A stretch of 64,000 nt of DNA, taken from the NCBI GenBank assembly GCA_009841235.1, contig VXMH01000106.1, forward strand, positions 1-64,000. The letters run 5' to 3'. Every line of letters begins with the position of its first letter. Position 1 is the first letter of the stretch. The DNA is from Caldilineaceae bacterium SB0661_bin_32. GTDB taxonomy: Bacteria; Chloroflexota; Anaerolineae; Caldilineales; Caldilineaceae. The notes under the pieces were generated by a model. That model saw only the letters and a program-made list of their open reading frames with translations. It did not search any database and had not been told where the DNA came from. A program made the translations under genes and the position numbers. This document shows positions 1 through 64,000 of this stretch, in pieces.

Positions 1-194
1 CACATATCAGTCCCCCTTGACCAATACTCTTGATCTCATTTGGGATTTACATTAGGAGATCAATTCCTACTGGCCCGCTATCCGCACCGATCAGACGTTC
101 TACGATTTTGTCGTCGCGACTTGCGAGAAAGCCGCTGCGGCCAGCTTCACTGGGGCATTCCTCTTTTCGTAACAATCACTCAGGAGTTCCTTTC

Positions 195-1154
195 ATGCTC
201 TATTCCAACATCCCCGGCATCGACAAGCCGGTCTCCCGGCTCGTCCTGGGAACGATGTGGATAAACACCAAGAACCTCGATACCGCTTTCCCCGTGCTCG
301 ACGCATTCCACGCGGCCGGCGGCAACTGCCTCGACACCGCACACGGCTATGGCGGCGGCGATAATGAGCGCGCCGTCGGCCAGTGGATCAACGAACGCGG
401 CCTGCGCGACGAGGTCGTCATCCTCGGCAAAGGCGCTCACCACAGCCAGGACCGCAAACGGGTCACGCCCTACGACATCCAGTCCGACCTTCACGACAGC
501 CTCGCGCGTTTCAAAGTGGACAGCATCGACCTCTACGTGCTGCACCGCGACGATCCCGAAAAGCCTGTCGGACCAATTGTCGAGACGCTTCACGCTGCCA
601 AAGAGGCCGGCCAGATCGACGCCTACGGCGGCTCCAACTGGAGCGCTGAACGCCTGCAGGAGGCCAATGAGTACGCCGCCGCGCATGGCCTGACCCCATT
701 CGTCGCCAGCAGCCCCCAGTTCAGTCTCGCCGTCCAGATAGAGCCGCCATGGCGGGACTGCATCAGCGTCAGCGGGCCGGCCGGTGAGGGCGCGCGCGCC
801 TGGTGCCGCGAGAATGGTGTAACGCTATTTGTCTGGTCCAGTCTGGCCGGCGGCTTCTTCAGCGGCCGCTTCCGTCGCGACAACCTCGATACCTTTACCG
901 AGTGGTATGACCAGCTTGCCGTCAAGGTCTACTGCGAAGAGGGGAATTTTCAGCGCCACGACCGCGTGCAGGAACTGGCCGCCGACAAGGGCGTCACAGT
1001 GCCCCACATCGCCCTAGCCTACGTCTACAACCAGCCCGACGGCATCCACGCGCTGTCAGGGGCGCGTAATATCGATGAAGTACGTGTGAACGTCGAGGCG
1101 TCCGAGATTAAATTGACAGAGGAGGAGATCGCCTACCTGGAACTGCGGGCTTGA
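195..1154 (+). CDS. Aldo/keto reductase
   Basis: Predicted NAD(P)H-dependent aldo/keto reductase of the (beta/alpha)8-barrel family, 319 residues, cytoplasmic. The family tetrad is visible: Asp and Tyr in LDTAHGYGGG, Lys in VVILGKGAHH and His in LYVLHRDDP. The C-terminal cofactor-binding region SGARNIDEVRVNVEA is also typical. I start at the ATG at 195 because AGGAG sits at 182-186 and the conserved LVLGTMW strand follows; the same frame stays open back to 30, but that extension is Ser/Arg-rich and unlike the family. Substrate is not predictable. It stands alone, with the next gene on the opposite strand. Confidence 0.9.
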   Translation: MLYSNIPGIDKPVSRLVLGTMWINTKNLDTAFPVLDAFHAAGGNCLDTAHGYGGGDNERAVGQWINERGLRDEVVILGKGAHHSQDRKRVTPYDIQSDLHDSLARFKVDSIDLYVLHRDDPEKPVGPIVETLHAAKEAGQIDAYGGSNWSAERLQEANEYAAAHGLTPFVASSPQFSLAVQIEPPWRDCISVSGPAGEGARAWCRENGVTLFVWSSLAGGFFSGRFRRDNLDTFTEWYDQLAVKVYCEEGNFQRHDRVQELAADKGVTVPHIALAYVYNQPDGIHALSGARNIDEVRVNVEASEIKLTEEEIAYLELRA

Positions 1155-1374
1155 TCGACTAGAAGCAGTCTGTCGCTACCTTCGGAATTCCGTGCAAGCG
1201 TGAGGATACGTTAGGGCATGAATCACCAGGAAGTAACTTAGGAAGTGCTTCCGCAAGTCTGCCAACAGTATTCACAATTTTTGCCGGGGCACGATAACGC
1301 CCTAGCAATGCGAAGGCACCCCAGGCGAATTAAGTACGAAGAAGGGCGGCGCAGCCCACGCCCGAATATCGGAG

Positions 1375-3294
1375 TTAGGGGCGATCGCTGATTATCGCAT
1401 TGTTAACCAAGATCCGCGGCGAGGATTGCCCTTTGATTCCACGTCCAAAGATGGCCTTATGAGCCTGCAAGAGACTATTCAGTCGGTAGGTTCTATCCGT
1501 GCCCTTTCCAAGAGCTTCCAATTTGAACCAAGCGTTCAAGTCGCCTTCAAAATTGCTTTCTTCGAAGACGGAATCGTCGGACTCGCGACTTAAGTATTCG
1601 TCTACAACCTCAATTCCGGCGTCCAAAAGCAATTCGAGCGTATCTTCATTTTCGACTTCAAGGAGGGCGAGAAATGCCTCGGTTAATCCTCTGGAAGAGT
1701 AAGTATGACCCCCTCGGATCAGCACGTCCTTTAATAGCTCAATGACTACGAAATAATAGAGGAATCTTGTTTGACGCCTACTTGGCTTTACGTTTGCACC
1801 CCTCCCAAAACCAAACCGTGCGGAAAGCTTTTGCAGTTTGTATGCAGCGTATAGGTCATCTGCACCAATTGGTTCTGTCTCTGTTAAACGACGAAAGACG
1901 CTTCCACCAGGAAGAAAGGGGGCACTCCTGCCGAAAGCAGAGCCTGGTTCGCCAAACCAACCCGCTCCATAGACCTTTATCAAGTCGAAGGCGTTACCAT
2001 ATTCGGTGAACTGCTTCGAGGTTGGATGGGACTTTTGGTACGCGCGCTGTGAATCCCATCCTCCCCGTTGAATCTCCAAGAAAATGTCATACCGAGAATC
2101 CATGTCAGTCTTCCAACCAGCGAAGTCCTTGCGTAGAGCGAGAAAGTCCTGTTCGCGTACGGCGTTCTGGGAATTTGTGTAGCGAGTAATGTCGTTGATA
2201 CTTGCGCTGTCGCTCTTGACAATCTTAGTTACAACCACACCCCGTTCAGCCCGGGCACGCCAGTCACTTACTGTGGCGTTGTGTCCAGTGCCGCCGGATT
2301 CTAGACGCTGGCTCAGTTCTTCCCAGATAGTCTTGGTAGTTTGGCACCCATTTACGACATAAGGGTCAAACAGTAGGCAGGAGTCATCGCCTTTGCTTGT
2401 TGAGAAATCGGAAACCACTATGGTAATACCGTTGTTATAGAGGCCAAAGATCTCCGGCTTTTTCTCCAGGGTTTGGGCAATCCCTTTATTGATCTTTCTG
2501 CGTCCGCCCAAAAACTGACGGACATTCCTTTCGTATAGCTGATCGAGGTTGCCAGTTTTTGTCCGATAGCCTTTCAGGAATTCGTATAGATCAATCAAGG
2601 ATACTGTGCCAACCCGCAAGCCGGAGCTAGGATCCACAAAGTTCCCTCTGATAGGAAGCGAGAGGGTTGGCTGGAGTGCTGTTTCTCTAGTCTTCTCCCA
2701 GATGGTGTTCAGAGACACGTCCTCTACATCGAACAGACCACCTAAACGCGCTTTTCCCAAGGCGCGCAAGTCATTCAAAGCCTGTCGGTCGGACTCCGAC
2801 ATCGCACTGTCGGTGGCAAATACCAGGACAATTCGGTCTCTTTCCGATGCCTGTTGTCTAAAAATATCCAACCGGCCTAAGAGTTGGCGGGCATCCTGAG
2901 ATAGGCTATTGTTCTCGCCTGCGAGCGTATTGATTACTTTTCGACCTTCATTGAAGACTGTTTCCTGTCCTTGGAAGGCAGATCCATATTTGCTCTGGAA
3001 TAGATACCAGATGTCGCCATCAACTGATTGACCATCTTGCTCGACATCATTGCTGACTTCGACCTCGGCCCGGCGTAAGTAGGCGATGTCAATGCCGCCG
3101 TCCCCGCTCCCGTCGCATAGCACCAGGTCTTCATCGTCTTCATTGACCTCTAGCCATTGAGTAATCATCTTGAAGGCGAAATGCCGCCCTTTTTCTAAGG
3201 GTGCCATTTCCCTCTCTGTGAATTCTTGCAGCCACTCTGCGCGAAACTGATCGAATGTTACTTCATTTTGGTCCGGCAGGGTTTCTGTTGTCAT
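1375..3294 (-). CDS. AIPR-family abortive-infection protein with Mrr-like nuclease motif
   Basis: A 639-residue protein with the AIPR (abortive infection phage resistance) core around residues 255-340: NVRQFLGGRRKINKGI, LYNNGITIVV and VVNGCQTTKTIWEEL are the diagnostic blocks. The N-terminus carries a PD-(D/E)xK-like signature of the Mrr type, GDGGIDI (D69) followed by FQSKYG (Q100, K102), so a DNA- or RNA-cleaving activity is inferred. AIPR proteins are linked to phage defence, but the exact mechanism is not established. The gene is monocistronic with a toxin-antitoxin pair about 0.5 kb upstream on the same strand. Base composition appears lower in GC than the neighbours, consistent with horizontal acquisition. 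Confidence 0.85.
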   Translation of the reverse strand: MTTETLPDQNEVTFDQFRAEWLQEFTEREMAPLEKGRHFAFKMITQWLEVNEDDEDLVLCDGSGDGGIDIAYLRRAEVEVSNDVEQDGQSVDGDIWYLFQSKYGSAFQGQETVFNEGRKVINTLAGENNSLSQDARQLLGRLDIFRQQASERDRIVLVFATDSAMSESDRQALNDLRALGKARLGGLFDVEDVSLNTIWEKTRETALQPTLSLPIRGNFVDPSSGLRVGTVSLIDLYEFLKGYRTKTGNLDQLYERNVRQFLGGRRKINKGIAQTLEKKPEIFGLYNNGITIVVSDFSTSKGDDSCLLFDPYVVNGCQTTKTIWEELSQRLESGGTGHNATVSDWRARAERGVVVTKIVKSDSASINDITRYTNSQNAVREQDFLALRKDFAGWKTDMDSRYDIFLEIQRGGWDSQRAYQKSHPTSKQFTEYGNAFDLIKVYGAGWFGEPGSAFGRSAPFLPGGSVFRRLTETEPIGADDLYAAYKLQKLSARFGFGRGANVKPSRRQTRFLYYFVVIELLKDVLIRGGHTYSSRGLTEAFLALLEVENEDTLELLLDAGIEVVDEYLSRESDDSVFEESNFEGDLNAWFKLEALGKGTDRTYRLNSLLQAHKAIFGRGIKGQSSPRILVNNAIISDRP

Positions 3295-3764
3295 GGTATT
3301 TCCTCCCTAAAGTGAATCCCGTTCGAAATCTTGGCCTTCTACGCTGATAGAGTGCGGATTTTCAAAGTAAACGCCTTTTAGCAGGACGCCAGATCAGAGC
3401 TTACCGTTCCCTTGTTGTCCCTTTCGTAAGACAGTTGACCTGCCCCCCCAAAAACTGCAGTTCAGACACAGCCGTTTCCCTCACTACTTACTGTGTGACC
3501 ACTACCGAAACTTCCATACCGCAATCTTGACATTTCTCAATGGTAGTGAAGCTGTCGCCATCGGATTCAATTCTTCGGTCGGTCTCCTCTCTTTGAATCA
3601 TGTCTTACCTAACACTATTCTAGAGGAAATCGGCCGATGGTTCACATACTCAAAAGTCGCACATTAGGTAAGGCGATCCGTCTCATCGACCGGATCGCCC
3701 GCCGGCCGCTTCCGTACCGGAGCGCATCGAGAGTTTTCGTTCTCGGATTTCTCCGTCTCGCAAT
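3295..3764. other. Intergenic stretch in the defence patch
   Basis: This 470-base gap between the AIPR gene and hepT is AT-richer than its surroundings. Apart from the 37-codon frame at 3488-3601 I see no protein-like frame, no strong terminator and no convincing sigma70 promoter. A C-run at 3444-3450 is notable only as a homopolymer. Confidence 0.5.
3488..3601 (-). CDS. Possible 37-residue CxxC small protein
   Basis: A 37-residue open frame starting MIQREETDRRIESDGD and ending with KCQDCGMEVSVVVTQ. The single CxxC could be half of a zinc knuckle. Only a weak AGG lies ahead of the ATG, and no homologue is recognised. It sits alone in the 470-base stretch between the AIPR gene and the toxin gene, on their strand. 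It may be a real small ORF of the defence patch, a remnant, or chance. Confidence 0.25.
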   Translation of the reverse strand: MIQREETDRRIESDGDSFTTIEKCQDCGMEVSVVVTQ

Positions 3765-4136
3765 CTACTTGCCTTCCTCGCTCGCTGTTTCCAGCAGATT
3801 CCGGAGTGCGGGCAGGAGGTCGGGAACAGCCTCCTGGATAACGCCCCATATAATACTATCGCTGATCGCCAGATAGGAATGGGCCAGGCGATTGCGCGTC
3901 CCTATGATGGCGTGCCAGGGAACCTCTGAGTGGGCCTGGCGTACTTCGTCTGGTATATGCGTGGCTGCCTCACCGATCAGTTGCAGGTTACGCAGCGTTG
4001 CGTCGTAGGTGAGTCCGTCTGCGATGAACGCTTCCTGGTCTAAACCGTCGGTATAGGCAAGGACCTTTTCGCCGAATTCAATCATGTCCTGAACATAAAA
4101 GCGCCACGGGCGCCCTTCACGGCCGGCATCAGACAT
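3765..4136 (-). CDS. hepT: HepT-like HEPN ribonuclease toxin (type VII TA)
   Basis: Predicted HEPN-domain RNase toxin of the MntA-HepT system, 123 residues from the ATG at 4136. The hallmark RX4HXY motif is present as RNRLAHSY (R81, H86, Y88). In characterised systems Arg and His form the nuclease site and the Tyr is AMPylated by the antitoxin. The upstream mntA gene ends inside the first codons (stop at 4129-4131), an 8-base overlap that suggests translational coupling. The frame extends six codons further to 4154, but that would overlap more deeply. A role in defence or plasmid-like maintenance is inferred. Confidence 0.85.
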   Translation of the reverse strand: MSDAGREGRPWRFYVQDMIEFGEKVLAYTDGLDQEAFIADGLTYDATLRNLQLIGEAATHIPDEVRQAHSEVPWHAIIGTRNRLAHSYLAISDSIIWGVIQEAVPDLLPALRNLLETASEEGK

Positions 4137-4419
4137 CGACAGCCTCCTGCTCAACGAACGGCTTGATTTCCTCTCTCAACTCCTGGTGAGTTGCCATGTC
4201 CACAGGGCAGCCAAGCAATTCTTCCAAGAAGAACTGGGCGCCAAAGTATTGCCTCCAATGGGGAGGCTCTCCGAAGCGCACCAGAATGTCCACGTCGCTG
4301 TCTCTGGCAGCCTCATCGCGAGCGAAGGACCCGAAAAGAGCGAGTTCAACGACGCCAAAGCGCTGCGCCAGAGTGGGCTTGTGCTCCTTGAGCAGCTCTA
4401 TGAGTTGATCTTTGTTCAT
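4129..4419 (-). CDS. mntA: MntA-like minimal nucleotidyltransferase antitoxin
   Basis: A 96-residue minimal nucleotidyltransferase. The catalytic GSX10DXD signature is intact: G30-S31 then D42 and D44, in the context ALFGSFARDE and DSDVDILVRF. In the MntA-HepT family this protein transfers AMP to the HEPN toxin tyrosine and so neutralises it. Gene order (antitoxin first) and the 8-base overlap with the toxin match known pairs. The start at 4419 is the only reasonable one (MNKDQLIELL). Confidence 0.87.
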   Translation of the reverse strand: MNKDQLIELLKEHKPTLAQRFGVVELALFGSFARDEAARDSDVDILVRFGEPPHWRQYFGAQFFLEELLGCPVDMATHQELREEIKPFVEQEAVDV

Positions 4420-4564
4420 TACTCACTCCCCTTGCCTGTCCAAAGTCACTTGTAGGCGACCACGTTTATATTCTAAGCGATGTCATATGATATGCCAGCA
4501 CCGTGATCCACTTTAGTGCTCTGCCATGAAAGGGCCAATGCCGCTCGGCTCATCTCTGGAAATC

Positions 4565-4596
4565 AAAAGGCGACCCGGTCATTAACCCGGATCGCC
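4565..4596 (-). terminator. Intrinsic terminator of tmRNA
   Basis: On the minus strand GGCGATCCGG and CCGGGTCGCC pair (10 bp, one G-U) around an 8-base loop, followed by TTTTGATTT. It lies 9 bases past the tmRNA 3' end. Confidence 0.8.
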
Positions 4597-4605
4597 CCTC
4601 TACAA

Positions 4606-5016
4606 TGGTGGAGATGGCGGGAATCGAACCCGCGTCCGAAACATCCGCCCTGAAACGTCTACAAGCTTAGTTGATCCATATGTGATTCGCCGGCGGGCCT
4701 CGGATCAACACGAGGCGCTTCTCCGACTAGCCGATTCTCTTAGACAGCGCTATCGGCGTACCGCTGCCGCAGCTCACAGTGTATGACGGCGACCGCCCAG
4801 CCTGCTGGCCCCACTGGGGCGGGCCGTGGCCCTTTTGAAAGGACCGGCGGCTTACTTAGGCCGCCGCAGCCGCGGAAGCAGCTGGGGTGAAGCCAAAGTT
4901 GAAAGCCATGCCTGTGTTCTTGGCATTTGTATCTGTGTGCGCCTTTTTTACGTAGTCGACGCTCTACGGCTTGCAATCTCAGGCCTGACAATGCCCCGTC
5001 GAAGCCGTTCATCCCC
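4606..5016 (-). ncRNA. ssrA: Transfer-messenger RNA (tmRNA)
   Basis: About 411-nt one-piece tmRNA for trans-translation rescue of stalled ribosomes. The 5' end (GGGGATGAACGGCTTCGACG) and 3' end (TTCGATTCCCGCCATCTCCACCA, split here by description) form a 7-bp acceptor stem, and CCA is encoded at 4608-4606. The tag frame reads from GCC at 4924 to TAA at 4856: 22 residues beginning AKNTGMAFNF and ending PAASAAAAA. The penta-alanine end replaces the usual ALAA-type degron. Flanked by its own promoter and terminator. Confidence 0.95.
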
Positions 5017-5025
5017 ATCGGATCT

Positions 5026-5054
5026 ATTATAGCCCAGTCCACCGCCCAAGTCAA
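5026..5054 (-). promoter_or_regulatory. Sigma70 promoter of ssrA
   Basis: Minus strand: -35 TTGACT at 5054-5049, a 17-base spacer, -10 TATAAT at 5031-5026, about 10 bases ahead of the tmRNA 5' end. Confidence 0.88.
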
Positions 5055-5072
5055 GTTTTTCGCAATTTCGCC

Positions 5073-5558
5073 TCAAGAGGATTCCACCATGTCTACAAGG
5101 GGCAAAGCCTTTACGAAATAGACGGAATCGTCCTCAAGGCTGGGCTGGATGCCGAACCCCAGAGAAGTCTTTAAGTGGAAGTTGGCGTCATTTCCATAGT
5201 CGCTGCGAGAGCGAACCTGGCAGCAGTTCAGTTCTCTCGCACGACCCATCGCCTCGAGCTGCAGAGAGCGTCCAATGCCCTGGTTGCGCTCCTCCGGCAG
5301 CACGCCGAACGCGATGATCTTCGCTTCGTATAGGACCTTATCTCGAAAGACGATCGGCGGTCGCCCTTCGTCCTCTCCCAGTCGCTGCACGACAAAACGC
5401 AGAAATCCTACTGGCCGGCCCTCTACGAGCGCGGCGAACAGGTGGCTGGAGCGGAAATGTCCAGCCTGTACTTCGATGTACGGCTGCTGTTCCAACTGCT
5501 CAACAACCGGCCAAAGCTGGTTCCACAACTGACTTTCCTCAATTACTTCCACAATCAT
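5073..5558 (-). CDS. GNAT-family N-acetyltransferase
   Basis: Predicted acetyl-CoA-dependent acyltransferase of the GNAT fold, 161 residues from the ATG at 5558. Motif A is clear: IIAFGVLPEERNQGIGRSLQ, with the RxxGxG pyrophosphate loop (RNQGIG). A longer frame begins with ATG at 5603, but only the inner start has an AAGGA ahead. It follows the MFS gene on the same strand with a short gap, so the two may be co-transcribed. Acceptor substrate unknown. Confidence 0.82.
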   Translation of the reverse strand: MIVEVIEESQLWNQLWPVVEQLEQQPYIEVQAGHFRSSHLFAALVEGRPVGFLRFVVQRLGEDEGRPPIVFRDKVLYEAKIIAFGVLPEERNQGIGRSLQLEAMGRARELNCCQVRSRSDYGNDANFHLKTSLGFGIQPSLEDDSVYFVKALPLVDMVESS

Positions 5559-5612
5559 CGATTTCAGTTCCTTACCTGCATCTCTACCAATGGCTGGCCT
5601 CATACAAGATGT

Positions 5613-6854
5613 CTAGTCTTCGATTATCTCATCACTTGGCGACCGATCTCTTCTCGCCAGTACCAGCAGCCACTGCGCCGGCAACAGCACTACCGAAGAG
5701 ACCGTCAGCGCGACCGGGATGCGCGCCGCCGTCCCGATCCATCCCAGGACCGGCCCGCCGGCCGCCTGCCCCAGAGAGTTCGCTTGTCCCCAAAGAGAGA
5801 TGACCGTCGCCCGCTGCGCGCTGCGCGTGTTGCGCACGATCCAGGCATTCTCCAGCGGCCCAAGCGTGCTGCGGCAGAGGCTGATCGCCCACACCGCCAG
5901 CAGCGCCACCCAGAAGCTGCGTGTCCAGGCCAAGATGAGCAGACCGGCCGGCAACAGCCCATAGAGCAGCGTCAGCCAGTTGATGGAACGCGCCCGTTCC
6001 TCGGTCGCCCGCCCGCGCCGCGCCAACTCGTTGGCCGCGATTCCGGTCATCGTAGCGCCCACTCCAATAACTCCGAACCAGATCACCGAATCCTCAAGGC
6101 CAAGAAAAGTGGGAAAGTTGAAGCCTTCCAACAGGTGCGGGGTCATCAGACGGTCGTATCCCTCGCTGTACAGCCCGGCCACGAGGCTGAGACCAACGAC
6201 AATGCGCAGGGCCGGGTGTCCGCGCACCGCGCGCAGCCCGGCGCGGGCAGTGGCCGCCATCTCCTTCCACGTTTCCCTTTCTTCCGGCGGCGTGGGCCGA
6301 AAGCCTCTCTCCGGCATGATGAACGCCATGTATGCGGCCAGCGCGATGTACAGCGCTCCGCCGACCAGGATCGGCAACTGCAGCCAGTGGCTCGCCAGCC
6401 ACACACTGACGCCCGTACCCACCAACCCGGCGAACAACCCTACCTGCGCCGAACGCAAAAAGACCGGACCGGCCGCCTCGGCGCCGATCTCGTCGGCCAG
6501 CCAGGCCTGCAAAGCGCCGCTGAGGAAAGTATAGCCAGTGCCCCACAGCACCTGCGCACCCAACACGGCCCAGAACATCGGAATCGACCCTTCCAGCAGA
6601 AAGCCGCAGCCGACCAGCGCCAGCCCAATGAGCACCGACAGCCGCCGGGAGTAGACGTCGGCCACCGCACCGGTCGGCACTTCGAACAATACGACCGTCA
6701 CCTCCAGCACGGTGCCCACCAGCACCATCTGCAGAGGATTCAGGCCCACCGTCTCCACCTGGTAAACCAGGTTGATGGTGAAGACCAGCGCGTTGAAGAG
6801 CGCCCGCCCGCCGCCGATGAAAAGATAGATTCGGGTCGGATTCTGCTTGAGCAA
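5613..6854 (-). CDS. MFS transporter
   Basis: Major facilitator superfamily permease of 413 residues with about 12 hydrophobic segments. The cytoplasmic loop 2-3 motif appears as GAVADVYSRR, and the first helix as YLFIGGGRALFNALVF. Resembles drug or metabolite exporters, but the substrate is not determinable. The start is a TTG at 6854, because no ATG occurs before the second helix; this is the least certain feature of the entry. Upstream lie SRP RNA and tRNA-Ser on the same strand. Confidence 0.82.
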   Translation of the reverse strand: MLKQNPTRIYLFIGGGRALFNALVFTINLVYQVETVGLNPLQMVLVGTVLEVTVVLFEVPTGAVADVYSRRLSVLIGLALVGCGFLLEGSIPMFWAVLGAQVLWGTGYTFLSGALQAWLADEIGAEAAGPVFLRSAQVGLFAGLVGTGVSVWLASHWLQLPILVGGALYIALAAYMAFIMPERGFRPTPPEERETWKEMAATARAGLRAVRGHPALRIVVGLSLVAGLYSEGYDRLMTPHLLEGFNFPTFLGLEDSVIWFGVIGVGATMTGIAANELARRGRATEERARSINWLTLLYGLLPAGLLILAWTRSFWVALLAVWAISLCRSTLGPLENAWIVRNTRSAQRATVISLWGQANSLGQAAGGPVLGWIGTAARIPVALTVSSVVLLPAQWLLVLARRDRSPSDEIIED

Positions 6855-6981
6855 GGAGATTCAAGTCCGTGTGCCCGCGGCATCGTGTCTGGGCACTATG
6901 GCAATTGCCCGGTCTACTGGGCTGGCGGAGGTCCGCCGGCAAGTGAAGGTGAAATGACGGTGTCTGGGCTGAAAGAGAAGT

Positions 6982-7128
6982 CGCGTGTTCGCACCGCTTC
7001 GCCAGCTGCCAGGCGCCCCTGTGGCACCCAGGACGAATCGCTTACCGCTGCTGCCTTCCGGCCCTGACGGGGTTCACGGCGCCCTGCCGCACAGGACCCA
7101 GCGACTGACGAAGCGATGCAAACACGCG
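6982..7128 (-). ncRNA. ffs: Signal recognition particle RNA
   Basis: The conserved SRP RNA core (domain IV) is present on the minus strand: CCCCGTCAGGGCCGGAAGG followed by CAGCAGCGGTAAGCG, with the GGAA tetraloop near 7055-7058. Its flanks (7128-7105 and 7005-6982) pair over about 24 consecutive base pairs with only G-U exceptions, so I place the ends there, giving about 147 nt. That is longer than the 4.5S type (about 114 nt) but lacks room for an Alu domain. The RNA begins 3 bases after tRNA-Ser on the same strand. The exact ends are inferred. Confidence 0.88.
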
Positions 7129-7129
7129 A

Positions 7130-7218
<89 letters not shown>

Positions 7219-7224
7219 GAACTT

Positions 7225-7263
7225 AAAGGGTCGGCCTGCTCTGCAACCTGACGCCGACCCTTT
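7225..7263 (-). terminator. Hairpin between hemB and tRNA-Ser
   Basis: AAAGGGTCGGC and GCCGACCCTTT form an 11-bp perfect stem around 17 bases. On the minus strand it lies downstream of hemB and just ahead of tRNA-Ser. The 3' side gives CCCTTTAAGTT rather than a full U-tract, so it may be a weak terminator or an RNA-processing signal. Confidence 0.5.
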
Positions 7264-7416
7264 CCAAAAAGCCGAATCAGTATAGCCAAACGGCACAGGA
7301 CAGGCAAATCCGGGGCATTGAGGATACGATGCAATACGCCCGCTGTAACAACGCAACAGTTCCGACGCAACACGCCGTTCCGCCAGTTGCTCTTCCTTGC
7401 AAAAAGACAAATATCG

Positions 7417-8481
7417 CTACTGCTTCCCGGCCAGCCAGCGCGCCGCGTCCTTGGCAAAATAGGTCAGGATCATGTCCGCGCCGGCCCGTTTGATGCTGGT
7501 CAGGCTCTCCAGGGCGCACTTCTCCAGGTCGAGCCAGCCATTGGCCGCGGCCGCGTGCAGCATCGCATACTCGCCGCTCACCTGATATGCGGCTGTGGGC
7601 AGGTTGAACTCCTCCCGAACCGCCGCCAGCACATCCAGATAGGGCAGCGCGGGCTTGACCATTATCATGTCCGCCCCCTCGGCGACGTCGAGCGCAACCT
7701 CCTTGAGCGCCTCGCGGCGGTTGGCCGGGTCCATCTGATACTGGCTGCGGTCGCCAAAGGAGGGCGGGCTCTCGGCTGCTTCGCGGAAGGGCCCGTAGAA
7801 GCTGCTGGCATACTTCGCCGCGTAGCTCAGAACCGGCACATGCTCCAACCCGGCCCCGTCCAGCGCAACGCGTATCGCCGCAACCATCCCGTCCAGCATT
7901 GCCGACGGCGCGATGATGTCGGCGCCGGCCTCGGCATGGACGACCGACGCCCGCCCCAACAGCTCCAGTGTCGGGTCGTTGAGCAGATAGCCCTCCGGCA
8001 GTGCCGCGTTGTAACTGTCCACAGTCGGCGAATTGATGATGCCGCAGTGACCGTGATCGGTATACTCACAGAAACACATGTCGGAGATGACGATCAGTTC
8101 CGGCGCGGCCTCCTTCAGAGCGCGGATCGCTTCAGGTACAACACCGTGAGGACTGAAGTTGTCGCTTCCGCACCAGTCCTTTTCCGCCGGAATGCCAAAT
8201 AGAAGCACCGCCGGAATGCCCAGCTCCAGAACCGATTCGGCCTCCCTGACCAATTCGTCTACCGAAAGCTGAAACTGCCCCGGCATCGAAGCGATCGGGC
8301 GGCGCTCGCCGTGGCCGTAGCGCACAAACAGCGGGTAGATAAAGTCAGCCGGCGACAGAATTGTCTCACGCACCATCTGCCGCAGCGCCGGGCTGATCCG
8401 CATCCGCCGCGGGCGCACTGCCGGCTCCGCGGCTGTCGCCTGACCGTTGATGGTAGTCTGCACAGGTTGCAAGCTGTTCAT
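7417..8481 (-). CDS. hemB: Delta-aminolevulinic acid dehydratase (porphobilinogen synthase)
   Basis: Condenses two 5-aminolevulinate molecules to porphobilinogen, step two of tetrapyrrole synthesis; cytoplasmic. 354 residues from the ATG at 8481. Both active-site lysine regions are visible, [17 protein letters not shown] and [12 protein letters not shown], together with the zinc-type cysteine cluster [14 protein letters not shown]. The frame opens further to a TTG at 8514, but GGAGGA falls inside that extension. It is the last gene of hemC-hemD-hemB, 265 bases after hemD, and that gap holds no recognisable gene. Confidence 0.93.
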
Positions 8482-8746
8482 AGTGTTCCCGCCATGTTTA
8501 CTTCCTCCAGGCAAGACGGCATTCTCCCGATCACCACCTGCCAGGTCTTTTCCTGAATCAGTCTCGTTACAACTTCAGTCACATCAGTTGACCCCAATAT
8601 AGGTTCGTCTCATACGGGAACGTAAGCAGGCAGTCCTGCTGGCGCCGTTCAAATAGCTCACGCAGCGGCTTGGACGAACCACCCGTGTCGCCGGTCGGAC
8701 AGCAGAGGCGCATACGAAGATGAGCGCGCGCTGGAATCCAACTTCG

Positions 8747-9547
8747 TCATCGCCGGCGGCTGCCGAAATAGGACTTCAGGCTCTGTACCAGGCCCTCGAC
8801 AGTGCGACTCTCGGCCACAATCTGCACGGACAGGTCATGCCGCCGCGCCGCCTCCGCCGTCATCGGACCGATGCAGGCTACGGTCACGTCGCAGAGCATG
8901 CCGGCATCACCGCTTTCAGCCTTAAGGCGGCTCACGAAGTTGTGAACTGTCGATGCGCTCGTAAACAGGACGACGTCCACGTCCCCCTGCCAGAAATGCC
9001 GCGGTAGATCATCACCTCCATGTCCGACAACCGTCTGGTAGGCAGAAACCGCTCTTACCTCGGCGCCGGCCCGCCGCAGAGCCTTGACCAGCACCGGACG
9101 TGCAATCGCCGACTGCGGCAGGAACACGCGACTCCCTCTGCTCACCTGCAGGCCGGCGGCCAGCGACTCCGCTACATATTCCTCCGGCAACAGATCTACC
9201 ACAAGGTTCAACTCCTGGGCGATTGCCGTTGCGGTCGCCGAGCCGACGGCCGCCACTTTCGTGTTGGACCGGGCCACTCTATCAAGTTCAATGCCCAGGT
9301 CCCGTAAGCGGTCGGCCAATATATACACGGTATTGGTACTGGTGACGATCAGCCAGTCGAACTGCCCCCGGGCCAGCTCCGTCAGCGCTGCATCGAAGTC
9401 GGTGGGATCGGCGCAAGGCTCGATCTCGACCGTCGGATAGTGCAACACCTGGGCGCCCTCCTCTTCCAGCAAGCGGGTCAGAACCGGCGCCTGGCGCAAG
9501 GCGCGGGTGTTGGCGATTCGAAGGCCTGCAAGCGTCTGCGTAGTCAT
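8747..9547 (-). CDS. hemD: Uroporphyrinogen-III synthase
   Basis: Closes and inverts ring D of hydroxymethylbilane to give uroporphyrinogen III. 266 residues from the ATG at 9547 (MTTQTLAGLRIANTRA). The family is poorly conserved; support comes from the two-lobed alternating pattern, DWLIVTSTNTVYILADRL, VAAVGSATATAI, VVLFTSASTVHNFV and VACIGPMTAEAARR, and from its position 44 bases after hemC. The upstream extension to 9619 overlaps the hemC coding end and is rejected. Confidence 0.9.
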   Translation of the reverse strand: MTTQTLAGLRIANTRALRQAPVLTRLLEEEGAQVLHYPTVEIEPCADPTDFDAALTELARGQFDWLIVTSTNTVYILADRLRDLGIELDRVARSNTKVAAVGSATATAIAQELNLVVDLLPEEYVAESLAAGLQVSRGSRVFLPQSAIARPVLVKALRRAGAEVRAVSAYQTVVGHGGDDLPRHFWQGDVDVVLFTSASTVHNFVSRLKAESGDAGMLCDVTVACIGPMTAEAARRHDLSVQIVAESRTVEGLVQSLKSYFGSRRR

Positions 9548-9591
9548 CTTAGGCGATCTTTCTTCTCTGGGTGGAAACGGAAATCTGTCGT

Positions 9592-10623
9592 CTATCGCTG
9601 CCGGTTCTCGTCCGGCCATATTTCAACTTCAGTGATCTGCTCAATGATCTCCTTCGCTCCCCGGCGTAACACCTGTTGGGCAAGGTCCCGGCCCAACTGC
9701 TCGGCCTTGCCAGCGGAGCCGCTCACGCGTGCATCGATTTGGCGGCTGCCGTCAGGCGCGCTCACTCGGCCCCTGAGACGCAAACCGCTCTCCCTCCTCA
9801 AGTCTGTGGAACTGCGGCCATCCGCGCCGTCCTTGCCACTCTCTCCCAACGCGCCAACCGAAGCGCGACAGCCTCCCCCCAGCTCGGCCAGGAAGGCCCG
9901 CTCTGCCGTCACCGCTGCGCGCGTCTCCTTGTCATCTATGCCGCCGAAAAATCCCAGCCACTTCGCTTCACGCCGGCACTGCACTGCCAGCGCCCCCTGG
10001 CCGGGGGCCGGCAACATCGTCTCAAACGGCAGTGTGAGGGAGATGCGAGCCTCCAGCCCTAACCGTTTCAGTCCGGCGACGGCCAGAACTGCGGCGTCAT
10101 ACTCACCGGCCGGGTCAAGTGTCTTGCGCACACGCGTGTCTACATTGCCGCGAATGTCCACGATACGCAAATCCGGGCGCCGCGCCAGCAATTGGGCGGC
10201 CCGGCGCCGACTCCCTGTACCAACCACGGCACCCTCCCGTAGTTCAGGCAAGCCGTTTCGCGACCTCCCTCTTGTCTCTCCCGCGCTCCTCACCACCAGC
10301 GCATCCGCAACATCGCCCCTGGCCGGAATCGCGCCCAGAACCAACCCTTCCGGATCGTCAACAGGCAGGTCCTTCAGGCTGTGAACGGCGCCGTCAATCT
10401 GGCCCTGCCTCAGCCTCTCCTCCAATTCCATCGTAAACAGACCTTTGCCGCCAATGCTCGGCAGAGGTCTGTCCTTAAACCTGTCTCCTCTGGTCTGAAT
10501 GACGACCGTTTCGACCGTTACGTCAGGATGCAACGCGCGCAACCGCGAAGCCACATGCTCTGTCTGCCAGAGGGCCAGAGCCGATCCCCGGCTGCCTAAG
10601 CGGATATGACGAGGGGTGAACAT
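9592..10623 (-). CDS. hemC: Hydroxymethylbilane synthase (porphobilinogen deaminase)
   Basis: Polymerises four porphobilinogens into hydroxymethylbilane. 343 residues. Start region RLGSRGSALALWQ, substrate-site arginines in GTGSRRRAAQLLARRPDL and the dipyrromethane-cofactor cysteine in LGGGCRASVGALG (C252) are all present. Two short low-complexity insertions, near residues 116-124 and 261-280, lengthen it beyond the usual 310 or so. First gene of the hem operon, with a promoter at 10755-10783. Confidence 0.94.
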   Translation of the reverse strand: MFTPRHIRLGSRGSALALWQTEHVASRLRALHPDVTVETVVIQTRGDRFKDRPLPSIGGKGLFTMELEERLRQGQIDGAVHSLKDLPVDDPEGLVLGAIPARGDVADALVVRSAGETRGRSRNGLPELREGAVVGTGSRRRAAQLLARRPDLRIVDIRGNVDTRVRKTLDPAGEYDAAVLAVAGLKRLGLEARISLTLPFETMLPAPGQGALAVQCRREAKWLGFFGGIDDKETRAAVTAERAFLAELGGGCRASVGALGESGKDGADGRSSTDLRRESGLRLRGRVSAPDGSRQIDARVSGSAGKAEQLGRDLAQQVLRRGAKEIIEQITEVEIWPDENRQR

Positions 10624-10754
10624 TCTTGATAGGAAACGGGCGGCCTGCCGCCAACGCCTGCTTCGGTCGCGGTACGGTCCAATGAGTCAGCCCAAATGCG
10701 AAGAAGACTACTGTCTGGGCATATCTCCAGACTCGCTATCCCAGAGATGCGGTA

Positions 10755-10783
10755 AGCATAGCAGTAGCCTTTTCACTGGTCAA
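10755..10783 (-). promoter_or_regulatory. Sigma70 promoter of hemCDB
   Basis: Minus strand: -35 TTGACC (10783-10778), 17-base spacer, -10 TATGCT (10760-10755). It leaves a leader of about 125 bases before hemC at 10623. The 309-base gap 10624-10932 holds this promoter and the divergent pyr promoter, and no gene. Confidence 0.72.
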
Positions 10784-10870
10784 ATATGGCCGATCTGACG
10801 CCGGGTCCCTATTCAGTCAATCTGATCCCCCCGAAGGGCGGCCGGTAGACTCTCCCCCCTCGTTCCTCTG

Positions 10871-10899
10871 TTGCCGCATCTTCAACATTCAAGTAGAAT
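10871..10899 (+). promoter_or_regulatory. Sigma70-like promoter of pyrC
   Basis: -35 TTGCCG (10871-10876), 17-base spacer, -10 TAGAAT (10894-10899), 33 bases ahead of the pyrC ATG. Divergent from the hem promoter. Confidence 0.6.
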
Positions 10900-10932
10900 G
10901 GGGCAGTTTGTTCAGAATTCGGCTGGGAACCG

Positions 10933-12138
10933 ATGACGACTTTACGCCTGCCCGGCCTCGTTGATGCGCACGTCCATCTCCGAGAACCGGGCTACACCCA
11001 AAAAGAGGATCTCCGTACCGGCACATGCGCTGCACTCGCCGGCGGCGTGACGACCGTGTTGGATATGCCCAACACCATTCCGCCCACCTCCACCCCTGCC
11101 AGTTTCCAGGATAAGGTACGTCTGGCGAAGGCAAAGGCAGTCTGCGATATTGGACTGTTTGTCGGCGCCACAGTAGCCGACGTCGATGCCTACCTCCCGA
11201 TTGCCTCCCAGGCCTGCGGTCTCAAAATCTACGTCAACGAAACGTTTGGCAGCCTGCGCATAGAAGAACTGGGTCTCCTTCATCGACTCTTCCGCACGTG
11301 GGCCCGGCGCGCCGACGAACTGGACGGCTGGCGGCAGGCCGGTGCGGACGCCGGAAGCGGGCGCGACAACGCACCGCAGCCTGCCGCGTCCACGCTTGGC
11401 CCGGTCGCTGTCCATGCAGAAGAGCTGATGGTTCCCGTCTGTCTGACACTCAGCCATCTCTACCACCTGCCGCTGCATATCGTACACGTCAGCCGGCGGA
11501 GCGAGATCGAACTCATTCGCGCGGCCAAAGAGAAGGGCATCCCGGTCACCTGTGAAGCGACGCCCCATCATCTCTTCCTGACAGCAGAAGATTATGACCG
11601 CGGCGGCAACCGCTTCGACATGCGGCCCAAACTGGCGGCGCCGGACGACGTCGCCGCACTATGGGAAAACCTTGACATCATTGATATTTTCGCTACCGAC
11701 CACGCGCCGCATACTTTTTCAGAAAAGGGCATGCAATCATCAGGAGAAATCGAGGAAGAGGGCGAACCTGGCGGAAACGCGCACTCTCCGCTGCCCGGCG
11801 TCCCCGGCGTGGAAACGATGCTCCCCCTTCTGCTGACAGCCGTCGATGCCGGCCAGCTTGAGCTGGACGACCTGCTCCTGCGCTGCGTCGAGAATCCCCG
11901 CCGCATCTACGGTCTGGCGGAGCAACCGCAGACATGGGTCGAAGTGGACATGGACAAGGTGCATGAGCTGGACGACGCGGGCATGCGTGCCCGCTGCGGC
12001 TGGACACCCTTTGCCGGGCGGCAAGTGAAGGGCCGTGTCGAGAAGGTTGTGTTGCGGGGGGAAACTGTCTTTGATGGCGAACGGGTCCTTGCCCCGCCCG
12101 GCAGCGGTCGCGTACTTTTCCAGGAGAGCGGAAAGTAG
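10933..12138 (+). CDS. pyrC: Dihydroorotase (CAD-like class)
   Basis: Cyclises carbamoyl-aspartate to dihydroorotate in pyrimidine synthesis. 401 residues. Zinc ligands are visible in [10 protein letters not shown] and FATDHAPHT, plus substrate-loop MPNTIPPT. The probable carbamylated lysine lies in [13 protein letters not shown], a segment that closely recalls the dihydroorotase domain of the eukaryotic CAD protein rather than E. coli PyrC. An Ala/Gly-rich insert near residues 120-155 is unusual. pyrB follows 133 bases downstream. Confidence 0.92.
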
Positions 12139-12211
12139 CAATTGGAGAATGGCCTGAAACGACTTCCATTCGCGCGTACGCCGCAATGGCAGCTTACGCG
12201 CTGAATCGTAT

Positions 12212-12234
12212 TGCGCGCAGAGCGCACGTTTTTT
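12212..12234 (+). terminator. Candidate attenuator hairpin ahead of pyrB
   Basis: TGCGC and GCGCA (12212-12216, 12222-12226) form a short GC hairpin with a 5-base loop, followed by CG and six T (12229-12234). It sits 38 bases before pyrB. Upstream, GCGTA and TACGC and also GAATGG and CCATTC could form alternative stems. The stem is short, so attenuation is a guess. Confidence 0.35.
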
Positions 12235-12271
12235 GTGTGAACAATTTGCGGTGAGCACAGGTAAGGAGCAC

Positions 12272-13213
12272 ATGACAACCACGATAGACAGCTTTGCAGG
12301 TGAAGACATCCTTAGCGTCAATCAGTTTGATCGAGCCTCGCTCAATGCCATCTTTGGCATTGCCCACGAAATGCGCGTACTGGTCGAGCGTTTCGGCGGC
12401 GCCGAACTGTTGCAGGGCAAAATCCTGGCCAATCTCTTCTATGAACCGTCAACACGCACCAGCTCCAGCTTCACCGCCGCCATGCAGCGTCTCGGCGGTC
12501 AGGTCATCCCCATCAACAACGTCCAGTACAGTTCCGTCAGCAAAGGCGAAAGCCTCCCCGACACCATCCGCACCCTTGAGAGCTACGCTGACGTCATCGT
12601 CATTCGCCATCCGGAAGTGGGCGCAGCCGCAACCGCAGCCTATTACGCTGAAAAGCCGGTAATAAACGCCGGCGACGGCGTCGGCGAACATCCGACACAG
12701 GCCCTGCTTGATCTCTTCACCGTCCAGGAAGAGCTGGAACAGATCGACGGACTGACCGTCGTGATGGTGGGAGACCTGCGATATGGGCGCACTGTGCACA
12801 GCCTGACCAAGCTGCTCTTGAACTACAACGTCTCCTTCGTTTTCGTCAGCCCGGATATCTTGCGTCTGCCCGCCGATGTCCTTGAAGCCGTACAGACGTC
12901 AGGCCATTCGTACAGCCAGGTCGAAGACCTGCACTCGGTCATCGGCGAGGCTGACGTCCTCTACATGACCCGCGTGCAGAGAGAGCGCTTTACCGACCTG
13001 GCCGAATACGACAGGGTCAAAGACTTCTTTATCGCCGATAAGGCGTTGATGGCTCAGGCCAAGGAGAAAATGATCGTCATGCACCCGCTGCCCCGTGTCG
13101 GCGAAATCAGCTACGCTCTCGACGACGACCCCCGGGCCGCCTACTTTCGCCAGATGCGCAATGGCATGTACATCCGTATGGCACTGCTGGCTGCACTGTT
13201 GGGCAAGGCGTAA
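12272..13213 (+). CDS. pyrB: Aspartate carbamoyltransferase catalytic chain
   Basis: Transfers the carbamoyl group to aspartate, the committed pyrimidine step. 313 residues from the ATG at 12272, preceded by AAGGAG at 12263-12268. The carbamoyl-phosphate loop [12 protein letters not shown], the RHPEVGAA and YGRTVHSL segments, and the aspartate-loop HPLPRVGEI are intact. No pyrI regulatory chain is present in the window. It follows pyrC, the same order as dihydroorotase and transcarbamylase domains in CAD. Confidence 0.94.
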
Positions 13214-13336
13214 CTGCGAAGGCCGGCCGGAAGCGCTTCCACCATGCCTGTGCGCACCGCCGTCTCTGTTTACAGGACAGACTCTTCGACTGTTGATCCC
13301 CAGCAAAGATTGTTTTCCAAGAATTTCACAATGATT

Positions 13337-13365
13337 TTGACGTCATGACCGCTCTCCTCTATAAT
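13337..13365 (+). promoter_or_regulatory. Sigma70 promoter of fabF
   Basis: -35 TTGACG (13337-13342), 17-base spacer, -10 TATAAT (13360-13365), 56 bases ahead of the ATG at 13421. Confidence 0.88.
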
Positions 13366-13420
13366 TTCCTCTGCGCCCCTACTCCACAGGGCGCGATTTG
13401 AATGAAGAAGGAAGGTAAGC

Positions 13421-14650
13421 ATGAAACGGATTGTGATCACAGGCATGGGCGCGATCACACCTATTGGCAACGATCCTGGCACATTCTGGAGAAACCTGCT
13501 GATCGGTAAATCCGGCGCCGGCGCATTGACACTATTTGATGCCGGGGATATGCCTTACAACATCGCTTGTGAGGTAAAGGAGTTCGACGCGCGGCAATAC
13601 ATGGATCGTAAGGTCATCCGGCGCACGGCCCGCGCCACACAGTTTGCCATTGCAGCTACAAAGCAGGCGTTGACCGACTCCTGTCTGGAGATCTCCGACG
13701 CCAATCGAGACGAAATCGGCGTGATGATGGCCACCGGCGGCGGCGGCATCATCGAGATCGAGTACGCGACCGAAAAGCTTGTCGAAAAGTCCTGGAAGAC
13801 CGTGGGGCCATTTGTCGTGCCCAGCGCCATGGCCAATGCGGCCAGCTGTGTCGTCTCAATGGCTGTCGGCGCGCGCGGCCCGGTTATGACCAGCGCAGCG
13901 GCCTGCGCCAGCGGACATTACTCGATCCTAGAGGCGTACCACTTTCTGCAGCGGGGCGAAGCCGACGTGATGATCGCCGGCGGCACTGAATCGGCAATTT
14001 CGATGTTGACCTTCGCCGCTTTCGGCAATATGGGGCCCCTCTCCAAAGATACGGACAGGCCGCAGCAGGCCTGCCGCCCGTTCTCCATCGATCGCAACGG
14101 ATTTGTCAGCGGCGAAGGCGCGGTTTCGATGATCTTGGAAACCGAGGAGCATGCCCAGGCGCGCGGCGCCGACATTTATGCCGAAGTCCTCGGCGGCGCG
14201 CTGACCGGAGACGCCTACCACCTCACCGCGCCCGACCCCAGCGCCGACGGCGCCAGCCGCGCCATTCAGAAAGCCCTGCGCTTTTCCAGCCTCGCCCCGG
14301 AAGATGTCGACCTGATTCTCGCCCACGGCACCGGCACCGAACTGAACGATGAGGTCGAAGCGCTCGCCATCCGTCAGGTCTTCGGCCAGCCGACGCCCAA
14401 GACCACCAGCATCAAGAGCATGGTCGGCCATGCCTTGGGAGCCGCCGGAGCAGAGTCAGCACTGGCCGCGGTCATGGCCATCCGCGAGAACATCATCCCT
14501 CCGACGATAAACTACACCGAAGACCCGGAGTTGGGCGTTGACGTCGTCGGCAATGAATCTCTAGACTTTCCCGTCCGCCGCGCAATCGTCAACGCCTTCG
14601 GCTTCGGCGGACAGAACGTCGTAGCCGCCTTTGGAGAGTACGACGGCTGA
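13421..14650 (+). CDS. fabF: Beta-ketoacyl-ACP synthase II
   Basis: Condensing enzyme of fatty-acid elongation, or a close KAS homologue used in another lipid pathway. 409 residues, usual length. The catalytic triad is visible: Cys162 in TSAAACASGH, His in LAHGTGTELND and His in MVGHALGAAGA; the C-terminal NAFGFGGQN loop is present. AAGGAAGG lies just ahead of the ATG. No acyl-carrier-protein or other fab gene is adjacent, so a specialised role cannot be excluded. Confidence 0.92.
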   Translation: MKRIVITGMGAITPIGNDPGTFWRNLLIGKSGAGALTLFDAGDMPYNIACEVKEFDARQYMDRKVIRRTARATQFAIAATKQALTDSCLEISDANRDEIGVMMATGGGGIIEIEYATEKLVEKSWKTVGPFVVPSAMANAASCVVSMAVGARGPVMTSAAACASGHYSILEAYHFLQRGEADVMIAGGTESAISMLTFAAFGNMGPLSKDTDRPQQACRPFSIDRNGFVSGEGAVSMILETEEHAQARGADIYAEVLGGALTGDAYHLTAPDPSADGASRAIQKALRFSSLAPEDVDLILAHGTGTELNDEVEALAIRQVFGQPTPKTTSIKSMVGHALGAAGAESALAAVMAIRENIIPPTINYTEDPELGVDVVGNESLDFPVRRAIVNAFGFGGQNVVAAFGEYDG

Positions 14651-14736
14651 GAGCGAGTCCTCGTACCGCCGCGCCAATTGAAAGGATGAACGGAGCAGCC
14701 TGCGCTTAAGCACCGGCCGCTTCAACCGCTATTCCT

Positions 14737-15174
14737 CTACGCCATCCCCCAGATGCGCAAAAGTCCCCACAGCACCAGCAGGCCCGCGACGAGAAAAGTC
14801 ACGGCGCCGTTTCGCATGCGCACCGTTTCATCCGACCTCTTCGTCCATACCCACCCGGCGTGCAGCAGGACAATAGCAAGCAGCATCGTGAAGGGGTGTT
14901 CAACTGTCCGTATGGCGTTTGCTCCTACGATTCCCATACTTGCACCTACGCCCCACAGGATCAACCCTAAAAGAAGCTGGATATCTATGACAATTATGGC
15001 GTACAACCCGATACGTCGGTACAACGCGCTCCACATCTGCCCGCGCAGCCAGTTGACGACATAGACTGCCACCGCCACTACCAGTGCAAGCGATGCCAGG
15101 TATTGCCAGCCACTGTGAGCCTGTATCATGAAGTAATACATGCTATCAAAATTCTCCTGAGTTTCTTCGGACAC
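14737..15174 (-). CDS. Four-helix membrane protein, possibly b-haem binding
   Basis: A 145-residue integral membrane protein with four predicted helices. Conserved-looking histidines lie near helix ends: QAHSGWQYL, RTVEHPFTM and LLHAGWVW. The pattern recalls small membrane proteins often labelled cytochrome-B-like (HSG in helix 1, EH..MM in helix 3). Haem binding is inference. It converges with fabF and is monocistronic. Confidence 0.6.
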   Translation of the reverse strand: MSEETQENFDSMYYFMIQAHSGWQYLASLALVVAVAVYVVNWLRGQMWSALYRRIGLYAIIVIDIQLLLGLILWGVGASMGIVGANAIRTVEHPFTMLLAIVLLHAGWVWTKRSDETVRMRNGAVTFLVAGLLVLWGLLRIWGMA

Positions 15175-15391
15175 TCACGACAAGTGCCCGGACAAGACAC
15201 CATACGCGATATTATGACATACGCTGCTTGATTACCGTATGCGCCTATCCATTGAAATAGTTGTTTTGGCGTGCATCTGGTAGACTGCACGAAAAATGAG
15301 CGCCGATAGGTGGTGCGGCACGCGACCTGTTATTTTGCTCTACCGAGCTCGATTTCCGGATCAGTCAATAGACGGAAACCTTCTACCAATT

Positions 15392-16210
15392 ATGGCGGAG
15401 CGTAAACAAACCAGAAAGCTTCAAGGGCAAGTGGCGATCATCACCGGCGGCGGACGCGGCATCGGCGCCGCCGCCGGCAAACTGTTGGCCGCCGCCGGCG
15501 CATCCGTCGTTCTCACCGCTCGCAGCGAAGACCAGGTCGAGGCAGCAGCCAGCCAGATCCGCCGCGCCGGGGCCCAGGCCATCGCCGTCCCTTGCGATGT
15601 GACCAATCCGGAGCAGATTGAAGAAGTTGTGGAAGCGGCCCTCAGCCAATTCGACCGGGTCGACATTCTGGTCAATAACGCCGGCATCATCTGGCCTGTT
15701 GATCAGGTCTTTGAGGCCGATCCCGAAGAATGGGCCTACAATATCCACTGCAATCTCGTTGGGCCATTTCAGATGGCCCGCAATGTGCTGCCGGTCATGA
15801 TCGACCAGGGCTACGGCCGTATCATAAATGTCACCAGCGGCGCGGCCGAAAACGTCTTACCCGGATGGAGCGCCTACTGCGCGGCCAAGGCCGGGCTCAA
15901 CATGCTCACGCGCTGCCTGGCCGCGGAGCTGCAGGCCGACGGCGTGCCCGGCGTAACCGTCAACGCACTCGCGCCCGGCATGGTGGATACGGATATGCAG
16001 GCCGACGTCCGCAGCATCGATACCCACGACTCAAGTCTGGACTTCAGCCGTTTCCATGAAGCCCACCGGCAGGGCGCCCTGCTCAGCGCTGAATCTGCCG
16101 CCCGACTGATCTATTGGCTCGTCGGCCCATGGAGCCGGGAGCGCTCCGGCCAGATTTTCTCCCGTTCAGACGCGCACTGGCTCAAGCAAGTAGAGCAAGA
16201 CTTGGCGTAA
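15392..16210 (+). CDS. Short-chain dehydrogenase/reductase
   Basis: NAD(P)-dependent oxidoreductase of the classical SDR family, 272 residues from the ATG at 15392. The dinucleotide loop TGGGRGIG, the NNAG strand motif and the catalytic Ser/Tyr/Lys in TSGAAENV and SAYCAAKAG are all present. The frame opens back to 15296, but the added residues do not resemble an SDR. icd follows after 37 bases, so they are probably co-transcribed. Substrate unknown; a FabG-like role is possible. Confidence 0.88.
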
Positions 16211-16247
16211 CACATTCTTCACCACCCCATTTGGAGGTTTTTCACCG

Positions 16248-17513
16248 ATGGCATATGAGCGGATCGTCGTTCCCAGCGAAGGCAAAAGGATCGACATCGA
16301 TCAAAATGGAAATCTACAGGTGCCGGACAATCCCATTGTTTGCTTTATCGAAGGCGATGGTACCGGTCCGGACATCTGGGCGGCCAGCCAGCCCGTTCTG
16401 GATGAAGCCGTGGCTAAGGCCTACGGCGGACAGAAAAAGATCGTCTGGATGGAGGTCTACGCCGGCGACAAAGCCAACGACGTCTACAATGAGATCGTCT
16501 GGTTGCCGCAAGAAACATTGGACGCCATCGATGATTACATGGTCGCGCTCAAAGGCCCTCTGACAACCCCGGTAGGCGGCGGCATCCGCAGCATTAACGT
16601 CGCCCTGCGTCAGCGCCTGGACCTCTACGCCTGCGTCCGTCCCGTTCGCTACTTCAACGGCGTCCCCAGCCCGGTAAGGCAGCCGGAGCTGGTTGACATG
16701 GTGATATTTCGCGAGAACACCGAGGACATCTACGCCGGAATCGAGTTCGAGGAAGGTACCGACGAAGCCGAGCGCTTTAAGCAGATTTTCAGTGAAGCCT
16801 TCGGCGAAAGATACGCTAAAGTACGCTTCCCCGATACCGCCGGTTTCGGCATCAAACCGGTAAGCCAGGAGGGTACGGACCGCCTCGTACGCGCCTCCAT
16901 CCAATACGCGCTCGACAACGGGCGCGAAAGCGTGACCCTCGTGCACAAGGGCAATATCATGAAGTTTACCGAGGGCGCCTTCCGCAACTGGGGCTATCAG
17001 ACCGCCGACCAGAGCTTCGGCGCAGAGCTCCTGGATGGCGGCCCCTGGCGCCAGTTGCCGGCCGCAGACGGCGGGGAAATCATCATCAAGGATGTCATTG
17101 CTGATGCCATGCTGCAACAGATACTCACGCGTCCGGCTGAGTACGATGTCTTGGCGACGCTCAATCTGAACGGTGACTATATCAGCGACGCCCTCGCGGC
17201 GCAGGTGGGCGGTATCGGCATCGCGCCCGGCGCCAACATTAACTACGAGACCGGCCGCGCCATCTTCGAGGCCACGCATGGCACCGCTCCCAAATACACC
17301 GGCCAGGATAAGGTAAATCCTTCATCGGTGATCCTGTCCGGCGAGATGATGCTGCGGCATTTGGGTTGGCATCAGGCCGCTGACCTGATTGTCCAGGCGA
17401 TGGAGGAAACCATCGGTCAAAAGAGGGTCACTTACGACTTTGAACGGCTGATGGAGAGTGCCACCTTGCTGAAATGCAGTGAATTCGGCCAGGCGCTGAT
17501 CGAAAACATGTAG
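16248..17513 (+). CDS. icd: Isocitrate dehydrogenase (NADP-type)
   Basis: Oxidatively decarboxylates isocitrate to 2-oxoglutarate in the TCA cycle. 421 residues. Hallmarks include [12 protein letters not shown], the phosphorylation-loop and substrate region [44 protein letters not shown] and the C-terminal [14 protein letters not shown] that sets cofactor choice. GGAGG precedes the ATG. An intrinsic terminator follows. It lies close to the sdh operon, giving a small TCA neighbourhood. Confidence 0.95.
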
Positions 17514-17549
17514 GATTGTCTTCACGCAAACGGTTGCACGGATCACAGT

Positions 17550-17581
17550 GGCCCGCGCACTTTGCGCGGGCCTCCTTGTTT
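17550..17581 (+). terminator. Intrinsic terminator of icd
   Basis: GGCCCGCGCA and TGCGCGGGCC pair over 10 bp around a 3-base loop, followed by TCCTTGTTT. Confidence 0.82.
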
Positions 17582-17639
17582 GCAACTATGCCTCCAGCAC
17601 GCGACGGAGGAGTTTTCTATATCGGACTGAACTTCCTCA

Positions 17640-19229
17640 ATGGCAGAAACACTCTATAAACGCTGCCCCGGCTGCGACCAATTTACCCCGGAGTCAGAAG
17701 CTCTCTGCAGTCACTGTGGACTCTCCTTCGACTCTCCGCCATCTAAGAGCACCGCGAAGAGATGGGGAATCCAGTCAGCGATCATCGGTGTCCTTCTGCT
17801 GCTGCTGGCGCTTTCTCTTTTCTTTGAAGGCCGCCCCCGATTCATCAGCACCCTTGCAACTTCAGAGGCGAATCCTACCTGGACGCCTACCCAGTCCGGT
17901 GAAACGGCGATCAGAGAGGTTCTTTCCGACGTAGCCTCGAAGCCCACCCAGACGCCGATTCCCGAACCCATCGTTCTTGTCGAGCGGGACATGAATGTTC
18001 GCGGCGGGCCTGGCACCTACTATCCCATTGTCGGCTCAGCCAAACCCGGAGATCAGTTCCCCATTATAGGCCGAAATGAGACCAGCGACTGGTGGCGGAT
18101 CTGGTATTATGGGACACTGGCGTGGATCTATTCTCCTCTGGTTACCACGGCCAATACCGAAGACACCACGATCGCCGTTTTTATCCCTCCCAAGCTCACC
18201 TCGGCACAGATTTTCCAGAAAGTTTCACCGGCCATCGCTTACGTTCAGACCGGGGAAGCGAGCGGAAGCGGCGTCCTGTTCGAGGGGCGCTACGTCATCA
18301 CCAACCGCCACGTTGTCTATCCTTTCGATACGGCGCGCGTTGTCTTCCCCAACGGGGCCGAATTCGACGGCGTGCCTGTAAGGGGTTGGGACTTGGAGGC
18401 CGACCTGGCCGTACTTGGCCCGATCGACGTCGCCACCGAGCCCCTGCCCCTGATCGACGGGGAGACCACGCCTATCGGCGCCGACATGTACCTGATTGGC
18501 TACCCGGCCGAGTTTGAATCCTTCCCGCAGCCCACGATCGTAAAGGGCATACTGTCGCGCCTGCGCCAAGATGAATCGGTCCCGATCACCTACTTCCAGA
18601 CCGACGCTTCAATCGCCGGGGGACAAAGCGGAGGCGCGCTCGTGTCCGACACGGGCGCAGTAATTGGCATCAGCGGCTCCAGCATAGCCGATGGAAAGTT
18701 CGCGCTTGTCGCTTCATCTGCCGACCTTCTGCCCCGCATCAGGCAGCTTGTAGCCGGCGGCGGCGACCCCGTTCAAGGAGATCGTCGTCGGAGGGGAGCC
18801 GTCAACTACGACGGCGGCATCGACCTGCTGGGGTTCGCCCTGCAGCAAGGAGAGGACCGCCTCTCCACCCAAGAGACAATAAGCCTGAGACGGGATCAAC
18901 CGCTCTGGGTTGGCATGCGATGGAGGACTGGAGCCGATCAGCAAGTCGACTTCGCAGTTTCCTTCCGCATTTATGATGAGTCCGGAAACGAAGTTTTCCA
19001 ACAGGACGAAGGCCTGGAGGATTCCGAGTCCAGGGCCACGAGCCGGTGGCAGGAACAGGAGCCTGTCGACACCTGGTTTGAACTGGGAATCCCGGTCGAC
19101 CTTTCGCCGGGCGTGTATGAGCTGCGCCTGATCGTCTACAACATCGAGACCCTGACGCCGACCGTTGAGATCGAAGTCTGGGAGCCCGAAGTGCTCCTGG
19201 CTCGCATGCGTTGGGGGGATGGGCAATAG
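17640..19229 (+). CDS. Membrane-anchored zinc-ribbon/SH3/trypsin-like serine protease
   Basis: A 529-residue modular protein. It has an N-terminal zinc ribbon (CPGC at 9-12, CSHC at 22-25), one transmembrane helix near 43-62, a Thr/Pro linker, a bacterial SH3 domain near 113-172 (MNVRGGPGTYYP), and a trypsin-like domain with His224 (ITNRHVV), Asp in EADLAVLGP and Ser330 in GGQSGGALV. A C-terminal beta-sandwich-like region of about 140 residues ends the protein. The zinc ribbon should be cytoplasmic and the protease external. Its role is probably surface protein quality control or stress signalling, which is inference. Confidence 0.85.
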   Translation: MAETLYKRCPGCDQFTPESEALCSHCGLSFDSPPSKSTAKRWGIQSAIIGVLLLLLALSLFFEGRPRFISTLATSEANPTWTPTQSGETAIREVLSDVASKPTQTPIPEPIVLVERDMNVRGGPGTYYPIVGSAKPGDQFPIIGRNETSDWWRIWYYGTLAWIYSPLVTTANTEDTTIAVFIPPKLTSAQIFQKVSPAIAYVQTGEASGSGVLFEGRYVITNRHVVYPFDTARVVFPNGAEFDGVPVRGWDLEADLAVLGPIDVATEPLPLIDGETTPIGADMYLIGYPAEFESFPQPTIVKGILSRLRQDESVPITYFQTDASIAGGQSGGALVSDTGAVIGISGSSIADGKFALVASSADLLPRIRQLVAGGGDPVQGDRRRRGAVNYDGGIDLLGFALQQGEDRLSTQETISLRRDQPLWVGMRWRTGADQQVDFAVSFRIYDESGNEVFQQDEGLEDSESRATSRWQEQEPVDTWFELGIPVDLSPGVYELRLIVYNIETLTPTVEIEVWEPEVLLARMRWGDGQ

Positions 19230-19324
19230 CAAGCCGACGCGTCCGGCTCTACAATTCTGAGGTACCCCAAGCCTGACCGCTGACCAGGCAGTATCTTCCG
19301 AAATCTATCTTTCTCCGACCTGAA

Positions 19325-19353
19325 TTGACAGGATCACTGGTGATGATTATGAT
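19325..19353 (+). promoter_or_regulatory. Sigma70 promoter of sdhCDAB with operator-like palindrome
   Basis: -35 TTGACA (19325-19330), 17-base spacer, -10 TATGAT (19348-19353). Inside the spacer ATCAC-TG-GTGAT (19333-19344) is an inverted repeat that a repressor could use. Confidence 0.8.
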
Positions 19354-19443
19354 TCACATAGCGATTCGTTCTGGTTGGAATAAAGCGCCCTGAAACCGCC
19401 GGCCATCTCATGATCTCACGCCGCAAAAAGGAGTTCCCAGCCA

Positions 19444-19830
19444 ATGGCCGCCCTCGTAGCATCGATCTTCAGAGGAATAACCTATAGAGGAGCGGAGGGC
19501 CAGTGGGCCTGGATATTGCACCGGGCCAGCGGGCTCGGCATCGTGCTCTTTCTGTACATGCACATAGTCAGTATCTTCATCGCCGCCCTCGGACCGGAGC
19601 CATATGAATGGGTACACAAGTACCTGTACGCGTCTCCGCCCGCCAAGTTGCTGGAGATTTTCCTGGGCTTCGGCGTCATCTATCACGCCTTCAACGGTAT
19701 GCGGATTATCATTATCGATTTCTTCCCGGCGTTGGGAAAATATCAGCGGACAGTCGTGCGTATCGAACTGGTGATTGTCGTCATCATTCTCATCCCCTAC
19801 GCTATCGCAACCTTAGGAAGCGTCTTTTGA
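19444..19830 (+). CDS. sdhC: Succinate dehydrogenase cytochrome b subunit
   Basis: Membrane anchor subunit of succinate:quinone oxidoreductase, 128 residues with three hydrophobic helices. The family signature WILHRASGLGIVLFLYMH contains the haem/quinone-side HR and a likely haem-ligand His; a second His lies in GVIYHAFNGMR. AAAAGGAG precedes the ATG. First gene of sdhCDAB, 10 bases ahead of sdhD. Confidence 0.9.
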   Translation: MAALVASIFRGITYRGAEGQWAWILHRASGLGIVLFLYMHIVSIFIAALGPEPYEWVHKYLYASPPAKLLEIFLGFGVIYHAFNGMRIIIIDFFPALGKYQRTVVRIELVIVVIILIPYAIATLGSVF

Positions 19831-19840
19831 GGAGCAGATA

Positions 19841-20272
19841 ATGGCTACATCATCAAGTCGACCAGTAGATGGGGAACTCCGCTACGGCGCGCCCAATCAC
19901 GAACGCAGAATCTGGCTGTTCATGCGGCTGAGCGGGCTCGTGATGTTCATTACGGTAGTTTTTCACCTGCTGTACATGCATATTTTCATTGGCGTGGATA
20001 ATCTCACGTTCGGCAATATCGACGCGCGCTGGTCAGGCCCGGCGGGCGTCTTCTGGCGCCTGTTCGATGCGTCGCTGCTCTTTCTCGGCATGGGGCACGG
20101 CATGAACGGGGTCCGCTTCACGATCAACGACTACGTGCACAATAAGATTCTCAATTTCCTGCTCACGGCGGCTGTTTTCGGCCTCGGTCTTTTCCTGATC
20201 CTGCTCGGTTCTCTGGCAATTATTCTGGGCGCCGGCGGTTTGGGAAATCTGTTCCAGCGCTTGTCAGGCTGA
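19841..20272 (+). CDS. sdhD: Succinate dehydrogenase membrane anchor subunit
   Basis: 143 residues with three transmembrane helices, pairing with SdhC to bind quinone and haem b. Recognisable elements are RLSGLVMFITVVFHLLYMH and LGMGHGMNGVRFTINDY. GAGGAG lies ahead of the ATG. Assigned from topology and operon position rather than strong sequence motifs. Confidence 0.86.
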   Translation: MATSSSRPVDGELRYGAPNHERRIWLFMRLSGLVMFITVVFHLLYMHIFIGVDNLTFGNIDARWSGPAGVFWRLFDASLLFLGMGHGMNGVRFTINDYVHNKILNFLLTAAVFGLGLFLILLGSLAIILGAGGLGNLFQRLSG

Positions 20273-20347
20273 CGGCAAATGTTCTAACGCATCGTAGTAT
20301 GCGGATTGAGCTCCAAATGCTTCGCCGCTTCGCGACATGAGGACAAG

Positions 20348-22081
20348 ATGATCCATACGCACAAATTTGAGACGGTCGTTGTCGGCGCCGGCGGCGCCGG
20401 ACTGATGGCGGCCCTCTACGCCAGTCAGGGCAGCGACACAGCCGTCCTGACCAAACTTTATCCCACTCGCAGCCATACCGGCACTGCACAGGGGGGAATC
20501 GGCGCGGCGCTCGGCAATCTCGAAGAAGACCGCGCCGAATGGCACACCTTCGACACAATTAAGGGCAGCGACTATCTCGCCGACCAGGACGCAGTCGATC
20601 TCATGTGCCAGGAGGCGGTAGACGTTATCTACGAACTGGAACATATGGGTTTGCCCTTCGACCGCACACCTGAAGGCAAGATTGCCCAGAGGCCGTTCGG
20701 CGGCCATACCAGCAACTTCGGCGAGAAACCCGTGCGCCGCGCCTGTCACGCCGCCGACCGCACCGGCCACATGATCCTGCAGACGCTCTATCAGCAGTGC
20801 ATCGCCCGCAACGTGCGTTTCTTTGACGAGTTCCACGTGCTGGACCTGCTGCTCTCGGCCGACGGACAGGCCACCGGCGTCGTCGCCTACGAGATCGACA
20901 GCGGCGACCTTCACGTCTTCCACGGCAAGGCCTTGATCTTCGCCACTGGCGGTTTTGGCCGCATGTGGGAGATAACCAGCAACGCCCACAGCCTCACCGG
21001 CGACGGCCCCGCCATCGCGCTGCACAAAGGCATCCCTCTGGAGGACATGGAGTTCTTTCAGTTCCACCCCACCGGCATCTACAAGATGGGCATCCTCATC
21101 ACCGAGGGCGTGCGCGGCGAGGGCGGCATTCTGCGTAACCGTGAAGGCGAACGGTTTATGGAGCGCTACGCGCCCAACCTTAAAGACCTGGCCAGCCGCG
21201 ACGTGGTCAGCCGCGCCATCTACCTGGAGGTCCGCGACAACAAGGGCATCGACGGCGGGCGCTACGTCCATCTCGATGCCACCCATCTCGGCCGCCAGGT
21301 CGTGGAGACGAAACTGGCCGACAGCGCCGAATTCTGCAAGACCTATCTCGGTATCGACCCCGCGGTGGAGCCGATGCCGGTGCAGCCTACTGCCCACTAC
21401 GCCATGGGCGGGATCCCAACCAACGTCGACGGCGAAGTCCAGACCAATGCTCAGGGCGACGTGATGCCCGGTTTCTATGCCGCCGGCGAGGTCGCCTGCG
21501 TCAGCGTACACGGCGCCAACCGTCTCGGCACAAACAGCCTCGTTGATCTCGTTGTCTTCGGCAAACGGGCCGGCAAAGCCGCCGCCGCCTACTGTCAGCA
21601 AAACGACTGGGCGGAGCCACCGGCGGAAACCTGGGAGCCGACACAGGCGATGCTGCAGAACATGCTGGGCAGCGACGGCCAGCACAATGTCGCTGATCTG
21701 CGCACCGAGATGCAGGCGCTGATGATGGACAAGGTTGGCGTTTTCCGTACTGAAGAGGGGATAGAGTCGGCCCTGACACGCATCCGGGAGTTGCAGGAAT
21801 CGGCCCAGGACATCACCGTTATGGACAAGGGCAGGCGCTTCAATACCGACATACTCGAAGCCATCGAACTGCAAAATCTGCTCGACCTCGCCGAAGTGAC
21901 CGCGGCCAGCGCCCTCGCCCGCACGGAAAGCCGAGGGGCCCACAGCCGCGAAGATCACAAGGCCCGCGACGATGAGAACTGGCTTACACACACCTACGCG
22001 TCTAAAGTGGATGGAAAGATCAGCTTGGACTACGCGCCGGTGAATATCACCATCCACCATCCCGAGGAGCGAACCTACTAA
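20348..22081 (+). CDS. sdhA: Succinate dehydrogenase flavoprotein subunit
   Basis: Catalytic FAD subunit oxidising succinate to fumarate, 577 residues. FAD-binding VVGAGGAGLMAAL, the flavinylation region TRSHTGTAQGGIGAALGN (His as covalent attachment site), QFHPTGIY, the REGERFMERYAP stretch and HGANRLGTNSLVDLVVFG are all present. I start at the ATG at 20348, preceded by GAGGACAAG; the frame extends to a TTG at 20306 with no family support. sdhB begins two bases after the stop. Confidence 0.95.
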   Translation: MIHTHKFETVVVGAGGAGLMAALYASQGSDTAVLTKLYPTRSHTGTAQGGIGAALGNLEEDRAEWHTFDTIKGSDYLADQDAVDLMCQEAVDVIYELEHMGLPFDRTPEGKIAQRPFGGHTSNFGEKPVRRACHAADRTGHMILQTLYQQCIARNVRFFDEFHVLDLLLSADGQATGVVAYEIDSGDLHVFHGKALIFATGGFGRMWEITSNAHSLTGDGPAIALHKGIPLEDMEFFQFHPTGIYKMGILITEGVRGEGGILRNREGERFMERYAPNLKDLASRDVVSRAIYLEVRDNKGIDGGRYVHLDATHLGRQVVETKLADSAEFCKTYLGIDPAVEPMPVQPTAHYAMGGIPTNVDGEVQTNAQGDVMPGFYAAGEVACVSVHGANRLGTNSLVDLVVFGKRAGKAAAAYCQQNDWAEPPAETWEPTQAMLQNMLGSDGQHNVADLRTEMQALMMDKVGVFRTEEGIESALTRIRELQESAQDITVMDKGRRFNTDILEAIELQNLLDLAEVTAASALARTESRGAHSREDHKARDDENWLTHTYASKVDGKISLDYAPVNITIHHPEERTY

Positions 22082-22082
22082 C

Positions 22083-22784
22083 ATGCGCATCAAAATGCGA
22101 ATTCGCAGATTCAATCCTGAGGCTGATTCCAAGCCCTGGTGGGGAGAGTATTGGGTGGATGTGGAAGAGAGCGACCGCGTGCTGGACGCTCTGCACCAGG
22201 TGAAGTGGTACCAGGACGGGACTCTCACCCTGCGCCGCTCCTGCGCGCACGGCATCTGCGGCAGCGACGCCATGGTGATCAATGGACGTAACGCGCTGGC
22301 CTGCAAAGTGTTAATGCAGGACGTCGGCGATGTCTGCCAGGTCGAACCACTGCGCTCGATGCCGCTGATCAAGGACCTGGTCGTGGACATGGAGCCCTTT
22401 TTCGCCAAGTACAGGGCTGTCCTGCCCTACCTGATCAACGACGACCTGCCCGCCGAAGGTGAGCGCTACCAAAGCCAGGAAGACCGCGCTCGCTACGATG
22501 ATACCACCAAGTGCATTCTCTGCGCGGCCTGCACTACCTCCTGCCCCAGCTTCTGGGCCAACGAGGACTATATTGGCCCAGCGGCCATCGTTCAGGCCCA
22601 CCGCTTCATCTTCGACAACCGCGACGCCGCCGCCGACCTCCGCCTGCGCGTGCTCAACGATGTAGACGGCGTCTGGCGCTGCCGCACCGTATTTAACTGT
22701 GTCCAGGCCTGCCCGCGTGAAATCGACGTAACGCGGGCCATCGGCGAAGTAAAGCTGGCCCTGATGAACGGTCTTGAAGACTGA
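22083..22784 (+). CDS. sdhB: Succinate dehydrogenase iron-sulfur subunit
   Basis: Electron-transfer subunit, 233 residues. Three clusters are readable: the 2Fe-2S site in SCAHGICGSDAM with a distal NALAC (Asp replaces one Cys, as in E. coli SdhB), the 4Fe-4S site in CILCAACTTSCP and the 3Fe-4S site in NCVQACPREI. It converges with a kinase gene 41 bases further on. Confidence 0.95.
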   Translation: MRIKMRIRRFNPEADSKPWWGEYWVDVEESDRVLDALHQVKWYQDGTLTLRRSCAHGICGSDAMVINGRNALACKVLMQDVGDVCQVEPLRSMPLIKDLVVDMEPFFAKYRAVLPYLINDDLPAEGERYQSQEDRARYDDTTKCILCAACTTSCPSFWANEDYIGPAAIVQAHRFIFDNRDAAADLRLRVLNDVDGVWRCRTVFNCVQACPREIDVTRAIGEVKLALMNGLED

Positions 22785-22825
22785 CGAAAGGGCTCTGACA
22801 GCACCCCCCCAGACTCGACCGGCAC

Positions 22826-23737
22826 TCACTCCTGCCGCACTGTATCCTCCAACCAGGCCCGCAGACGTGTAGCCAGCCGCGGCTTGGGCTGCTCCGTTTC
22901 CACCTCCACGCCTCTCAACGCCAAAGCAAACTCGTCGCCGCTCTCGAATCGCTCATCCGGATTCTTCGCCAGCGCCCTGAGTATGATCTGCTCAAGCTCG
23001 GGCGATACCCAGCCCCATGCCGACGGCGGCGGCGGTATTTCCGAGAGATGCGCTTCCAGGACCTCCTCCCTTGAACCGTAAAAGGGTCTGCGCCCGGAAA
23101 CCATCAGATAGAGGACGATACCCAGGCTGTACAGGTCCGAACGCTTATCAGGCTCTTCCTCGGCCCGTATCTGTTCCGGCGCCAAAAAGGCCGGCGTACC
23201 ATAGATGCCCGGCGCATTGTCTGTTGGATTATTCAAGTCGTAGACGGTGCCAAAGTCGAAGAGTACTGCCCGGCCGCTCGGCCCCAGCAATATGTTGGAG
23301 ATCTTTACATCCCTGTGGATCTTGCCGGATTCGTGCAGGTAGTCAAGCGCCTCAGCGACCTGGCGGGCAATGTCGATGGCGGCAACTTCGCCGATCGATT
23401 TTGCGCGCATCAGGAACTCCTCCAAAGTCCCGCCCTCGACCAGCTCCATGGCAATGAAAAGGCGGCCGTTCGCCTCGCCGGACTCGTAAACACGCAAGAT
23501 ACCCGGATGGCGCAGCCTTGCCAGCGTCTGATACTCCAGCTGGAAGCATGAGCGCATATGGGGCTGGCTTGCCGCCGCAGGGTTGAGCACTTTGAATGCC
23601 ACCTGCCTGCCGGTCAGATCCTGCGCACGGTACACAACGGCCGTCGCACCCTGGCCCAATGGCTCCAGTATCCGGTATCGACCCAGTTGTGATGATATGG
23701 GGAGTAAATTGGGTCCTGCGCTTGCGCCGTAGGACAT
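22826..23737 (-). CDS. Soluble Ser/Thr protein kinase
   Basis: Hanks-type kinase of 303 residues. Glycine loop LGQGATAVVY, ATP Lys49 in VAFKVLN, catalytic loop HRDVKISN (141-148), DFG at 161-163 and the activation/APE segment GTPAFLAPEQIR are intact, so it should be active. Only about 40 residues follow the kinase core, and no transmembrane helix or PASTA/sensor domain is seen, unlike many bacterial kinases of this type. Substrates are unknown; it is monocistronic. Confidence 0.9.
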   Translation of the reverse strand: MSYGASAGPNLLPISSQLGRYRILEPLGQGATAVVYRAQDLTGRQVAFKVLNPAAASQPHMRSCFQLEYQTLARLRHPGILRVYESGEANGRLFIAMELVEGGTLEEFLMRAKSIGEVAAIDIARQVAEALDYLHESGKIHRDVKISNILLGPSGRAVLFDFGTVYDLNNPTDNAPGIYGTPAFLAPEQIRAEEEPDKRSDLYSLGIVLYLMVSGRRPFYGSREEVLEAHLSEIPPPPSAWGWVSPELEQIILRALAKNPDERFESGDEFALALRGVEVETEQPKPRLATRLRAWLEDTVRQE

Positions 23738-23901
23738 GACAGCTTCTTTGGTGGCAGAGGGTGGCGCAGTCAGTGGTCAGCGGACAGCGTCTGGCGACTC
23801 CACTATCCACGATTCGCTATCTGAAATTATAGCCTACGGTACAGGCGATGGCAATGAAGGCATAGACTGCCTACTCGTCCGACGCCCCTCAGCCCCTTTG
23901 C

Positions 23902-24765
23902 CTAAGCCGAGCTAATGTCAGGGTAAAACAGTTTGGCGCCCTGCAGTCCGGTGTGGGCATTCAATCCCAAGTGCCACCGACCCAGGTTGGCCCAGAACAG
24001 CACCGACAATTCCGGTCCGCCGAAACACACATTGGTCGGCGCTCCCAGGATCGTCCCTTCATAATCGTCCATCAGGACGGTCAGATCGCCGCTGGGCAGA
24101 ACCCGCAGAATCGTGTCCGGCCGGTAGCAGGAGATCAGAAAACTGCCGTCCGTGCAAAAGGCCAAGCCATCCGGCACGACGTGGGGCAGTTCCACAACCG
24201 TCTCGGCGGGCCCTACTTTGCGTCCGCTCTCGATCGGAAAACGTATTATCTGAGGAGGGCTGAGCGACATCGCGACATAGAGGTACTGTCCGTCCGGGCT
24301 TACAGCGCAGCCATTAGGAAACTGGCTGTTCTCTGTATCGATTACCGCGGTCGTCCCGTCCGGCGCCACGCAATACGTGCAGCCATCGTTTCCATACCAG
24401 GATCCTGAATTTGTCACATAGAGATTCCCCTGCGCGTCGAAAGCCGGATAGTTCGGCGTGGTCATCGGGCGCTCCACAGTGCCAGTGCTGTACTGGCTCA
24501 CTTCGCCTGCTGGTGTCACTTTGTAGACAGCGCCGCGGTCGGCGGTACACATATACAAGTTGGCCGCCGCATCCAGCGCCATACCCAGATTCAGGCCCCC
24601 CGTATTGGCATATTCTTCCACACTGCGCTCTTCAAAGTCGATGCGATAGACCTGCCCCGCCTCGCCGCCGGCATAGATCTTGCCGTCAGGTCCCAGCGCC
24701 ACCCCTTCAGGATGGTCGAGCCCGTCTACAAACGTCTCCGCATGTTTCAGGTTGATCAAAGGCAT
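23902..24765 (-). CDS. SMP-30/gluconolactonase-family protein
   Basis: Six-bladed beta-propeller of the SMP-30/gluconolactonase/LRE family, 287 residues, predicted lactone hydrolase. Repeated blades such as DHPEGVALGPDGKIYAGG, NLYVTNSGSWYGNDG and NGCAVSPDGQYLYVAMS carry the expected metal-site Glu, Asn and Asp positions. It is the last gene of a cluster with two PhyH-family dioxygenases and a hydrolase, suggesting breakdown of a small organic compound. Confidence 0.85.
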   Translation of the reverse strand: MPLINLKHAETFVDGLDHPEGVALGPDGKIYAGGEAGQVYRIDFEERSVEEYANTGGLNLGMALDAAANLYMCTADRGAVYKVTPAGEVSQYSTGTVERPMTTPNYPAFDAQGNLYVTNSGSWYGNDGCTYCVAPDGTTAVIDTENSQFPNGCAVSPDGQYLYVAMSLSPPQIIRFPIESGRKVGPAETVVELPHVVPDGLAFCTDGSFLISCYRPDTILRVLPSGDLTVLMDDYEGTILGAPTNVCFGGPELSVLFWANLGRWHLGLNAHTGLQGAKLFYPDISSA

Positions 24766-24882
24766 TGCCTTTCTCCTCAGCTGCAGTGTAACGCATTCTC
24801 AATGCTGGGTGACAAAGTCGGACAATTGGCGTTGCCGGCAACATCAGACTTCTGGCTGTGTCAGGACTACGGTTCGGCCACG

Positions 24883-25677
24883 CTAGTATCTGTTGCTTAC
24901 AACGCCTGGCTGATACTGGTTCGCGCCCATCAACTGCTTCACCAGTTCCGACGGATTCTCCAGGTCGGCCAGCTGCGCCCGCATATCCTCCTGCGTAACG
25001 TAGAAGGGGCGGCAATACATCCCCAGCAGGACAGAACGCGCTTTGTCAGTAACATTGGGCCTCGCCGAGTGCCACGTCTTGCCATTCATCACCATCACGC
25101 TGCCGCGCTGCCCAGTCAGGATCTCCGCCTCCTCAATCCACTTTTGCCGGATTTCCTCTGGCGGGCGGTGACCCTTGCGATGGCTGTACGGCAAAATGCC
25201 CGTGCCCCCATTCTCCTCTGTCAAGTCATCCAGCAGCCACATCGTCTGCCCGCTCACGTTGTCGGTCGGCCACGGCTGGTTCACGAACTGGAACGGGAAA
25301 TCCGGATGCCAACCGTAGTCGTCAAACCCGGGATGGGCGGTGTTCGCCGTCCACGTGGAGCAGATCATGTCCTCGTCCAAATACTCCCTCCAGATCGAGA
25401 CGATCAATGGGTGTGCCATCAGCTCCACAAAGATTGGATCCTTGACCGCGATACGGGCGACGCGCTGCCTCTTCGTCCGCCATGTGCCCTCAGTTGCCTC
25501 TTCCGCCAACAGGCGTTCCAGCACCGCCCGCGCTTCATCGGCTTTCTGCGGCGTAATCACTCCCGGTATCACGCAATAGCCGCGTTCATCCAACTCGGCG
25601 ATGATCTTGGAAATGTCGTGCTGCCCGTCTGAACTGTTGTCCACGAGTAATGCTCCTGTGTCGCGCGAAGTGTTCAT
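24883..25677 (-). CDS. Phytanoyl-CoA dioxygenase (PhyH) family protein
   Basis: Predicted Fe(II)/2-oxoglutarate-dependent oxygenase, 264 residues. The HxD...H metal triad is seen in YGWHPDFPF and KTWHSARPN, and a 2-oxoglutarate-binding Arg is likely in the SVLLGMYCR region. I use the ATG at 25677, since the longer frame begins with TTG at 25701. Neighbour genes include a second PhyH and a hydrolase. Substrate unknown. Confidence 0.85.
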   Translation of the reverse strand: MNTSRDTGALLVDNSSDGQHDISKIIAELDERGYCVIPGVITPQKADEARAVLERLLAEEATEGTWRTKRQRVARIAVKDPIFVELMAHPLIVSIWREYLDEDMICSTWTANTAHPGFDDYGWHPDFPFQFVNQPWPTDNVSGQTMWLLDDLTEENGGTGILPYSHRKGHRPPEEIRQKWIEEAEILTGQRGSVMVMNGKTWHSARPNVTDKARSVLLGMYCRPFYVTQEDMRAQLADLENPSELVKQLMGANQYQPGVVSNRY

Positions 25678-25749
25678 AATGAGAGTCGGCTTGTATCCCA
25701 AGCCCGCAGCAAAGAGATTGACATGCCAACTGTCCTCCGTCAGCTTGAG

Positions 25750-26502
25750 TCAGGAGGGGACGAGTGGCGGCTGGCCATGCGTGATAATCCAGTCAACGAA
25801 CCGGGCCCGCATTGACGGTGAACGAGCATGACCGACTTCCGGGTCCACGAAATGCTCTGCACGCCCTCCCCTATCGTTGATCAGACGCACCGTCTCCGCA
25901 TTGGTGGCCGCCGGGCAATCTGTATCGAGACCGCCGTCAATGAAGAGGACCGGCCGGTCCGTGAACCGGTCGGGACGGGACTGCGTCGCGTACTGCGCGC
26001 ACCAGTCGTCGCACCAGGTTCCCTGCTGCGCCTGCCGGCACCATTCATCGGCCTGGAAAAAGCTCGACCGGCCCACTATCGAGACCATCGAAACATACGC
26101 TTTATTCTCGGGGAAGACCATCTGCGCGATCAGACCGCCCATCGAGGAGCCGCAAACCTGGGGATTCCGGGTCGAACTGAACGGGAGAGCCATCACCGCC
26201 TCGAATAGAGCCGACGCCTCCGCGCGCGTCTTGTCCATCGCCTGGCAGACAAAGGCCCAGCCGTTGAACTGGGCGCGAAACCAGGCATCGGTGCGTCGTT
26301 CACCGTGCTCGTAGCAATCGGGCGCCACCACGCAAAACCCAGCCGACGCCAGCTGCACCAGCGACTGGTCCGGGTTCTCGATGCTACCCTTGTCCCCCGT
26401 CCAGCCGTGATAATGAACGACGACCGGGGCATCATCAACCCGCGTATCGCGCAAGATAAACGAGGGGATGTCGGCAAGTTCCTCTCTATCTATGACAAGC
26501 AT
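25750..26502 (-). CDS. Alpha/beta hydrolase (dienelactone-hydrolase-like)
   Basis: Serine hydrolase of 250 residues. Nucleophile elbow CGSSMGGLIAQM, acid in FIDGGLDTDCP and His in DPEVGHARSP give the triad; the oxyanion segment is VVVHYHGWTGDKGS. Starts at the ATG at 26502, 7 bases after the upstream PhyH stop, with AAAGGA ahead. It is probably co-translated with its dioxygenase neighbours. Confidence 0.85.
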   Translation of the reverse strand: MLVIDREELADIPSFILRDTRVDDAPVVVHYHGWTGDKGSIENPDQSLVQLASAGFCVVAPDCYEHGERRTDAWFRAQFNGWAFVCQAMDKTRAEASALFEAVMALPFSSTRNPQVCGSSMGGLIAQMVFPENKAYVSMVSIVGRSSFFQADEWCRQAQQGTWCDDWCAQYATQSRPDRFTDRPVLFIDGGLDTDCPAATNAETVRLINDRGGRAEHFVDPEVGHARSPSMRARFVDWIITHGQPPLVPS

Positions 26503-26509
26503 GGCGAAA

Positions 26510-27367
26510 CTATCCTTTATGGTTTTCCCCGAAATCCCGTTCCAGCGTAATCGCCCAGGATCGGAAAAGCTGGCGCTGCTCCTGCGTGTATCGCTCGTAG
26601 GTCTGGGACAAAAGGTACTGGTCTTCATCCATCGTAGCGATGTTTTGTGACTTCATCCAGAACGGACCGTACCCGATATGGATCGTCTTTCGTGTCTTGT
26701 CGGAGCGGTTCGTAAGGCCGCCATGGCGCAGATTCTCGGTAAACAGAATGGCGTCGCCGGCCTTTACCGTCACCCCGATCATGCCCGGCTCTTCGTCCGG
26801 GTTCCCACCCTGGTACGGCGATACCATGTTGCTCTTGTGCGTCGCCGGCACAACGCAGAATGGCCCGTCGTCCGGGCCGACGTCGTGGACGAAATAGACC
26901 ATGCGCACCATCATGCAGTTGATCCCTTTCTGGTTATAGCCGTACCTGTGCTTGACGCCAATCGGACCGCCCATGTGGGTGCCTGTCTGGTTGCCGGGGT
27001 AGCGGATGCGAATTTCGGAGTTATTGATCGTCGGCCGTTCTTGAACGATTGCGTGAATATATGCCATCGTCGGCTCGTGATCTACCAGCATGTCAAATGC
27101 AGAGTCCGCGTTGAAGAAGTCTTCGATGACCAGTGTATTTCCATTCTCCCTGGCGCCGGTGACATAGTATCCTTTCTCGGCGTTGTGATGATACTCTAAA
27201 CGGCCGATAGGGCTGGTCCGGCGCGGGGCAGCAGCCGCACGCGCAGCAGCCTCCTCCTCCAACACGTCAACGGCAGCCGCCAGGCTTCCTACCTGATTCT
27301 CCGTCAGAAAATCGGGAATCGTAATGTATCCCACGCGATCGAATTCGTACAGTTCGATTTCGTTCAT
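26510..27367 (-). CDS. Phytanoyl-CoA dioxygenase (PhyH) family protein
   Basis: Second PhyH-like oxygenase of the cluster, 285 residues, only distantly like the first. A metal triad is plausible with the THMGGPIG region and the distal His in NLRHGGLTNRS, but the HxD motif is not as clean as in the neighbour. The start at 27367 is chosen because GGAG lies 6-10 bases upstream; another ATG lies at 27385. It heads the cluster and is preceded by an operator-like palindrome at 27466-27480. Confidence 0.78.
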   Translation of the reverse strand: MNEIELYEFDRVGYITIPDFLTENQVGSLAAAVDVLEEEAAARAAAAPRRTSPIGRLEYHHNAEKGYYVTGARENGNTLVIEDFFNADSAFDMLVDHEPTMAYIHAIVQERPTINNSEIRIRYPGNQTGTHMGGPIGVKHRYGYNQKGINCMMVRMVYFVHDVGPDDGPFCVVPATHKSNMVSPYQGGNPDEEPGMIGVTVKAGDAILFTENLRHGGLTNRSDKTRKTIHIGYGPFWMKSQNIATMDEDQYLLSQTYERYTQEQRQLFRSWAITLERDFGENHKG

Positions 27368-27385
27368 CTTCCGCTCCACATACAT

Positions 27386-27729
27386 GCGCTCAAATTAACT
27401 GCGGCCGCAAGCCTCTTCGGAAGCTGCCCAATCTCGGCAACCTGGAAGATCCCGATACCCCTGATATTCTGATTCAGAATGCAACTTCGCTTCATGGTAA
27501 CACCTCAGTTACCACCGATCAAGGGAAGAACATCGTATCCCTGGAACTCGCAGGTCGTTGCTTCGCGCCGGCCGCGCGCAAGCGGAACTCCTATCCCCAC
27601 GATATCACATTGCGGGTCTGGCGCGTACCAGATTTTTTGAAGACGTGGGAGCGAACTTCAATGCGAAGAATTCTCTCTGACCGGTGTAAGTTCGCGGTCG
27701 ATTGAAATCCAGGTCTTGTTGGGTCTTAC
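27386..27729. other. Intergenic gap with an orphan open frame
   Basis: This 344-base gap separates the PhyH cluster from the ABC permeases. It holds the palindrome at 27466-27480 and an inverted repeat GCGAACTT/AAGTTCGC (27651-27658, 27688-27695). A plus-strand frame is also open from about 27394 (ATT, no ATG) to the TGA at 27703. Its translation contains KNIVSLELAGRCFAPA and DITLRVWRVPDFLKTW, which read like protein. It could be a decayed gene fragment or chance. Confidence 0.3.
27466..27480. promoter_or_regulatory. Operator-like palindrome
   Basis: ATTCTGA-T-TCAGAAT is a perfect inverted repeat with 7-bp arms, about 100 bases upstream of the PhyH/hydrolase cluster. A likely regulator site, but no regulator gene is adjacent. 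Confidence 0.45.
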
Positions 27730-28632
27730 TCAGTCCAGGCTCGTACGCGGGTCGAGCGCATCGCGCAGACCATCGCCCACAAAATTGATGGCCAGCACCG
27801 TGACGAAGATCGCCACGCCCGGCGGCAGCCAGAGCCACCAGAAGTTTTCCAGAATGTAGATCGATTGCGCGCCGTTGAGCATACTTCCCCATGAGGGGGC
27901 CGGCGGAAGAACACCCAGCCCGATATAGGAAAGTCCGGCCTCGGTCAGGATCGCGCCGGCAACGCCAAACGTCGCCGCCACCAGCAGAGGCGCCAGCGCG
28001 TTCGGCAATATGTGCCGGAACATGATCTGGCCGTTCGATGCCCCAACGCACCGGGCCGCAGTCACAAAGTCCCACTCCCGCACCGACAGAATCTGGCCCC
28101 GCAGCAGACGCGTCGTTCCTGTCCAGCCCAGGATCCCGATGACGACCATTACGTTGTAAATACTGGGTCCGATTACCGACACAACGACCATGATCAGAAT
28201 GAGGCCGGGGAAGACCATCATCACGTCCGTGAAACGCATGATGAGCATGTCCAGCCAGCCCCCGTAATATCCAGAAATACTTCCAAGGACGATTGTGATC
28301 GCAATCGAAATGGCAACCGCGACGATGCCCACAGAGATCGAAACCCGCCCGCCGTAAACCAGGCGGGCCCAGACATCCCGCCCCAACCTGTCAGTCCCAA
28401 GCGGGTGCTCCCATGTCGGCTTCGCCTCCGTCGCGCCTACGAACTTGATCGGGCCGTGCGGTGTCAGGAGAGGGGCAGCCGTTACAGTGGCCGAAATCGC
28501 GACCAGCAGTATCAGGCTGGCCACCGCCAGGCGATGCCGAACGAAGCGCCGCCAAGTCCGCTTGCGCCAGGAGTCCGACGAACTGCCGAATATGCGTAGC
28601 GGCCCGGTCGAGGCGGGCGCTGTTGCCGTCAC
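27730..28632 (-). CDS. ABC transporter permease, DppC/OppC type
   Basis: Inner-membrane permease of a peptide/nickel/oligosaccharide importer, 300 residues. N-terminal helix after RRFVRHRLAVASL, the conserved HPLGTDRLGRDVWARL segment and the EAA loop AARCVGASNGQIMFRHILPN identify the family. It ends the importer cluster. Neither of the usual ATPase genes (DppD/DppF type) follows, so the ATPase must be encoded elsewhere. Confidence 0.92.
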   Translation of the reverse strand: MTATAPASTGPLRIFGSSSDSWRKRTWRRFVRHRLAVASLILLVAISATVTAAPLLTPHGPIKFVGATEAKPTWEHPLGTDRLGRDVWARLVYGGRVSISVGIVAVAISIAITIVLGSISGYYGGWLDMLIMRFTDVMMVFPGLILIMVVVSVIGPSIYNVMVVIGILGWTGTTRLLRGQILSVREWDFVTAARCVGASNGQIMFRHILPNALAPLLVAATFGVAGAILTEAGLSYIGLGVLPPAPSWGSMLNGAQSIYILENFWWLWLPPGVAIFVTVLAINFVGDGLRDALDPRTSLD

Positions 28633-28686
28633 GACTTGCTGTCCTCCTCTCGCTGCCCTGCGGCGCAGCAGCAGAGCTCTCCACCG

Positions 28687-29649
28687 CTAAGCGTACCTGA
28701 TGCGCGGGTCGGCCCACGCATAGGCCAAATCCGCGATCAAATTGCTCAACAGTACCATAATTGCCGTTATCAGAAGGCCGCCCATCAGGAGCGGGTAGTC
28801 TCGACTGCCCGCGGCGGCCACTAAAGTGTGTCCGATGCCCCTGTAATTGAATACACTCTCTATCAGCACCGCCCCCCCGACCAGCGTCGGCAGTCGCAAT
28901 CCCGTGATCGTAATCACCGGCAGCAAGGCGTTCTTGAATGCGTGCCACATTATGACCGTGCGTTCCGCCAAACCTTTGGCACGCGCCGTCGTAATGTAGT
29001 CTTGCCGAACGACCTCCAACATGCTGGAACGTGTGTAACGGAGCAGCGTGCTCAGGCCCTCATACGAGAGGGCGACCACCGGCAGCACCATGTGCCAAAG
29101 CCGGTCTCCCACAGAGGGCGGCGCCCCCACCGTCACGATTCCCCCGACGGGAAACCACTCCAGGCGCAGTCCGGCTACGTAGATCAGCAGTAGCGCGAAG
29201 AAAAAACCGGGAACAGCAATGCCTCCGAAGGCAATGCCGGTGAGGATGTAATCGAGAACAGAGTACTGCTTGAGGGCAGAAACGATGCCCAGCACGATGC
29301 CTGCCACCGTCGAGAACAAGAGGGCGAATCCCATCAGGCCAAGCGTGTTGCCGACGTCGCGCACAATGATATGTTGCACCGGCAGACGCATCTGTGTCGA
29401 CCAGCCGAGATTCCCCCGCAGCGCTTCACGCAGCCAGATCAGGTAACGAACGTGCACGGGCCTGTTGAGACCCATGGCCTCCCGCAGCGCCTGCAGGTCC
29501 TCCTCCTCCAGATAACGCATCGACTCCGGGTTGAGCAAGGCGGAAACCGGGTCGCCCGGCGACAGCACATAGATGGTGTAGTTTACGACCGTTATCGCAA
29601 ACATCAAGGGGAAGATCAGCGCAATCCGGCGTAGGACGTACTGGGACAT
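28687..29649 (-). CDS. ABC transporter permease, DppB/OppB type
   Basis: Partner permease of 320 residues. Typical start MSQYVLRRIALIFPLMF, then LSPGDPVSALLNPE, and the EAA loop DYITTARAKGLAERTVIMWHAFKNALLPV. Six helices. Same strand, 54 bases ahead of the DppC-type gene, and downstream of the glycosidase-like gene and the binding-protein gene. Confidence 0.93.
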   Translation of the reverse strand: MSQYVLRRIALIFPLMFAITVVNYTIYVLSPGDPVSALLNPESMRYLEEEDLQALREAMGLNRPVHVRYLIWLREALRGNLGWSTQMRLPVQHIIVRDVGNTLGLMGFALLFSTVAGIVLGIVSALKQYSVLDYILTGIAFGGIAVPGFFFALLLIYVAGLRLEWFPVGGIVTVGAPPSVGDRLWHMVLPVVALSYEGLSTLLRYTRSSMLEVVRQDYITTARAKGLAERTVIMWHAFKNALLPVITITGLRLPTLVGGAVLIESVFNYRGIGHTLVAAAGSRDYPLLMGGLLITAIMVLLSNLIADLAYAWADPRIRYA

Positions 29650-29764
29650 GCCTCTTGTTCTCCGGCTGAAAACCGTTTGCCTGTCGTATGAACCATGATA
29701 AGCCCCTTCAAACGTAGGGTGCAGTAAATTATTTTATTCTTCGGACCTATTTTGGGTCCGGCGA

Positions 29765-31276
29765 CTACCCATCATTGGGACCGACGGCAATCTCGAATTC
29801 ACCCACCTGGACCGGCAAAGTCCGCCCGGGATCGCGTTCCGCCAACCGAACGGTCAGAACATTCTCTCCCACTCTCAGGTGAGAAGACCCCAATGCCGTC
29901 TGCCAAATTGCATACCGAAATTCCGGCGTCTTGGGCGGCTGGCACCGGTGGAAGTCAAGGCTGTCCGTCCTGAGCCTGCTGCCGTTCATGCTTACTTCCA
30001 CTTCGTCACTGTCTCCCAGGTCTCTCAGTTTGAATTGAAAGTCCGCAGTTGCGCCGGCCAGATCGCTGCCAAAAAGAACTGTGTAGCTGAACTCATCCCC
30101 ATCTTCATCTAATTCAAAGGGGGTAAACGCCTCCACCTCGCCGGGCGCGTATCCATCAGGGAGGCCGAATGAGAAGTACTCCGTAGGCAGATATCTGGGC
30201 CGACGAGCGTAGAAATAGTGCCTGGTCGTGGAGGGGATCCTGGCCGGATCGATCAGTTCTCGGAGATCCGCATACAGCCTGCTGCCGAACGAATTGGCAT
30301 GCAGATTGTAGAACATGATCCCGTCGACCCCCTGGCTGTAGGCGCTCTCCGCAAGGGCGCGGATCTTGGGCGGGTCGAATTCCTCAAATCCATCGCCCAA
30401 CCAGACACGCTTCCCCGGCGTGACCGCATCCGACGAAGAGACGCAGGACATTAGCATGGGGTACACCTTGCAGTTGCTTCCCTCGGCCAGGGCCACCCAT
30501 TCGGAGTAAGGGAGGTTGTAGTCCACGAAAAACCATTCACCCGGACACAGGTAGGACAAAAGCCCTTCATCAATCCACGCCTTGATATCGAGCCCTTCTT
30601 CAGTGCAGTAGTCGATGTCCCACGGCACGGCGGCCGCGAGCATGAGATGCTGCCCGCGCTTCTGTCCCGCCTCGTCAAGCATGCTCCGCACCGCACGCAC
30701 GAACCGGGTCATGTATCCCGCTTGCTCCCGCTTCGGCTCCCTGAAGAACGGCGCCGATCGCCCGAAGTCAAGCTGAAGTCCATCCACGGGGTATCGAGCG
30801 ACAATCTCCCGCAAGATACCCAGGCGGCGCTCCCGCACCTCTTCGACGGCAAAGTCCATCTGTCGCAGGTCACCAACCTCCCGCCAGCCGCGGTCGCCCA
30901 CCTTCTTGTAGGACTTCCAGATTCCCGTATCCCGGCCCAATGACCATTCCTTGTGTTCCCGCTCCCATTCCGTCCACTGGTCCGGCGAACCGTGATGGTC
31001 ATTCACCCGGAAATTCGGCACAACGGCGATGCCGGCTTCTTTGAGGATCTCGGTAAAGATTCCATAGGGGTCATGGCCCGCGGCCAGAAGTGCGTTCATC
31101 GGCGTTCCTGAAGCGGTCGTGCCGGCGCTGGACGGGTAGAAGCAGATGTCGTTGTCGGCGACGTCCATCGTATAGATATCGGCCTGGGATGTGACGGTCA
31201 ATTCGCCTAAGCGGGTCACCTGCCCGTACTCGGCGCAAGAGAGGAGGTTCCCGCTATCCACCGTGATCAGTAGCAT
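29765..31276 (-). CDS. Glycoside-hydrolase-like TIM-barrel protein
   Basis: 503 residues, cytoplasmic by absence of a signal peptide. The first 340 residues look like a (beta/alpha)8 barrel of the glycosyl-hydrolase-like group: VPNFRVNDHHGS, RYPVDGLQLDFGRSAPFF (Asp as possible catalytic acid) and GVDGIMFYNLHANSFG. The last 120 residues resemble a beta-sandwich. It sits between a binding-protein gene and the permeases of one importer, so it may act on the imported compound. Exact family uncertain. Confidence 0.6.
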   Translation of the reverse strand: MLLITVDSGNLLSCAEYGQVTRLGELTVTSQADIYTMDVADNDICFYPSSAGTTASGTPMNALLAAGHDPYGIFTEILKEAGIAVVPNFRVNDHHGSPDQWTEWEREHKEWSLGRDTGIWKSYKKVGDRGWREVGDLRQMDFAVEEVRERRLGILREIVARYPVDGLQLDFGRSAPFFREPKREQAGYMTRFVRAVRSMLDEAGQKRGQHLMLAAAVPWDIDYCTEEGLDIKAWIDEGLLSYLCPGEWFFVDYNLPYSEWVALAEGSNCKVYPMLMSCVSSSDAVTPGKRVWLGDGFEEFDPPKIRALAESAYSQGVDGIMFYNLHANSFGSRLYADLRELIDPARIPSTTRHYFYARRPRYLPTEYFSFGLPDGYAPGEVEAFTPFELDEDGDEFSYTVLFGSDLAGATADFQFKLRDLGDSDEVEVSMNGSRLRTDSLDFHRCQPPKTPEFRYAIWQTALGSSHLRVGENVLTVRLAERDPGRTLPVQVGEFEIAVGPNDG

Positions 31277-31318
31277 GTGGTTTCTCCTGGCTGGCCTGTC
31301 GACAGATCAGATCGTGCT

Positions 31319-31355
31319 CTCTCCGGTCGCCGACCGCAGCGCGGCGACCGGAGAG
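31319..31355 (-). other. Strong intercistronic hairpin
   Basis: CTCTCCGGTCGCCG and CGGCGACCGGAGAG make a 14-bp perfect stem with a 9-base loop between the binding-protein gene and the glycosidase-like gene. No U-tract follows on the minus strand, so mRNA stabilisation of the upstream binding-protein message is more likely than termination. Confidence 0.6.
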
Positions 31356-31395
31356 CCTCAGATGTTTATTCAAGGGCGCGGAAAGCGTCAAACCG

Positions 31396-33126
31396 CTACT
31401 GCGACGCTATCCAGCACTGCTCGAGGTTCCAGTTGTTGCGATGGTAGTAGTAGCTGGGGATGGTGTCGCAGCCGCGCGTCCTTGTGCTGCGCAGGCTGGG
31501 GTTGATGTGGGCGTAGAGTATCACGCCAAAAGGATCGGCCCCAATACTTTCCTGGATCTGCCAGACGGCTTCCTTAAGCACTGCATCGTCCGTCTCCAAC
31601 TCCAGGCTCTTCAGCAGTGCCACCTCTTCTGCGTAGTGAGCGGCCCTGTCATACCAAGGTTGCGTACTGAGGTGCGTCGTGTCGTATCCCAACAGACCAA
31701 ACCAGGGCGCCCAATCGCCGGCCTGCAGCAGGTCCCATTCGAAAGGCTCCTTGTTGACAACGTTGCCGTAGTCGGCGCCAACCACCTTGAATTCAACCGT
31801 TACCCCAACCGCCGCCAGGTTTTCCTGGAATGTAAGATGGAGCGGTTCCCAGGCCGGGTGGAGCGACCCGAGCACGAGAATGAGCTTGTCGTTGTCAAAA
31901 TCCCATCCCCCCTCCGTCAGCTTCTGCTTGGCGAGTTCGGGATCGTAGGTGATGTACTTGGCCCCCTCGGGATTGATCCCCCACTTGCCATCCAGGTAGA
32001 CGCGCGCCCCGCGGCTCACCCCGCTGGCCATCACCTGATTGAACTGCTCGCCATTGACGGCATGCTGGATTCCCTGGCGAATAAGCGGGTTCTGAATGTG
32101 CTCCCGCCCCAGGTTCCACCAGTAGGCCACCGAGACGTTCGCCGGTGGGTTGAAGATCTCCAGGTCTAGCTCCTCTATGGCAGCCAGACGCTGCAACTCG
32201 ACCGGGCGGCCGCCGCCTTCACCGATGACCCAATCGCACTCGCCGGCCTCCGTGGCCACCATCATTGCAATCGGGTCGCCGTTGAATGAGCGGTAGATCA
32301 ACTTGTCCAGCTTAGGCGCGCCGCGGAAGTAGTCCGGGTTCGGGCTGTATATAATGTGCTGGTCGGGGACGTACTCGTCGACCATGAACGGCCCGGTCCC
32401 AATCGCCTTTGTCGTCGCAAAGTCTGTCTTCTCCAGACCCAGCACGCCGCTCTCATCCGGCCCCCACTGATCCTCGGGCACCTCGCTCAGGATATGCTCG
32501 GGCACAAGCCGGATGGCGCCGGCGATCTTGTGGATCCCAACCATGCCGTATTCGCCCGTCATCTCGAATACGACAGTGTAGTCATCGGGCGCGGTGATGC
32601 CGCTGACGGCATCCGCTTCCCCTTCCTTAAACTCTGTGTAGCCGACGATGTAGTCCTTGAGGCTGTTATAGGCCGTATTGACCATCAGCGGGTGCGGGAT
32701 CAGCCGGCCGTAGTTGAACAGCACGTCCTTGGAGGTGAAAGGAGTGCCGTCGTGCCAGGTCACATCGTTTCGCAGATGGAAAATGACCCTGTTGCCGTCA
32801 AATTCCCAGCTCTCGGCAAGCTCCGGGATATACTCCTTAACGTCGTGGTCCAACTGCACCAGTCCGCTGAAGATAGTGCGGCCCTGGTAGAAATGCTGGC
32901 TGCCCGCACGGCCCACAAACCCCGCCAAGTGAGCGTAGCTCGTGGCCTGAATGAAGCACACCTGGAGTGTGCCCCCACCTTCTTTCTCTTCCATCGGGGC
33001 TGATGCGCCTTCAGCTTCGGCAGCAGCGGGTTCAGCAGGCGCCTCCACGGCAGCAGGGGCGCAAGCGCTTATGAGGAGAACAACAACGAGCAATAGCGAC
33101 GAGTAGAACACGGCAGTGCGTTTCAT
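31396..33126 (-). CDS. ABC transporter substrate-binding lipoprotein (family 5)
   Basis: Extracellular solute-binding protein of the peptide/nickel/oligosaccharide family, 576 residues. Signal peptide with lipobox LLISACAP, an Ala/Glu-rich linker, then SBP_bac_5 landmarks LAESWEFDGNRVIFHLRNDVTWHDGTPFTSKDV and KAIGTGPFMVDEYVPDQ. It begins the importer cluster. Ligand unknown; catabolic neighbours suggest a sugar-derived compound rather than a peptide. Confidence 0.92.
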   Translation of the reverse strand: MKRTAVFYSSLLLVVVLLISACAPAAVEAPAEPAAAEAEGASAPMEEKEGGGTLQVCFIQATSYAHLAGFVGRAGSQHFYQGRTIFSGLVQLDHDVKEYIPELAESWEFDGNRVIFHLRNDVTWHDGTPFTSKDVLFNYGRLIPHPLMVNTAYNSLKDYIVGYTEFKEGEADAVSGITAPDDYTVVFEMTGEYGMVGIHKIAGAIRLVPEHILSEVPEDQWGPDESGVLGLEKTDFATTKAIGTGPFMVDEYVPDQHIIYSPNPDYFRGAPKLDKLIYRSFNGDPIAMMVATEAGECDWVIGEGGGRPVELQRLAAIEELDLEIFNPPANVSVAYWWNLGREHIQNPLIRQGIQHAVNGEQFNQVMASGVSRGARVYLDGKWGINPEGAKYITYDPELAKQKLTEGGWDFDNDKLILVLGSLHPAWEPLHLTFQENLAAVGVTVEFKVVGADYGNVVNKEPFEWDLLQAGDWAPWFGLLGYDTTHLSTQPWYDRAAHYAEEVALLKSLELETDDAVLKEAVWQIQESIGADPFGVILYAHINPSLRSTRTRGCDTIPSYYYHRNNWNLEQCWIASQ

Positions 33127-33384
33127 GGGTATTTCCTCCCATTTTCTGGCCTATCCACAGGAATCCGTCGCGTATGAACTGATTGAAGGCAATGCGCCCT
33201 CAAAGAACAAGCGGTTTTACCTGTCGATCACCTCCCTCTTTTCTGCTCAAGTTCAGCCGGAAAGGCCTGTGTTCTTTCTCCGACCTGCTCAGGAGAGCAG
33301 ACAAGAAAGACAATTGAATCGCTCACAACTCAGCCGTCCCGTTATAGCGGTTCGTTGCGGGCAATCGGCCATGTAACAGCATTT

Positions 33385-33413
33385 ATTTTAGCAAATTATT
33401 GGGGGGTGAGCAA
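33385..33413 (-). promoter_or_regulatory. Sigma70-like promoter of the ABC importer cluster
   Basis: Minus strand: -35 TTGCTC (33413-33408), 17-base spacer, -10 TAAAAT (33390-33385). It leaves a leader of roughly 250 bases before the binding-protein gene. Nothing else is seen in the 304-base gap 33127-33430. Confidence 0.55.
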
Positions 33414-33430
33414 CCCGCTTTTCCCTTTCC

Positions 33431-34453
33431 TCAAAGCTCCACCCGCACTTGCCTGTGTGCCGTCAGACTCTCCTGCACCGCCTCAATCGTCCTCGCTACT
33501 ACGTAGGCATCCTGCAGTGTAACGCGCAGATCCTCCTCTTGCCGTACCGCTTTCACGAAGTGCGCGATCTCGCGTTGGTTCATTGGCGCGTAGCGGATCG
33601 GCGCCAACTGCGCAGACGACGCGCCGTGCGTCACGACCGGATAGTTGTGATAGTCGGTGCGCACGCAACCCTTCTCCCCCACCACCTCCAAGTCGAAGAA
33701 CGGATATTCCCAGCTGATCGAAGTGCAGACGTGCACACTTCCCAGCGAACCGCTGTCGAAGCGAACGAGTGCCTTTACATTGTCCCAGCTCTCGATCTCG
33801 CCCTGGTGCACGAAGTTTTCGCCGTAGGCGAAGACCTCCACCGGTTCCCCGCCCAGAGCCCAGCGCACGATGTCGAACCCATACGTGCCAAATTCTCCCA
33901 GTGGGCCGCCGCTCTTTGCCGGATCCCGCTGCCACGGTGGGTTGGTCATCGCCGCGTGATTGACAAAGACTCGCGCCGTGAGCGGCCTGCCGATATCTCC
34001 GGCCCGCACGCGGCGCACTGCTTCGATCAGGCCGTCCTCAAACCGTGAAGGGACGGCCGGCATTACGATTCGACCGTTGCTCTGGGCAACCTGCTTTGCC
34101 CGGAGCACCTCGTCGCCGATGAAGCTGAACGGCTTGCAGGCAAAGACATGCGCCCCCGCTTCCAGCGCTTGACAGCCATTCTCGCAATGCTCCCCAATCT
34201 CACTCGCCACCACAACGAAATCGAGGTCCTGTCCCAGTAAGTCGGCGACATCATGGTAGAGCGCCGCCTCGAACTTGGCAGCAAACGCCTCCGCGCCTAT
34301 ACCGATACATGCCTCAACATACTTTCGGCTCTTGCCCAGATCGCAAACGCCAACCAGATCGACATCCTTCATCGTCAGCAGTTCGGTAGCAAACAGATCG
34401 GCATACCAGCCCTGGGAGAGCCCGATCAGCCCGCAGGTCAGTTTCCCTTGCAT
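33431..34453 (-). CDS. Gfo/Idh/MocA-family oxidoreductase
   Basis: NAD(P)-dependent sugar or inositol-type dehydrogenase, 340 residues. Rossmann start CGLIGLSQGWYADLF, the region DFVVVASEIGEH, HVFACKPFS (Cys where most members have Glu in EKP) and the C-terminal-domain strand GGPLGEFGTYGFDIVRWALGG. Last gene of the six-gene catabolic operon read from 41430. Substrate unknown. Confidence 0.87.
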   Translation of the reverse strand: MQGKLTCGLIGLSQGWYADLFATELLTMKDVDLVGVCDLGKSRKYVEACIGIGAEAFAAKFEAALYHDVADLLGQDLDFVVVASEIGEHCENGCQALEAGAHVFACKPFSFIGDEVLRAKQVAQSNGRIVMPAVPSRFEDGLIEAVRRVRAGDIGRPLTARVFVNHAAMTNPPWQRDPAKSGGPLGEFGTYGFDIVRWALGGEPVEVFAYGENFVHQGEIESWDNVKALVRFDSGSLGSVHVCTSISWEYPFFDLEVVGEKGCVRTDYHNYPVVTHGASSAQLAPIRYAPMNQREIAHFVKAVRQEEDLRVTLQDAYVVARTIEAVQESLTAHRQVRVEL

Positions 34454-34540
34454 TTGCGCCTGTCCCTCCTCTCTATGGTCGACGGCAGGTTGCCGGACTC
34501 CAAAGCGCGTACTTTCTTCGACCCTTGCAACGTATCCAGC

Positions 34541-36208
34541 CTACTTGAAGTTGGCAAACCCCTCCGGTGTCTTCACGTCGATCACCGTAACCGTCTCCGC
34601 CCCCAACGCCTGATCCAATGCGTCGACCAACTCCGGCAGCGATCTGGCCTGCAAACCCCGCGCTCCGTAGGCCTCAGCCAATCTCGTAAAGTCCGGGTTT
34701 CGAAGGTCGCTAGCGATATAGCGCCGTCCCTTCCGACTCTTTTGGTAGTGACGCAGAAGCCCCCAGGCATCGTCGTTGAAAACAATGACGACCGGCCTCA
34801 GCCCATACTGCACGCAGGTTCCCAACTCCTGAATGTTGAACTGGAAGCCACCGTCGCCGGTAATACAGACCACTTGCCGCTCTGGGACGCCTGCCTTCGC
34901 GCCGGCGGCAGCTGGCAGGCCAAAACCCAGGCCGCCCCAAGCCGGAATGAGGTAACTCCTCTCCTCGTATATCTCCAGACAGTAGTTGGCCCCGCGATGA
35001 TTGCAGACCCCCACGTCGCCGACAAAGACCGCATCCCGGGCCGTCGCCCTCCGAATCGCCTCCATAATCTTCGTCTCGTTCGGCAACGTCCGCCGCTTAT
35101 ACTCCCTAATACTCTCCCGGACCGCTCGTACCTCCGCGGCGAAGCCTTCCTCAACCCTGTTTGCAGTCTTGTTGGGGCCCGCCCTGCCCGCCAGCGCGCC
35201 GTTGAGTTGCTCCAACACAGTCCCAGCGTCGCCTACCAGTCGCACCGTCGTTTCGTACCACTTGTCCATGGGCGCGACATCAATATCCAGATGAATCAAC
35301 TGCGGTGGTTGACGCAGGCCCTGCGACTTTGCCCTGAAATAGGAAAGGCTGGAACCGGCAACCAGGAGAACATCCAGACTGTTGGCGAACGTCTGGCGTG
35401 GGTCTTCCAGCCCCCCGGGCGGAAAGTTGTACTCGCCGCCATACATCCCGAGGCTCAGCGGGTGATCTTCGGCGATTGCGCCCTTGCTGTTGGCCGTGGT
35501 GAATACCGGCGCGCCAAGACGCTCCACCAGGCGCGTAAGCTCCCGGCCCGCTCCTGCGCGGTGTATGCCCGTTCCCGCCATCACCCCGACCCGTCGTGCA
35601 GCCAGCAAGATCTCCGCCGCCGCCTCGACTGCCGCAGGGTCTGCCGCCGGCGCCGCCTGCCGGATCGGCCCCGAAATGGCCATCTCCGCTTTCTGGGTTT
35701 GAACGTCCGACGGAATCTCTATCGCAATCGGGCGCGGGCGCCGGTCCTGAAAAAGGGCAAACGCCTCCCGCAGCTGCTCAGGCGCCTCTTCCGGACGGCT
35801 GATATGGACGCTATGCCGGGTCACAGTCTCAAGCATATCCAACTGGTTCTTGGTCTCATGCATTGTGCCCAGGCCGCGCTCGTACAACTGCTCCTCTGCC
35901 GAACTGGTGATCGTCAGAACCGGCGAAGACGCGGCGTAGGCCTCCCCTAAACCGCCCATCGAGTTGGCCGCGCCCGGACCCGTACTGGTCAGACAGATGC
36001 CGGGCTTGCCTGTCACCCTGGCATACCCGTCCGCCATCATCGCCGCCGCCTGCTCATGCCGCGTGCTGATGAATCGAATGGTGTCCTGGTGGTCGTACAG
36101 CGCGTCGAAAATCTCCATCGTGTGGCTGGAGATAATTCCAAATATCGTATCTACCCCCTGCGCCCGCAGCGACTCGACCAGCGCCCGCGCCGCCGTCATC
36201 CGTGCCAT
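34541..36208 (-). CDS. Thiamine-diphosphate enzyme, acetolactate-synthase-like
   Basis: ThDP-dependent enzyme of 555 residues with the PYR, central and PP domains in order. The activating Glu lies in STRHEQAAAMMADGYARV, and the ThDP/Mg motif is GDGGFQFNIQELGT followed by VIVFNDDAWG. Start at 36208, preceded by GGGGAGG. No regulatory subunit or other branched-chain genes are adjacent, and the context is catabolic, so a decarboxylase or lyase of a sugar-acid pathway is more likely than true acetolactate synthase. Confidence 0.85.
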   Translation of the reverse strand: MARMTAARALVESLRAQGVDTIFGIISSHTMEIFDALYDHQDTIRFISTRHEQAAAMMADGYARVTGKPGICLTSTGPGAANSMGGLGEAYAASSPVLTITSSAEEQLYERGLGTMHETKNQLDMLETVTRHSVHISRPEEAPEQLREAFALFQDRRPRPIAIEIPSDVQTQKAEMAISGPIRQAAPAADPAAVEAAAEILLAARRVGVMAGTGIHRAGAGRELTRLVERLGAPVFTTANSKGAIAEDHPLSLGMYGGEYNFPPGGLEDPRQTFANSLDVLLVAGSSLSYFRAKSQGLRQPPQLIHLDIDVAPMDKWYETTVRLVGDAGTVLEQLNGALAGRAGPNKTANRVEEGFAAEVRAVRESIREYKRRTLPNETKIMEAIRRATARDAVFVGDVGVCNHRGANYCLEIYEERSYLIPAWGGLGFGLPAAAGAKAGVPERQVVCITGDGGFQFNIQELGTCVQYGLRPVVIVFNDDAWGLLRHYQKSRKGRRYIASDLRNPDFTRLAEAYGARGLQARSLPELVDALDQALGAETVTVIDVKTPEGFANFK

Positions 36209-36330
36209 CCAAAAACCTCCCCAGGCCGGTGGCGGGATGAAACGGTCCCATTCTCTTCCATTCTGCACTCAGCCGTCAGAATGAGATCCACAGTCCATCT
36301 CGATAATCCCTTGCATCGCAGTTCAGACAG

Positions 36331-37467
36331 CTAATGCGGCGCCACCCGAAACTGCTCCACCACTTTTTCATTCAGCGCAAAGCCCAGCCCCGGCCGCTTC
36401 GGCACCTCGATGAGACCGTCTGCGTCCACCTCGATGACGGGCTCCAGCAGTTCCGAAATGATCGGCGAATCCGGAAATGCAATCGGCATCTCGAAGTAGG
36501 GCATATTGGGCAGCACCGCCGCCAGATGGATCTCCGCCGCGACACCGACCATATGACACCAGGCGTGCGGCACGCAGATCAGCCCACGGCGATAGGCGGC
36601 CTCAGCAATGCGCGTTATCTCCCGGATGCCCCCGGACCGCACCGAACTGGGCTGGACCACGTCCACCCGCCCTTTCTCCATGATCTCCTCGAATTCGAAA
36701 CGGGTCGTAAACCCCCAGTCGCCCACAGCTATGCGCGTATCCACGGCATCCGCCAGCCGGGCCAGGCCTGGCAGGTTGTCGGCAGGGAGGGGCGCCTCTA
36801 CGAAAAAAGGCCGGAACTCGGCGATCGCCCGGATTGATTCGAGTGCTTGCCCCACCTCGGACCAGCGGTTCTGTACGTCGATCAGCAAGTCGCGGTCCTC
36901 GCCGATTGTTTCCCGTGCCGCGCGCACGATCTCCACATCCCGCTGTATGCTTACGTGCGAAAACCCGCCCGGCCACTCCTCCAGCTTCATCGCCCTGAAG
37001 TTTCGCTCTCTGGCCAGTGTGAATCGCTCGACGATCTCGCCCAAGTCCTCTCCCGGCGGGTAGACCGTGGCGTATGGTCGAACCCGCTCTTTCACATCGC
37101 TTGATTCAGTCACCGTGCAGCACGCCTGCCAGATCAGCTCGCAGACCGGCCTGCCCAACGCCTGCCCCGCAATGTCCCACAGCGCCGTCTCCACCGCCCC
37201 GATCGCAGCAATCGTGACACCCCGCCGGCCGAACAGCCCGGTCGTCGCGTACATCTTCTGCCACAACCTCTCCACCTGCAGCGGATCCTCTCCCAGCAAT
37301 ATTTCCGCCAGCCCGCCGCTGCAACGAATGATGGCCTCGATCACGAGCGACGGCGACTCCGCCTGCCCGATGCCGCTGATTCCTTCATCTGTATGAACAC
37401 GCACCACTGTCTCCGATGCCTTGCCCGGGTCCAACAGAGCGATCGTCTCAATGGCTGTGATTTTCAA
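36331..37467 (-). CDS. Enolase-superfamily (mandelate racemase-like) enzyme
   Basis: Predicted sugar-acid dehydratase, 378 residues. Metal ligands appear as Asp in LLIDVQNRW and Glu in FFVEAPLP. The third position reads AVGDWGF, with Asp where most members have Glu. Catalytic candidates are Lys in FRAMKLEEW and His in VPHAWCHM. Within the operon it precedes the ThDP enzyme, consistent with a dehydration then cleavage route for a sugar acid. Confidence 0.85.
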   Translation of the reverse strand: MKITAIETIALLDPGKASETVVRVHTDEGISGIGQAESPSLVIEAIIRCSGGLAEILLGEDPLQVERLWQKMYATTGLFGRRGVTIAAIGAVETALWDIAGQALGRPVCELIWQACCTVTESSDVKERVRPYATVYPPGEDLGEIVERFTLARERNFRAMKLEEWPGGFSHVSIQRDVEIVRAARETIGEDRDLLIDVQNRWSEVGQALESIRAIAEFRPFFVEAPLPADNLPGLARLADAVDTRIAVGDWGFTTRFEFEEIMEKGRVDVVQPSSVRSGGIREITRIAEAAYRRGLICVPHAWCHMVGVAAEIHLAAVLPNMPYFEMPIAFPDSPIISELLEPVIEVDADGLIEVPKRPGLGFALNEKVVEQFRVAPH

Positions 37468-37506
37468 GGTTCGGAACTCCCTAAAGTGAAATGGAATGTT
37501 CGCAGG

Positions 37507-39093
37507 TCACTCGCGAAAGCGGAAGGAATAGAGGTCGGCGTCACTCAGCACAAACCGCAAGCGAATCGGCGTTCCGGCCAGACCAGCCAGCTCACGACCG
37601 TCCTTCCACCGCACGACGCGCTCCAGATCGTCTCCCAACGCCTCAACGCATTCTTCGAGACTGTACCCCTCGACCGGGATGTTCATCTGATCCCTCAGTA
37701 GCTCGACGCGGACGCTGCCGGCCGCCGAAGCCGAAAAGTTGAGGACCAGTTCGCGGCCCGCGAAGACGAGCGGCTTCGTGACCAGCTCCCCGCCCTCCAA
37801 TGGCGCCTGCACCGAAGCGAATCCGTCGATCCGCATCGTGTAGCGCCGCAACGCGCTGACCCCGTCCCGCCAGTAGCCCTCTCGCAAATAGAAGGACAGC
37901 TCAGCAGGCGCGCCGGCGCTCGCAGAAGGCGTTGTCACGATCCCCCAGTTCTGAAAGTTGTCTCCGTAAGTCCAATTGCCGCGCGGCCTCAGCCCCGGCC
38001 GGATGAACGACTCCGGCCATAAGTTGAAGTTGTACCCGTCGCGACTGTTCATAAACATGCCGTCGGTCAACGCCGTGCCGTAGCGTTCACTGATCGCGGC
38101 GCGCATACGGCGATGTTCAACCTCCGGCAACGCCTCCAGCTCCTCCGACCACCCGCGTTCGACATACCGCGTCGGGAAGCCCAGAAAGAGATGCGGAGCC
38201 CGGAAATAGGGCGTGACCTGATTCGAATACAGCTCGCTGGGTCGGCCCTCGTTGTAGCTGACATAGACCGAATCAGTCCAGTGTATGAAATCGGAGGAAG
38301 TAGCTGTGAGAATGTCCCGGCCGTAGCGAGACCCGCGCAGTCCGCTACCACCCCGGCCCGAAGCCCCTTGCGACTCCGTCCTGTCGGCACCTGCACGTGA
38401 CCGAACCGGATGCGCCCCGTAGGGTTCCTCTCCCGTCTGCGGCAGCCGGAACTCATTGCGATGATAGGCCCGGTACTCGCCCCGTTCCCCGTCCCAAAAC
38501 GCCAAGTTCTGCGTGTCCAGCAGCCCCTTGGTGATGACAGGTCCATCGCTCATCCTCGACCACTGGATCCCGTCCGGCGATCCGTAGGCCCACAGCCCTC
38601 TCGCATGCCCGCGCTGCATCAGGGCAAATGCCTTGTAACGGGCCTCTGCCGGACACGCAGGATTCCCGTCTTTGAACGGTGAGAACATGCCGTTCAGAAT
38701 CTCCCCGGCATCCAACAGGATGTTGTTCTTCTTCGAGCCATTGAACTCGACCAAGCCCAGCTCCGGCTTCTCCCAATGAATGCCGTCGGCGCTCTCCGCA
38801 TAGCAGATATACTTCCCGCCCGGAGTGCCCAGCTCCTTGCCCCCGTACACAAAGTTCTGGCCCCGGTAGTACATGCGATAGCGGCCTTCATCCTCAAAGA
38901 CCGTAAAGCCCCCGCTTGCATTGCCCTCCCATGGCGCGTCCAACCGCACCGCAATCTCCCGGGGGACCGGACTGTTCAATCGCCGCCGGGCGCCTCCACC
39001 CAGCCGCGCCGCGAGATAATCGTCCACCATCAACTCCAGGCGTGAACCGACGTCGACAGGAATCGTGCCTTCGTTCGAGCTGGCCATGGTCAT
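37507..39093 (-). CDS. Beta-propeller glycosidase-like protein, paralogue B
   Basis: 528 residues. The central region reads as a five-bladed propeller of the GH32/GH43/GH68 type (RYRMYYRG, ICYAESADGIHWEKPELGLVEFNG, FLGFPTRYVERGW), with a C-terminal beta-sandwich (AAGSVRVELLRDQMNIPVEG). No signal peptide. It is clearly related along its length to the next gene upstream (39112-40722). A basic insert near residues 220-250 is absent from the paralogue. Activity not established. Confidence 0.7.
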   Translation of the reverse strand: MTMASSNEGTIPVDVGSRLELMVDDYLAARLGGGARRRLNSPVPREIAVRLDAPWEGNASGGFTVFEDEGRYRMYYRGQNFVYGGKELGTPGGKYICYAESADGIHWEKPELGLVEFNGSKKNNILLDAGEILNGMFSPFKDGNPACPAEARYKAFALMQRGHARGLWAYGSPDGIQWSRMSDGPVITKGLLDTQNLAFWDGERGEYRAYHRNEFRLPQTGEEPYGAHPVRSRAGADRTESQGASGRGGSGLRGSRYGRDILTATSSDFIHWTDSVYVSYNEGRPSELYSNQVTPYFRAPHLFLGFPTRYVERGWSEELEALPEVEHRRMRAAISERYGTALTDGMFMNSRDGYNFNLWPESFIRPGLRPRGNWTYGDNFQNWGIVTTPSASAGAPAELSFYLREGYWRDGVSALRRYTMRIDGFASVQAPLEGGELVTKPLVFAGRELVLNFSASAAGSVRVELLRDQMNIPVEGYSLEECVEALGDDLERVVRWKDGRELAGLAGTPIRLRFVLSDADLYSFRFRE

Positions 39094-39111
39094 GTCTGTT
39101 TCCTTACCAAG

Positions 39112-40722
39112 TCACCTCTTGACAAACTGAAAAGCGTACAGGTCCGCGTCGCGCAGTACAAAGCGCAGTCGAACGGGTACACCCTCGAGACTACTCACGT
39201 CGGATCCGCTCGACCAGCGCACAACGCGTTCGAGGTCATCCCCCAGCAACTCCACGCATTCATTCAGCTCAAACCCCGCAACAGGTTCATTCATCTGGTC
39301 CCGCAGAATCTCCACCTGAACACTGCCGGCGGCGGAGGCCGAGAAATTGACGCGCAAACGGTTGCCCGCAAAGATCAGAGGCTTCGTCACCAGTTCGCCG
39401 CCGCTTAACGGCGCCTGCACCGACGCGAATCCATCGACCCGCAGCGTATAGCGCCGCAAATTCATGCTTTCGCCCCGCCAGTATCCCTCCGACACGTAGA
39501 TCGACAGTTCATCAGGCGCACCGTCAAAAGGGGAGGGAGTCGTCACGATGCCCCAACCGGGAAAGGCGTCTCCGTAGACCCAGCTGTCCTGAGGCCGCAA
39601 ACCCGGTCTGATAAACGATTCCTGCCACATATTGAAAGTGTTGCCGTCGCGGCTGCTCATAAACATGGCGTCGGTCAGAGCGCTGCCGTACCGTTCGCTG
39701 ACCCCAGCCCGCAGCCGGCGCTCTCCCAATTCGGGCAGGTGCTCAACCGCCTCCGACCAGCCGTGATCAATGTATCGGGTCGGAAATCCCACGAAAATGT
39801 GGGGCGCGCGAAAATAGGGAACAATCGCGTTGTTGTATATCTCGTCGCTGCGGCCTTGCGTATAGTCTACGTAATCCGGCTCGCTCCAGTTGACAAAGTC
39901 GCTCGACGTCGCCGTACGCAGATCACGGCCATAGCGGGAACCGCGCACACCGGCTCCCGGGGCCCCTGCCCGGATCTGGGCGCCATAAGGTTCCTCCCCT
40001 GTCCTTTCGAGCCGAAATTCGTTGCGATGGTAGTCGCGGTACGCCCCGCGCACGGAATCCCAGAAGGCCAGGTTTTGCGAATCAAGCAGGCCATCGGCTA
40101 TCACCGGCTTGTCGCACATCGACGTCCACCGAATCCCGTCGGCCGATTTCAGAGCATGAAGACCGTCCGGAACCTCCGCGCTGTGCCCCGGCCGCGGCGC
40201 AGCACCATCCAGACGCGGAATGCGTACTGCCCACGCCTTGTAGCGGGCGTCAGCTGCTACTGCCGGGTTCGTATCCTTGAACGGCGCAAACGCACGCACC
40301 GGGCAGGGGCTATCCTCGCTGCTGAGAATGATATTGTTCCTGCTCGATCCATTGAACTCGATCAGTCCAAGCTCCGGCCTCTCCCAACTGATGCCGTCGC
40401 TGCTTTCGGCATAGCAGACGAAGTCAGGGTGCGGCGCCTCGTCAAGACCCGCTTCCGTCGTTACAAACTGGCGGCCGAGGTAGTACATGCGGTAAATGTC
40501 TCCATCCCGGAATACCGCGAATGATGTGCACGAGTTTCCCTCCCATGGCCTGTCCGTAACCAGGGCCACTTCGCGGGGTACAGGCTGGTTCAAGCGCAGC
40601 GCCGCGCCCCCGCTCAACCGCGCGATCAAGAAATCGTCTACCATCGGCTCAAGGCGCGAGCCGATCTCGACCGGGACAATGCTTAGGGCTCTCTGATCCG
40701 TCACTTCGCCTTTACCTTTCAT
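39112..40722 (-). CDS. Beta-propeller glycosidase-like protein, paralogue A
   Basis: 536 residues, same architecture as the following gene. Matching blocks include RLEPMVDDFLIARLSGGA, VCYAESSDGISWERPELG, DSQNLAFWDSVRGAYRDYHR, VGFPTRYIDHGWSEAVEHL and SAAGSVQVEILRDQMNEPV. Gap to paralogue B is 18 bases. The pair arose by tandem duplication. Possibly handles the substrate of the adjacent sugar-acid pathway. Confidence 0.7.
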   Translation of the reverse strand: MKGKGEVTDQRALSIVPVEIGSRLEPMVDDFLIARLSGGAALRLNQPVPREVALVTDRPWEGNSCTSFAVFRDGDIYRMYYLGRQFVTTEAGLDEAPHPDFVCYAESSDGISWERPELGLIEFNGSSRNNIILSSEDSPCPVRAFAPFKDTNPAVAADARYKAWAVRIPRLDGAAPRPGHSAEVPDGLHALKSADGIRWTSMCDKPVIADGLLDSQNLAFWDSVRGAYRDYHRNEFRLERTGEEPYGAQIRAGAPGAGVRGSRYGRDLRTATSSDFVNWSEPDYVDYTQGRSDEIYNNAIVPYFRAPHIFVGFPTRYIDHGWSEAVEHLPELGERRLRAGVSERYGSALTDAMFMSSRDGNTFNMWQESFIRPGLRPQDSWVYGDAFPGWGIVTTPSPFDGAPDELSIYVSEGYWRGESMNLRRYTLRVDGFASVQAPLSGGELVTKPLIFAGNRLRVNFSASAAGSVQVEILRDQMNEPVAGFELNECVELLGDDLERVVRWSSGSDVSSLEGVPVRLRFVLRDADLYAFQFVKR

Positions 40723-40812
40723 CCTGCATACCTCGCAGGTCTAGTTCAACCCCTGACTTGCCTGCCTGTCGCTCCAGTTCCGCTCAAAGAACTCACTCCT
40801 GCCCCTCTCCAA

Positions 40813-41430
40813 CTATCCTCCGGATAGTATCTCGAACTCCGCCATCGACAGTCTTCCCTGGACCTCACTGCTGAATCCGATAAAGGAAAAGCCATAGCTG
40901 TGCGCATCTCCCAGCACGCTGTCGAGCCGCGGCCCGCCTTCCGGATAGCTGTGGCGCCAGAAGTCTGCGCTGCTGTAGCTGCGATGCCACCGCGATTCAT
41001 CGTTCTCCAGAATAAACTTGCTCGGCTCCCCCGCCCAATGCCCCTCAGCGATCGGGACGGGGTTGCTCGAAAAGTGCCAGCGAACGCCAGGGGCATGCAC
41101 CCAGAAGTAGCACTCCGCTCCATAGAGTCGCAGGTTGTCACCCCTCAGATAGACCGATACCTCGCACCCTCTCAGATCGATGGGACCCAGCCCAACCCAG
41201 TTCCGGTAGTGAATCAGCGCCAGAATCGAAATCGGTCTCTCCGGCACATCGGTGCTCCAGCGAGATTGGTCCGCCCAGATGCAACCCCCGCCGTCGACGC
41301 CGCCCCCCTTTCGCCATGTCGTCAGCACAAATATGCCGGCGCCCGTCACGATCTCACCGTGGTAATCGTATGAATGCCAGCCTTCCGGACCCACGCCAAA
41401 ACTGTTTCGTATTACTGTCCGTTTTTCCAT
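40813..41430 (-). CDS. Lectin-like beta-sandwich protein
   Basis: 205 residues, strand-rich and aromatic-rich without a signal peptide: NSFGVGPEGWHSYDYHG, IDLRGCEVSVYLRGDN and YFWVHAPGVRWHFSSN. The pattern resembles carbohydrate-binding or laminin-G-like sandwiches; I do not recognise a named family. First gene of the operon that includes the propeller, enolase-type, ThDP and Gfo/Idh genes. Confidence 0.6.
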   Translation of the reverse strand: MEKRTVIRNSFGVGPEGWHSYDYHGEIVTGAGIFVLTTWRKGGGVDGGGCIWADQSRWSTDVPERPISILALIHYRNWVGLGPIDLRGCEVSVYLRGDNLRLYGAECYFWVHAPGVRWHFSSNPVPIAEGHWAGEPSKFILENDESRWHRSYSSADFWRHSYPEGGPRLDSVLGDAHSYGFSFIGFSSEVQGRLSMAEFEILSGG

Positions 41431-41639
41431 GAGGCTTTCTTCCTACTCTGTTGTCACTGTCTGCGTTCACTGTGAGCCAGCCAAGGAGCAATTGTCAACT
41501 GTCTTGCAGGGGCCCCGGAGTCGTCTGACGCAGCCACACGGAAGGGAAGATGATCAATCTTTCTCTTCCAGCGAGAGCAGTACAGACAGTCGTTGAATTG
41601 GCATGGCCCGCGCTATCGGGGAAAAGCCGCTGGAGTGTG

Positions 41640-41667
41640 ATTATACAGGGTGAAGATCCTGTGTCAA
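41640..41667 (-). promoter_or_regulatory. Consensus sigma70 promoter of the catabolic operon
   Basis: Minus strand: -35 TTGACA (41667-41662), 16-base spacer, -10 TATAAT (41645-41640). The spacer begins CAGG and ends CCTG, a possible operator. Leader to the first gene is about 200 bases. The rest of the 472-base gap 41431-41902 holds only the amtB terminator. Confidence 0.85.
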
Positions 41668-41748
41668 CGCTCGGATTCCGCACTCTGAGAGGTCGTCGCT
41701 CAGCAGGGGCCTTCTTCAGCGCAGCGATGAAAAAAAGGGCCGCAGACA

Positions 41749-41791
41749 AGAAAGCGTCCCTCTCGTCATAGGTACAACGCGAGAGGGACGC
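41749..41791 (-). terminator. Intrinsic terminator of amtB
   Basis: GCGTCCCTCTCG and CGAGAGGGACGC pair over 12 bp (41754-41765, 41780-41791), followed on the minus strand by TTTCTTGT. Confidence 0.75.
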
Positions 41792-41902
41792 CCCCTGTAA
41801 GTATTCTATTCGACTATGTTAAGCGAAACCTTCTTCCGCCTCGACCTCACATGGAACTGAGCATCGGCCGGAGAACTGAATCCCTTACCAAATAAGAGCG
41901 GG

Positions 41903-43240
41903 TCAGCCCATCTCCTCGCCAACCAGATGATAGGCGCCAACACCGTGCTCGGACAGGTCAAGACCGGCCTGCTCCTCTTCCGGTGAAACTCGCAGCACGC
42001 CCAACGCCTTGATGACCGTGAAGAGAATGTAAGCGGCAACAAACGCCCACACCGGAATCGCGATCGAACCTACGATCTGCGCAACAATGGAGTGGCCTCC
42101 GAAAATGCCGGTGGCAATTCCGCCCCAGATTCCGCAAAGGCCGTGAACCGGCCAGGCGCCGACCGCGTCATCGATCTTGAAGTTCTCCAACGCCTCCATA
42201 CCTACGCACACCAGCACGCCTGCAACAGCGCCAATGATCAGCGCCTCGACGTTGTTGACCGAATCACAGTTTGCCGTGATGCCGACCAGACCGCCCAGCG
42301 CACCGTTAAGCGTGTAGCTCAGGTTCGGCTTGCCCGTCTTGACCCAGCCATAGATCATCGCCAGTAACGTCCCTGTTGCGGCTGCCAGTGTAGTGTTGGT
42401 CGCGATCAGCATGACCGCATCCGTATTGACCGCACCCGTGAAGGCAAGCTGGCTACCCGGATTGAAGCCGTACCAGCCAACCCACAGAATGAAGACGCCC
42501 AGTGCAGCCATCGCCATGTTGCTGGGCGGCAGCGGATTGGTCGAACCGCCGCCGAAGCGTCCGATGCGCGGACCGAGTACGATGACCGCGGCCAGCGCCG
42601 CGAATCCGCCCACGGCATGTACAACCAGAGACCCGGCAAAGTCATAGAAACCCATCTGGTCCAACCAGCCTCCACCCCATTTCCAATAGCCGCTTACAGG
42701 GTAGATAATGGCGGTGAGGATAATGCTGTAGATCAAGTAGCCCGATATCTTCATGCGACCGGCTACGGCGCCAGACACAATCGTGGCTGCCGTTGCTGCG
42801 AAGACCACCTGGAACAGAAAGTCAACCTGGGGGTTGAGATTGCCAGCCATCGCTTCCGGCGTATCCATTGAGATTCCGAACCCACTAAACCCCAGGAATC
42901 CCCCGAGCAGCGGTGCACCGTACATGATGCTGTAACCAATCAGGAAATAGAAGAAAACACCACTCGCCAGGTCAATGATGTTTTTGAACATGATGTTCAC
43001 AGTGTTCTTGGCCGAATTGAAACCCGCCTCGACCATAGCGAAGCCAGCCTGCATAAACAGCACCAGCACCGCTGAAACAAACAGGATTAAGTTGTCTATC
43101 GAATAGGCGACTTCATCCGTCGTAAACGGCGCCGCATCCTGGGCGAATGCAGATGGGGCGAAGACAAGCAGCCCAAGAACGGCGAGCGGTATCGCCCGCA
43201 ACTTCGAGCCGTATTTCATAGCACGTACAAGCATGGACAT
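41903..43240 (-). CDS. amt: Ammonium transporter
   Basis: Amt/Mep/Rh-family ammonium channel, 445 residues with a signal peptide (ending AFAQDA) and about 11 helices. Signature segments are MQAGFAMVEAGFNSAKNTVNIMFKN, HAVGGFAALAAV (pore His) and HGLCGIWGGIATGIFGG (second pore His). Start at 43240 with AGGAG upstream; the frame extends to a TTG at 43261. No glnB/glnK neighbour, which is the common partner. Confidence 0.94.
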   Translation of the reverse strand: MSMLVRAMKYGSKLRAIPLAVLGLLVFAPSAFAQDAAPFTTDEVAYSIDNLILFVSAVLVLFMQAGFAMVEAGFNSAKNTVNIMFKNIIDLASGVFFYFLIGYSIMYGAPLLGGFLGFSGFGISMDTPEAMAGNLNPQVDFLFQVVFAATAATIVSGAVAGRMKISGYLIYSIILTAIIYPVSGYWKWGGGWLDQMGFYDFAGSLVVHAVGGFAALAAVIVLGPRIGRFGGGSTNPLPPSNMAMAALGVFILWVGWYGFNPGSQLAFTGAVNTDAVMLIATNTTLAAATGTLLAMIYGWVKTGKPNLSYTLNGALGGLVGITANCDSVNNVEALIIGAVAGVLVCVGMEALENFKIDDAVGAWPVHGLCGIWGGIATGIFGGHSIVAQIVGSIAIPVWAFVAAYILFTVIKALGVLRVSPEEEQAGLDLSEHGVGAYHLVGEEMG

Positions 43241-43530
43241 CGAAAAGTTCTCCTTCCTCAAGTGAGACCTGAAATAATACTGCCCATGTTCTCCACTTTA
43301 TGCCGCGGCGGCCGCTCCCCTGGCTTTGATTGCAGCCCGCGTACTCCGTGGCGCAGATGGGCCAATCCAAACATAAGGACCTGTGCTTCCATCACTGATC
43401 AACACGACATCACGCTCCCTGAGCGCAGCCGGCGCCTCAGAAACTTCACAAGCCAGCGATTACGAAAAAGGATACCCGACCCGAGAACAAAATCCACTGC
43501 CCATCCTGCATGAAATTGAAATCCCGTTAT

Positions 43531-43545
43531 TGTGCACATTGCACA
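43531..43545. promoter_or_regulatory. Operator-like palindrome upstream of DUF72 gene
   Basis: TGTGCA-CAT-TGCACA is a 6-bp inverted repeat, extended imperfectly by TAT/ATA on both sides. It lies in the 380-base gap 43241-43620 between amt and the DUF72 gene; I see no clear sigma70 promoter there. Confidence 0.4.
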
Positions 43546-43620
43546 TAATAGAACTTCGTCTGTGAAATGGCGCTGCCTTTCGGCCGCTCAGAGTCCATTT
43601 CTGACCGGAACGAGAAGCCA

Positions 43621-44499
43621 ATGAAAGCTGAAAAAACGGGTACTTTGCGCGTCGGCACCTCCTCTTGGAGCTTCCCCGATTGGCGAGGCGTCTTTTACCG
43701 CCCTCAAACGCCGGCCGACCAGCAGCTAAGCTTTTACGCCCAGCAGTTCAACAGTGTCGAAGCCAATACCAGCTTCTACGCTCTGCCCGCGCCCAAGACC
43801 TTGCTGCGCTGGCTCGAAGGTGTGCCCGAAGGTTTCACCTTTTCCCTGAAAGCGCCGCGAGAGATCACCCATGAAAGGAGGCTGGTCGATGTGAAACAGA
43901 CAACGGCAGCCTATCTGGACGTCCTGCGTTCGCTCGGCCCCGCCGCCGCTCCCGGTCTCATCCAGTTTCCGGCGACCTTTACCCGCGCCAGCGACGGCCG
44001 CCGCCTCGCCGACTTTGGGGACAGCCTCGCGACCAGCGCCGCCGAAATACCCCTGTCCGTCGAAGTCCGGGCCTTCGATCTCATGACCACCGCCTTCATT
44101 CGCTTCCTGCTGGAGAGACGGATCGGCTTCGTTGCCGTTGAACGCACCGGGCAGCCCGATACCTTTGCCAACTGGCAGGCCGCTGCCGAGTCCACCGCCA
44201 CACGCCTTCCCTGCCACATCCGCCTGATCGGCAACGACCGCGACCCGCTGCCGGACGACAAAGTCATTCGGCGCCCCCAGGACGAACTGCTGGACAAATG
44301 GGCCAAACGCATCGCCGATCTCCTCAAAAGCGGAACCGACGTCTTCTGTTACGTCCACAATCCCTTCGAAGGCCACGCCCCGGAAACAGTCCGCCGCCTG
44401 CGCGACCGTGTCAGCCAGTATCTGCCCCTCCCTGACTGGAATCCCATAGTCGGGCCGCCTGACGAAGAGGAGGACAGCGGACAGTTGTCGCTATTCTGA
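43621..44499 (+). CDS. DUF72 (YecE-like) protein
   Basis: 292 residues of the DUF72 TIM-barrel family. Diagnostic segments: LRVGTSSWSFPDWRGVFYRP near the start, FNSVEANTSFYALP, FSLKAPREITH and YVHNPFEGHAPETVRRL. Molecular function of the family is unknown. I start at the ATG at 43621; the frame continues back to 43567 without family support. Three GTTAAC boxes follow the stop. Confidence 0.88.
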   Translation: MKAEKTGTLRVGTSSWSFPDWRGVFYRPQTPADQQLSFYAQQFNSVEANTSFYALPAPKTLLRWLEGVPEGFTFSLKAPREITHERRLVDVKQTTAAYLDVLRSLGPAAAPGLIQFPATFTRASDGRRLADFGDSLATSAAEIPLSVEVRAFDLMTTAFIRFLLERRIGFVAVERTGQPDTFANWQAAAESTATRLPCHIRLIGNDRDPLPDDKVIRRPQDELLDKWAKRIADLLKSGTDVFCYVHNPFEGHAPETVRRLRDRVSQYLPLPDWNPIVGPPDEEEDSGQLSLF

Positions 44500-44512
44500 A
44501 CATATTTGCATC

Positions 44513-44540
44513 GTTAACCTCGGTTAACTCGGCAGTTAAC
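44513..44540. repeat. Three GTTAAC boxes
   Basis: GTTAAC occurs at 44513, 44523 and 44535, spaced 10 and 12 bases, just after the DUF72 gene. Could be a regulator site for the small membrane protein gene at 44680. Confidence 0.4.
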
Positions 44541-44679
44541 CTTATCTACGTATTTCTCTTCACCCCTGCCGCGACACTTTTCACCCAAAATCCAGCCCAA
44601 TTCCTTAAACTGCGGTGCTATACTATTCCTCATTGTCGTTCGCCCTCCGTCTGTCGAAACAGCGATTCAGGGGATCGAA

Positions 44680-44901
44680 ATGGAGATAGTTGATTTTCTG
44701 CAACTTGTCCTATTGCTAGGTCTGCTCGCGGCAGTCGCGATTTTGCTGTTCAGCCTCCGCGCCGCGCGTCGTCTGAACGACCAACACGAAAAGGATGACG
44801 CATCCAAGAAAAGTCAGTTGCGCTTGGCACCCGCCCGCGCCCTGCATCGCCCGCGCAACGCTCCAAATCGACAATTGGATAGGCGCCTAGCTAGTGGATA
44901 A
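44680..44901 (+). CDS. Small single-pass membrane protein
   Basis: 73 residues: a hydrophobic segment (LQLVLLLGLLAAVAILLFSL) followed by a basic, charged tail. GGGGATCG precedes the ATG. The membrane helix and start are plausible, but the tail looks low-complexity and no family is recognised. Its 3' end abuts the terminator of the candidate RNA on the other strand. Confidence 0.4.
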   Translation: MEIVDFLQLVLLLGLLAAVAILLFSLRAARRLNDQHEKDDASKKSQLRLAPARALHRPRNAPNRQLDRRLASG

Positions 44902-44932
44902 AAAAGAGGCCGACCCAGTTGGGGCCGACCTC
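44900..44932 (-). terminator. Orphan minus-strand intrinsic terminator 1
   Basis: On the minus strand GAGGTCGGCCC and GGGTCGGCCTC pair over 11 bp (two G-U) around a 5-base loop, followed by TTTTTT. On the plus strand the same arms have C-A mismatches and no U-tract, so it acts on minus-strand transcripts. No minus-strand gene lies upstream for over 13 kb. Confidence 0.85.
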
Positions 44933-45011
44933 TAAGGGGTGATCCAACCCGAAATCCTGCAATGTGTGACGGCTGTTGCCGCAGTCGTCACTACGACGCC
45001 AGGCTGGACCG
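44900..45011 (-). ncRNA. Candidate small RNA 1
   Basis: Bounded by a sigma70-like promoter (45018-45046) and the orphan terminator, giving a transcript of about 112 nt. Internal structure: GTGACG pairs with CGTCAC around a loop containing CTG/CAG, and CGGC/GCCG is an alternative. Between that hairpin and the terminator lies GGTTGGATCACC (44949-44938), matching the conserved 3' end of 16S rRNA, followed by CCTT. No ORF is contained. It resembles no RNA family I know. It sits opposite and upstream of the EfeO-FTR1 iron genes. Confidence 0.55.
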
Positions 45012-45017
45012 GTCTCC

Positions 45018-45046
45018 AGTATAGCACGCCGCTTTACCGCGGCCAA
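45018..45046 (-). promoter_or_regulatory. Promoter of candidate small RNA 1
   Basis: Minus strand: -35 TTGGCC (45046-45041), 17-base spacer, -10 TATACT (45023-45018). Confidence 0.5.
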
Positions 45047-45261
45047 CGTCAACTGGGATGGGCGCCGGCTCAGTCGTATGCCACAGTGCTGCACACCAAA
45101 GTGGCGTACTCCATAGCATAGCGTAACGTTGGGGTCCGCCATGTTCCATTGAGCAGTACTCGTCAGAAAGTACTTGTCAATCGAGCTTGTCAGGCGTTGG
45201 TCGTAGTAAAGTTGTAGAAGAGAGAGTCTTTAATCCAATCCATACAGGAGACCAAATTCAA

Positions 45262-46416
45262 ATGCTTCAGCGAACATTCTCGCACCGCTTCTTTCGAGTA
45301 AAGAGGCAACTCACATCGGCCCTCTGCATTGTCCTGATGCTGGCGCTTTCCGCCTGCGTCGTACAGACAGTTCCCGCTGCCCCGCAAGGCTCGGGCGAAT
45401 CCATGGATTCCGGGCCGGCAGTGGACCTGAATGCCGTCAAGGAATACGCATTGGAGAATGCGGATCTGATGCAGGACGCCACCGCCAGCCTGGCTGACGT
45501 AGCACAGCAATACTACGATCTCGTTCAGGAAGCGCTTGAGGCGAATTCCGATGCCGACCCATACGAACAGCTTTGGGCCGATAACCAGGAAGAAATCAGT
45601 GCCCTTGTCCTTCAGGCGCGAGATCTGTGGCTAGAGGCCAGTACCTGCTATGAACTTGATGAGGGCATCGTAGCAGGTGTTCCTTCGCTGGCCCACTACG
45701 ATGTCTGGATCGACGCCGGCCCCCCTGGCTCTGAGGATCCGGAAGAGGCCTTGGCGTGGACTCTCGAGCTGCCCGACGGCCGGGTATACGAGTCCCCTGG
45801 CAACTTCTTCCACAATCTTCTGGAACCCACGCTTTGGGGAACGAATCCCGAATTCACCGGCCTCAAGGTCGATATGGATGGCGATGGCGTAATCGGTGTG
45901 GGCGAAGCATTGCCCGAAGCCAACATGCTTCTCGGCGCCACCCAGGGGTTGAATGATGCGACCATTGAAATGCAGGGCGCCATCGAAGCCTGGGAACCGA
46001 CGCTTGAGGACGCTCTGACGGCTCTCGTCACCATGATCCCGACCATGAATGAGTACTTCGGACAGTGGAAGGAGTCCGTCTTCGTCACCGGCACTGACAG
46101 CGAACAGGAAAGCTTCATCGCCGTTAGCCGCCTGCACGACATTAAAGGAATCCTTGCCGGACTGAGTTTCACCTACGACAATATCTCGCCCCTGGTGTCC
46201 GATAGCGACGTTCAGCTTCATGAGCAGATCCGAACCGACTTCAACACCCTGATAACATATGTTGACGATCTCTTTGCTCAGGAGCAGGAGGGTGTGCAGT
46301 TCAGCCCCGAAGAGGCCGACCTATTCGGTACTGAGGCGCAGGACCTGGCAACCGCCCTTGCCGCCTTGGTAGCACAGGCCGCTTCAGATTTGAACATCGC
46401 TCTCGATCTGGCCTGA
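45262..46416 (+). CDS. EfeO/imelysin-like iron-uptake lipoprotein with EF-hand loop
   Basis: 384 residues. Lipobox MLALSACVVQ, then a helical region recalling EfeO/M75 imelysin proteins, with AHYDVWIDAG at H145 in the position where that group has HxxE. Residues 204-215 (DMDGDGVIGVGE) are a canonical EF-hand/dockerin-type calcium loop, unusual for the family. The start at 45262 has CAGGAG upstream. The FTR1 permease follows after a hairpin, as in EfeUOB-type ferrous/ferric uptake, so it is probably the external iron-binding component. Confidence 0.7.
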   Translation: MLQRTFSHRFFRVKRQLTSALCIVLMLALSACVVQTVPAAPQGSGESMDSGPAVDLNAVKEYALENADLMQDATASLADVAQQYYDLVQEALEANSDADPYEQLWADNQEEISALVLQARDLWLEASTCYELDEGIVAGVPSLAHYDVWIDAGPPGSEDPEEALAWTLELPDGRVYESPGNFFHNLLEPTLWGTNPEFTGLKVDMDGDGVIGVGEALPEANMLLGATQGLNDATIEMQGAIEAWEPTLEDALTALVTMIPTMNEYFGQWKESVFVTGTDSEQESFIAVSRLHDIKGILAGLSFTYDNISPLVSDSDVQLHEQIRTDFNTLITYVDDLFAQEQEGVQFSPEEADLFGTEAQDLATALAALVAQAASDLNIALDLA

Positions 46417-46423
46417 TCTGTAA

Positions 46424-46460
46424 AGTCGCTGCGCCCTCCGTTTTCGCGGGCGCAGCGACT
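46424..46460 (+). other. Intercistronic hairpin between EfeO-like gene and FTR1
   Basis: AGTCGCTGCGCCC and GGGCGCAGCGACT form a 13-bp perfect stem with an 11-base loop. No U-tract follows on the plus strand, so partial termination or mRNA stabilisation, not full termination, is expected. Confidence 0.6.
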
Positions 46461-46511
46461 CGCCAAACCTGGCAACGAGGCTTGGAGCTACTTCTGTGAA
46501 GGACGAAAGCC

Positions 46512-49004
46512 GTGAATAGCGCTGGCGAGCCGATGGTCAAGCCGGGAATCCGCGCTTTCCTCTGTCTGATCTGCATTGCAACAGTTGTGGGCAGTGTGTT
46601 CTTGATGGCGGAGACCTCGCGCGCGCAGCTGGAGCCAAAAACCAGTTTCAACTCCGCCCTCGTTCAGACCGGACAGGACAGCGACGAGGCCCATCTGTGG
46701 CAGGTGGCCGAGCAACTTCGCAGCTTCACTTTTGAGGCCCAGCGCACGCTTTACGAGGCAGAGCGCGCTGAGCAAGACGAAACCAGGAACACACTTGTCG
46801 CGCAAGCCCTGACGAACATCGAATCCGCTGCACGGGTCTATACCGAAGATCTGCATTCATCTCTTTCCGTCTTGGCGCCCGCCGCCGACGCCTGGATTCA
46901 AGAGGCCTTGGACGACGCGCTCCAGGCTGCCCAGACCAATGACGGCCCCGCGCTGTCTGCCGCACGCGGCCGCTTCTGGACCGGCCTGCTCTGGGGGGCG
47001 CAAACCGCCGCCCTCGCCTCCATTGAATCCGACGATGGCGCCCGCGCAGCAGACTGGCTGCGCCTGCGCGAATTCCGTCGCGCCACCAAAGTGAGCATGA
47101 TCGATGACCTGGCCCGTCGGACCATAAACTCTTTCCGTGGCGGACTGACTAATCAGGCAACAACCCTTGCCGTCGTGGGCGATGACCTCAGAGATACCTA
47201 CTTCTTCCGCCTGCGAGAAGCGCTGAACAACCTGGAAAAGGCGGTCAAAAAGGGATACCCGACGCGCTCCGCAGAATGGACAGGTCAACTACAGGGTTAC
47301 TTTGCCATTCTGCGTGATGATTTCGCGGCAAAAGAGGGGGCGTCCGCTGCTACCGCGGTCGAACAATCCCTTAGGAATCTTGAAGAGGACGTCCTGGCCG
47401 GCAATCTTTCCCAAACAGCCGTATTCGTCTCCGAACTGCGCGACCTCATCTCTTCTTATCAGCCTGTGGATCTCTCGCCCGAAGAGTTTGCCCGCCGTAG
47501 TCAGCTGCTCTATCTCTTCATCGATCTGGTCTACATTGAATATCGCGACGGCGTCCGAAACGGCCAGATCACCATCGAAACGGAGTACCTGGAAGCGCTG
47601 ACCTTCCGTGATCAGGCCGAAGTCTTCCTCGCCGAGCTCTACCCCCGCATCTCCGCCGCCGACCCCGCCGCCGCCGAGCGTCTCGTTGTCCTCCTTCAGG
47701 AAATGAAAGTTGCCCTCGAACAGCTCGACGAAAGAAAGCTCGTGCGCTCTCAAGTGGAAGAAGCGCTGGCGCTCACCGAAGAGACACTCGGCGATGCCGT
47801 GCACGACAGCAGCGGCGAGGGCATTTTTAACGTAGTTGAAACTCTGTTAAACGAAATGGAGCAGCAGGTGGCGCGCGGCGAATACGAGCTGGCCGAAAGA
47901 AGCCGTATCCAGGCCTACGCCCTCTTCGACGCCGGGCCGGAGTTGCGGCTTATGGCCTTCTCACCGGACTTGGTCGCGCGCCTCGACGGCCTCTTCTGGC
48001 ACGGCTTCCAGGGACAGCCAGGGCTCTCCTTGGCAGTGGCCCAAAACCGCTCCCCCGTAGAAATCGCCGCAATTCGAGACGTTCTTGACGAAGGTCTGGC
48101 CGAAGCCCAGACTGTGCTCGGCAGCGGCGCCGCACCCCTGGCCATCATTACCAATTCCGCCGTAATCGTCTTCCGCGAAGGGCTGGAAGCCATTGTCATT
48201 CTCGCCGCTCTCATGGCCAGCATGGTGGGCGCCTATGCCGCCTTCCGGCGCTCGATGCTTGTCGGTGTCATTCTGGCAACGATTGCCACTGTGATTACCT
48301 GGTGGATCGCCCAGCGTCTGATGCTCGCCTTCAGCAGCTTTGGGGAGCGCCTGGAAGCCGTCGTTTCCTTGATCGCCGTGGGCGTCCTCCTCCTCATTAC
48401 CAACTGGTTCTTCCATCGAGTCTACTGGAAGGACTGGCTGGCAGGGTTCCACCAGCGCAAGAAAGTTCTGTTGGGAGGAGCGGCCGAAAGTCTGCTGTCG
48501 GCACAGGCTCTTGGCTTTATCGCACTGGGATTCACCAGTGTCTACCGGGAGGGTTTCGAGACGGTGCTCTTCTTGCAGGCGCTCGTGCTGGACGCAGGCC
48601 CGGCTATTGTAATGCAAGGTGTCGCCCTGGGACTCCTCGCGACGGCTATTGTCGGCTTCTTCACCTTCCAGCTTCAGACCCGTCTGCCTTACAAAAAAAT
48701 GCTGGTGATTACCGGCATCCTTATCGGCGGAGTGCTGCTCATAATGGTAGGCAATACGATTCACACGATGCAGGCCGTTGGCTGGGTGCCAATCTCGCCC
48801 GTAGGTTCCCTCAGCCTTCCCTATTGGGTTAGCCTTTGGCTCGGCATCTTCCCAACTTGGGAAACGATTTGCGGCCAGGGCGCAGCCGCAGTCTTTGTAA
48901 TTGGCAGCTACTACCTTGCCGAATTCCAGCAGAAGCAGCGCGTCCGCGCTGGAGCACAGGAACAAGCTGCCGCACTTAAGGAACAAACAGCTCAAACCAA
49001 ATGA
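46512..49004 (+). CDS. FTR1-family iron permease with long extracytoplasmic domain
   Basis: 830 residues from a GTG start. A signal-like helix leads a 500-residue helical external domain, then a C-terminal seven-helix FTR1 permease. The two iron-transport motifs are VFREGLEAIVIL (near residue 555) and VYREGFETVLFL (near 678). The long N-terminal domain may replace part of EfeO/EfeB function. Downstream is an orphan terminator for the opposite strand. Paired with the EfeO-like lipoprotein. Confidence 0.9.
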   Translation: MNSAGEPMVKPGIRAFLCLICIATVVGSVFLMAETSRAQLEPKTSFNSALVQTGQDSDEAHLWQVAEQLRSFTFEAQRTLYEAERAEQDETRNTLVAQALTNIESAARVYTEDLHSSLSVLAPAADAWIQEALDDALQAAQTNDGPALSAARGRFWTGLLWGAQTAALASIESDDGARAADWLRLREFRRATKVSMIDDLARRTINSFRGGLTNQATTLAVVGDDLRDTYFFRLREALNNLEKAVKKGYPTRSAEWTGQLQGYFAILRDDFAAKEGASAATAVEQSLRNLEEDVLAGNLSQTAVFVSELRDLISSYQPVDLSPEEFARRSQLLYLFIDLVYIEYRDGVRNGQITIETEYLEALTFRDQAEVFLAELYPRISAADPAAAERLVVLLQEMKVALEQLDERKLVRSQVEEALALTEETLGDAVHDSSGEGIFNVVETLLNEMEQQVARGEYELAERSRIQAYALFDAGPELRLMAFSPDLVARLDGLFWHGFQGQPGLSLAVAQNRSPVEIAAIRDVLDEGLAEAQTVLGSGAAPLAIITNSAVIVFREGLEAIVILAALMASMVGAYAAFRRSMLVGVILATIATVITWWIAQRLMLAFSSFGERLEAVVSLIAVGVLLLITNWFFHRVYWKDWLAGFHQRKKVLLGGAAESLLSAQALGFIALGFTSVYREGFETVLFLQALVLDAGPAIVMQGVALGLLATAIVGFFTFQLQTRLPYKKMLVITGILIGGVLLIMVGNTIHTMQAVGWVPISPVGSLSLPYWVSLWLGIFPTWETICGQGAAAVFVIGSYYLAEFQQKQRVRAGAQEQAAALKEQTAQTK

Positions 49005-49027
49005 AAAAACCGGCCCCGAAGGGCCGG
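49004..49027 (-). terminator. Orphan minus-strand intrinsic terminator 2
   Basis: Minus strand CCGGCCC-TTCG-GGGCCGG followed by TTTTTT, a UUCG-capped 7-bp stem. On the plus strand the A-run precedes the hairpin, so it cannot terminate FTR1. No minus-strand gene lies upstream for over 9 kb. Confidence 0.85.
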
Positions 49028-49095
49028 CTGAAAGTAGGAACAACAATCTTGGAAAGTGGCTGCTGACACCAGTCACTATCCACATGCTGAACCCA
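49004..49095 (-). ncRNA. Candidate small RNA 2
   Basis: A transcript of about 92 nt is predicted from the extended -10 promoter at 49102-49130 to the orphan terminator. An internal two-part stem is possible: GTGG with CCAC outside, TGAC-TGGT-GTCA inside. The segment TAGTGAC also occurs in candidate RNA 1. It lies between FTR1 and hmuT, antisense to their intergenic region. No known family recognised. Confidence 0.5.
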
Positions 49096-49101
49096 AAGCA
49101 G

Positions 49102-49130
49102 AGTATAACAGATGCTGCCGCGCTATGCAA
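49102..49130 (-). promoter_or_regulatory. Promoter of candidate small RNA 2
   Basis: Minus strand: -35 TTGCAT (49130-49125), 17-base spacer, extended -10 TGTTATACT with TATACT at 49107-49102. Confidence 0.5.
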
Positions 49131-49199
49131 CAGTGGCTTTTCTTCTGCTCTACCGGTTCAGCCAAGAGACGGTCACCCTGTGACCGAATGGAGAAAGCC

Positions 49200-50183
49200 A
49201 TGTCCTCGTTAAAGCGTTTCGGGCTTCTGATCATCTGCGTCGGTCTTTTCACCGCTTGCACTTTGCCCGTCGACCTGACAACACTTCCAGCGAACCAAAC
49301 TGCAGCGGAGTCCCCTGATTCCTCGGTCGAAAACGCGCAACCTTCCCAAGATGGAATGGCCATCGAACTGAACGATGCCGACGGCAACCTTGTTGTTGTC
49401 GACGATCTGAGCCGAATTGTCACCCTCGGTGGAACGGTCACAGAAATCGTTTTCGCATTAGGCTCGGGTGACAACGTGGTAGCGGTCGACAGTTCCAGCA
49501 GCTACCCTGCTCAGGTGAGCGACTTGCCCCAAGTAGGTTATCAGCGCCGCCTTTCCGCCGAAGGTGTACTGGCTCTTGACCCCTCACTCATTCTGGCAAC
49601 AACCGAAGCCGGTCCATCTGAGGCCATTCAACATCTCAGGGACACTGGTGTTGATGTCCTCTTGCTAGAATCCGATGATTCGGTGGAAGGCGTCGCGGAA
49701 AAGATTCGCGGTTTCGCCAAAGCTCTGGGCCGGGAAGCAGAAGGCGAATCCCTGGTTGTTCGGCTTGAGGCCGACTTGGCCCAGGCCCGCTCCTATGTCC
49801 AGAGTGCCGAAAGTCAACCGCGGGTACTGTTCATCTACGCGCGAGGCGCCGGCGCCGTCAGCGTCTCCGGACAGGGCACCGGAGCTCACACAATGATTCA
49901 GCTGGCGGGCGGCGAAAACGCCATCGAAGGATTCGAGGGCTACCGACCGCTCACTGCCGAGGCCGCGCTCGCCGCTGCACCTGACGTCATCCTCATGTTC
50001 ACCAGCGGGCTCCAGAGCCTCGGTGGCCAGGATGACTTGCTGGAAGTACCGGGCATTGCTCAAACGCCCGCGGCCCAGAATGGCCGCATCGTGGCTATGG
50101 ACGGTCTCTTTCTGCTCAACTTCGGTCCGCGAATGGGCCAAGCCGTTCTCGACCTGGCAAAGCAAATCCGAGAAGACCAATAG
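49200..50183 (+). CDS. hmuT: Haem ABC transporter substrate-binding lipoprotein
   Basis: 327 residues from the ATG at 49200, preceded by GGAG. Lipobox GLFTACTLP. HmuT-type landmarks are SRIVTLGGTVTEIVFALG, DLPQVGYQRRLSAEGVLALDPSLIL and AGGENAIEGFEGYRPLTAEA. In this family a Tyr or His binds haem; Y in VGYQR and Y in EGYRP are candidates. First gene of a haem import operon. Confidence 0.9.
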   Translation: MSSLKRFGLLIICVGLFTACTLPVDLTTLPANQTAAESPDSSVENAQPSQDGMAIELNDADGNLVVVDDLSRIVTLGGTVTEIVFALGSGDNVVAVDSSSSYPAQVSDLPQVGYQRRLSAEGVLALDPSLILATTEAGPSEAIQHLRDTGVDVLLLESDDSVEGVAEKIRGFAKALGREAEGESLVVRLEADLAQARSYVQSAESQPRVLFIYARGAGAVSVSGQGTGAHTMIQLAGGENAIEGFEGYRPLTAEAALAAAPDVILMFTSGLQSLGGQDDLLEVPGIAQTPAAQNGRIVAMDGLFLLNFGPRMGQAVLDLAKQIREDQ

Positions 50184-50258
50184 GGGACGGGTAGTTTCCG
50201 TCGAACTCAAAAGACGCCAGAGTGACCAAATCAATACAAACAAAGGAGACTTGCGACC

Positions 50259-50630
50259 ATGTGTCAGCATATCGTCATCTTGGCCGAACGTAATGGACAG
50301 CAATATGTCAGCCAGTGCGAACACGGAACCGTCCATCTGATCTGGGATGGAGTCGGACTCCACCTTTCGGCCGAAGCCTTTAACCGCTTGGCAGCACACA
50401 TTATGAAAACGCGTGCCAACATCCTGGAGCTTGGTGATTCCGTCAGTCAGGGTCACTGCCGTATGTGCGTTGGCAAATTGTCGCTTATCCTACCTGTGGA
50501 GGACTTCCTACTCATGGTAGAGATGATCGATGAGGTCATGCCCCAAATCAACTTGACTGGTAACGGACAATATCACCCCTCCGTGCGGATAGCGCCACCA
50601 CATCAACTGATTCCGCCAGTCCTGAACTGA
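50259..50630 (+). CDS. Uncharacterised Cys/His-rich protein in the haem operon
   Basis: 123 residues, no signal peptide. Potential metal or haem ligands cluster at both ends of the core: C2-H4 (MCQH), C20-H22 (QCEHGTVHLIW) and H66-C67/C70 (GHCRMC). It loosely recalls small Cys-rich DUF6686-like proteins, not verified. Encoded between the haem-binding lipoprotein and the permease, so a cytosolic role in haem or iron hand-off, or in sensing, is inferred. AAAGGAG precedes the ATG. Confidence 0.75.
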   Translation: MCQHIVILAERNGQQYVSQCEHGTVHLIWDGVGLHLSAEAFNRLAAHIMKTRANILELGDSVSQGHCRMCVGKLSLILPVEDFLLMVEMIDEVMPQINLTGNGQYHPSVRIAPPHQLIPPVLN

Positions 50631-50784
50631 GAACTGCTTGGCGCCTGCCAGTCGTCAAACACCTGTCTCTGGAAAAGGGTAAGTCCGTCCTCGATCAATT
50701 CCGTATGATTTCCTGCCCCGCGGCGGTAAACAGCTTGGAAAGCGCAACGAGACCTTTCTGCGACGCATCTGAAAGGCTGGGCAG

Positions 50785-51885
50785 ATGTTAGCCAAACTTC
50801 ATCTGCTCAGCCCCTTCTCTTTCGACTCCTTAAGGACGCGACCACTCATCGTCTTGGGAGGACTGGGACTCATGCTCCTCCTTACCAGTGCTATGGGCAT
50901 CGCCACGGGCGCAGTCACGGTTTCTCCCAGCCAGTTAATCGCTATCCTGGCCCAATCAGCTGGCCTGGATTTCCCCTGGACCTATGATGCCCGCCAAGAG
51001 GCTGTCGTTATCGCGATTCGTTTGCCCAGAATCTTGCTGGGCCTTCTTATCGGTTCAGGACTGGCTCTGTCAGGCGCCACCATGCAGGGGCTTTTTCGCA
51101 ACCCTCTCGCAGATCCAGGATTGATTGGAATCTCCAGCGGTGCGGCTCTGGCGGTAACCGCGTGGATCGTGTTGGGAGGCCCCCTCATGGAGTTGGCCGG
51201 CGCCTTTCTCAGCTACGCTTCGCTGCCACTGGCGGCTTTCATCGGAAGCATAGTCGCTACTCTGATTGTCTACCGTCTCTCTACCCAGAACGGGCGTACG
51301 ATCGTGTCCACCATGTTGTTGGCCGGTATCGCCGTCAATGCCTTGGCTGGCGCTGGTGCTGGCTTTTTTGTACTTCTCGCTACCGATGATCAATTGCGGG
51401 ATATCGTATTCTGGAGTCTGGGCAGTCTGGGGGGAGCAACTTGGCGAGCTGTCTTGACCACAGTTCCCTTCGTCGGGCTGGCAATTCTGGCACTTCCTCG
51501 TCTGGCGAGGTCGCTCAATGCTCTACTGTTGGGAGAAGCCGAGGCTACACATCTGGGAATCTCGATCGAGCAAGTGAAGCGCGTAATCGTTGTCCTGACC
51601 GCACTGGCAGTTGGCGCGTCAGTGGCCGCTGCAGGCAGCATTGGGTTTGTCGGGCTTGTCGTGCCCCATCTTCTTCGCCTGATGGTAGGGCCGAAACACC
51701 GTCTTGTCTTGCCAGGCTCGGCGTTGCTGGGCGCCACCATTCTGGTTGGCGCAGATACAATCGCGCGTACGATCATCGCACCCGCCGAGTTGCCCATCGG
51801 TATCGTCACCGCAAGCCTGGGCGCGCCCTTTTTCCTCTGGCTCTTGCTTCGCGTACGCCACCAGGGAGAGTCTGGCCTTGCTTGA
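50785..51885 (+). CDS. hmuU: Haem ABC transporter permease
   Basis: FecCD-family permease, 366 residues, about ten helices. RLPRILLGLLIGSGLALSG and MQGLFRNPLADPGLIGISSGA are the family signature. The coupling segment GLVVPHLLRLMVGP is present near the C-terminus. Its last codons overlap the start of hmuV by 8 bases. Confidence 0.93.
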   Translation: MLAKLHLLSPFSFDSLRTRPLIVLGGLGLMLLLTSAMGIATGAVTVSPSQLIAILAQSAGLDFPWTYDARQEAVVIAIRLPRILLGLLIGSGLALSGATMQGLFRNPLADPGLIGISSGAALAVTAWIVLGGPLMELAGAFLSYASLPLAAFIGSIVATLIVYRLSTQNGRTIVSTMLLAGIAVNALAGAGAGFFVLLATDDQLRDIVFWSLGSLGGATWRAVLTTVPFVGLAILALPRLARSLNALLLGEAEATHLGISIEQVKRVIVVLTALAVGASVAAAGSIGFVGLVVPHLLRLMVGPKHRLVLPGSALLGATILVGADTIARTIIAPAELPIGIVTASLGAPFFLWLLLRVRHQGESGLA

Positions 51886-52660
51886 AGCTTTTTCCATCAG
51901 CGTGCAAGTAGGCGGGAAACGGCTTGTGCATGGCGTCTCTGTCGAAGTCCCGCCGGGCCATCTGCTGGCTGTCGTCGGACCCAACGGCGCCGGCAAGTCG
52001 ACTCTGCTACGCGTTCTGAGCGGAGAGCACGCTCCGACCAGCGGACAGATCTGCTTGAATGAAACTGAGCTCCATCGCTGGTCGGCGAAGCAACTGGCGC
52101 AGATGCGGGCCGTGCTGCCTCAAGACTCCAGCCTTTCCTTCCCATTCCGCGTGCTGGACGTCGTGCTGATAGGACGTACTCCGCACCTGCGCAGTGCAGA
52201 AACACCGCACGATTACGCCATCGTCGATCAGGCCCTGCGAGCAGTTGACATGTCAGAATTTGGCCGTCGCCCCTACACAACTCTTTCCGGCGGTGAGAAG
52301 CAACGTGTACAACTGGCCCGCGTGTTGGCCCAAATCTGGGAAGAGTCACCCCTGGGACCGCGGTATCTGTTCCTGGACGAGCCGACTAATAATCTCGATA
52401 TAGCGCATCAACATCGAATGATGCGAGTTGCAAGAAGTCTGAAAGATCAGGGCGTGGGGATTCTGGCAGTCCTTCACGACCTCAACCTGGCGGCTCAGTA
52501 CGCCGACAAAATTATGCTTATGCAAAATGGGCAAGTTTCGGCAAATGGGTTTCCTTCTGACGTACTTACCCCCAATCGTATAAAGGAAGTATTTATGATC
52601 CCCGTCAAAGTCATCCAACACCCAACTGCATTCTGTCCAGTTATTGTGCCTGTACCATGA
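51878..52660 (+). CDS. hmuV: Haem ABC transporter ATP-binding protein
   Basis: ATPase of the importer, 260 residues. Walker A GPNGAGKST, Q-loop VLPQDSS, signature LSGGEKQRVQLARVL, Walker B YLFLDEPTNNLD and switch His in AVLHDLNLA. I start at the TTG at 51878 (LLEAFSISVQVGGK), with GGGAG upstream and overlapping the hmuU stop. The frame is open further back to 51704, but only as an overlap with hmuU. Confidence 0.92.
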   Translation: MLEAFSISVQVGGKRLVHGVSVEVPPGHLLAVVGPNGAGKSTLLRVLSGEHAPTSGQICLNETELHRWSAKQLAQMRAVLPQDSSLSFPFRVLDVVLIGRTPHLRSAETPHDYAIVDQALRAVDMSEFGRRPYTTLSGGEKQRVQLARVLAQIWEESPLGPRYLFLDEPTNNLDIAHQHRMMRVARSLKDQGVGILAVLHDLNLAAQYADKIMLMQNGQVSANGFPSDVLTPNRIKEVFMIPVKVIQHPTAFCPVIVPVP

Positions 52661-52705
52661 TTGTCGCGAAACTTCATAGAGCCGATTGAGCAAAAGGAGA
52701 CTACT

Positions 52706-53041
52706 GTGGTCATCGTTATGAACCGAATCGCCGTGAAACCGGACTTCGCTGACGCGTTCGAAGATCGCTTCAAGGATAGGGCCGCGCTCGTAGACCGAAT
52801 GCCTGGCTTTCTCTCCTTTCGCCTGCTGCGCCCGGCAACTGAAGGCGCCCCGTTTGTCGTAGAAACGCATTGGGAATGCAAAGAGGACTTTGAACGATGG
52901 ACCAAATCAGACCAGTTCCAGCAAGGCCATGCCCGATCGGGAAGGCTTCCCCGTGAGGCTTTCGCAGGTCATCCAAAGCTGGAAATATTCGAAGTCGTTC
53001 AGTCTGCAAAGCGGGGGGAAATCCTGGAGTTACCAGAATAA
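52706..53041 (+). CDS. IsdG/HmoA-type haem-degrading monooxygenase
   Basis: 111 residues, antibiotic-biosynthesis-monooxygenase (ABM) fold. It aligns with IsdG over the active site: N6 (VMNRIAV), W65 (DFERWTKS) and H75 (QQGHARS) match the N/W/H triad of staphylococcal IsdG. Start is a GTG at 52706 preceded by AAAGGAG; the frame opens to a TTG at 52661. Last gene of the haem operon, predicted to open haem in the cytosol and release iron. Confidence 0.87.
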   Translation: MVIVMNRIAVKPDFADAFEDRFKDRAALVDRMPGFLSFRLLRPATEGAPFVVETHWECKEDFERWTKSDQFQQGHARSGRLPREAFAGHPKLEIFEVVQSAKRGEILELPE

Positions 53042-53231
53042 GGCCGAAGCATTCCTCCTCAAGCCAAGACTACTGGCCACCGGAAACAAATGGCCGAGCC
53101 GGAGCAGATCAAGCATCAGCCGAGATGACAAGACTCGGGCTCGACCTTCGCCACTCTGACTTGTGGCGCAATTGCCAGTTCATGTCCCTGAAGCTCTGTC
53201 GAAGACTGCCGAGGCCACCCACGATTAGCCA

Positions 53232-53735
53232 ATGAATTCACTTAGAAAACGACTGCTGGCGCGCATAACGGAACGGGTCTTTGTCTTTACATTGCTTTGG
53301 ATTGGGTTTGTCTGCGCCATCAGCTTCATGGAGACACCCCTTAAATTCCAGGCCCCTTCACTGACATTGCCTGTCGCCCTCGAAATCGGCCACCTTGTCT
53401 TTCACGCTTTGAATGCCCTCGAAATAGGGTTTGCCTCCGCCATCACTGCGATCACACTGATAAAAGGCTGGCCCCGGCGAATTCGCGCGCTCACCCTCCT
53501 CATCGTCCTACTGCTTGCAACGCAGACCATCCTCCTCTATACGGTGCTGGATGCCCGCACGCTGGCTATCATCCACGGATTAGAGGTGCCGGAGCGATCT
53601 TTCCACCCGTACTACGTTGCATTGGAAGGTGTCAAGTTGGCGCTCCTTCTCTACCTGGCCTATCTGCAACTCGAAGAGTATGACGTCAGGATTCGCAAGG
53701 TCGCCCAATTTTCGCCTGAGACAGCTAAAGGTTGA
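53232..53735 (+). CDS. Four-helix membrane protein
   Basis: 167 residues, four predicted helices. The segment ISFMETPLKFQAPSLTLPVALEIGHLVFHALNALE recalls a widespread, uncharacterised family of small membrane proteins with a conserved E-PLKF motif. A role in metal handling is suggested only by its location between the haem operon and the metal exporter. Start at the ATG with a weak ribosome site. Confidence 0.7.
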   Translation: MNSLRKRLLARITERVFVFTLLWIGFVCAISFMETPLKFQAPSLTLPVALEIGHLVFHALNALEIGFASAITAITLIKGWPRRIRALTLLIVLLLATQTILLYTVLDARTLAIIHGLEVPERSFHPYYVALEGVKLALLLYLAYLQLEEYDVRIRKVAQFSPETAKG

Positions 53736-53920
53736 CGCTTTCCTTGGTTGCCCTTTGAGCGCCGGGACCCCGGCGGACACAGCATCACCACCTGGGTAGA
53801 ATTCCGGGAAAGAGCGATACCTGCTTTTGGCAAAATCCGCTAGGTTGGTGCAACATAGTCCCTGAAATGGAAGTCGCGCCGCCCGTATCGCGCGCTACTC
53901 TGCGGATCAGGGGACCTCAG

Positions 53921-54877
53921 ATGGGTCAAGGGCACAGCCACTATCACGAACACGGTGATGAAGGGGGCCACGAGCACAGCCATAACCACGCCCATCACCT
54001 TCATCACCACCATCACGGTGATTCAAACAATCTGCGTACCGCGTTCTTCCTCAATTTGGGCTTTACAGTTGTTGAAATCGTAGGCGCCTATCTGACCAAC
54101 AGTGTGGCCATCCTTTCCGACGCCCTGCACGACCTCGGCGACTCGATCGCGCTGGGCATGGCCTGGGGACTGGAGAAGCACGCCGGCAAGGACGCGCCGG
54201 CGCGTTACTCCTATGGGTACGGCCGCCTCTCTTTGCTCGGCGCCTTTATCAATGCCGCTGTCCTCATCGCCGGCGGGCTGTTCGTCCTGGCAGAGGTGAT
54301 CCCGCGCCTCCTCAACCCGGAAGTCACCAACGCTCCGGGCATGATCCTGCTTGCGCTAGGCGGAATAGCCGTGAATGGCGCCGCCGTATGGCGCCTGCAA
54401 GGCGGCGGCACCATGAATGCCAAGGTCGCCATGTGGCACCTGCTGGAAGATGTACTCGGATGGGTTGCGGTCCTTATCGTCGGCATCACACTTCTCTTCG
54501 TCGATCTGTACATTCTGGACTCGATTTTGTCACTCCTGATCACCCTTTATATTCTCTACAGTGTCCTGGGGCATCTGAAAAAGACAGCCGAACTGTTCTT
54601 GCAGGCAGCCCCGGAAGGCGTTGACCTGTCGCACCTGGCCCAGCGCTTGCGCAACATCAGCGCCGTCGAAGACTGCCACCATACCCATCTCTGGTCGCTT
54701 GACGGCAATCATCACGTTCTGTCCACCCATCTCGTCGTCAACCAGTCAGCCGACCAGAACGAGATTCGAGAGATCAAACAGCGGGCGCGCGAAGAGCTGG
54801 ACGGCCTGCACCTTACACACATCACCATCGAAATCGAATATCCGGGCGATTGCAGCATGGTGGAAAACCATGTATGA
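53921..54877 (+). CDS. Cation diffusion facilitator (CzcD/ZitB-like)
   Basis: Proton-coupled divalent-metal exporter, 318 residues, six helices. The N-terminus is His-rich (HSHYHEHGDEGGHEHSHNH and more), helix 2 has SVAILSDALHDLGDS with the HxxxD metal site, typical of zinc exporters, and the C-terminal cytosolic domain has CHHTHLWSLDGNHH. Next to ferritin and iron uptake genes, it may export zinc or iron. Start chosen at 53921, where the His tract begins. Confidence 0.88.
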   Translation: MGQGHSHYHEHGDEGGHEHSHNHAHHLHHHHHGDSNNLRTAFFLNLGFTVVEIVGAYLTNSVAILSDALHDLGDSIALGMAWGLEKHAGKDAPARYSYGYGRLSLLGAFINAAVLIAGGLFVLAEVIPRLLNPEVTNAPGMILLALGGIAVNGAAVWRLQGGGTMNAKVAMWHLLEDVLGWVAVLIVGITLLFVDLYILDSILSLLITLYILYSVLGHLKKTAELFLQAAPEGVDLSHLAQRLRNISAVEDCHHTHLWSLDGNHHVLSTHLVVNQSADQNEIREIKQRAREELDGLHLTHITIEIEYPGDCSMVENHV

Positions 54878-54925
54878 CAGAGTTCACCGACCCCAGGCAG
54901 CATTACATTCGAAAGGAAACGACAC

Positions 54926-55435
54926 ATGTTCGTCGAAAATGTGCAAAGCGCATTGAATCAACAGATCAATATGGAGCTGCAGGCGCACTACACCTATCTG
55001 GCAGCCGCCGACTATTTCGAAGGATTGGGCCTTAAAGGGTTTTCTCAGTGGATCTTCAACCACGCAGAAGAAGAGATGGCCCACGCCATGAAGATATACA
55101 AGTTCATTCATAGCCGGCGGGGCCGGGTCGAGCTCTTCCCCGTTCCCACACCCGAAGGGGGCTTCGGTTCACCGCAGGAGGTCATGGAAGGCGCGCTCAG
55201 GCAGGAGCAAAGAGTGACCGCTTCCATTGACCGCATCGTCAAACTCGCGCGCCAAGAAGGCGATTACGCCACTGACAGTTTTCTGCAGTGGTTCGTCGAT
55301 GAACAGGTTGAGGAAGAAGAGCTGGTGGACGACCTTGTGCAGAAGCTTCGCCTGATTGGAGACTTTAAGCCCGGGCTGTATCTCCTTGACCGGGAACTGG
55401 CAGGCGTCGACATGCTGGAGGAAGCCGAAGAGTGA
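54926..55435 (+). CDS. ftn: Ferritin
   Basis: Non-haem ferritin, 169 residues. Ferroxidase ligands are evident: QINMELQAHYTYLAAADYF (Glu), FNHAEEEMAHAMKIYKF (E-x-x-H) and the distal Glu in DEQVEEEELVDDL. AAAGGAAACG precedes the ATG. It stores iron delivered by the upstream uptake and haem-degradation genes. Confidence 0.93.
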   Translation: MFVENVQSALNQQINMELQAHYTYLAAADYFEGLGLKGFSQWIFNHAEEEMAHAMKIYKFIHSRRGRVELFPVPTPEGGFGSPQEVMEGALRQEQRVTASIDRIVKLARQEGDYATDSFLQWFVDEQVEEEELVDDLVQKLRLIGDFKPGLYLLDRELAGVDMLEEAEE

Positions 55436-55475
55436 GGTCAGGCACTGATTGTATTCACTTTAGCAATTTTCAGGG

Positions 55476-55504
55476 TTGACAGCCTTGCCCGTCAAGTGTA
55501 TCAT
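55476..55504 (+). promoter_or_regulatory. Strong sigma70 promoter in the gap after ftn
   Basis: -35 TTGACA (55476-55481), 17-base spacer, -10 TATCAT (55499-55504). It starts a leader of about 390 bases before the lipoprotein gene, or a separate RNA. Confidence 0.65.
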
Positions 55505-55899
55505 AGGGGCAGATGAACTCTCCCTGGGCGCAACCCCGCGCCAGACTCCTGTGGAGATCACACAGTCATCAAAGAGTTGGCAGAAGCAAGATCGCGACTT
55601 CGGGAGCCTGCAGGCTCGTCACAAGAGTGGCCCGTGCGAGGTGGCGTCCCTGTTTTCTCCGACTTGTACAAGAATTGTTCTTGTGAGAAGATAGAGTCGC
55701 AAACTGAATATCGGCCTCTCAGATGAGGTTACGAGGAAGTCGTTTCCGGGACTGCCATACCACTTTTTTCAGATTTGCGCTTGATCTGTTCTTGTGAGAC
55801 GATATAGCTCAGGGTCATCATTTAATTGTTTCTCTATCAATTTGTGATGAGATCAAGATAAGTTCCCTTAACCCAATTCTCTCAAGGAGCAACAGAACC
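55505..55899 (+). other. Long structured leader/intergenic region
   Basis: No protein-like frame is seen. It contains a perfect palindrome GAGCCTGCAGGCTC (about 55606-55619), an inverted repeat ACAAGAA-TTG-TTCTTGT (55668-55684) and a 21-base direct repeat (55676-55696 and 55787-55807, 19/21 identical, starting TGTTCTTGTGAGA). A second weak promoter, TTGATC (55781) then TATAGC (55803), overlaps the second repeat. The repeats are probably regulator sites. Confidence 0.5.
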
Positions 55900-56436
55900 A
55901 TGAACAAACGAACCCCACTCATTTCACTCGTTGTACTGTCTCTGCTGCTGGTAGTTCTTAGCGCCTGCACCGCGCCGGCCGCTCCGCCTGACCGAGACGT
56001 TATGATCTCCCACGAGGCGGCTCTGTCGGCCCAGGATGCCCTGATGGGCGGACTTGTCATGGGCGAGGTCATGCTGAGCGAGTCTGAGTTCAGCAGCTAC
56101 GTGACCAAGGCTCTCGAAGCCAACAGTGGTCCCAACCAGCCGATCGATTCCGTTATGGTCTGGATTGAGCCGGATGCAATGCACTTCCGCGTCACCCTGA
56201 AGGACGGCGTCAGCATGATGGGCGATACGCTCGACCTCGTCGGCAACCTGATGGTGAGCGATGGTCATCTGATGGTAGATCTCCAGTCGGCCGGCGCCGG
56301 TGGCATGGCCGTCGGTGGAGCTCTGCTCGCCCCGGTGAATGCGCAGATCAACGCTGTCTTGGCCCAGAATATCATGCTCCCGGCCAGCGTCAGTGTCGCC
56401 CAGGACTCCGGCTCGATTATGATCAGCATGAACTAA
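55900..56436 (+). CDS. Small predicted lipoprotein
   Basis: 178 residues. Lipobox VVLSACTAP after a clear signal peptide. The rest is about 150 residues of mixed alpha/beta, Met-rich (MGGLVMGEVMLSE, GVSMMGDTLDLV), with no family recognised. AAGGAG precedes the ATG. High Met content next to a metal region is suggestive but could be incidental. Confidence 0.7.
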   Translation: MNKRTPLISLVVLSLLLVVLSACTAPAAPPDRDVMISHEAALSAQDALMGGLVMGEVMLSESEFSSYVTKALEANSGPNQPIDSVMVWIEPDAMHFRVTLKDGVSMMGDTLDLVGNLMVSDGHLMVDLQSAGAGGMAVGGALLAPVNAQINAVLAQNIMLPASVSVAQDSGSIMISMN

Positions 56437-56652
56437 GCTAGACACGGGGTTCGCGACCGTCGGCGCTGTCAAGTTCTCCCAAGTAGGTGGCGGGCGCCGT
56501 CGGTTTACCCCACCTTTCGTGGTGCGTGGGCTGCTTTCGTTCCAGTCCTGGTTGCCGCCAACTTTTCAGTAGTGCAGCCATGCGGCATAAGACTCCTTGA
56601 CTCGGCCGCAAGACCTGGGACAACCGAAGCTCACCATTGCTGAATACGAAGA

Positions 56653-56706
56653 AAACTGTCCTAGTGATCGGACTAGCGGTTACACGCTTCGATCATAGGA
56701 CAGTTT
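56653..56706. repeat. Imperfect inverted repeat
   Basis: AAACTGTCCTAGTGATC and GATCATAGGACAGTTT pair over 16 bp with one bulged base and a 21-base loop. No U-tract. It may be a terminator relic, a regulatory RNA hairpin or a short mobile-element footprint. It lies in the 499-base gap 56437-56935, which otherwise shows nothing. Confidence 0.5.
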
Positions 56707-56935
56707 CGTCTACCCCACTCTTTCCCCTCAGTTCAACTGCTCCTCATTGGTTGCACAATAAAAATAGGCGGACCGTAGTCCCAGCGTAGGCTGGAAATCG
56801 CCTTAAATGCTTGCCAAAAGCGTGTGCATGGCAGATACTTTTTTGTATTGCCTTCAAAAAACACGAACTATACGCGACTGTCGTGCACAATCTGCCGGGG
56901 CGTGTCTCGCCGGGAGCAACTACGGAACCAGTGGA

Positions 56936-58240
56936 ATGATGCGATTATCTAGAACAAAACTGGGCAGACGAGCAGTCCAGTCTGCTGTTGTCATCTGGCT
57001 GATGGCGCTTGCTTTTGTTGGCGGCAATATCTCCGGCTACTCTATCCGCTCGGCACTGGCAGCCGAAGAGCGTCCCACCCAGTTCACCATCTTCTGGGAA
57101 GCGTGGGACTATGTCGTCGCCCACTTTGTCGACCGCGAGAAGGTCGACTTCACCGCCATGACATACGGCGCAATTGAAGGAATGCTCGCCTCTCTGGGCG
57201 ACGAAGGACACACAACTTTCCTCCACCCTGATGCCGTAGAGTTGCACCAGACCAGCCTCGAAGGCTCTTTCGAGGGTATCGGCGCCTATGTATCCATGGC
57301 AGACGGCAATGTCCTCATCGTAGCTCCAATCAACGGCTCGCCCGCCGAACAGGCGGGCATCCTGGCCGGAGATATAATTCTGGAAGTGGATGGTGAATCG
57401 GTCGAAGGGAAATCGCTGGACCAGGTGATCTTCCTCGTTCGCGGCCCGGCTGATTCCGAGGTCGTCCTGACCGTCAGCCGCCCCGAACTGCAGGAACCCT
57501 TGCAGGTCTCGATTACTCGCGCCCCGATAGAGGTGCCGAGCGTGAGTTGGAGCCCAATACCCAACACCGGCATTTTCTACATCAAGATCTCGCTGTTTAC
57601 CTCCGGTGTGGACAGGGAGCTGGAAGCCGCTCTTCGCGAGATTTCTGAGGCTCAGACCAACCAGGGCATCATCTTGGATCTGCGCAACAATCCGGGCGGG
57701 TACCTGCAACAGGCCATTCAGGCCAATAGCCAGTTCCTCCCCAAAGGCGATCTGATACTGATCGAATCCGACGCCAATCAAAATCAGACCGTCCACCGCT
57801 CGCGCGGCTTGGGTTATGCAAGGGGAATGCCGCTGGTCGTTCTGATCAATGAAGGCACTGCCAGTGCTGGCGAGATCACCGCCGGCGCCCTCAAGGAAAA
57901 CGAACGCGCCATCCTGATCGGTGAGACAACCTTTGGTACAGGCACCGTCCTCAACCAGTTTGGGCTCAGTGACGGCTCTGCCATTCTCCTGGGCGTGACC
58001 AACTGGCTTACGCCCAATGGCAACCTGATCAAGGGCGAAGGCGTGACCCCCAACGTGGAAGTCACGCAACCGATCAGCTCCAGGCATGTGGATGCCGATT
58101 TGCTGAGAAATCTGACCGCTGAGCAGTTCAGCGCGGTCGAGGATGACCAGTTCCTCAAGGCGTTGGAGCAGCTGGGCGTTGAACTCCACGCGTCGCCGCT
58201 GCTCAATGCAGTGCCGTATGACTTCGTGACCCACGATTGA
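56936..58240 (+). CDS. S41-family C-terminal processing peptidase, non-canonical active site
   Basis: 434 residues from the ATG at 56936 (another ATG at 56939). One N-terminal membrane helix, a PDZ domain near 100-190 (FEGIGAYVSM, AGILAGDIILEVDG), and the S41 domain. The nucleophile Ser310 is present in NEGTASAGE. However, the Lys expected 25 residues later is Thr335 (TFGTGTVL), and the Gln expected four further is Leu339. The protein may be a modified protease or a scaffold. The frame opens to 56807, but that part lacks family features. Confidence 0.88.
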   Translation: MMRLSRTKLGRRAVQSAVVIWLMALAFVGGNISGYSIRSALAAEERPTQFTIFWEAWDYVVAHFVDREKVDFTAMTYGAIEGMLASLGDEGHTTFLHPDAVELHQTSLEGSFEGIGAYVSMADGNVLIVAPINGSPAEQAGILAGDIILEVDGESVEGKSLDQVIFLVRGPADSEVVLTVSRPELQEPLQVSITRAPIEVPSVSWSPIPNTGIFYIKISLFTSGVDRELEAALREISEAQTNQGIILDLRNNPGGYLQQAIQANSQFLPKGDLILIESDANQNQTVHRSRGLGYARGMPLVVLINEGTASAGEITAGALKENERAILIGETTFGTGTVLNQFGLSDGSAILLGVTNWLTPNGNLIKGEGVTPNVEVTQPISSRHVDADLLRNLTAEQFSAVEDDQFLKALEQLGVELHASPLLNAVPYDFVTHD

Positions 58241-58303
58241 CAATTGGAATAGAAAAGCAGTTCGGAGAGGACAGGAGCCTTCGGCCCGCTCCCAATGCTG
58301 GCC

Positions 58304-58930
58304 CTACGACCGGTACAGGCCCTGTTCAACTATGTAGCGTTCGACCGCGCGGGGGACCTGATAGCGAATCGGCTGCCCCGACTGTATGCGTTCCCGCAAA
58401 CTGCTGCTGGCAATCTCCAATTCCGGCATTTCCAATACGATAACCCGCTCGCGCACGCCGGGCAGTTCCGCTTCCAGGTCCGCCCAGTCGATCTTTACGT
58501 CATGGCGGCGCAGAGCGACCAGCCGACAGTTGCGCACCAGCCATTCCGGCTCATGCCACGTCGGCAGATTCCGCAGACTGTCCAACCCCATCAGAAAGTA
58601 GAGCTGCCCCTCCCTCCCGACCCTTTTTTGGAAAAGCCGCATCAAATCCGACGTGTAATGGGGACCAGGGCGCTCGGCGTCGATGAGACTTATGCATATT
58701 GCGGTTTCATCGGCAACTGCCAGGCGGCACATAGCCAACCGGTGATGCAAGGGGGATATGGGGCTGTCTGGCTTATGGGGCGGGTCCCCGGCCGGCGCCA
58801 GCACGATCTGGTCCAATTGCAGTTGATGCCGGGCCTCTACCGCAAGGACCAGATGCCCAATGTGAATCGGATCGAAAGTGCCTCCGAAAACGCCGATTCG
58901 TTTGCCTCTCAATCCGTCTCTTGAGCTCAT
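58304..58930 (-). CDS. nadD: Nicotinate-nucleotide adenylyltransferase
   Basis: Adenylates nicotinate mononucleotide in NAD synthesis, 208 residues. [18 protein letters not shown] provides the HxGH nucleotidyl-transfer site, and ASSSLRERI stands for the ISSTxIR motif. Usual length. It lies downstream of obgE on the same strand with 115 bases between, an arrangement common in bacteria. Confidence 0.93.
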
Positions 58931-59045
58931 CCCTCTGTTGCCCCCTGCCCGGCGGCCCGGGACACACGCCGCAAGCCCTTATGCCTTCGCTCCTGTGTCA
59001 GCGGGCGACCGGAATTCTGCGTCCAGCCACCTGTTGCTGCCGCCT

Positions 59046-60332
59046 TCACTCTCCCAGCGCGTTCTCGAATCCCCATACCAGTTCGACCTCGCCAATCTGT
59101 ACGGTATCTCCGTCCTGAACGCCCTGTTTTCGCAGCGCTTCTGAGATCCCCATCGCAGAAAGGATGCGCTGAAACCGCAATCCGGCCTCGTAGTAGTCCC
59201 AGTTCGTCATCTGTGCCACCCGCTCAATCGCAACACCCTCCACCAGCCACAGATCGTCCTCCAGACGAGTGACCTGAAATGATCTCTCATCTTCCTCAGG
59301 GGACAGCGTCGGCAGCTCTTCCACCTCCTCCATCTCGACCGACGCCGGCAGCCTATCCAGCTGCGATTTGACTTCGTACAGGAGTTGCTGCACGTTTTCT
59401 CCGGTAACCGCACTTATGGCAAAAAAAGGGTTGCCTGTATCGGCCAGCGCCTTCTGCAGGCGCGGCCAGATTTCCCGCGCCTGTGGCAGATCGATCTTGT
59501 TCAGAACGATTAACTGGGGTCGCTTTGCCAGGGCCGGGTTGAATAGCCTCATCTCCTGGTTGATGACCTCGTAATCACCAGCCGGATCGGGGCTCGCACC
59601 GTCGAGGAGGTGGACCAGTACCCGGCTGCGTTCAACATGACGCAGAAATTCCAATCCCAGGCCAACGCCGTCGTGCGCGCCTTCCAGCAATCCAGGTATA
59701 TCGGCAAACACGATCTGAACATGGCTCACCTCCGCTACGCCCAGGTTGGGCACAACCGTCGTGAACGGATAGTCGGCAATCCTGGGAGTGGCTTCACTGA
59801 TGACGCTCAACAACGTCGATTTTCCCGCATTGGGCACGCCTACGAGCCCTGCATCGGCTACTATCTTCAGTTCCAGATCCAGCCAGTGCTCCTCGCCTAC
59901 TTCGCCTTTCTCTGCCAGGCGCGGCGCCTGGTTTCGTCCACTTCTGAAGGCTGCATTTCCCCGACCCCCGCGGCCCCCTCTGGCGACCAGCGCCTGCTGC
60001 CCGTCCCGTACCAGGTCTGCCACCACCGTATCTGACTCTGCGATGCGTGCAATCGTCCCAACCGGCACCTGGATGAGCAGGTCTTCGCCCGTTGCGCCCG
60101 CTTTTCTGGTGCCGCCCCCGTGCGAACCGCGTTCAGCCCGGAAATGCACGTTCCTCCGAAATGCATGCAGTGTATTCATGCTTTGGTCGGCAACAATGTA
60201 GACATTGCCGCCCGGCCCACCGTTGCCTCCCGCGGGCCCTCCCCTGGGCACAAACTTCTCCCGGCGGAAGGCGACAATGCCGTTGCCTCCAGCCCCGGCT
60301 TGCACATGGATCTTGGCTTGATCAAAAAACAT
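59046..60332 (-). CDS. obgE: Obg GTPase
   Basis: Ribosome-associated GTPase, 428 residues. Gly-rich OBG domain ([28 protein letters not shown]), G1 [10 protein letters not shown]3 DIPGL, G4 NKID and the C-terminal Obg domain are all present. Functions in 50S assembly and growth control. It is divergent from ybeY, and their promoters lie side by side. Confidence 0.95.
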
Positions 60333-60412
60333 GACTGCTGTTGCTCTCAGATGGTCGATCGCGGCAATTGGACAGCAACCGTTAGAACTGCTGCTTCTGT
60401 CCCGGTTCTTCC

Positions 60413-60442
60413 ATTCTAGCGGAGGAAATCTCGCTTCAACAA
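60413..60442 (-). promoter_or_regulatory. Sigma70-like promoter of obgE
   Basis: Minus strand: -35 TTGTTG (60442-60437), 18-base spacer, -10 TAGAAT (60418-60413), about 80 bases ahead of the start. Confidence 0.45.
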
Positions 60443-60446
60443 GAAA

Positions 60447-60474
60447 TTGCCCTGTTCAAGTCCGGCGGTATAAT
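60447..60474 (+). promoter_or_regulatory. Sigma70 promoter of ybeY-dgkA
   Basis: -35 TTGCCC (60447-60452), 16-base spacer, -10 TATAAT (60469-60474), about 115 bases ahead of the ybeY start at 60590. Confidence 0.65.
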
Positions 60475-60589
60475 TGTACCGCGTGACACAGTGGCCAGGA
60501 ATCACACTCCAGCATTCCACAACCTGCCGTCTCCCTCAACGGTTACAGGCTTGAAAAGTGCGTCAGGATGGACATCGTTGACGAGGAAC

Positions 60590-61090
60590 ATGGGAATCTA
60601 CATTCAAATCGATGGACAGTTTCAGGCGCGTGTGGAAGAAGCCTGGCTAGAGGCTGCGGCAAAGGCAGCCCTGCGTGCCTGCCAGCGGGACGAAATCTCG
60701 ATCTCAATACTGGTGGTGGACGACGACGAGCTGCGCCGCTACAATCGCATCTACCGCCGGCAGGATGCGCCTACTGATGTCTTGAGCTTCGCTATCCAGG
60801 AGGGACCAGCACTCGCTGCAGAGGCGCCCGACGCCCTGGCCGCCGAACTAGACGCCGACCTGGGCGACCTGGTGCTGGCCTTCCCCTATGCCTCTCGTCA
60901 GGCTATACAACACGGCCACACGCTTGCCTCGGAACTTCAACTCCTGGTTGTCCACGGTACACTGCACCTGCTTGGCTACGACCATGACACCGAAACGCGG
61001 CAGGCAGAAATGTGGCGCAAACAAACCGAGATCCTCAGTTCACTGACCGACGAGGACCTTACGCCCCGCCTTACCACGCCGGACTGGTAG
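60590..61090 (+). CDS. ybeY: Endoribonuclease YbeY
   Basis: Single-strand RNase for 16S rRNA 3'-end maturation and rRNA quality control, 166 residues. Zinc motif VVHGTLHLLGYDHD and the core DAPTDVLSFAIQE are intact. Start at 60590 with GAGGA just ahead; the frame extends to 60491 without family support. The stop abuts the dgkA start. Confidence 0.92.
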   Translation: MGIYIQIDGQFQARVEEAWLEAAAKAALRACQRDEISISILVVDDDELRRYNRIYRRQDAPTDVLSFAIQEGPALAAEAPDALAAELDADLGDLVLAFPYASRQAIQHGHTLASELQLLVVHGTLHLLGYDHDTETRQAEMWRKQTEILSSLTDEDLTPRLTTPDW

Positions 61091-61468
61091 ATGAAACCGC
61101 CTGCCCGCGCCCGGAGCTTCTGGCAGAGTCTTGCCTTCGCCATTGCCGGGATGAACCACGCCCTTAAAAGCCAGCGCAATCTCCGCATTCACTTCACGGT
61201 CGCTGCTGCAGTAGTCATTGCCGGCCTCGTCCTCCGAATCAGCCGGACCGAGTGGGCCGTAGTCGTTACCCTGATCGCGCTGGTCATCGGCCTGGAGCTG
61301 CTCAATACCGCCATTGAGGCCCTGGTGGACTTGGCCTCACCTGTACCGCATCCTCTCGCCAAAGTCGCAAAGGACACGGCCGCTGGCGCCATCCTGGTGG
61401 CGGCAGTCGGCAGCGCAATCGTCGGACTGCTCGTCTTCCTGCCCCGTTGTTGGCAACTTTTCTTCTGA
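61091..61468 (+). CDS. dgkA: Diacylglycerol/undecaprenol kinase
   Basis: Small integral-membrane lipid kinase, 125 residues with three helices. The catalytic signature ELLNTAIEALVDL and the later AKDTAAGAILVAA identify the family. ATG follows directly after the ybeY stop, so the pair is translationally coupled, as often seen in bacteria. Probably recycles undecaprenol or diacylglycerol. Confidence 0.92.
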   Translation: MKPPARARSFWQSLAFAIAGMNHALKSQRNLRIHFTVAAAVVIAGLVLRISRTEWAVVVTLIALVIGLELLNTAIEALVDLASPVPHPLAKVAKDTAAGAILVAAVGSAIVGLLVFLPRCWQLFF

Positions 61469-61512
61469 GGCTGGCTTCCTTTTGCAGTAACTCCAAGGCA
61501 GACAGCCACCCA

Positions 61513-62730
61513 TTACTCTCCTTCCTCCCTGTGGCGCTCAGGCAGCTTCAGGAGCGCCGGCACGCCAACAAAAGCGACCAGCCCGCTGATCAGGAATGCG
61601 GTTTCAAGCCCGAACCTGTCCGCAACGCTGCCAAGCAGCCATAAAGCGGGAGCCCGAATGACAAAATTGGCCATCAGAAAGAGACCGTTGGCCAGGGCCC
61701 GGTTCTGTCGAAAACTGTCCTGCACTACCGCCAGCAACACGGCAGATGGCGAAAGCATCGTAAATCCGAGTGGCAACAGAAACGCGAATAGCATCCAGCC
61801 AGAACTGTTCAGAAAACCCAGGAAGAGTACCGGAGACACAAGAAACAGAACAATCAGGACCCGTCTCCGCCCCAGCCAGTCGCTGGCCGTGCCCATTGTC
61901 AGAGCGCCCAGTACACCCGCCCCTTCCAACAGCGTCAACGACAGCCCCGCAAATTCGAACTCATACCCCTTCACATCCTGCATGAATATCGGCAAATAGG
62001 TTGTCATCGAAATCGACATAAAGACACGTGCTGCCATGATCCAGAGGAGAGGGGGGTAAACTTTTCGCGCAGCCGGCAACAGCTGTTGCAGGGAAAGCAA
62101 CCTGCCCTGCGCAGGCTTCGCAGAGACCCCGCGCAGTCGCCAGTAAAGGAAAACCGAAGCCAGCCAGCCAAACACCGCCATCCGCCATATCCCCTCAAGG
62201 CCAAACCAGCTGACGGCTGCAATCACCAACAAGGGCCCCACAGTGCGCCCCAGCTCTCCGGCTGCCATGAAGAGGCTCATGCCGGTTCCCACTCGGTTAC
62301 CTGAAATGCGTCCTATCATGGCCGGCGCCGGCGCATGAAAGGCAGCAGTACACAGACCGCCAACAAGCATTAACAAGGCCAGCAGTGAATAGCTGTTCGC
62401 CAGACCCAGCAAACTACACACAGTGGCTGTTGCCGCCGGGGCCAGAATAATGAAGTACCGTAGACTGATCCTGTCGGCTGTATGTCCTATGAACGGTTGT
62501 AGAATGCTGGGAATCTGCATGAAGATCGCCAGGCCCCCGATCGCCGCATAGTCGGCCGCCAGCCTTTCGCGAATCAGTGGAAGTAGAGGCGGCACAAACG
62601 CGGTGAAAATGTCATGGACGAAGTGGCCCGTTACGATCGTCAGCACTTCCCGGGTCTGAAACTTCTTGCTTTCCGAAGGTTCGTCCTGCATGGTTGTCGA
62701 GTCTGCTTGGTGACCTGCTGTAGCTGTCAT
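61513..62730 (-). CDS. MFS exporter, fosmidomycin-resistance (Fsr) type
   Basis: 405 residues, 12 helices. N-terminal VTGHFVHDIFTAFVPPLLPLI is the Fsr-subfamily hallmark, and AAFHAPAPAMIGRISGNRVGTGMSLF matches its second conserved region. Probably exports small toxic metabolites; no resistance phenotype can be claimed. An inner ATG 13 codons downstream is an alternative start. Confidence 0.87.
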   Translation of the reverse strand: MTATAGHQADSTTMQDEPSESKKFQTREVLTIVTGHFVHDIFTAFVPPLLPLIRERLAADYAAIGGLAIFMQIPSILQPFIGHTADRISLRYFIILAPAATATVCSLLGLANSYSLLALLMLVGGLCTAAFHAPAPAMIGRISGNRVGTGMSLFMAAGELGRTVGPLLVIAAVSWFGLEGIWRMAVFGWLASVFLYWRLRGVSAKPAQGRLLSLQQLLPAARKVYPPLLWIMAARVFMSISMTTYLPIFMQDVKGYEFEFAGLSLTLLEGAGVLGALTMGTASDWLGRRRVLIVLFLVSPVLFLGFLNSSGWMLFAFLLPLGFTMLSPSAVLLAVVQDSFRQNRALANGLFLMANFVIRAPALWLLGSVADRFGLETAFLISGLVAFVGVPALLKLPERHREEGE

Positions 62731-63116
62731 GGGGTACTCTAATCCTGTGCGGATTCGCCCGTTGCCGGCTTGTGGGCAAGTGGACTGCTGGCGATTTGTA
62801 AATCGAGTGGGTATCGGCTGATTGTAACACCAGATCAGGTGATGACAAGCACCCGAAAACAGGTCTTAGGAAGGATCCTCTGAATCAACAGTGAATACTC
62901 AGTGGCCTCCACTGCTGAGCAAAACTATCTTGCACCTTTCACGGTTTTGACAGCGAGCGTCAGATCAAGGTCACATCCGACTGATTTCGTACACTTGACA
63001 CGCCCAATCCCTTACTCTATATTGTTGTCAGCTTTCCCTCGGCCAGTATCTGCCTACCTTTTCCTTGCTCTTTAGCTGAATGGACTTCCATCGCTTGTCA
63101 CGCAAAGGAGATTACA
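62731..63116. other. Divergent intergenic region
   Basis: This 386-base gap between the Fsr-type exporter and the binding-protein gene holds the promoter at 62995-63023, a second TTGACA at 62947 and a short palindrome CACCAGATCAGGTG near 62828. No gene is seen. Confidence 0.5.
62995..63023 (+). promoter_or_regulatory. Sigma70 promoter of the solute-binding protein gene
   Basis: -35 TTGACA (62995-63000), 17-base spacer, -10 TATATT (63018-63023). Leader of about 87 bases with AAGGAG before the ATG. Confidence 0.82.
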
Positions 63117-64000
63117 ATGATCAGACGCAAAGTAAGCCGACGTGACTTCCTGGCCTTGTCCGGCGCCACGACTGCCGGAGCCGTCCTGGCGGCCTGCGGG
63201 CCGGCGGCCGCCCCCGCCGCCGAGTCCGACGACCGCGACATGCCTGCAGCCGAAGGATATAACATCGTATATACCTACCCGCACGCTGATACAAACATGT
63301 TAGGCGGCAACCAGAGACTGATTCTGGAACGCTACGACTCGATGGTTCCGGACACGGACGTTCAGGTGGAACTCAAGACAGGCTATGAGATGTCCCGCGT
63401 GCATGCAGACCTTGCCGCCGGTACAGCGCCAGACCTATTTTGGGCCGGTTACACCTCTGTCATCCAGGCTATCGATGAGGGCCTGATCGTCAATCAGCAG
63501 GAGTACATGGAAGCCTCCGGTGTAGACTTCGACGACTTTGTCGATGGTATCGAAGCCATCTACGCCCCGCCGACCGTCGGCGGCTACTTCTGGGGCATGC
63601 CCTACGAGCAGGTCGTCGTTCTCTTTGCCTACAACGTCGCCGCCCTGGAAGAATCCGGCATGGATCCGCCGCCTAAGGATTGGACCTGGGATGAACTCAT
63701 CGAATGGGGTGTCGCAGTTACCCGCGATGTTAACGGCAAGCGCCCGGATGAAGATGGTTTCGACCCCAACGAGGTCGACATCTGGGGTGTCGCCTACTGG
63801 CAGCACTTCGCCATCCAGGAATACCTGCCCTGGACCGCAGGCCAGCTATACGTTGACGAAACTCGCACAAAAGCTACAATCAACAACGACGGTGTCCGCG
63901 ATTCCCTCCAGTACTTGCGCGATGCCTATGCCAGCGGTGCCGCCACCGAGAAGCCGCCCGAAAAGGGCCTTGTTTCCGGCAAAGTCGTATTCCAGGAGGT
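63117..64000 (+). CDS. Tat-exported extracellular solute-binding protein (family 1), partial
   Basis: The first 294 codons are seen; the window ends inside the gene. The twin-arginine signal VSRRDFLALSG is followed by a lipobox-like VLAACGP. Family 1 landmarks include DLAAGTAPDLFWAGY, YFWGMPYEQVVVLFAYN and PPKDWTWDELIEW. It is typical of sugar ABC importers; permease genes would be expected downstream, outside the window. Confidence 0.9.
   Translation, partial: MIRRKVSRRDFLALSGATTAGAVLAACGPAAAPAAESDDRDMPAAEGYNIVYTYPHADTNMLGGNQRLILERYDSMVPDTDVQVELKTGYEMSRVHADLAAGTAPDLFWAGYTSVIQAIDEGLIVNQQEYMEASGVDFDDFVDGIEAIYAPPTVGGYFWGMPYEQVVVLFAYNVAALEESGMDPPPKDWTWDELIEWGVAVTRDVNGKRPDEDGFDPNEVDIWGVAYWQHFAIQEYLPWTAGQLYVDETRTKATINNDGVRDSLQYLRDAYASGAATEKPPEKGLVSGKVVFQE

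Follow-up and report, generated by a model that had tools for sequence, protein, structure and literature searches.

In Bacillus subtilis, FsrA is a small RNA (sRNA) of 84 nt that does not depend on Hfq (PMC12871923), so iron sparing by an sRNA is possible without Hfq. RyhB is Hfq-dependent and regulated by Fur (PMC12871923). In Caulobacter crescentus, the iron-linked sRNA RusT has a promoter without a recognisable Fur box (PMC11005374), which means that an iron-linked sRNA can do without one. A limited search of the literature returned no paper on an iron-linked sRNA in Chloroflexota. To our knowledge, no regulatory sRNA has been studied in that phylum. Here we describe sRNA1, which is almost certainly a genuine small non-coding RNA gene, in a 64,000-nt stretch of Caldilineaceae DNA (the window). 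It represents a new, lineage-specific RNA family, and the type of regulator is one already known.

The whole sRNA1 unit, from a sigma70-type promoter to an intrinsic terminator, occupies 44899-45046 on the minus strand. Its promoter consists of the -35 hexamer TTGGCC (45046-45041), a 17-nt spacer and the -10 hexamer TATACT (45023-45018), extended by TGC (TGC-TATACT, 45018-45026). Both genera in which the RNA occurs keep the -35 TTG, the 17-nt spacer and the extended -10 (TGCTATACT in most copies), and TTG with this spacing is found in all copies whose promoter is intact. Identity within the genus is 0.96 at the -10 and declines to 0.34 further upstream. The -10 is lost in one congener (G003) and in the third copy of a genome of the other genus (G035), while terminators are intact in nearly all copies. 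As transcription usually starts about 7 nt past the -10, it would do so here near 45011, in which case the conserved GGAGACC (45011-45017, minus strand) is probably the discriminator and sRNA1 begins almost at its basal stem. The predicted transcript of about 112 nt (44899-45011) ends in the terminator hairpin P3 (44905-44933, minus strand), recognised by consensus scan and alignment and followed by a U-run. In the consensus scan, promoter-like sites (4 vs 4.4 expected) and terminator-like sites (14 vs 12.6 expected) were as frequent as in shuffled DNA, so these matches alone are no proof of a gene. Going upstream on the minus strand, the first gene that matches a family encodes a cytidylyltransferase (58304-58930) and is 13.3 kb away.

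Several further features surround the start of sRNA1. About 55 bp upstream lies a conserved element, GACTGAGCCGGCGCC (45061-45075, minus strand; GCTGAACC in several copies), found at the same place in L033, L047 and L072; the GCTGAACC-like element is mirrored by GGTTCAGC just past the start, is common to the two genera and may be an operator. The imelysin gene next to sRNA1 has a Shine-Dalgarno region, ACAGGAGACC (45246-45254, plus strand), that nearly repeats the -10/start region of sRNA1, TATACTGGAGACC (45011-45023, minus strand), the heptamer GGAGACC being common to both, and ACAGGAGACC is retained in 8/8 relatives examined; chance, common origin or mimicry may lie behind the resemblance. 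On the plus strand, the stop codon of a short ORF (44680-44901; 73 aa, with a hydrophobic N-terminal stretch) overlaps the sRNA1 terminator. This ORF is kept in some congeners and belongs to no family.

The predicted folding energy of sRNA1 is -55.4 kcal/mol (z = -5.3), and none of 200 shuffles folded as well. The architecture is a rod formed by a basal stem (P1), an internal loop and an apical hairpin (P2), followed by a short linker and P3. The 5′ strand of P1, GGUCCAGCCUGG, lies at 44999-45010 with 97.2% of cells paired, and the alignment pairs it with a 3′ strand at 44941-44952; P2, GUGACGACUG-CGGCAA-CAGCCGUCAC, spans 44966-44991, with 6 of its 10 pairs changed on both sides across the two genera (all on the minus strand). 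In alignment A3 (12 sequences), which was fitted to the covariance model and whose counts lean towards the structure, 96.1% of cells pair, and 11 base pairs and 24 cells carry changes on both sides, neither number being reached in any of 500 shuffles. When the A3 structure is shifted by 1-3 columns, pairing drops to 32-48%. A MAFFT alignment that was not model-fitted (A1) also gave pairing and a covariation score above shuffles. Conservation is concentrated in paired regions, namely the P1 core CAGC/GUUG, whose G-U wobble is invariant (12/12 sRNA1 sequences), and the CUG...CAG apex of P2. In G035, P2 has another sequence (GAAGUUCACUG...CAGCGAACUUC) and an identical fold. A first-pass annotation had proposed a minus-strand small RNA gene here, with promoter and terminator of its own, no minus-strand gene within 13 kb upstream and a transcript of about 112 nt with an internal hairpin, and had suggested a covariance search for compensatory changes. 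The promoter and terminator are present where it had placed them, the upstream gap agrees with the position of the cytidylyltransferase gene, the fold and the both-side changes in P2 confirm the hairpin, and conservation together with the compensatory changes, recovered from homologues in two genera, supports the gene.

Two other explanations of the structure were rejected. The P2 motif is single in the genome, which argues against a repeated genomic palindrome. A coding RNA was dismissed because no reading frame in sRNA1 is conserved: frames vary and are broken from one relative to another, and there is no suitably placed ribosome site. As a separate observation, the P2 loop of one copy (G016; L009/L032) reads UUGCCG in place of CGGCAA, its reverse complement, as if the core of the palindrome had been flipped; this loop is near a contig end, and an assembly error is possible. 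The P2 loops UUCCCG and UUGGCG of G035 resemble the flipped form.

By blastn against 60 relatives, sRNA1 was found in nine congeners besides its own genome, at 73-88% identity, and in no other genus; it is thus present in 10 of 17 congeners (own genome included). A covariance model (R1) added two copies in G035 (51 and 45 bits) and a rebuilt model (R2) a third (74 bits), for a total of 13 homologous copies in two genera; sRNA1 itself scores 115-118 bits with R1 and R2. A covariance search of 396 genomes drawn evenly from the class found none outside the genus (G035 was not among the genomes listed), and no plasmid copies were found. In Rfam, no family reached its gathering threshold for sRNA1 or for the second small RNA of the window, sRNA2, which gave a sub-threshold match to Atu_C3 that was discarded.

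The surroundings of sRNA1 are dominated by genes for iron acquisition. Divergent from it is an operon that begins with an imelysin-family (EfeO-like) gene (45262-46416; PF09375), followed in the window by genes for an FTR1/EfeU-type iron permease that carries a long extension at its N terminus (46512-49004; PF03239), a Peripla_BP_2 substrate-binding protein (49056-50183; PF01497; true start probably near 49191), a FecCD permease, an ABC ATPase and an ABM-domain protein (50785-53041; family matches), and ferritin, those with coordinates all on the plus strand. In nine genomes, including its own, the RNA is flanked by a DUF72 gene and by the imelysin-family gene, from which it diverges; in G016 the contig breaks off past the RNA and the imelysin side alone is visible. 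The imelysin gene is absent from all seven RNA-less congeners, in which DUF72 leads on to the distal part of the cluster; that search included no dedicated positive control, but blastp does find the gene in the eight other RNA-bearing congeners. Tabulated against each other in the 17 congeners (9/1/0/7), RNA and imelysin gene are associated with a Fisher p of 0.0004, uncorrected for shared ancestry, and a single deletion could suffice for the joint absence of RNA and operon. A single deletion in G003 reaches from inside FTR1, most of which is gone, across the imelysin gene and into the sRNA promoter; the RNA body survives. The three copies of G035 are at different places, all divergent from siderophore-type binding-protein/FecCD operons or from an ABM gene belonging to a cluster of that kind; for two of the three, a flavodoxin lies in or near the cluster. 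The substrates of these ABC systems are read from family alone. Every copy either diverges from an operon for iron acquisition, of the imelysin/FTR1 or the siderophore-type ABC kind, or stands at the site of a deleted one. We consider the linkage of sRNA1 to iron operons very probable, and the siting supports the tie to iron implied in the first-pass annotation, while gene linkage alone is no proof of iron control.

Some neighbouring features deserve mention. The N-terminal extension of the FTR1 permease is about 540 residues long, and the protein scores far under the cut-off of the NCBIfam EfeU model. At 50259-50630 (plus strand), a 123-aa protein starting with MCQ is conserved in the iron cluster and matches nothing in Pfam or NCBIfam; in G035, right next to the second RNA copy, there is a start of similar appearance, MCQIQ. 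Elsewhere in the window, 4606-7218 (minus strand) holds a tmRNA, a small SRP RNA and a tRNA gene.

About 4 kb from sRNA1, between FTR1 and the Peripla_BP_2/FecCD operon, lies sRNA2 (unit 49004-49130, minus strand), divergent from the latter operon, of which the Peripla_BP_2 gene is the first. Its promoter, TTGCAT-17-TATACT with an extended TGT (49102-49130), was identified by consensus and conservation, and its predicted transcript of about 98 nt (49004-49101) has a P1/P2/terminator architecture like that of sRNA1, as indicated by conservation, R2 and fold (z = -4.5). The element is 80-92% conserved in six relatives, and its terminator is strong. R2 detects sRNA2 over its full length, though weakly, at 18.6 bits, which no other match in 18 kb apart from sRNA1 exceeds; in five of the six relatives it gives 15.6-23.6 bits, about the level of antisense matches there at the sRNA1 locus. 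The two RNAs have in common the CAGC/GUUG core of P1, including the G-U wobble (7/7 sequences of sRNA2), and the CUG...CAG apex. Covariation within sRNA2 alone is thin (one double-changed pair). We regard sRNA2 as a probable paralogue of sRNA1.

The genome encodes three Fur-family proteins, and these, with the repeated divergent linkage and the non-coding nature of the RNA, lead us to infer iron-responsive expression and action in trans. sRNA1 would be produced together with iron uptake under iron shortage, and would act post-transcriptionally, its exposed linker or loops base-pairing with mRNAs, presumably without Hfq, as FsrA does in Bacillus. Most likely, sRNA1 and sRNA2 form a small family of iron-linked regulatory RNAs that act in trans. 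Several searches count against this trans-regulator reading. At the promoter-bearing copies, the best match to a Fur box was not above shuffles (the E. coli consensus was used, and the phylum's own box may differ), and no IdeR/DtxR box was conserved at the promoter; single low values (G003 for Fur, the window at -114 for IdeR) were not common to relatives. No match to Hfq was found in the genome. No conserved single-stranded seed emerged in sRNA1, the linker being among its least conserved parts (identity 0.52 within the genus and 0.28 between genera). Direct antisense action on the leader of the neighbouring mRNA was rejected, since pairing at 12 loci showed no excess over shuffles. Taken whole, with its mechanism, the reading of sRNA1 as an iron-linked RNA gene acting as a trans regulator stands in our view at an even chance.

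Because conservation sits in the helices, the main rival is a protein-binding RNA, whose rod would titrate or guide a regulator or RNA chaperone in iron homeostasis with no mRNA pairing. The wobble-bearing P1 core, constant in both RNAs, and the CUG...CAG apex suit a protein ligand, as do the varying unpaired linker and the lack of a detectable Hfq. However, stability alone conserves the paired regions of any structured sRNA, the sequence of P2 differs between genera, and no binding protein is known; we regard this explanation as somewhat unlikely. Alternatively, transcription of the divergent unit may tune the adjacent iron operon in cis through the shared promoter region, by a bidirectional promoter, a shared operator or supercoiling, with the RNA product of little importance. 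That every copy is transcribed away from an iron operon, that copies multiply with operons and that elements near -55 are common to both genera would all be expected, but the compensatory changes indicate selection on RNA structure itself, terminators have stayed intact nearly throughout, and duplexes between sRNA and neighbouring leader are not in excess. A cis-acting transcript thus appears distinctly improbable.

The first-pass annotation had also noticed a segment resembling the 3′ end of 16S rRNA, through which sRNA1 might bind Shine-Dalgarno regions or rRNA-binding proteins, and had conceded that chance could explain the likeness. The match is real: GGTTGGATCACC (44938-44949, minus strand) is exact and single in the window, and has its source in the 3′ strand of P1, which includes GUUGGAUC. 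About 0.05 12-mers common with the 16S tail are expected per 64-kb window on both strands, and many features were inspected, so the match is weak evidence. Neither its conservation nor a function stood up: GGATCACC is kept in only 4/13 copies, the rest having GGATTGCC, GGACTACC, GGGTCCCA, GGACTCTC, GGAATTCC, GGATCACA or GAATCTCG, and is absent from sRNA2, while pairing with CCAGC in P1 holds GUUGG constant or almost constant. A search for the genome's own 16S tail with one search pattern gave no match. As a family trait the segment is refuted by the alignment, though it could be a trait of this species alone; on the sequences compared it is coincidental, we reject it as functional, and binding through it seems highly implausible. 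That there is no gene at all, only a chance coincidence of promoter and terminator consensus matches, fits the scan counts, which equal those of shuffles, and is strongly opposed by the covariation, as well as by the fold, the conservation and the kept promoter spacing, leaving it a negligible prospect.

On the trans-regulator reading or with a protein partner, the rod RNAs of Caldilineaceae may constitute a portable module, in which each iron operon has its own divergent RNA that recognises a protein or mRNAs through the P1 core and the CUG...CAG apex. We offer this tentatively, as something rather short of an even bet; if true, it would give Chloroflexota an Hfq-independent RNA of an iron regulon. 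What we have is an RNA family backed by structural evidence, with a proposed role in iron homeostasis that is open to testing, in an uncultured Chloroflexota lineage in which no Hfq was found. The data suggest that each iron operon is able to carry its own divergent sRNA, and post-transcriptional iron sparing in this lineage can be tested by metatranscriptomics.

Among described RNAs, 6S RNA (RF00013) resembles sRNA1 in being a long imperfect hairpin with an internal bubble; it was rejected as an identity for sRNA1, which does not match it, the genome's own 6S RNA being on another contig (60.3 bits). Xoo2 (RF02241) shares the layout of a 5′ hairpin plus terminator and was likewise rejected, at 25.4 bits, far under the gathering score of 45, with 0/5 relatives matching. 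RyhB, PrrF and NrrF, the Fur-regulated sRNAs of Proteobacteria, differ from sRNA1 in that it has no sequence match to any Rfam family. They are like it in their link to iron, and PrrF also in number, as it is present in several copies in one genome. RusT shares with sRNA1 an iron link and a promoter without a recognisable Fur box; RusT itself needs Hfq and represses TonB-dependent receptors, and we claim no sequence kinship between the two. Unlike the Fur-regulated, iron-sparing FsrA, sRNA1 shows no recognisable Fur box, gives no sequence or Rfam match, forms a long rod, and has no Fbp-like helper that we could identify. With FsrA it nevertheless shares its short length, its trans-encoded type, a genome in which no Hfq was found and a proposed role in iron economy.
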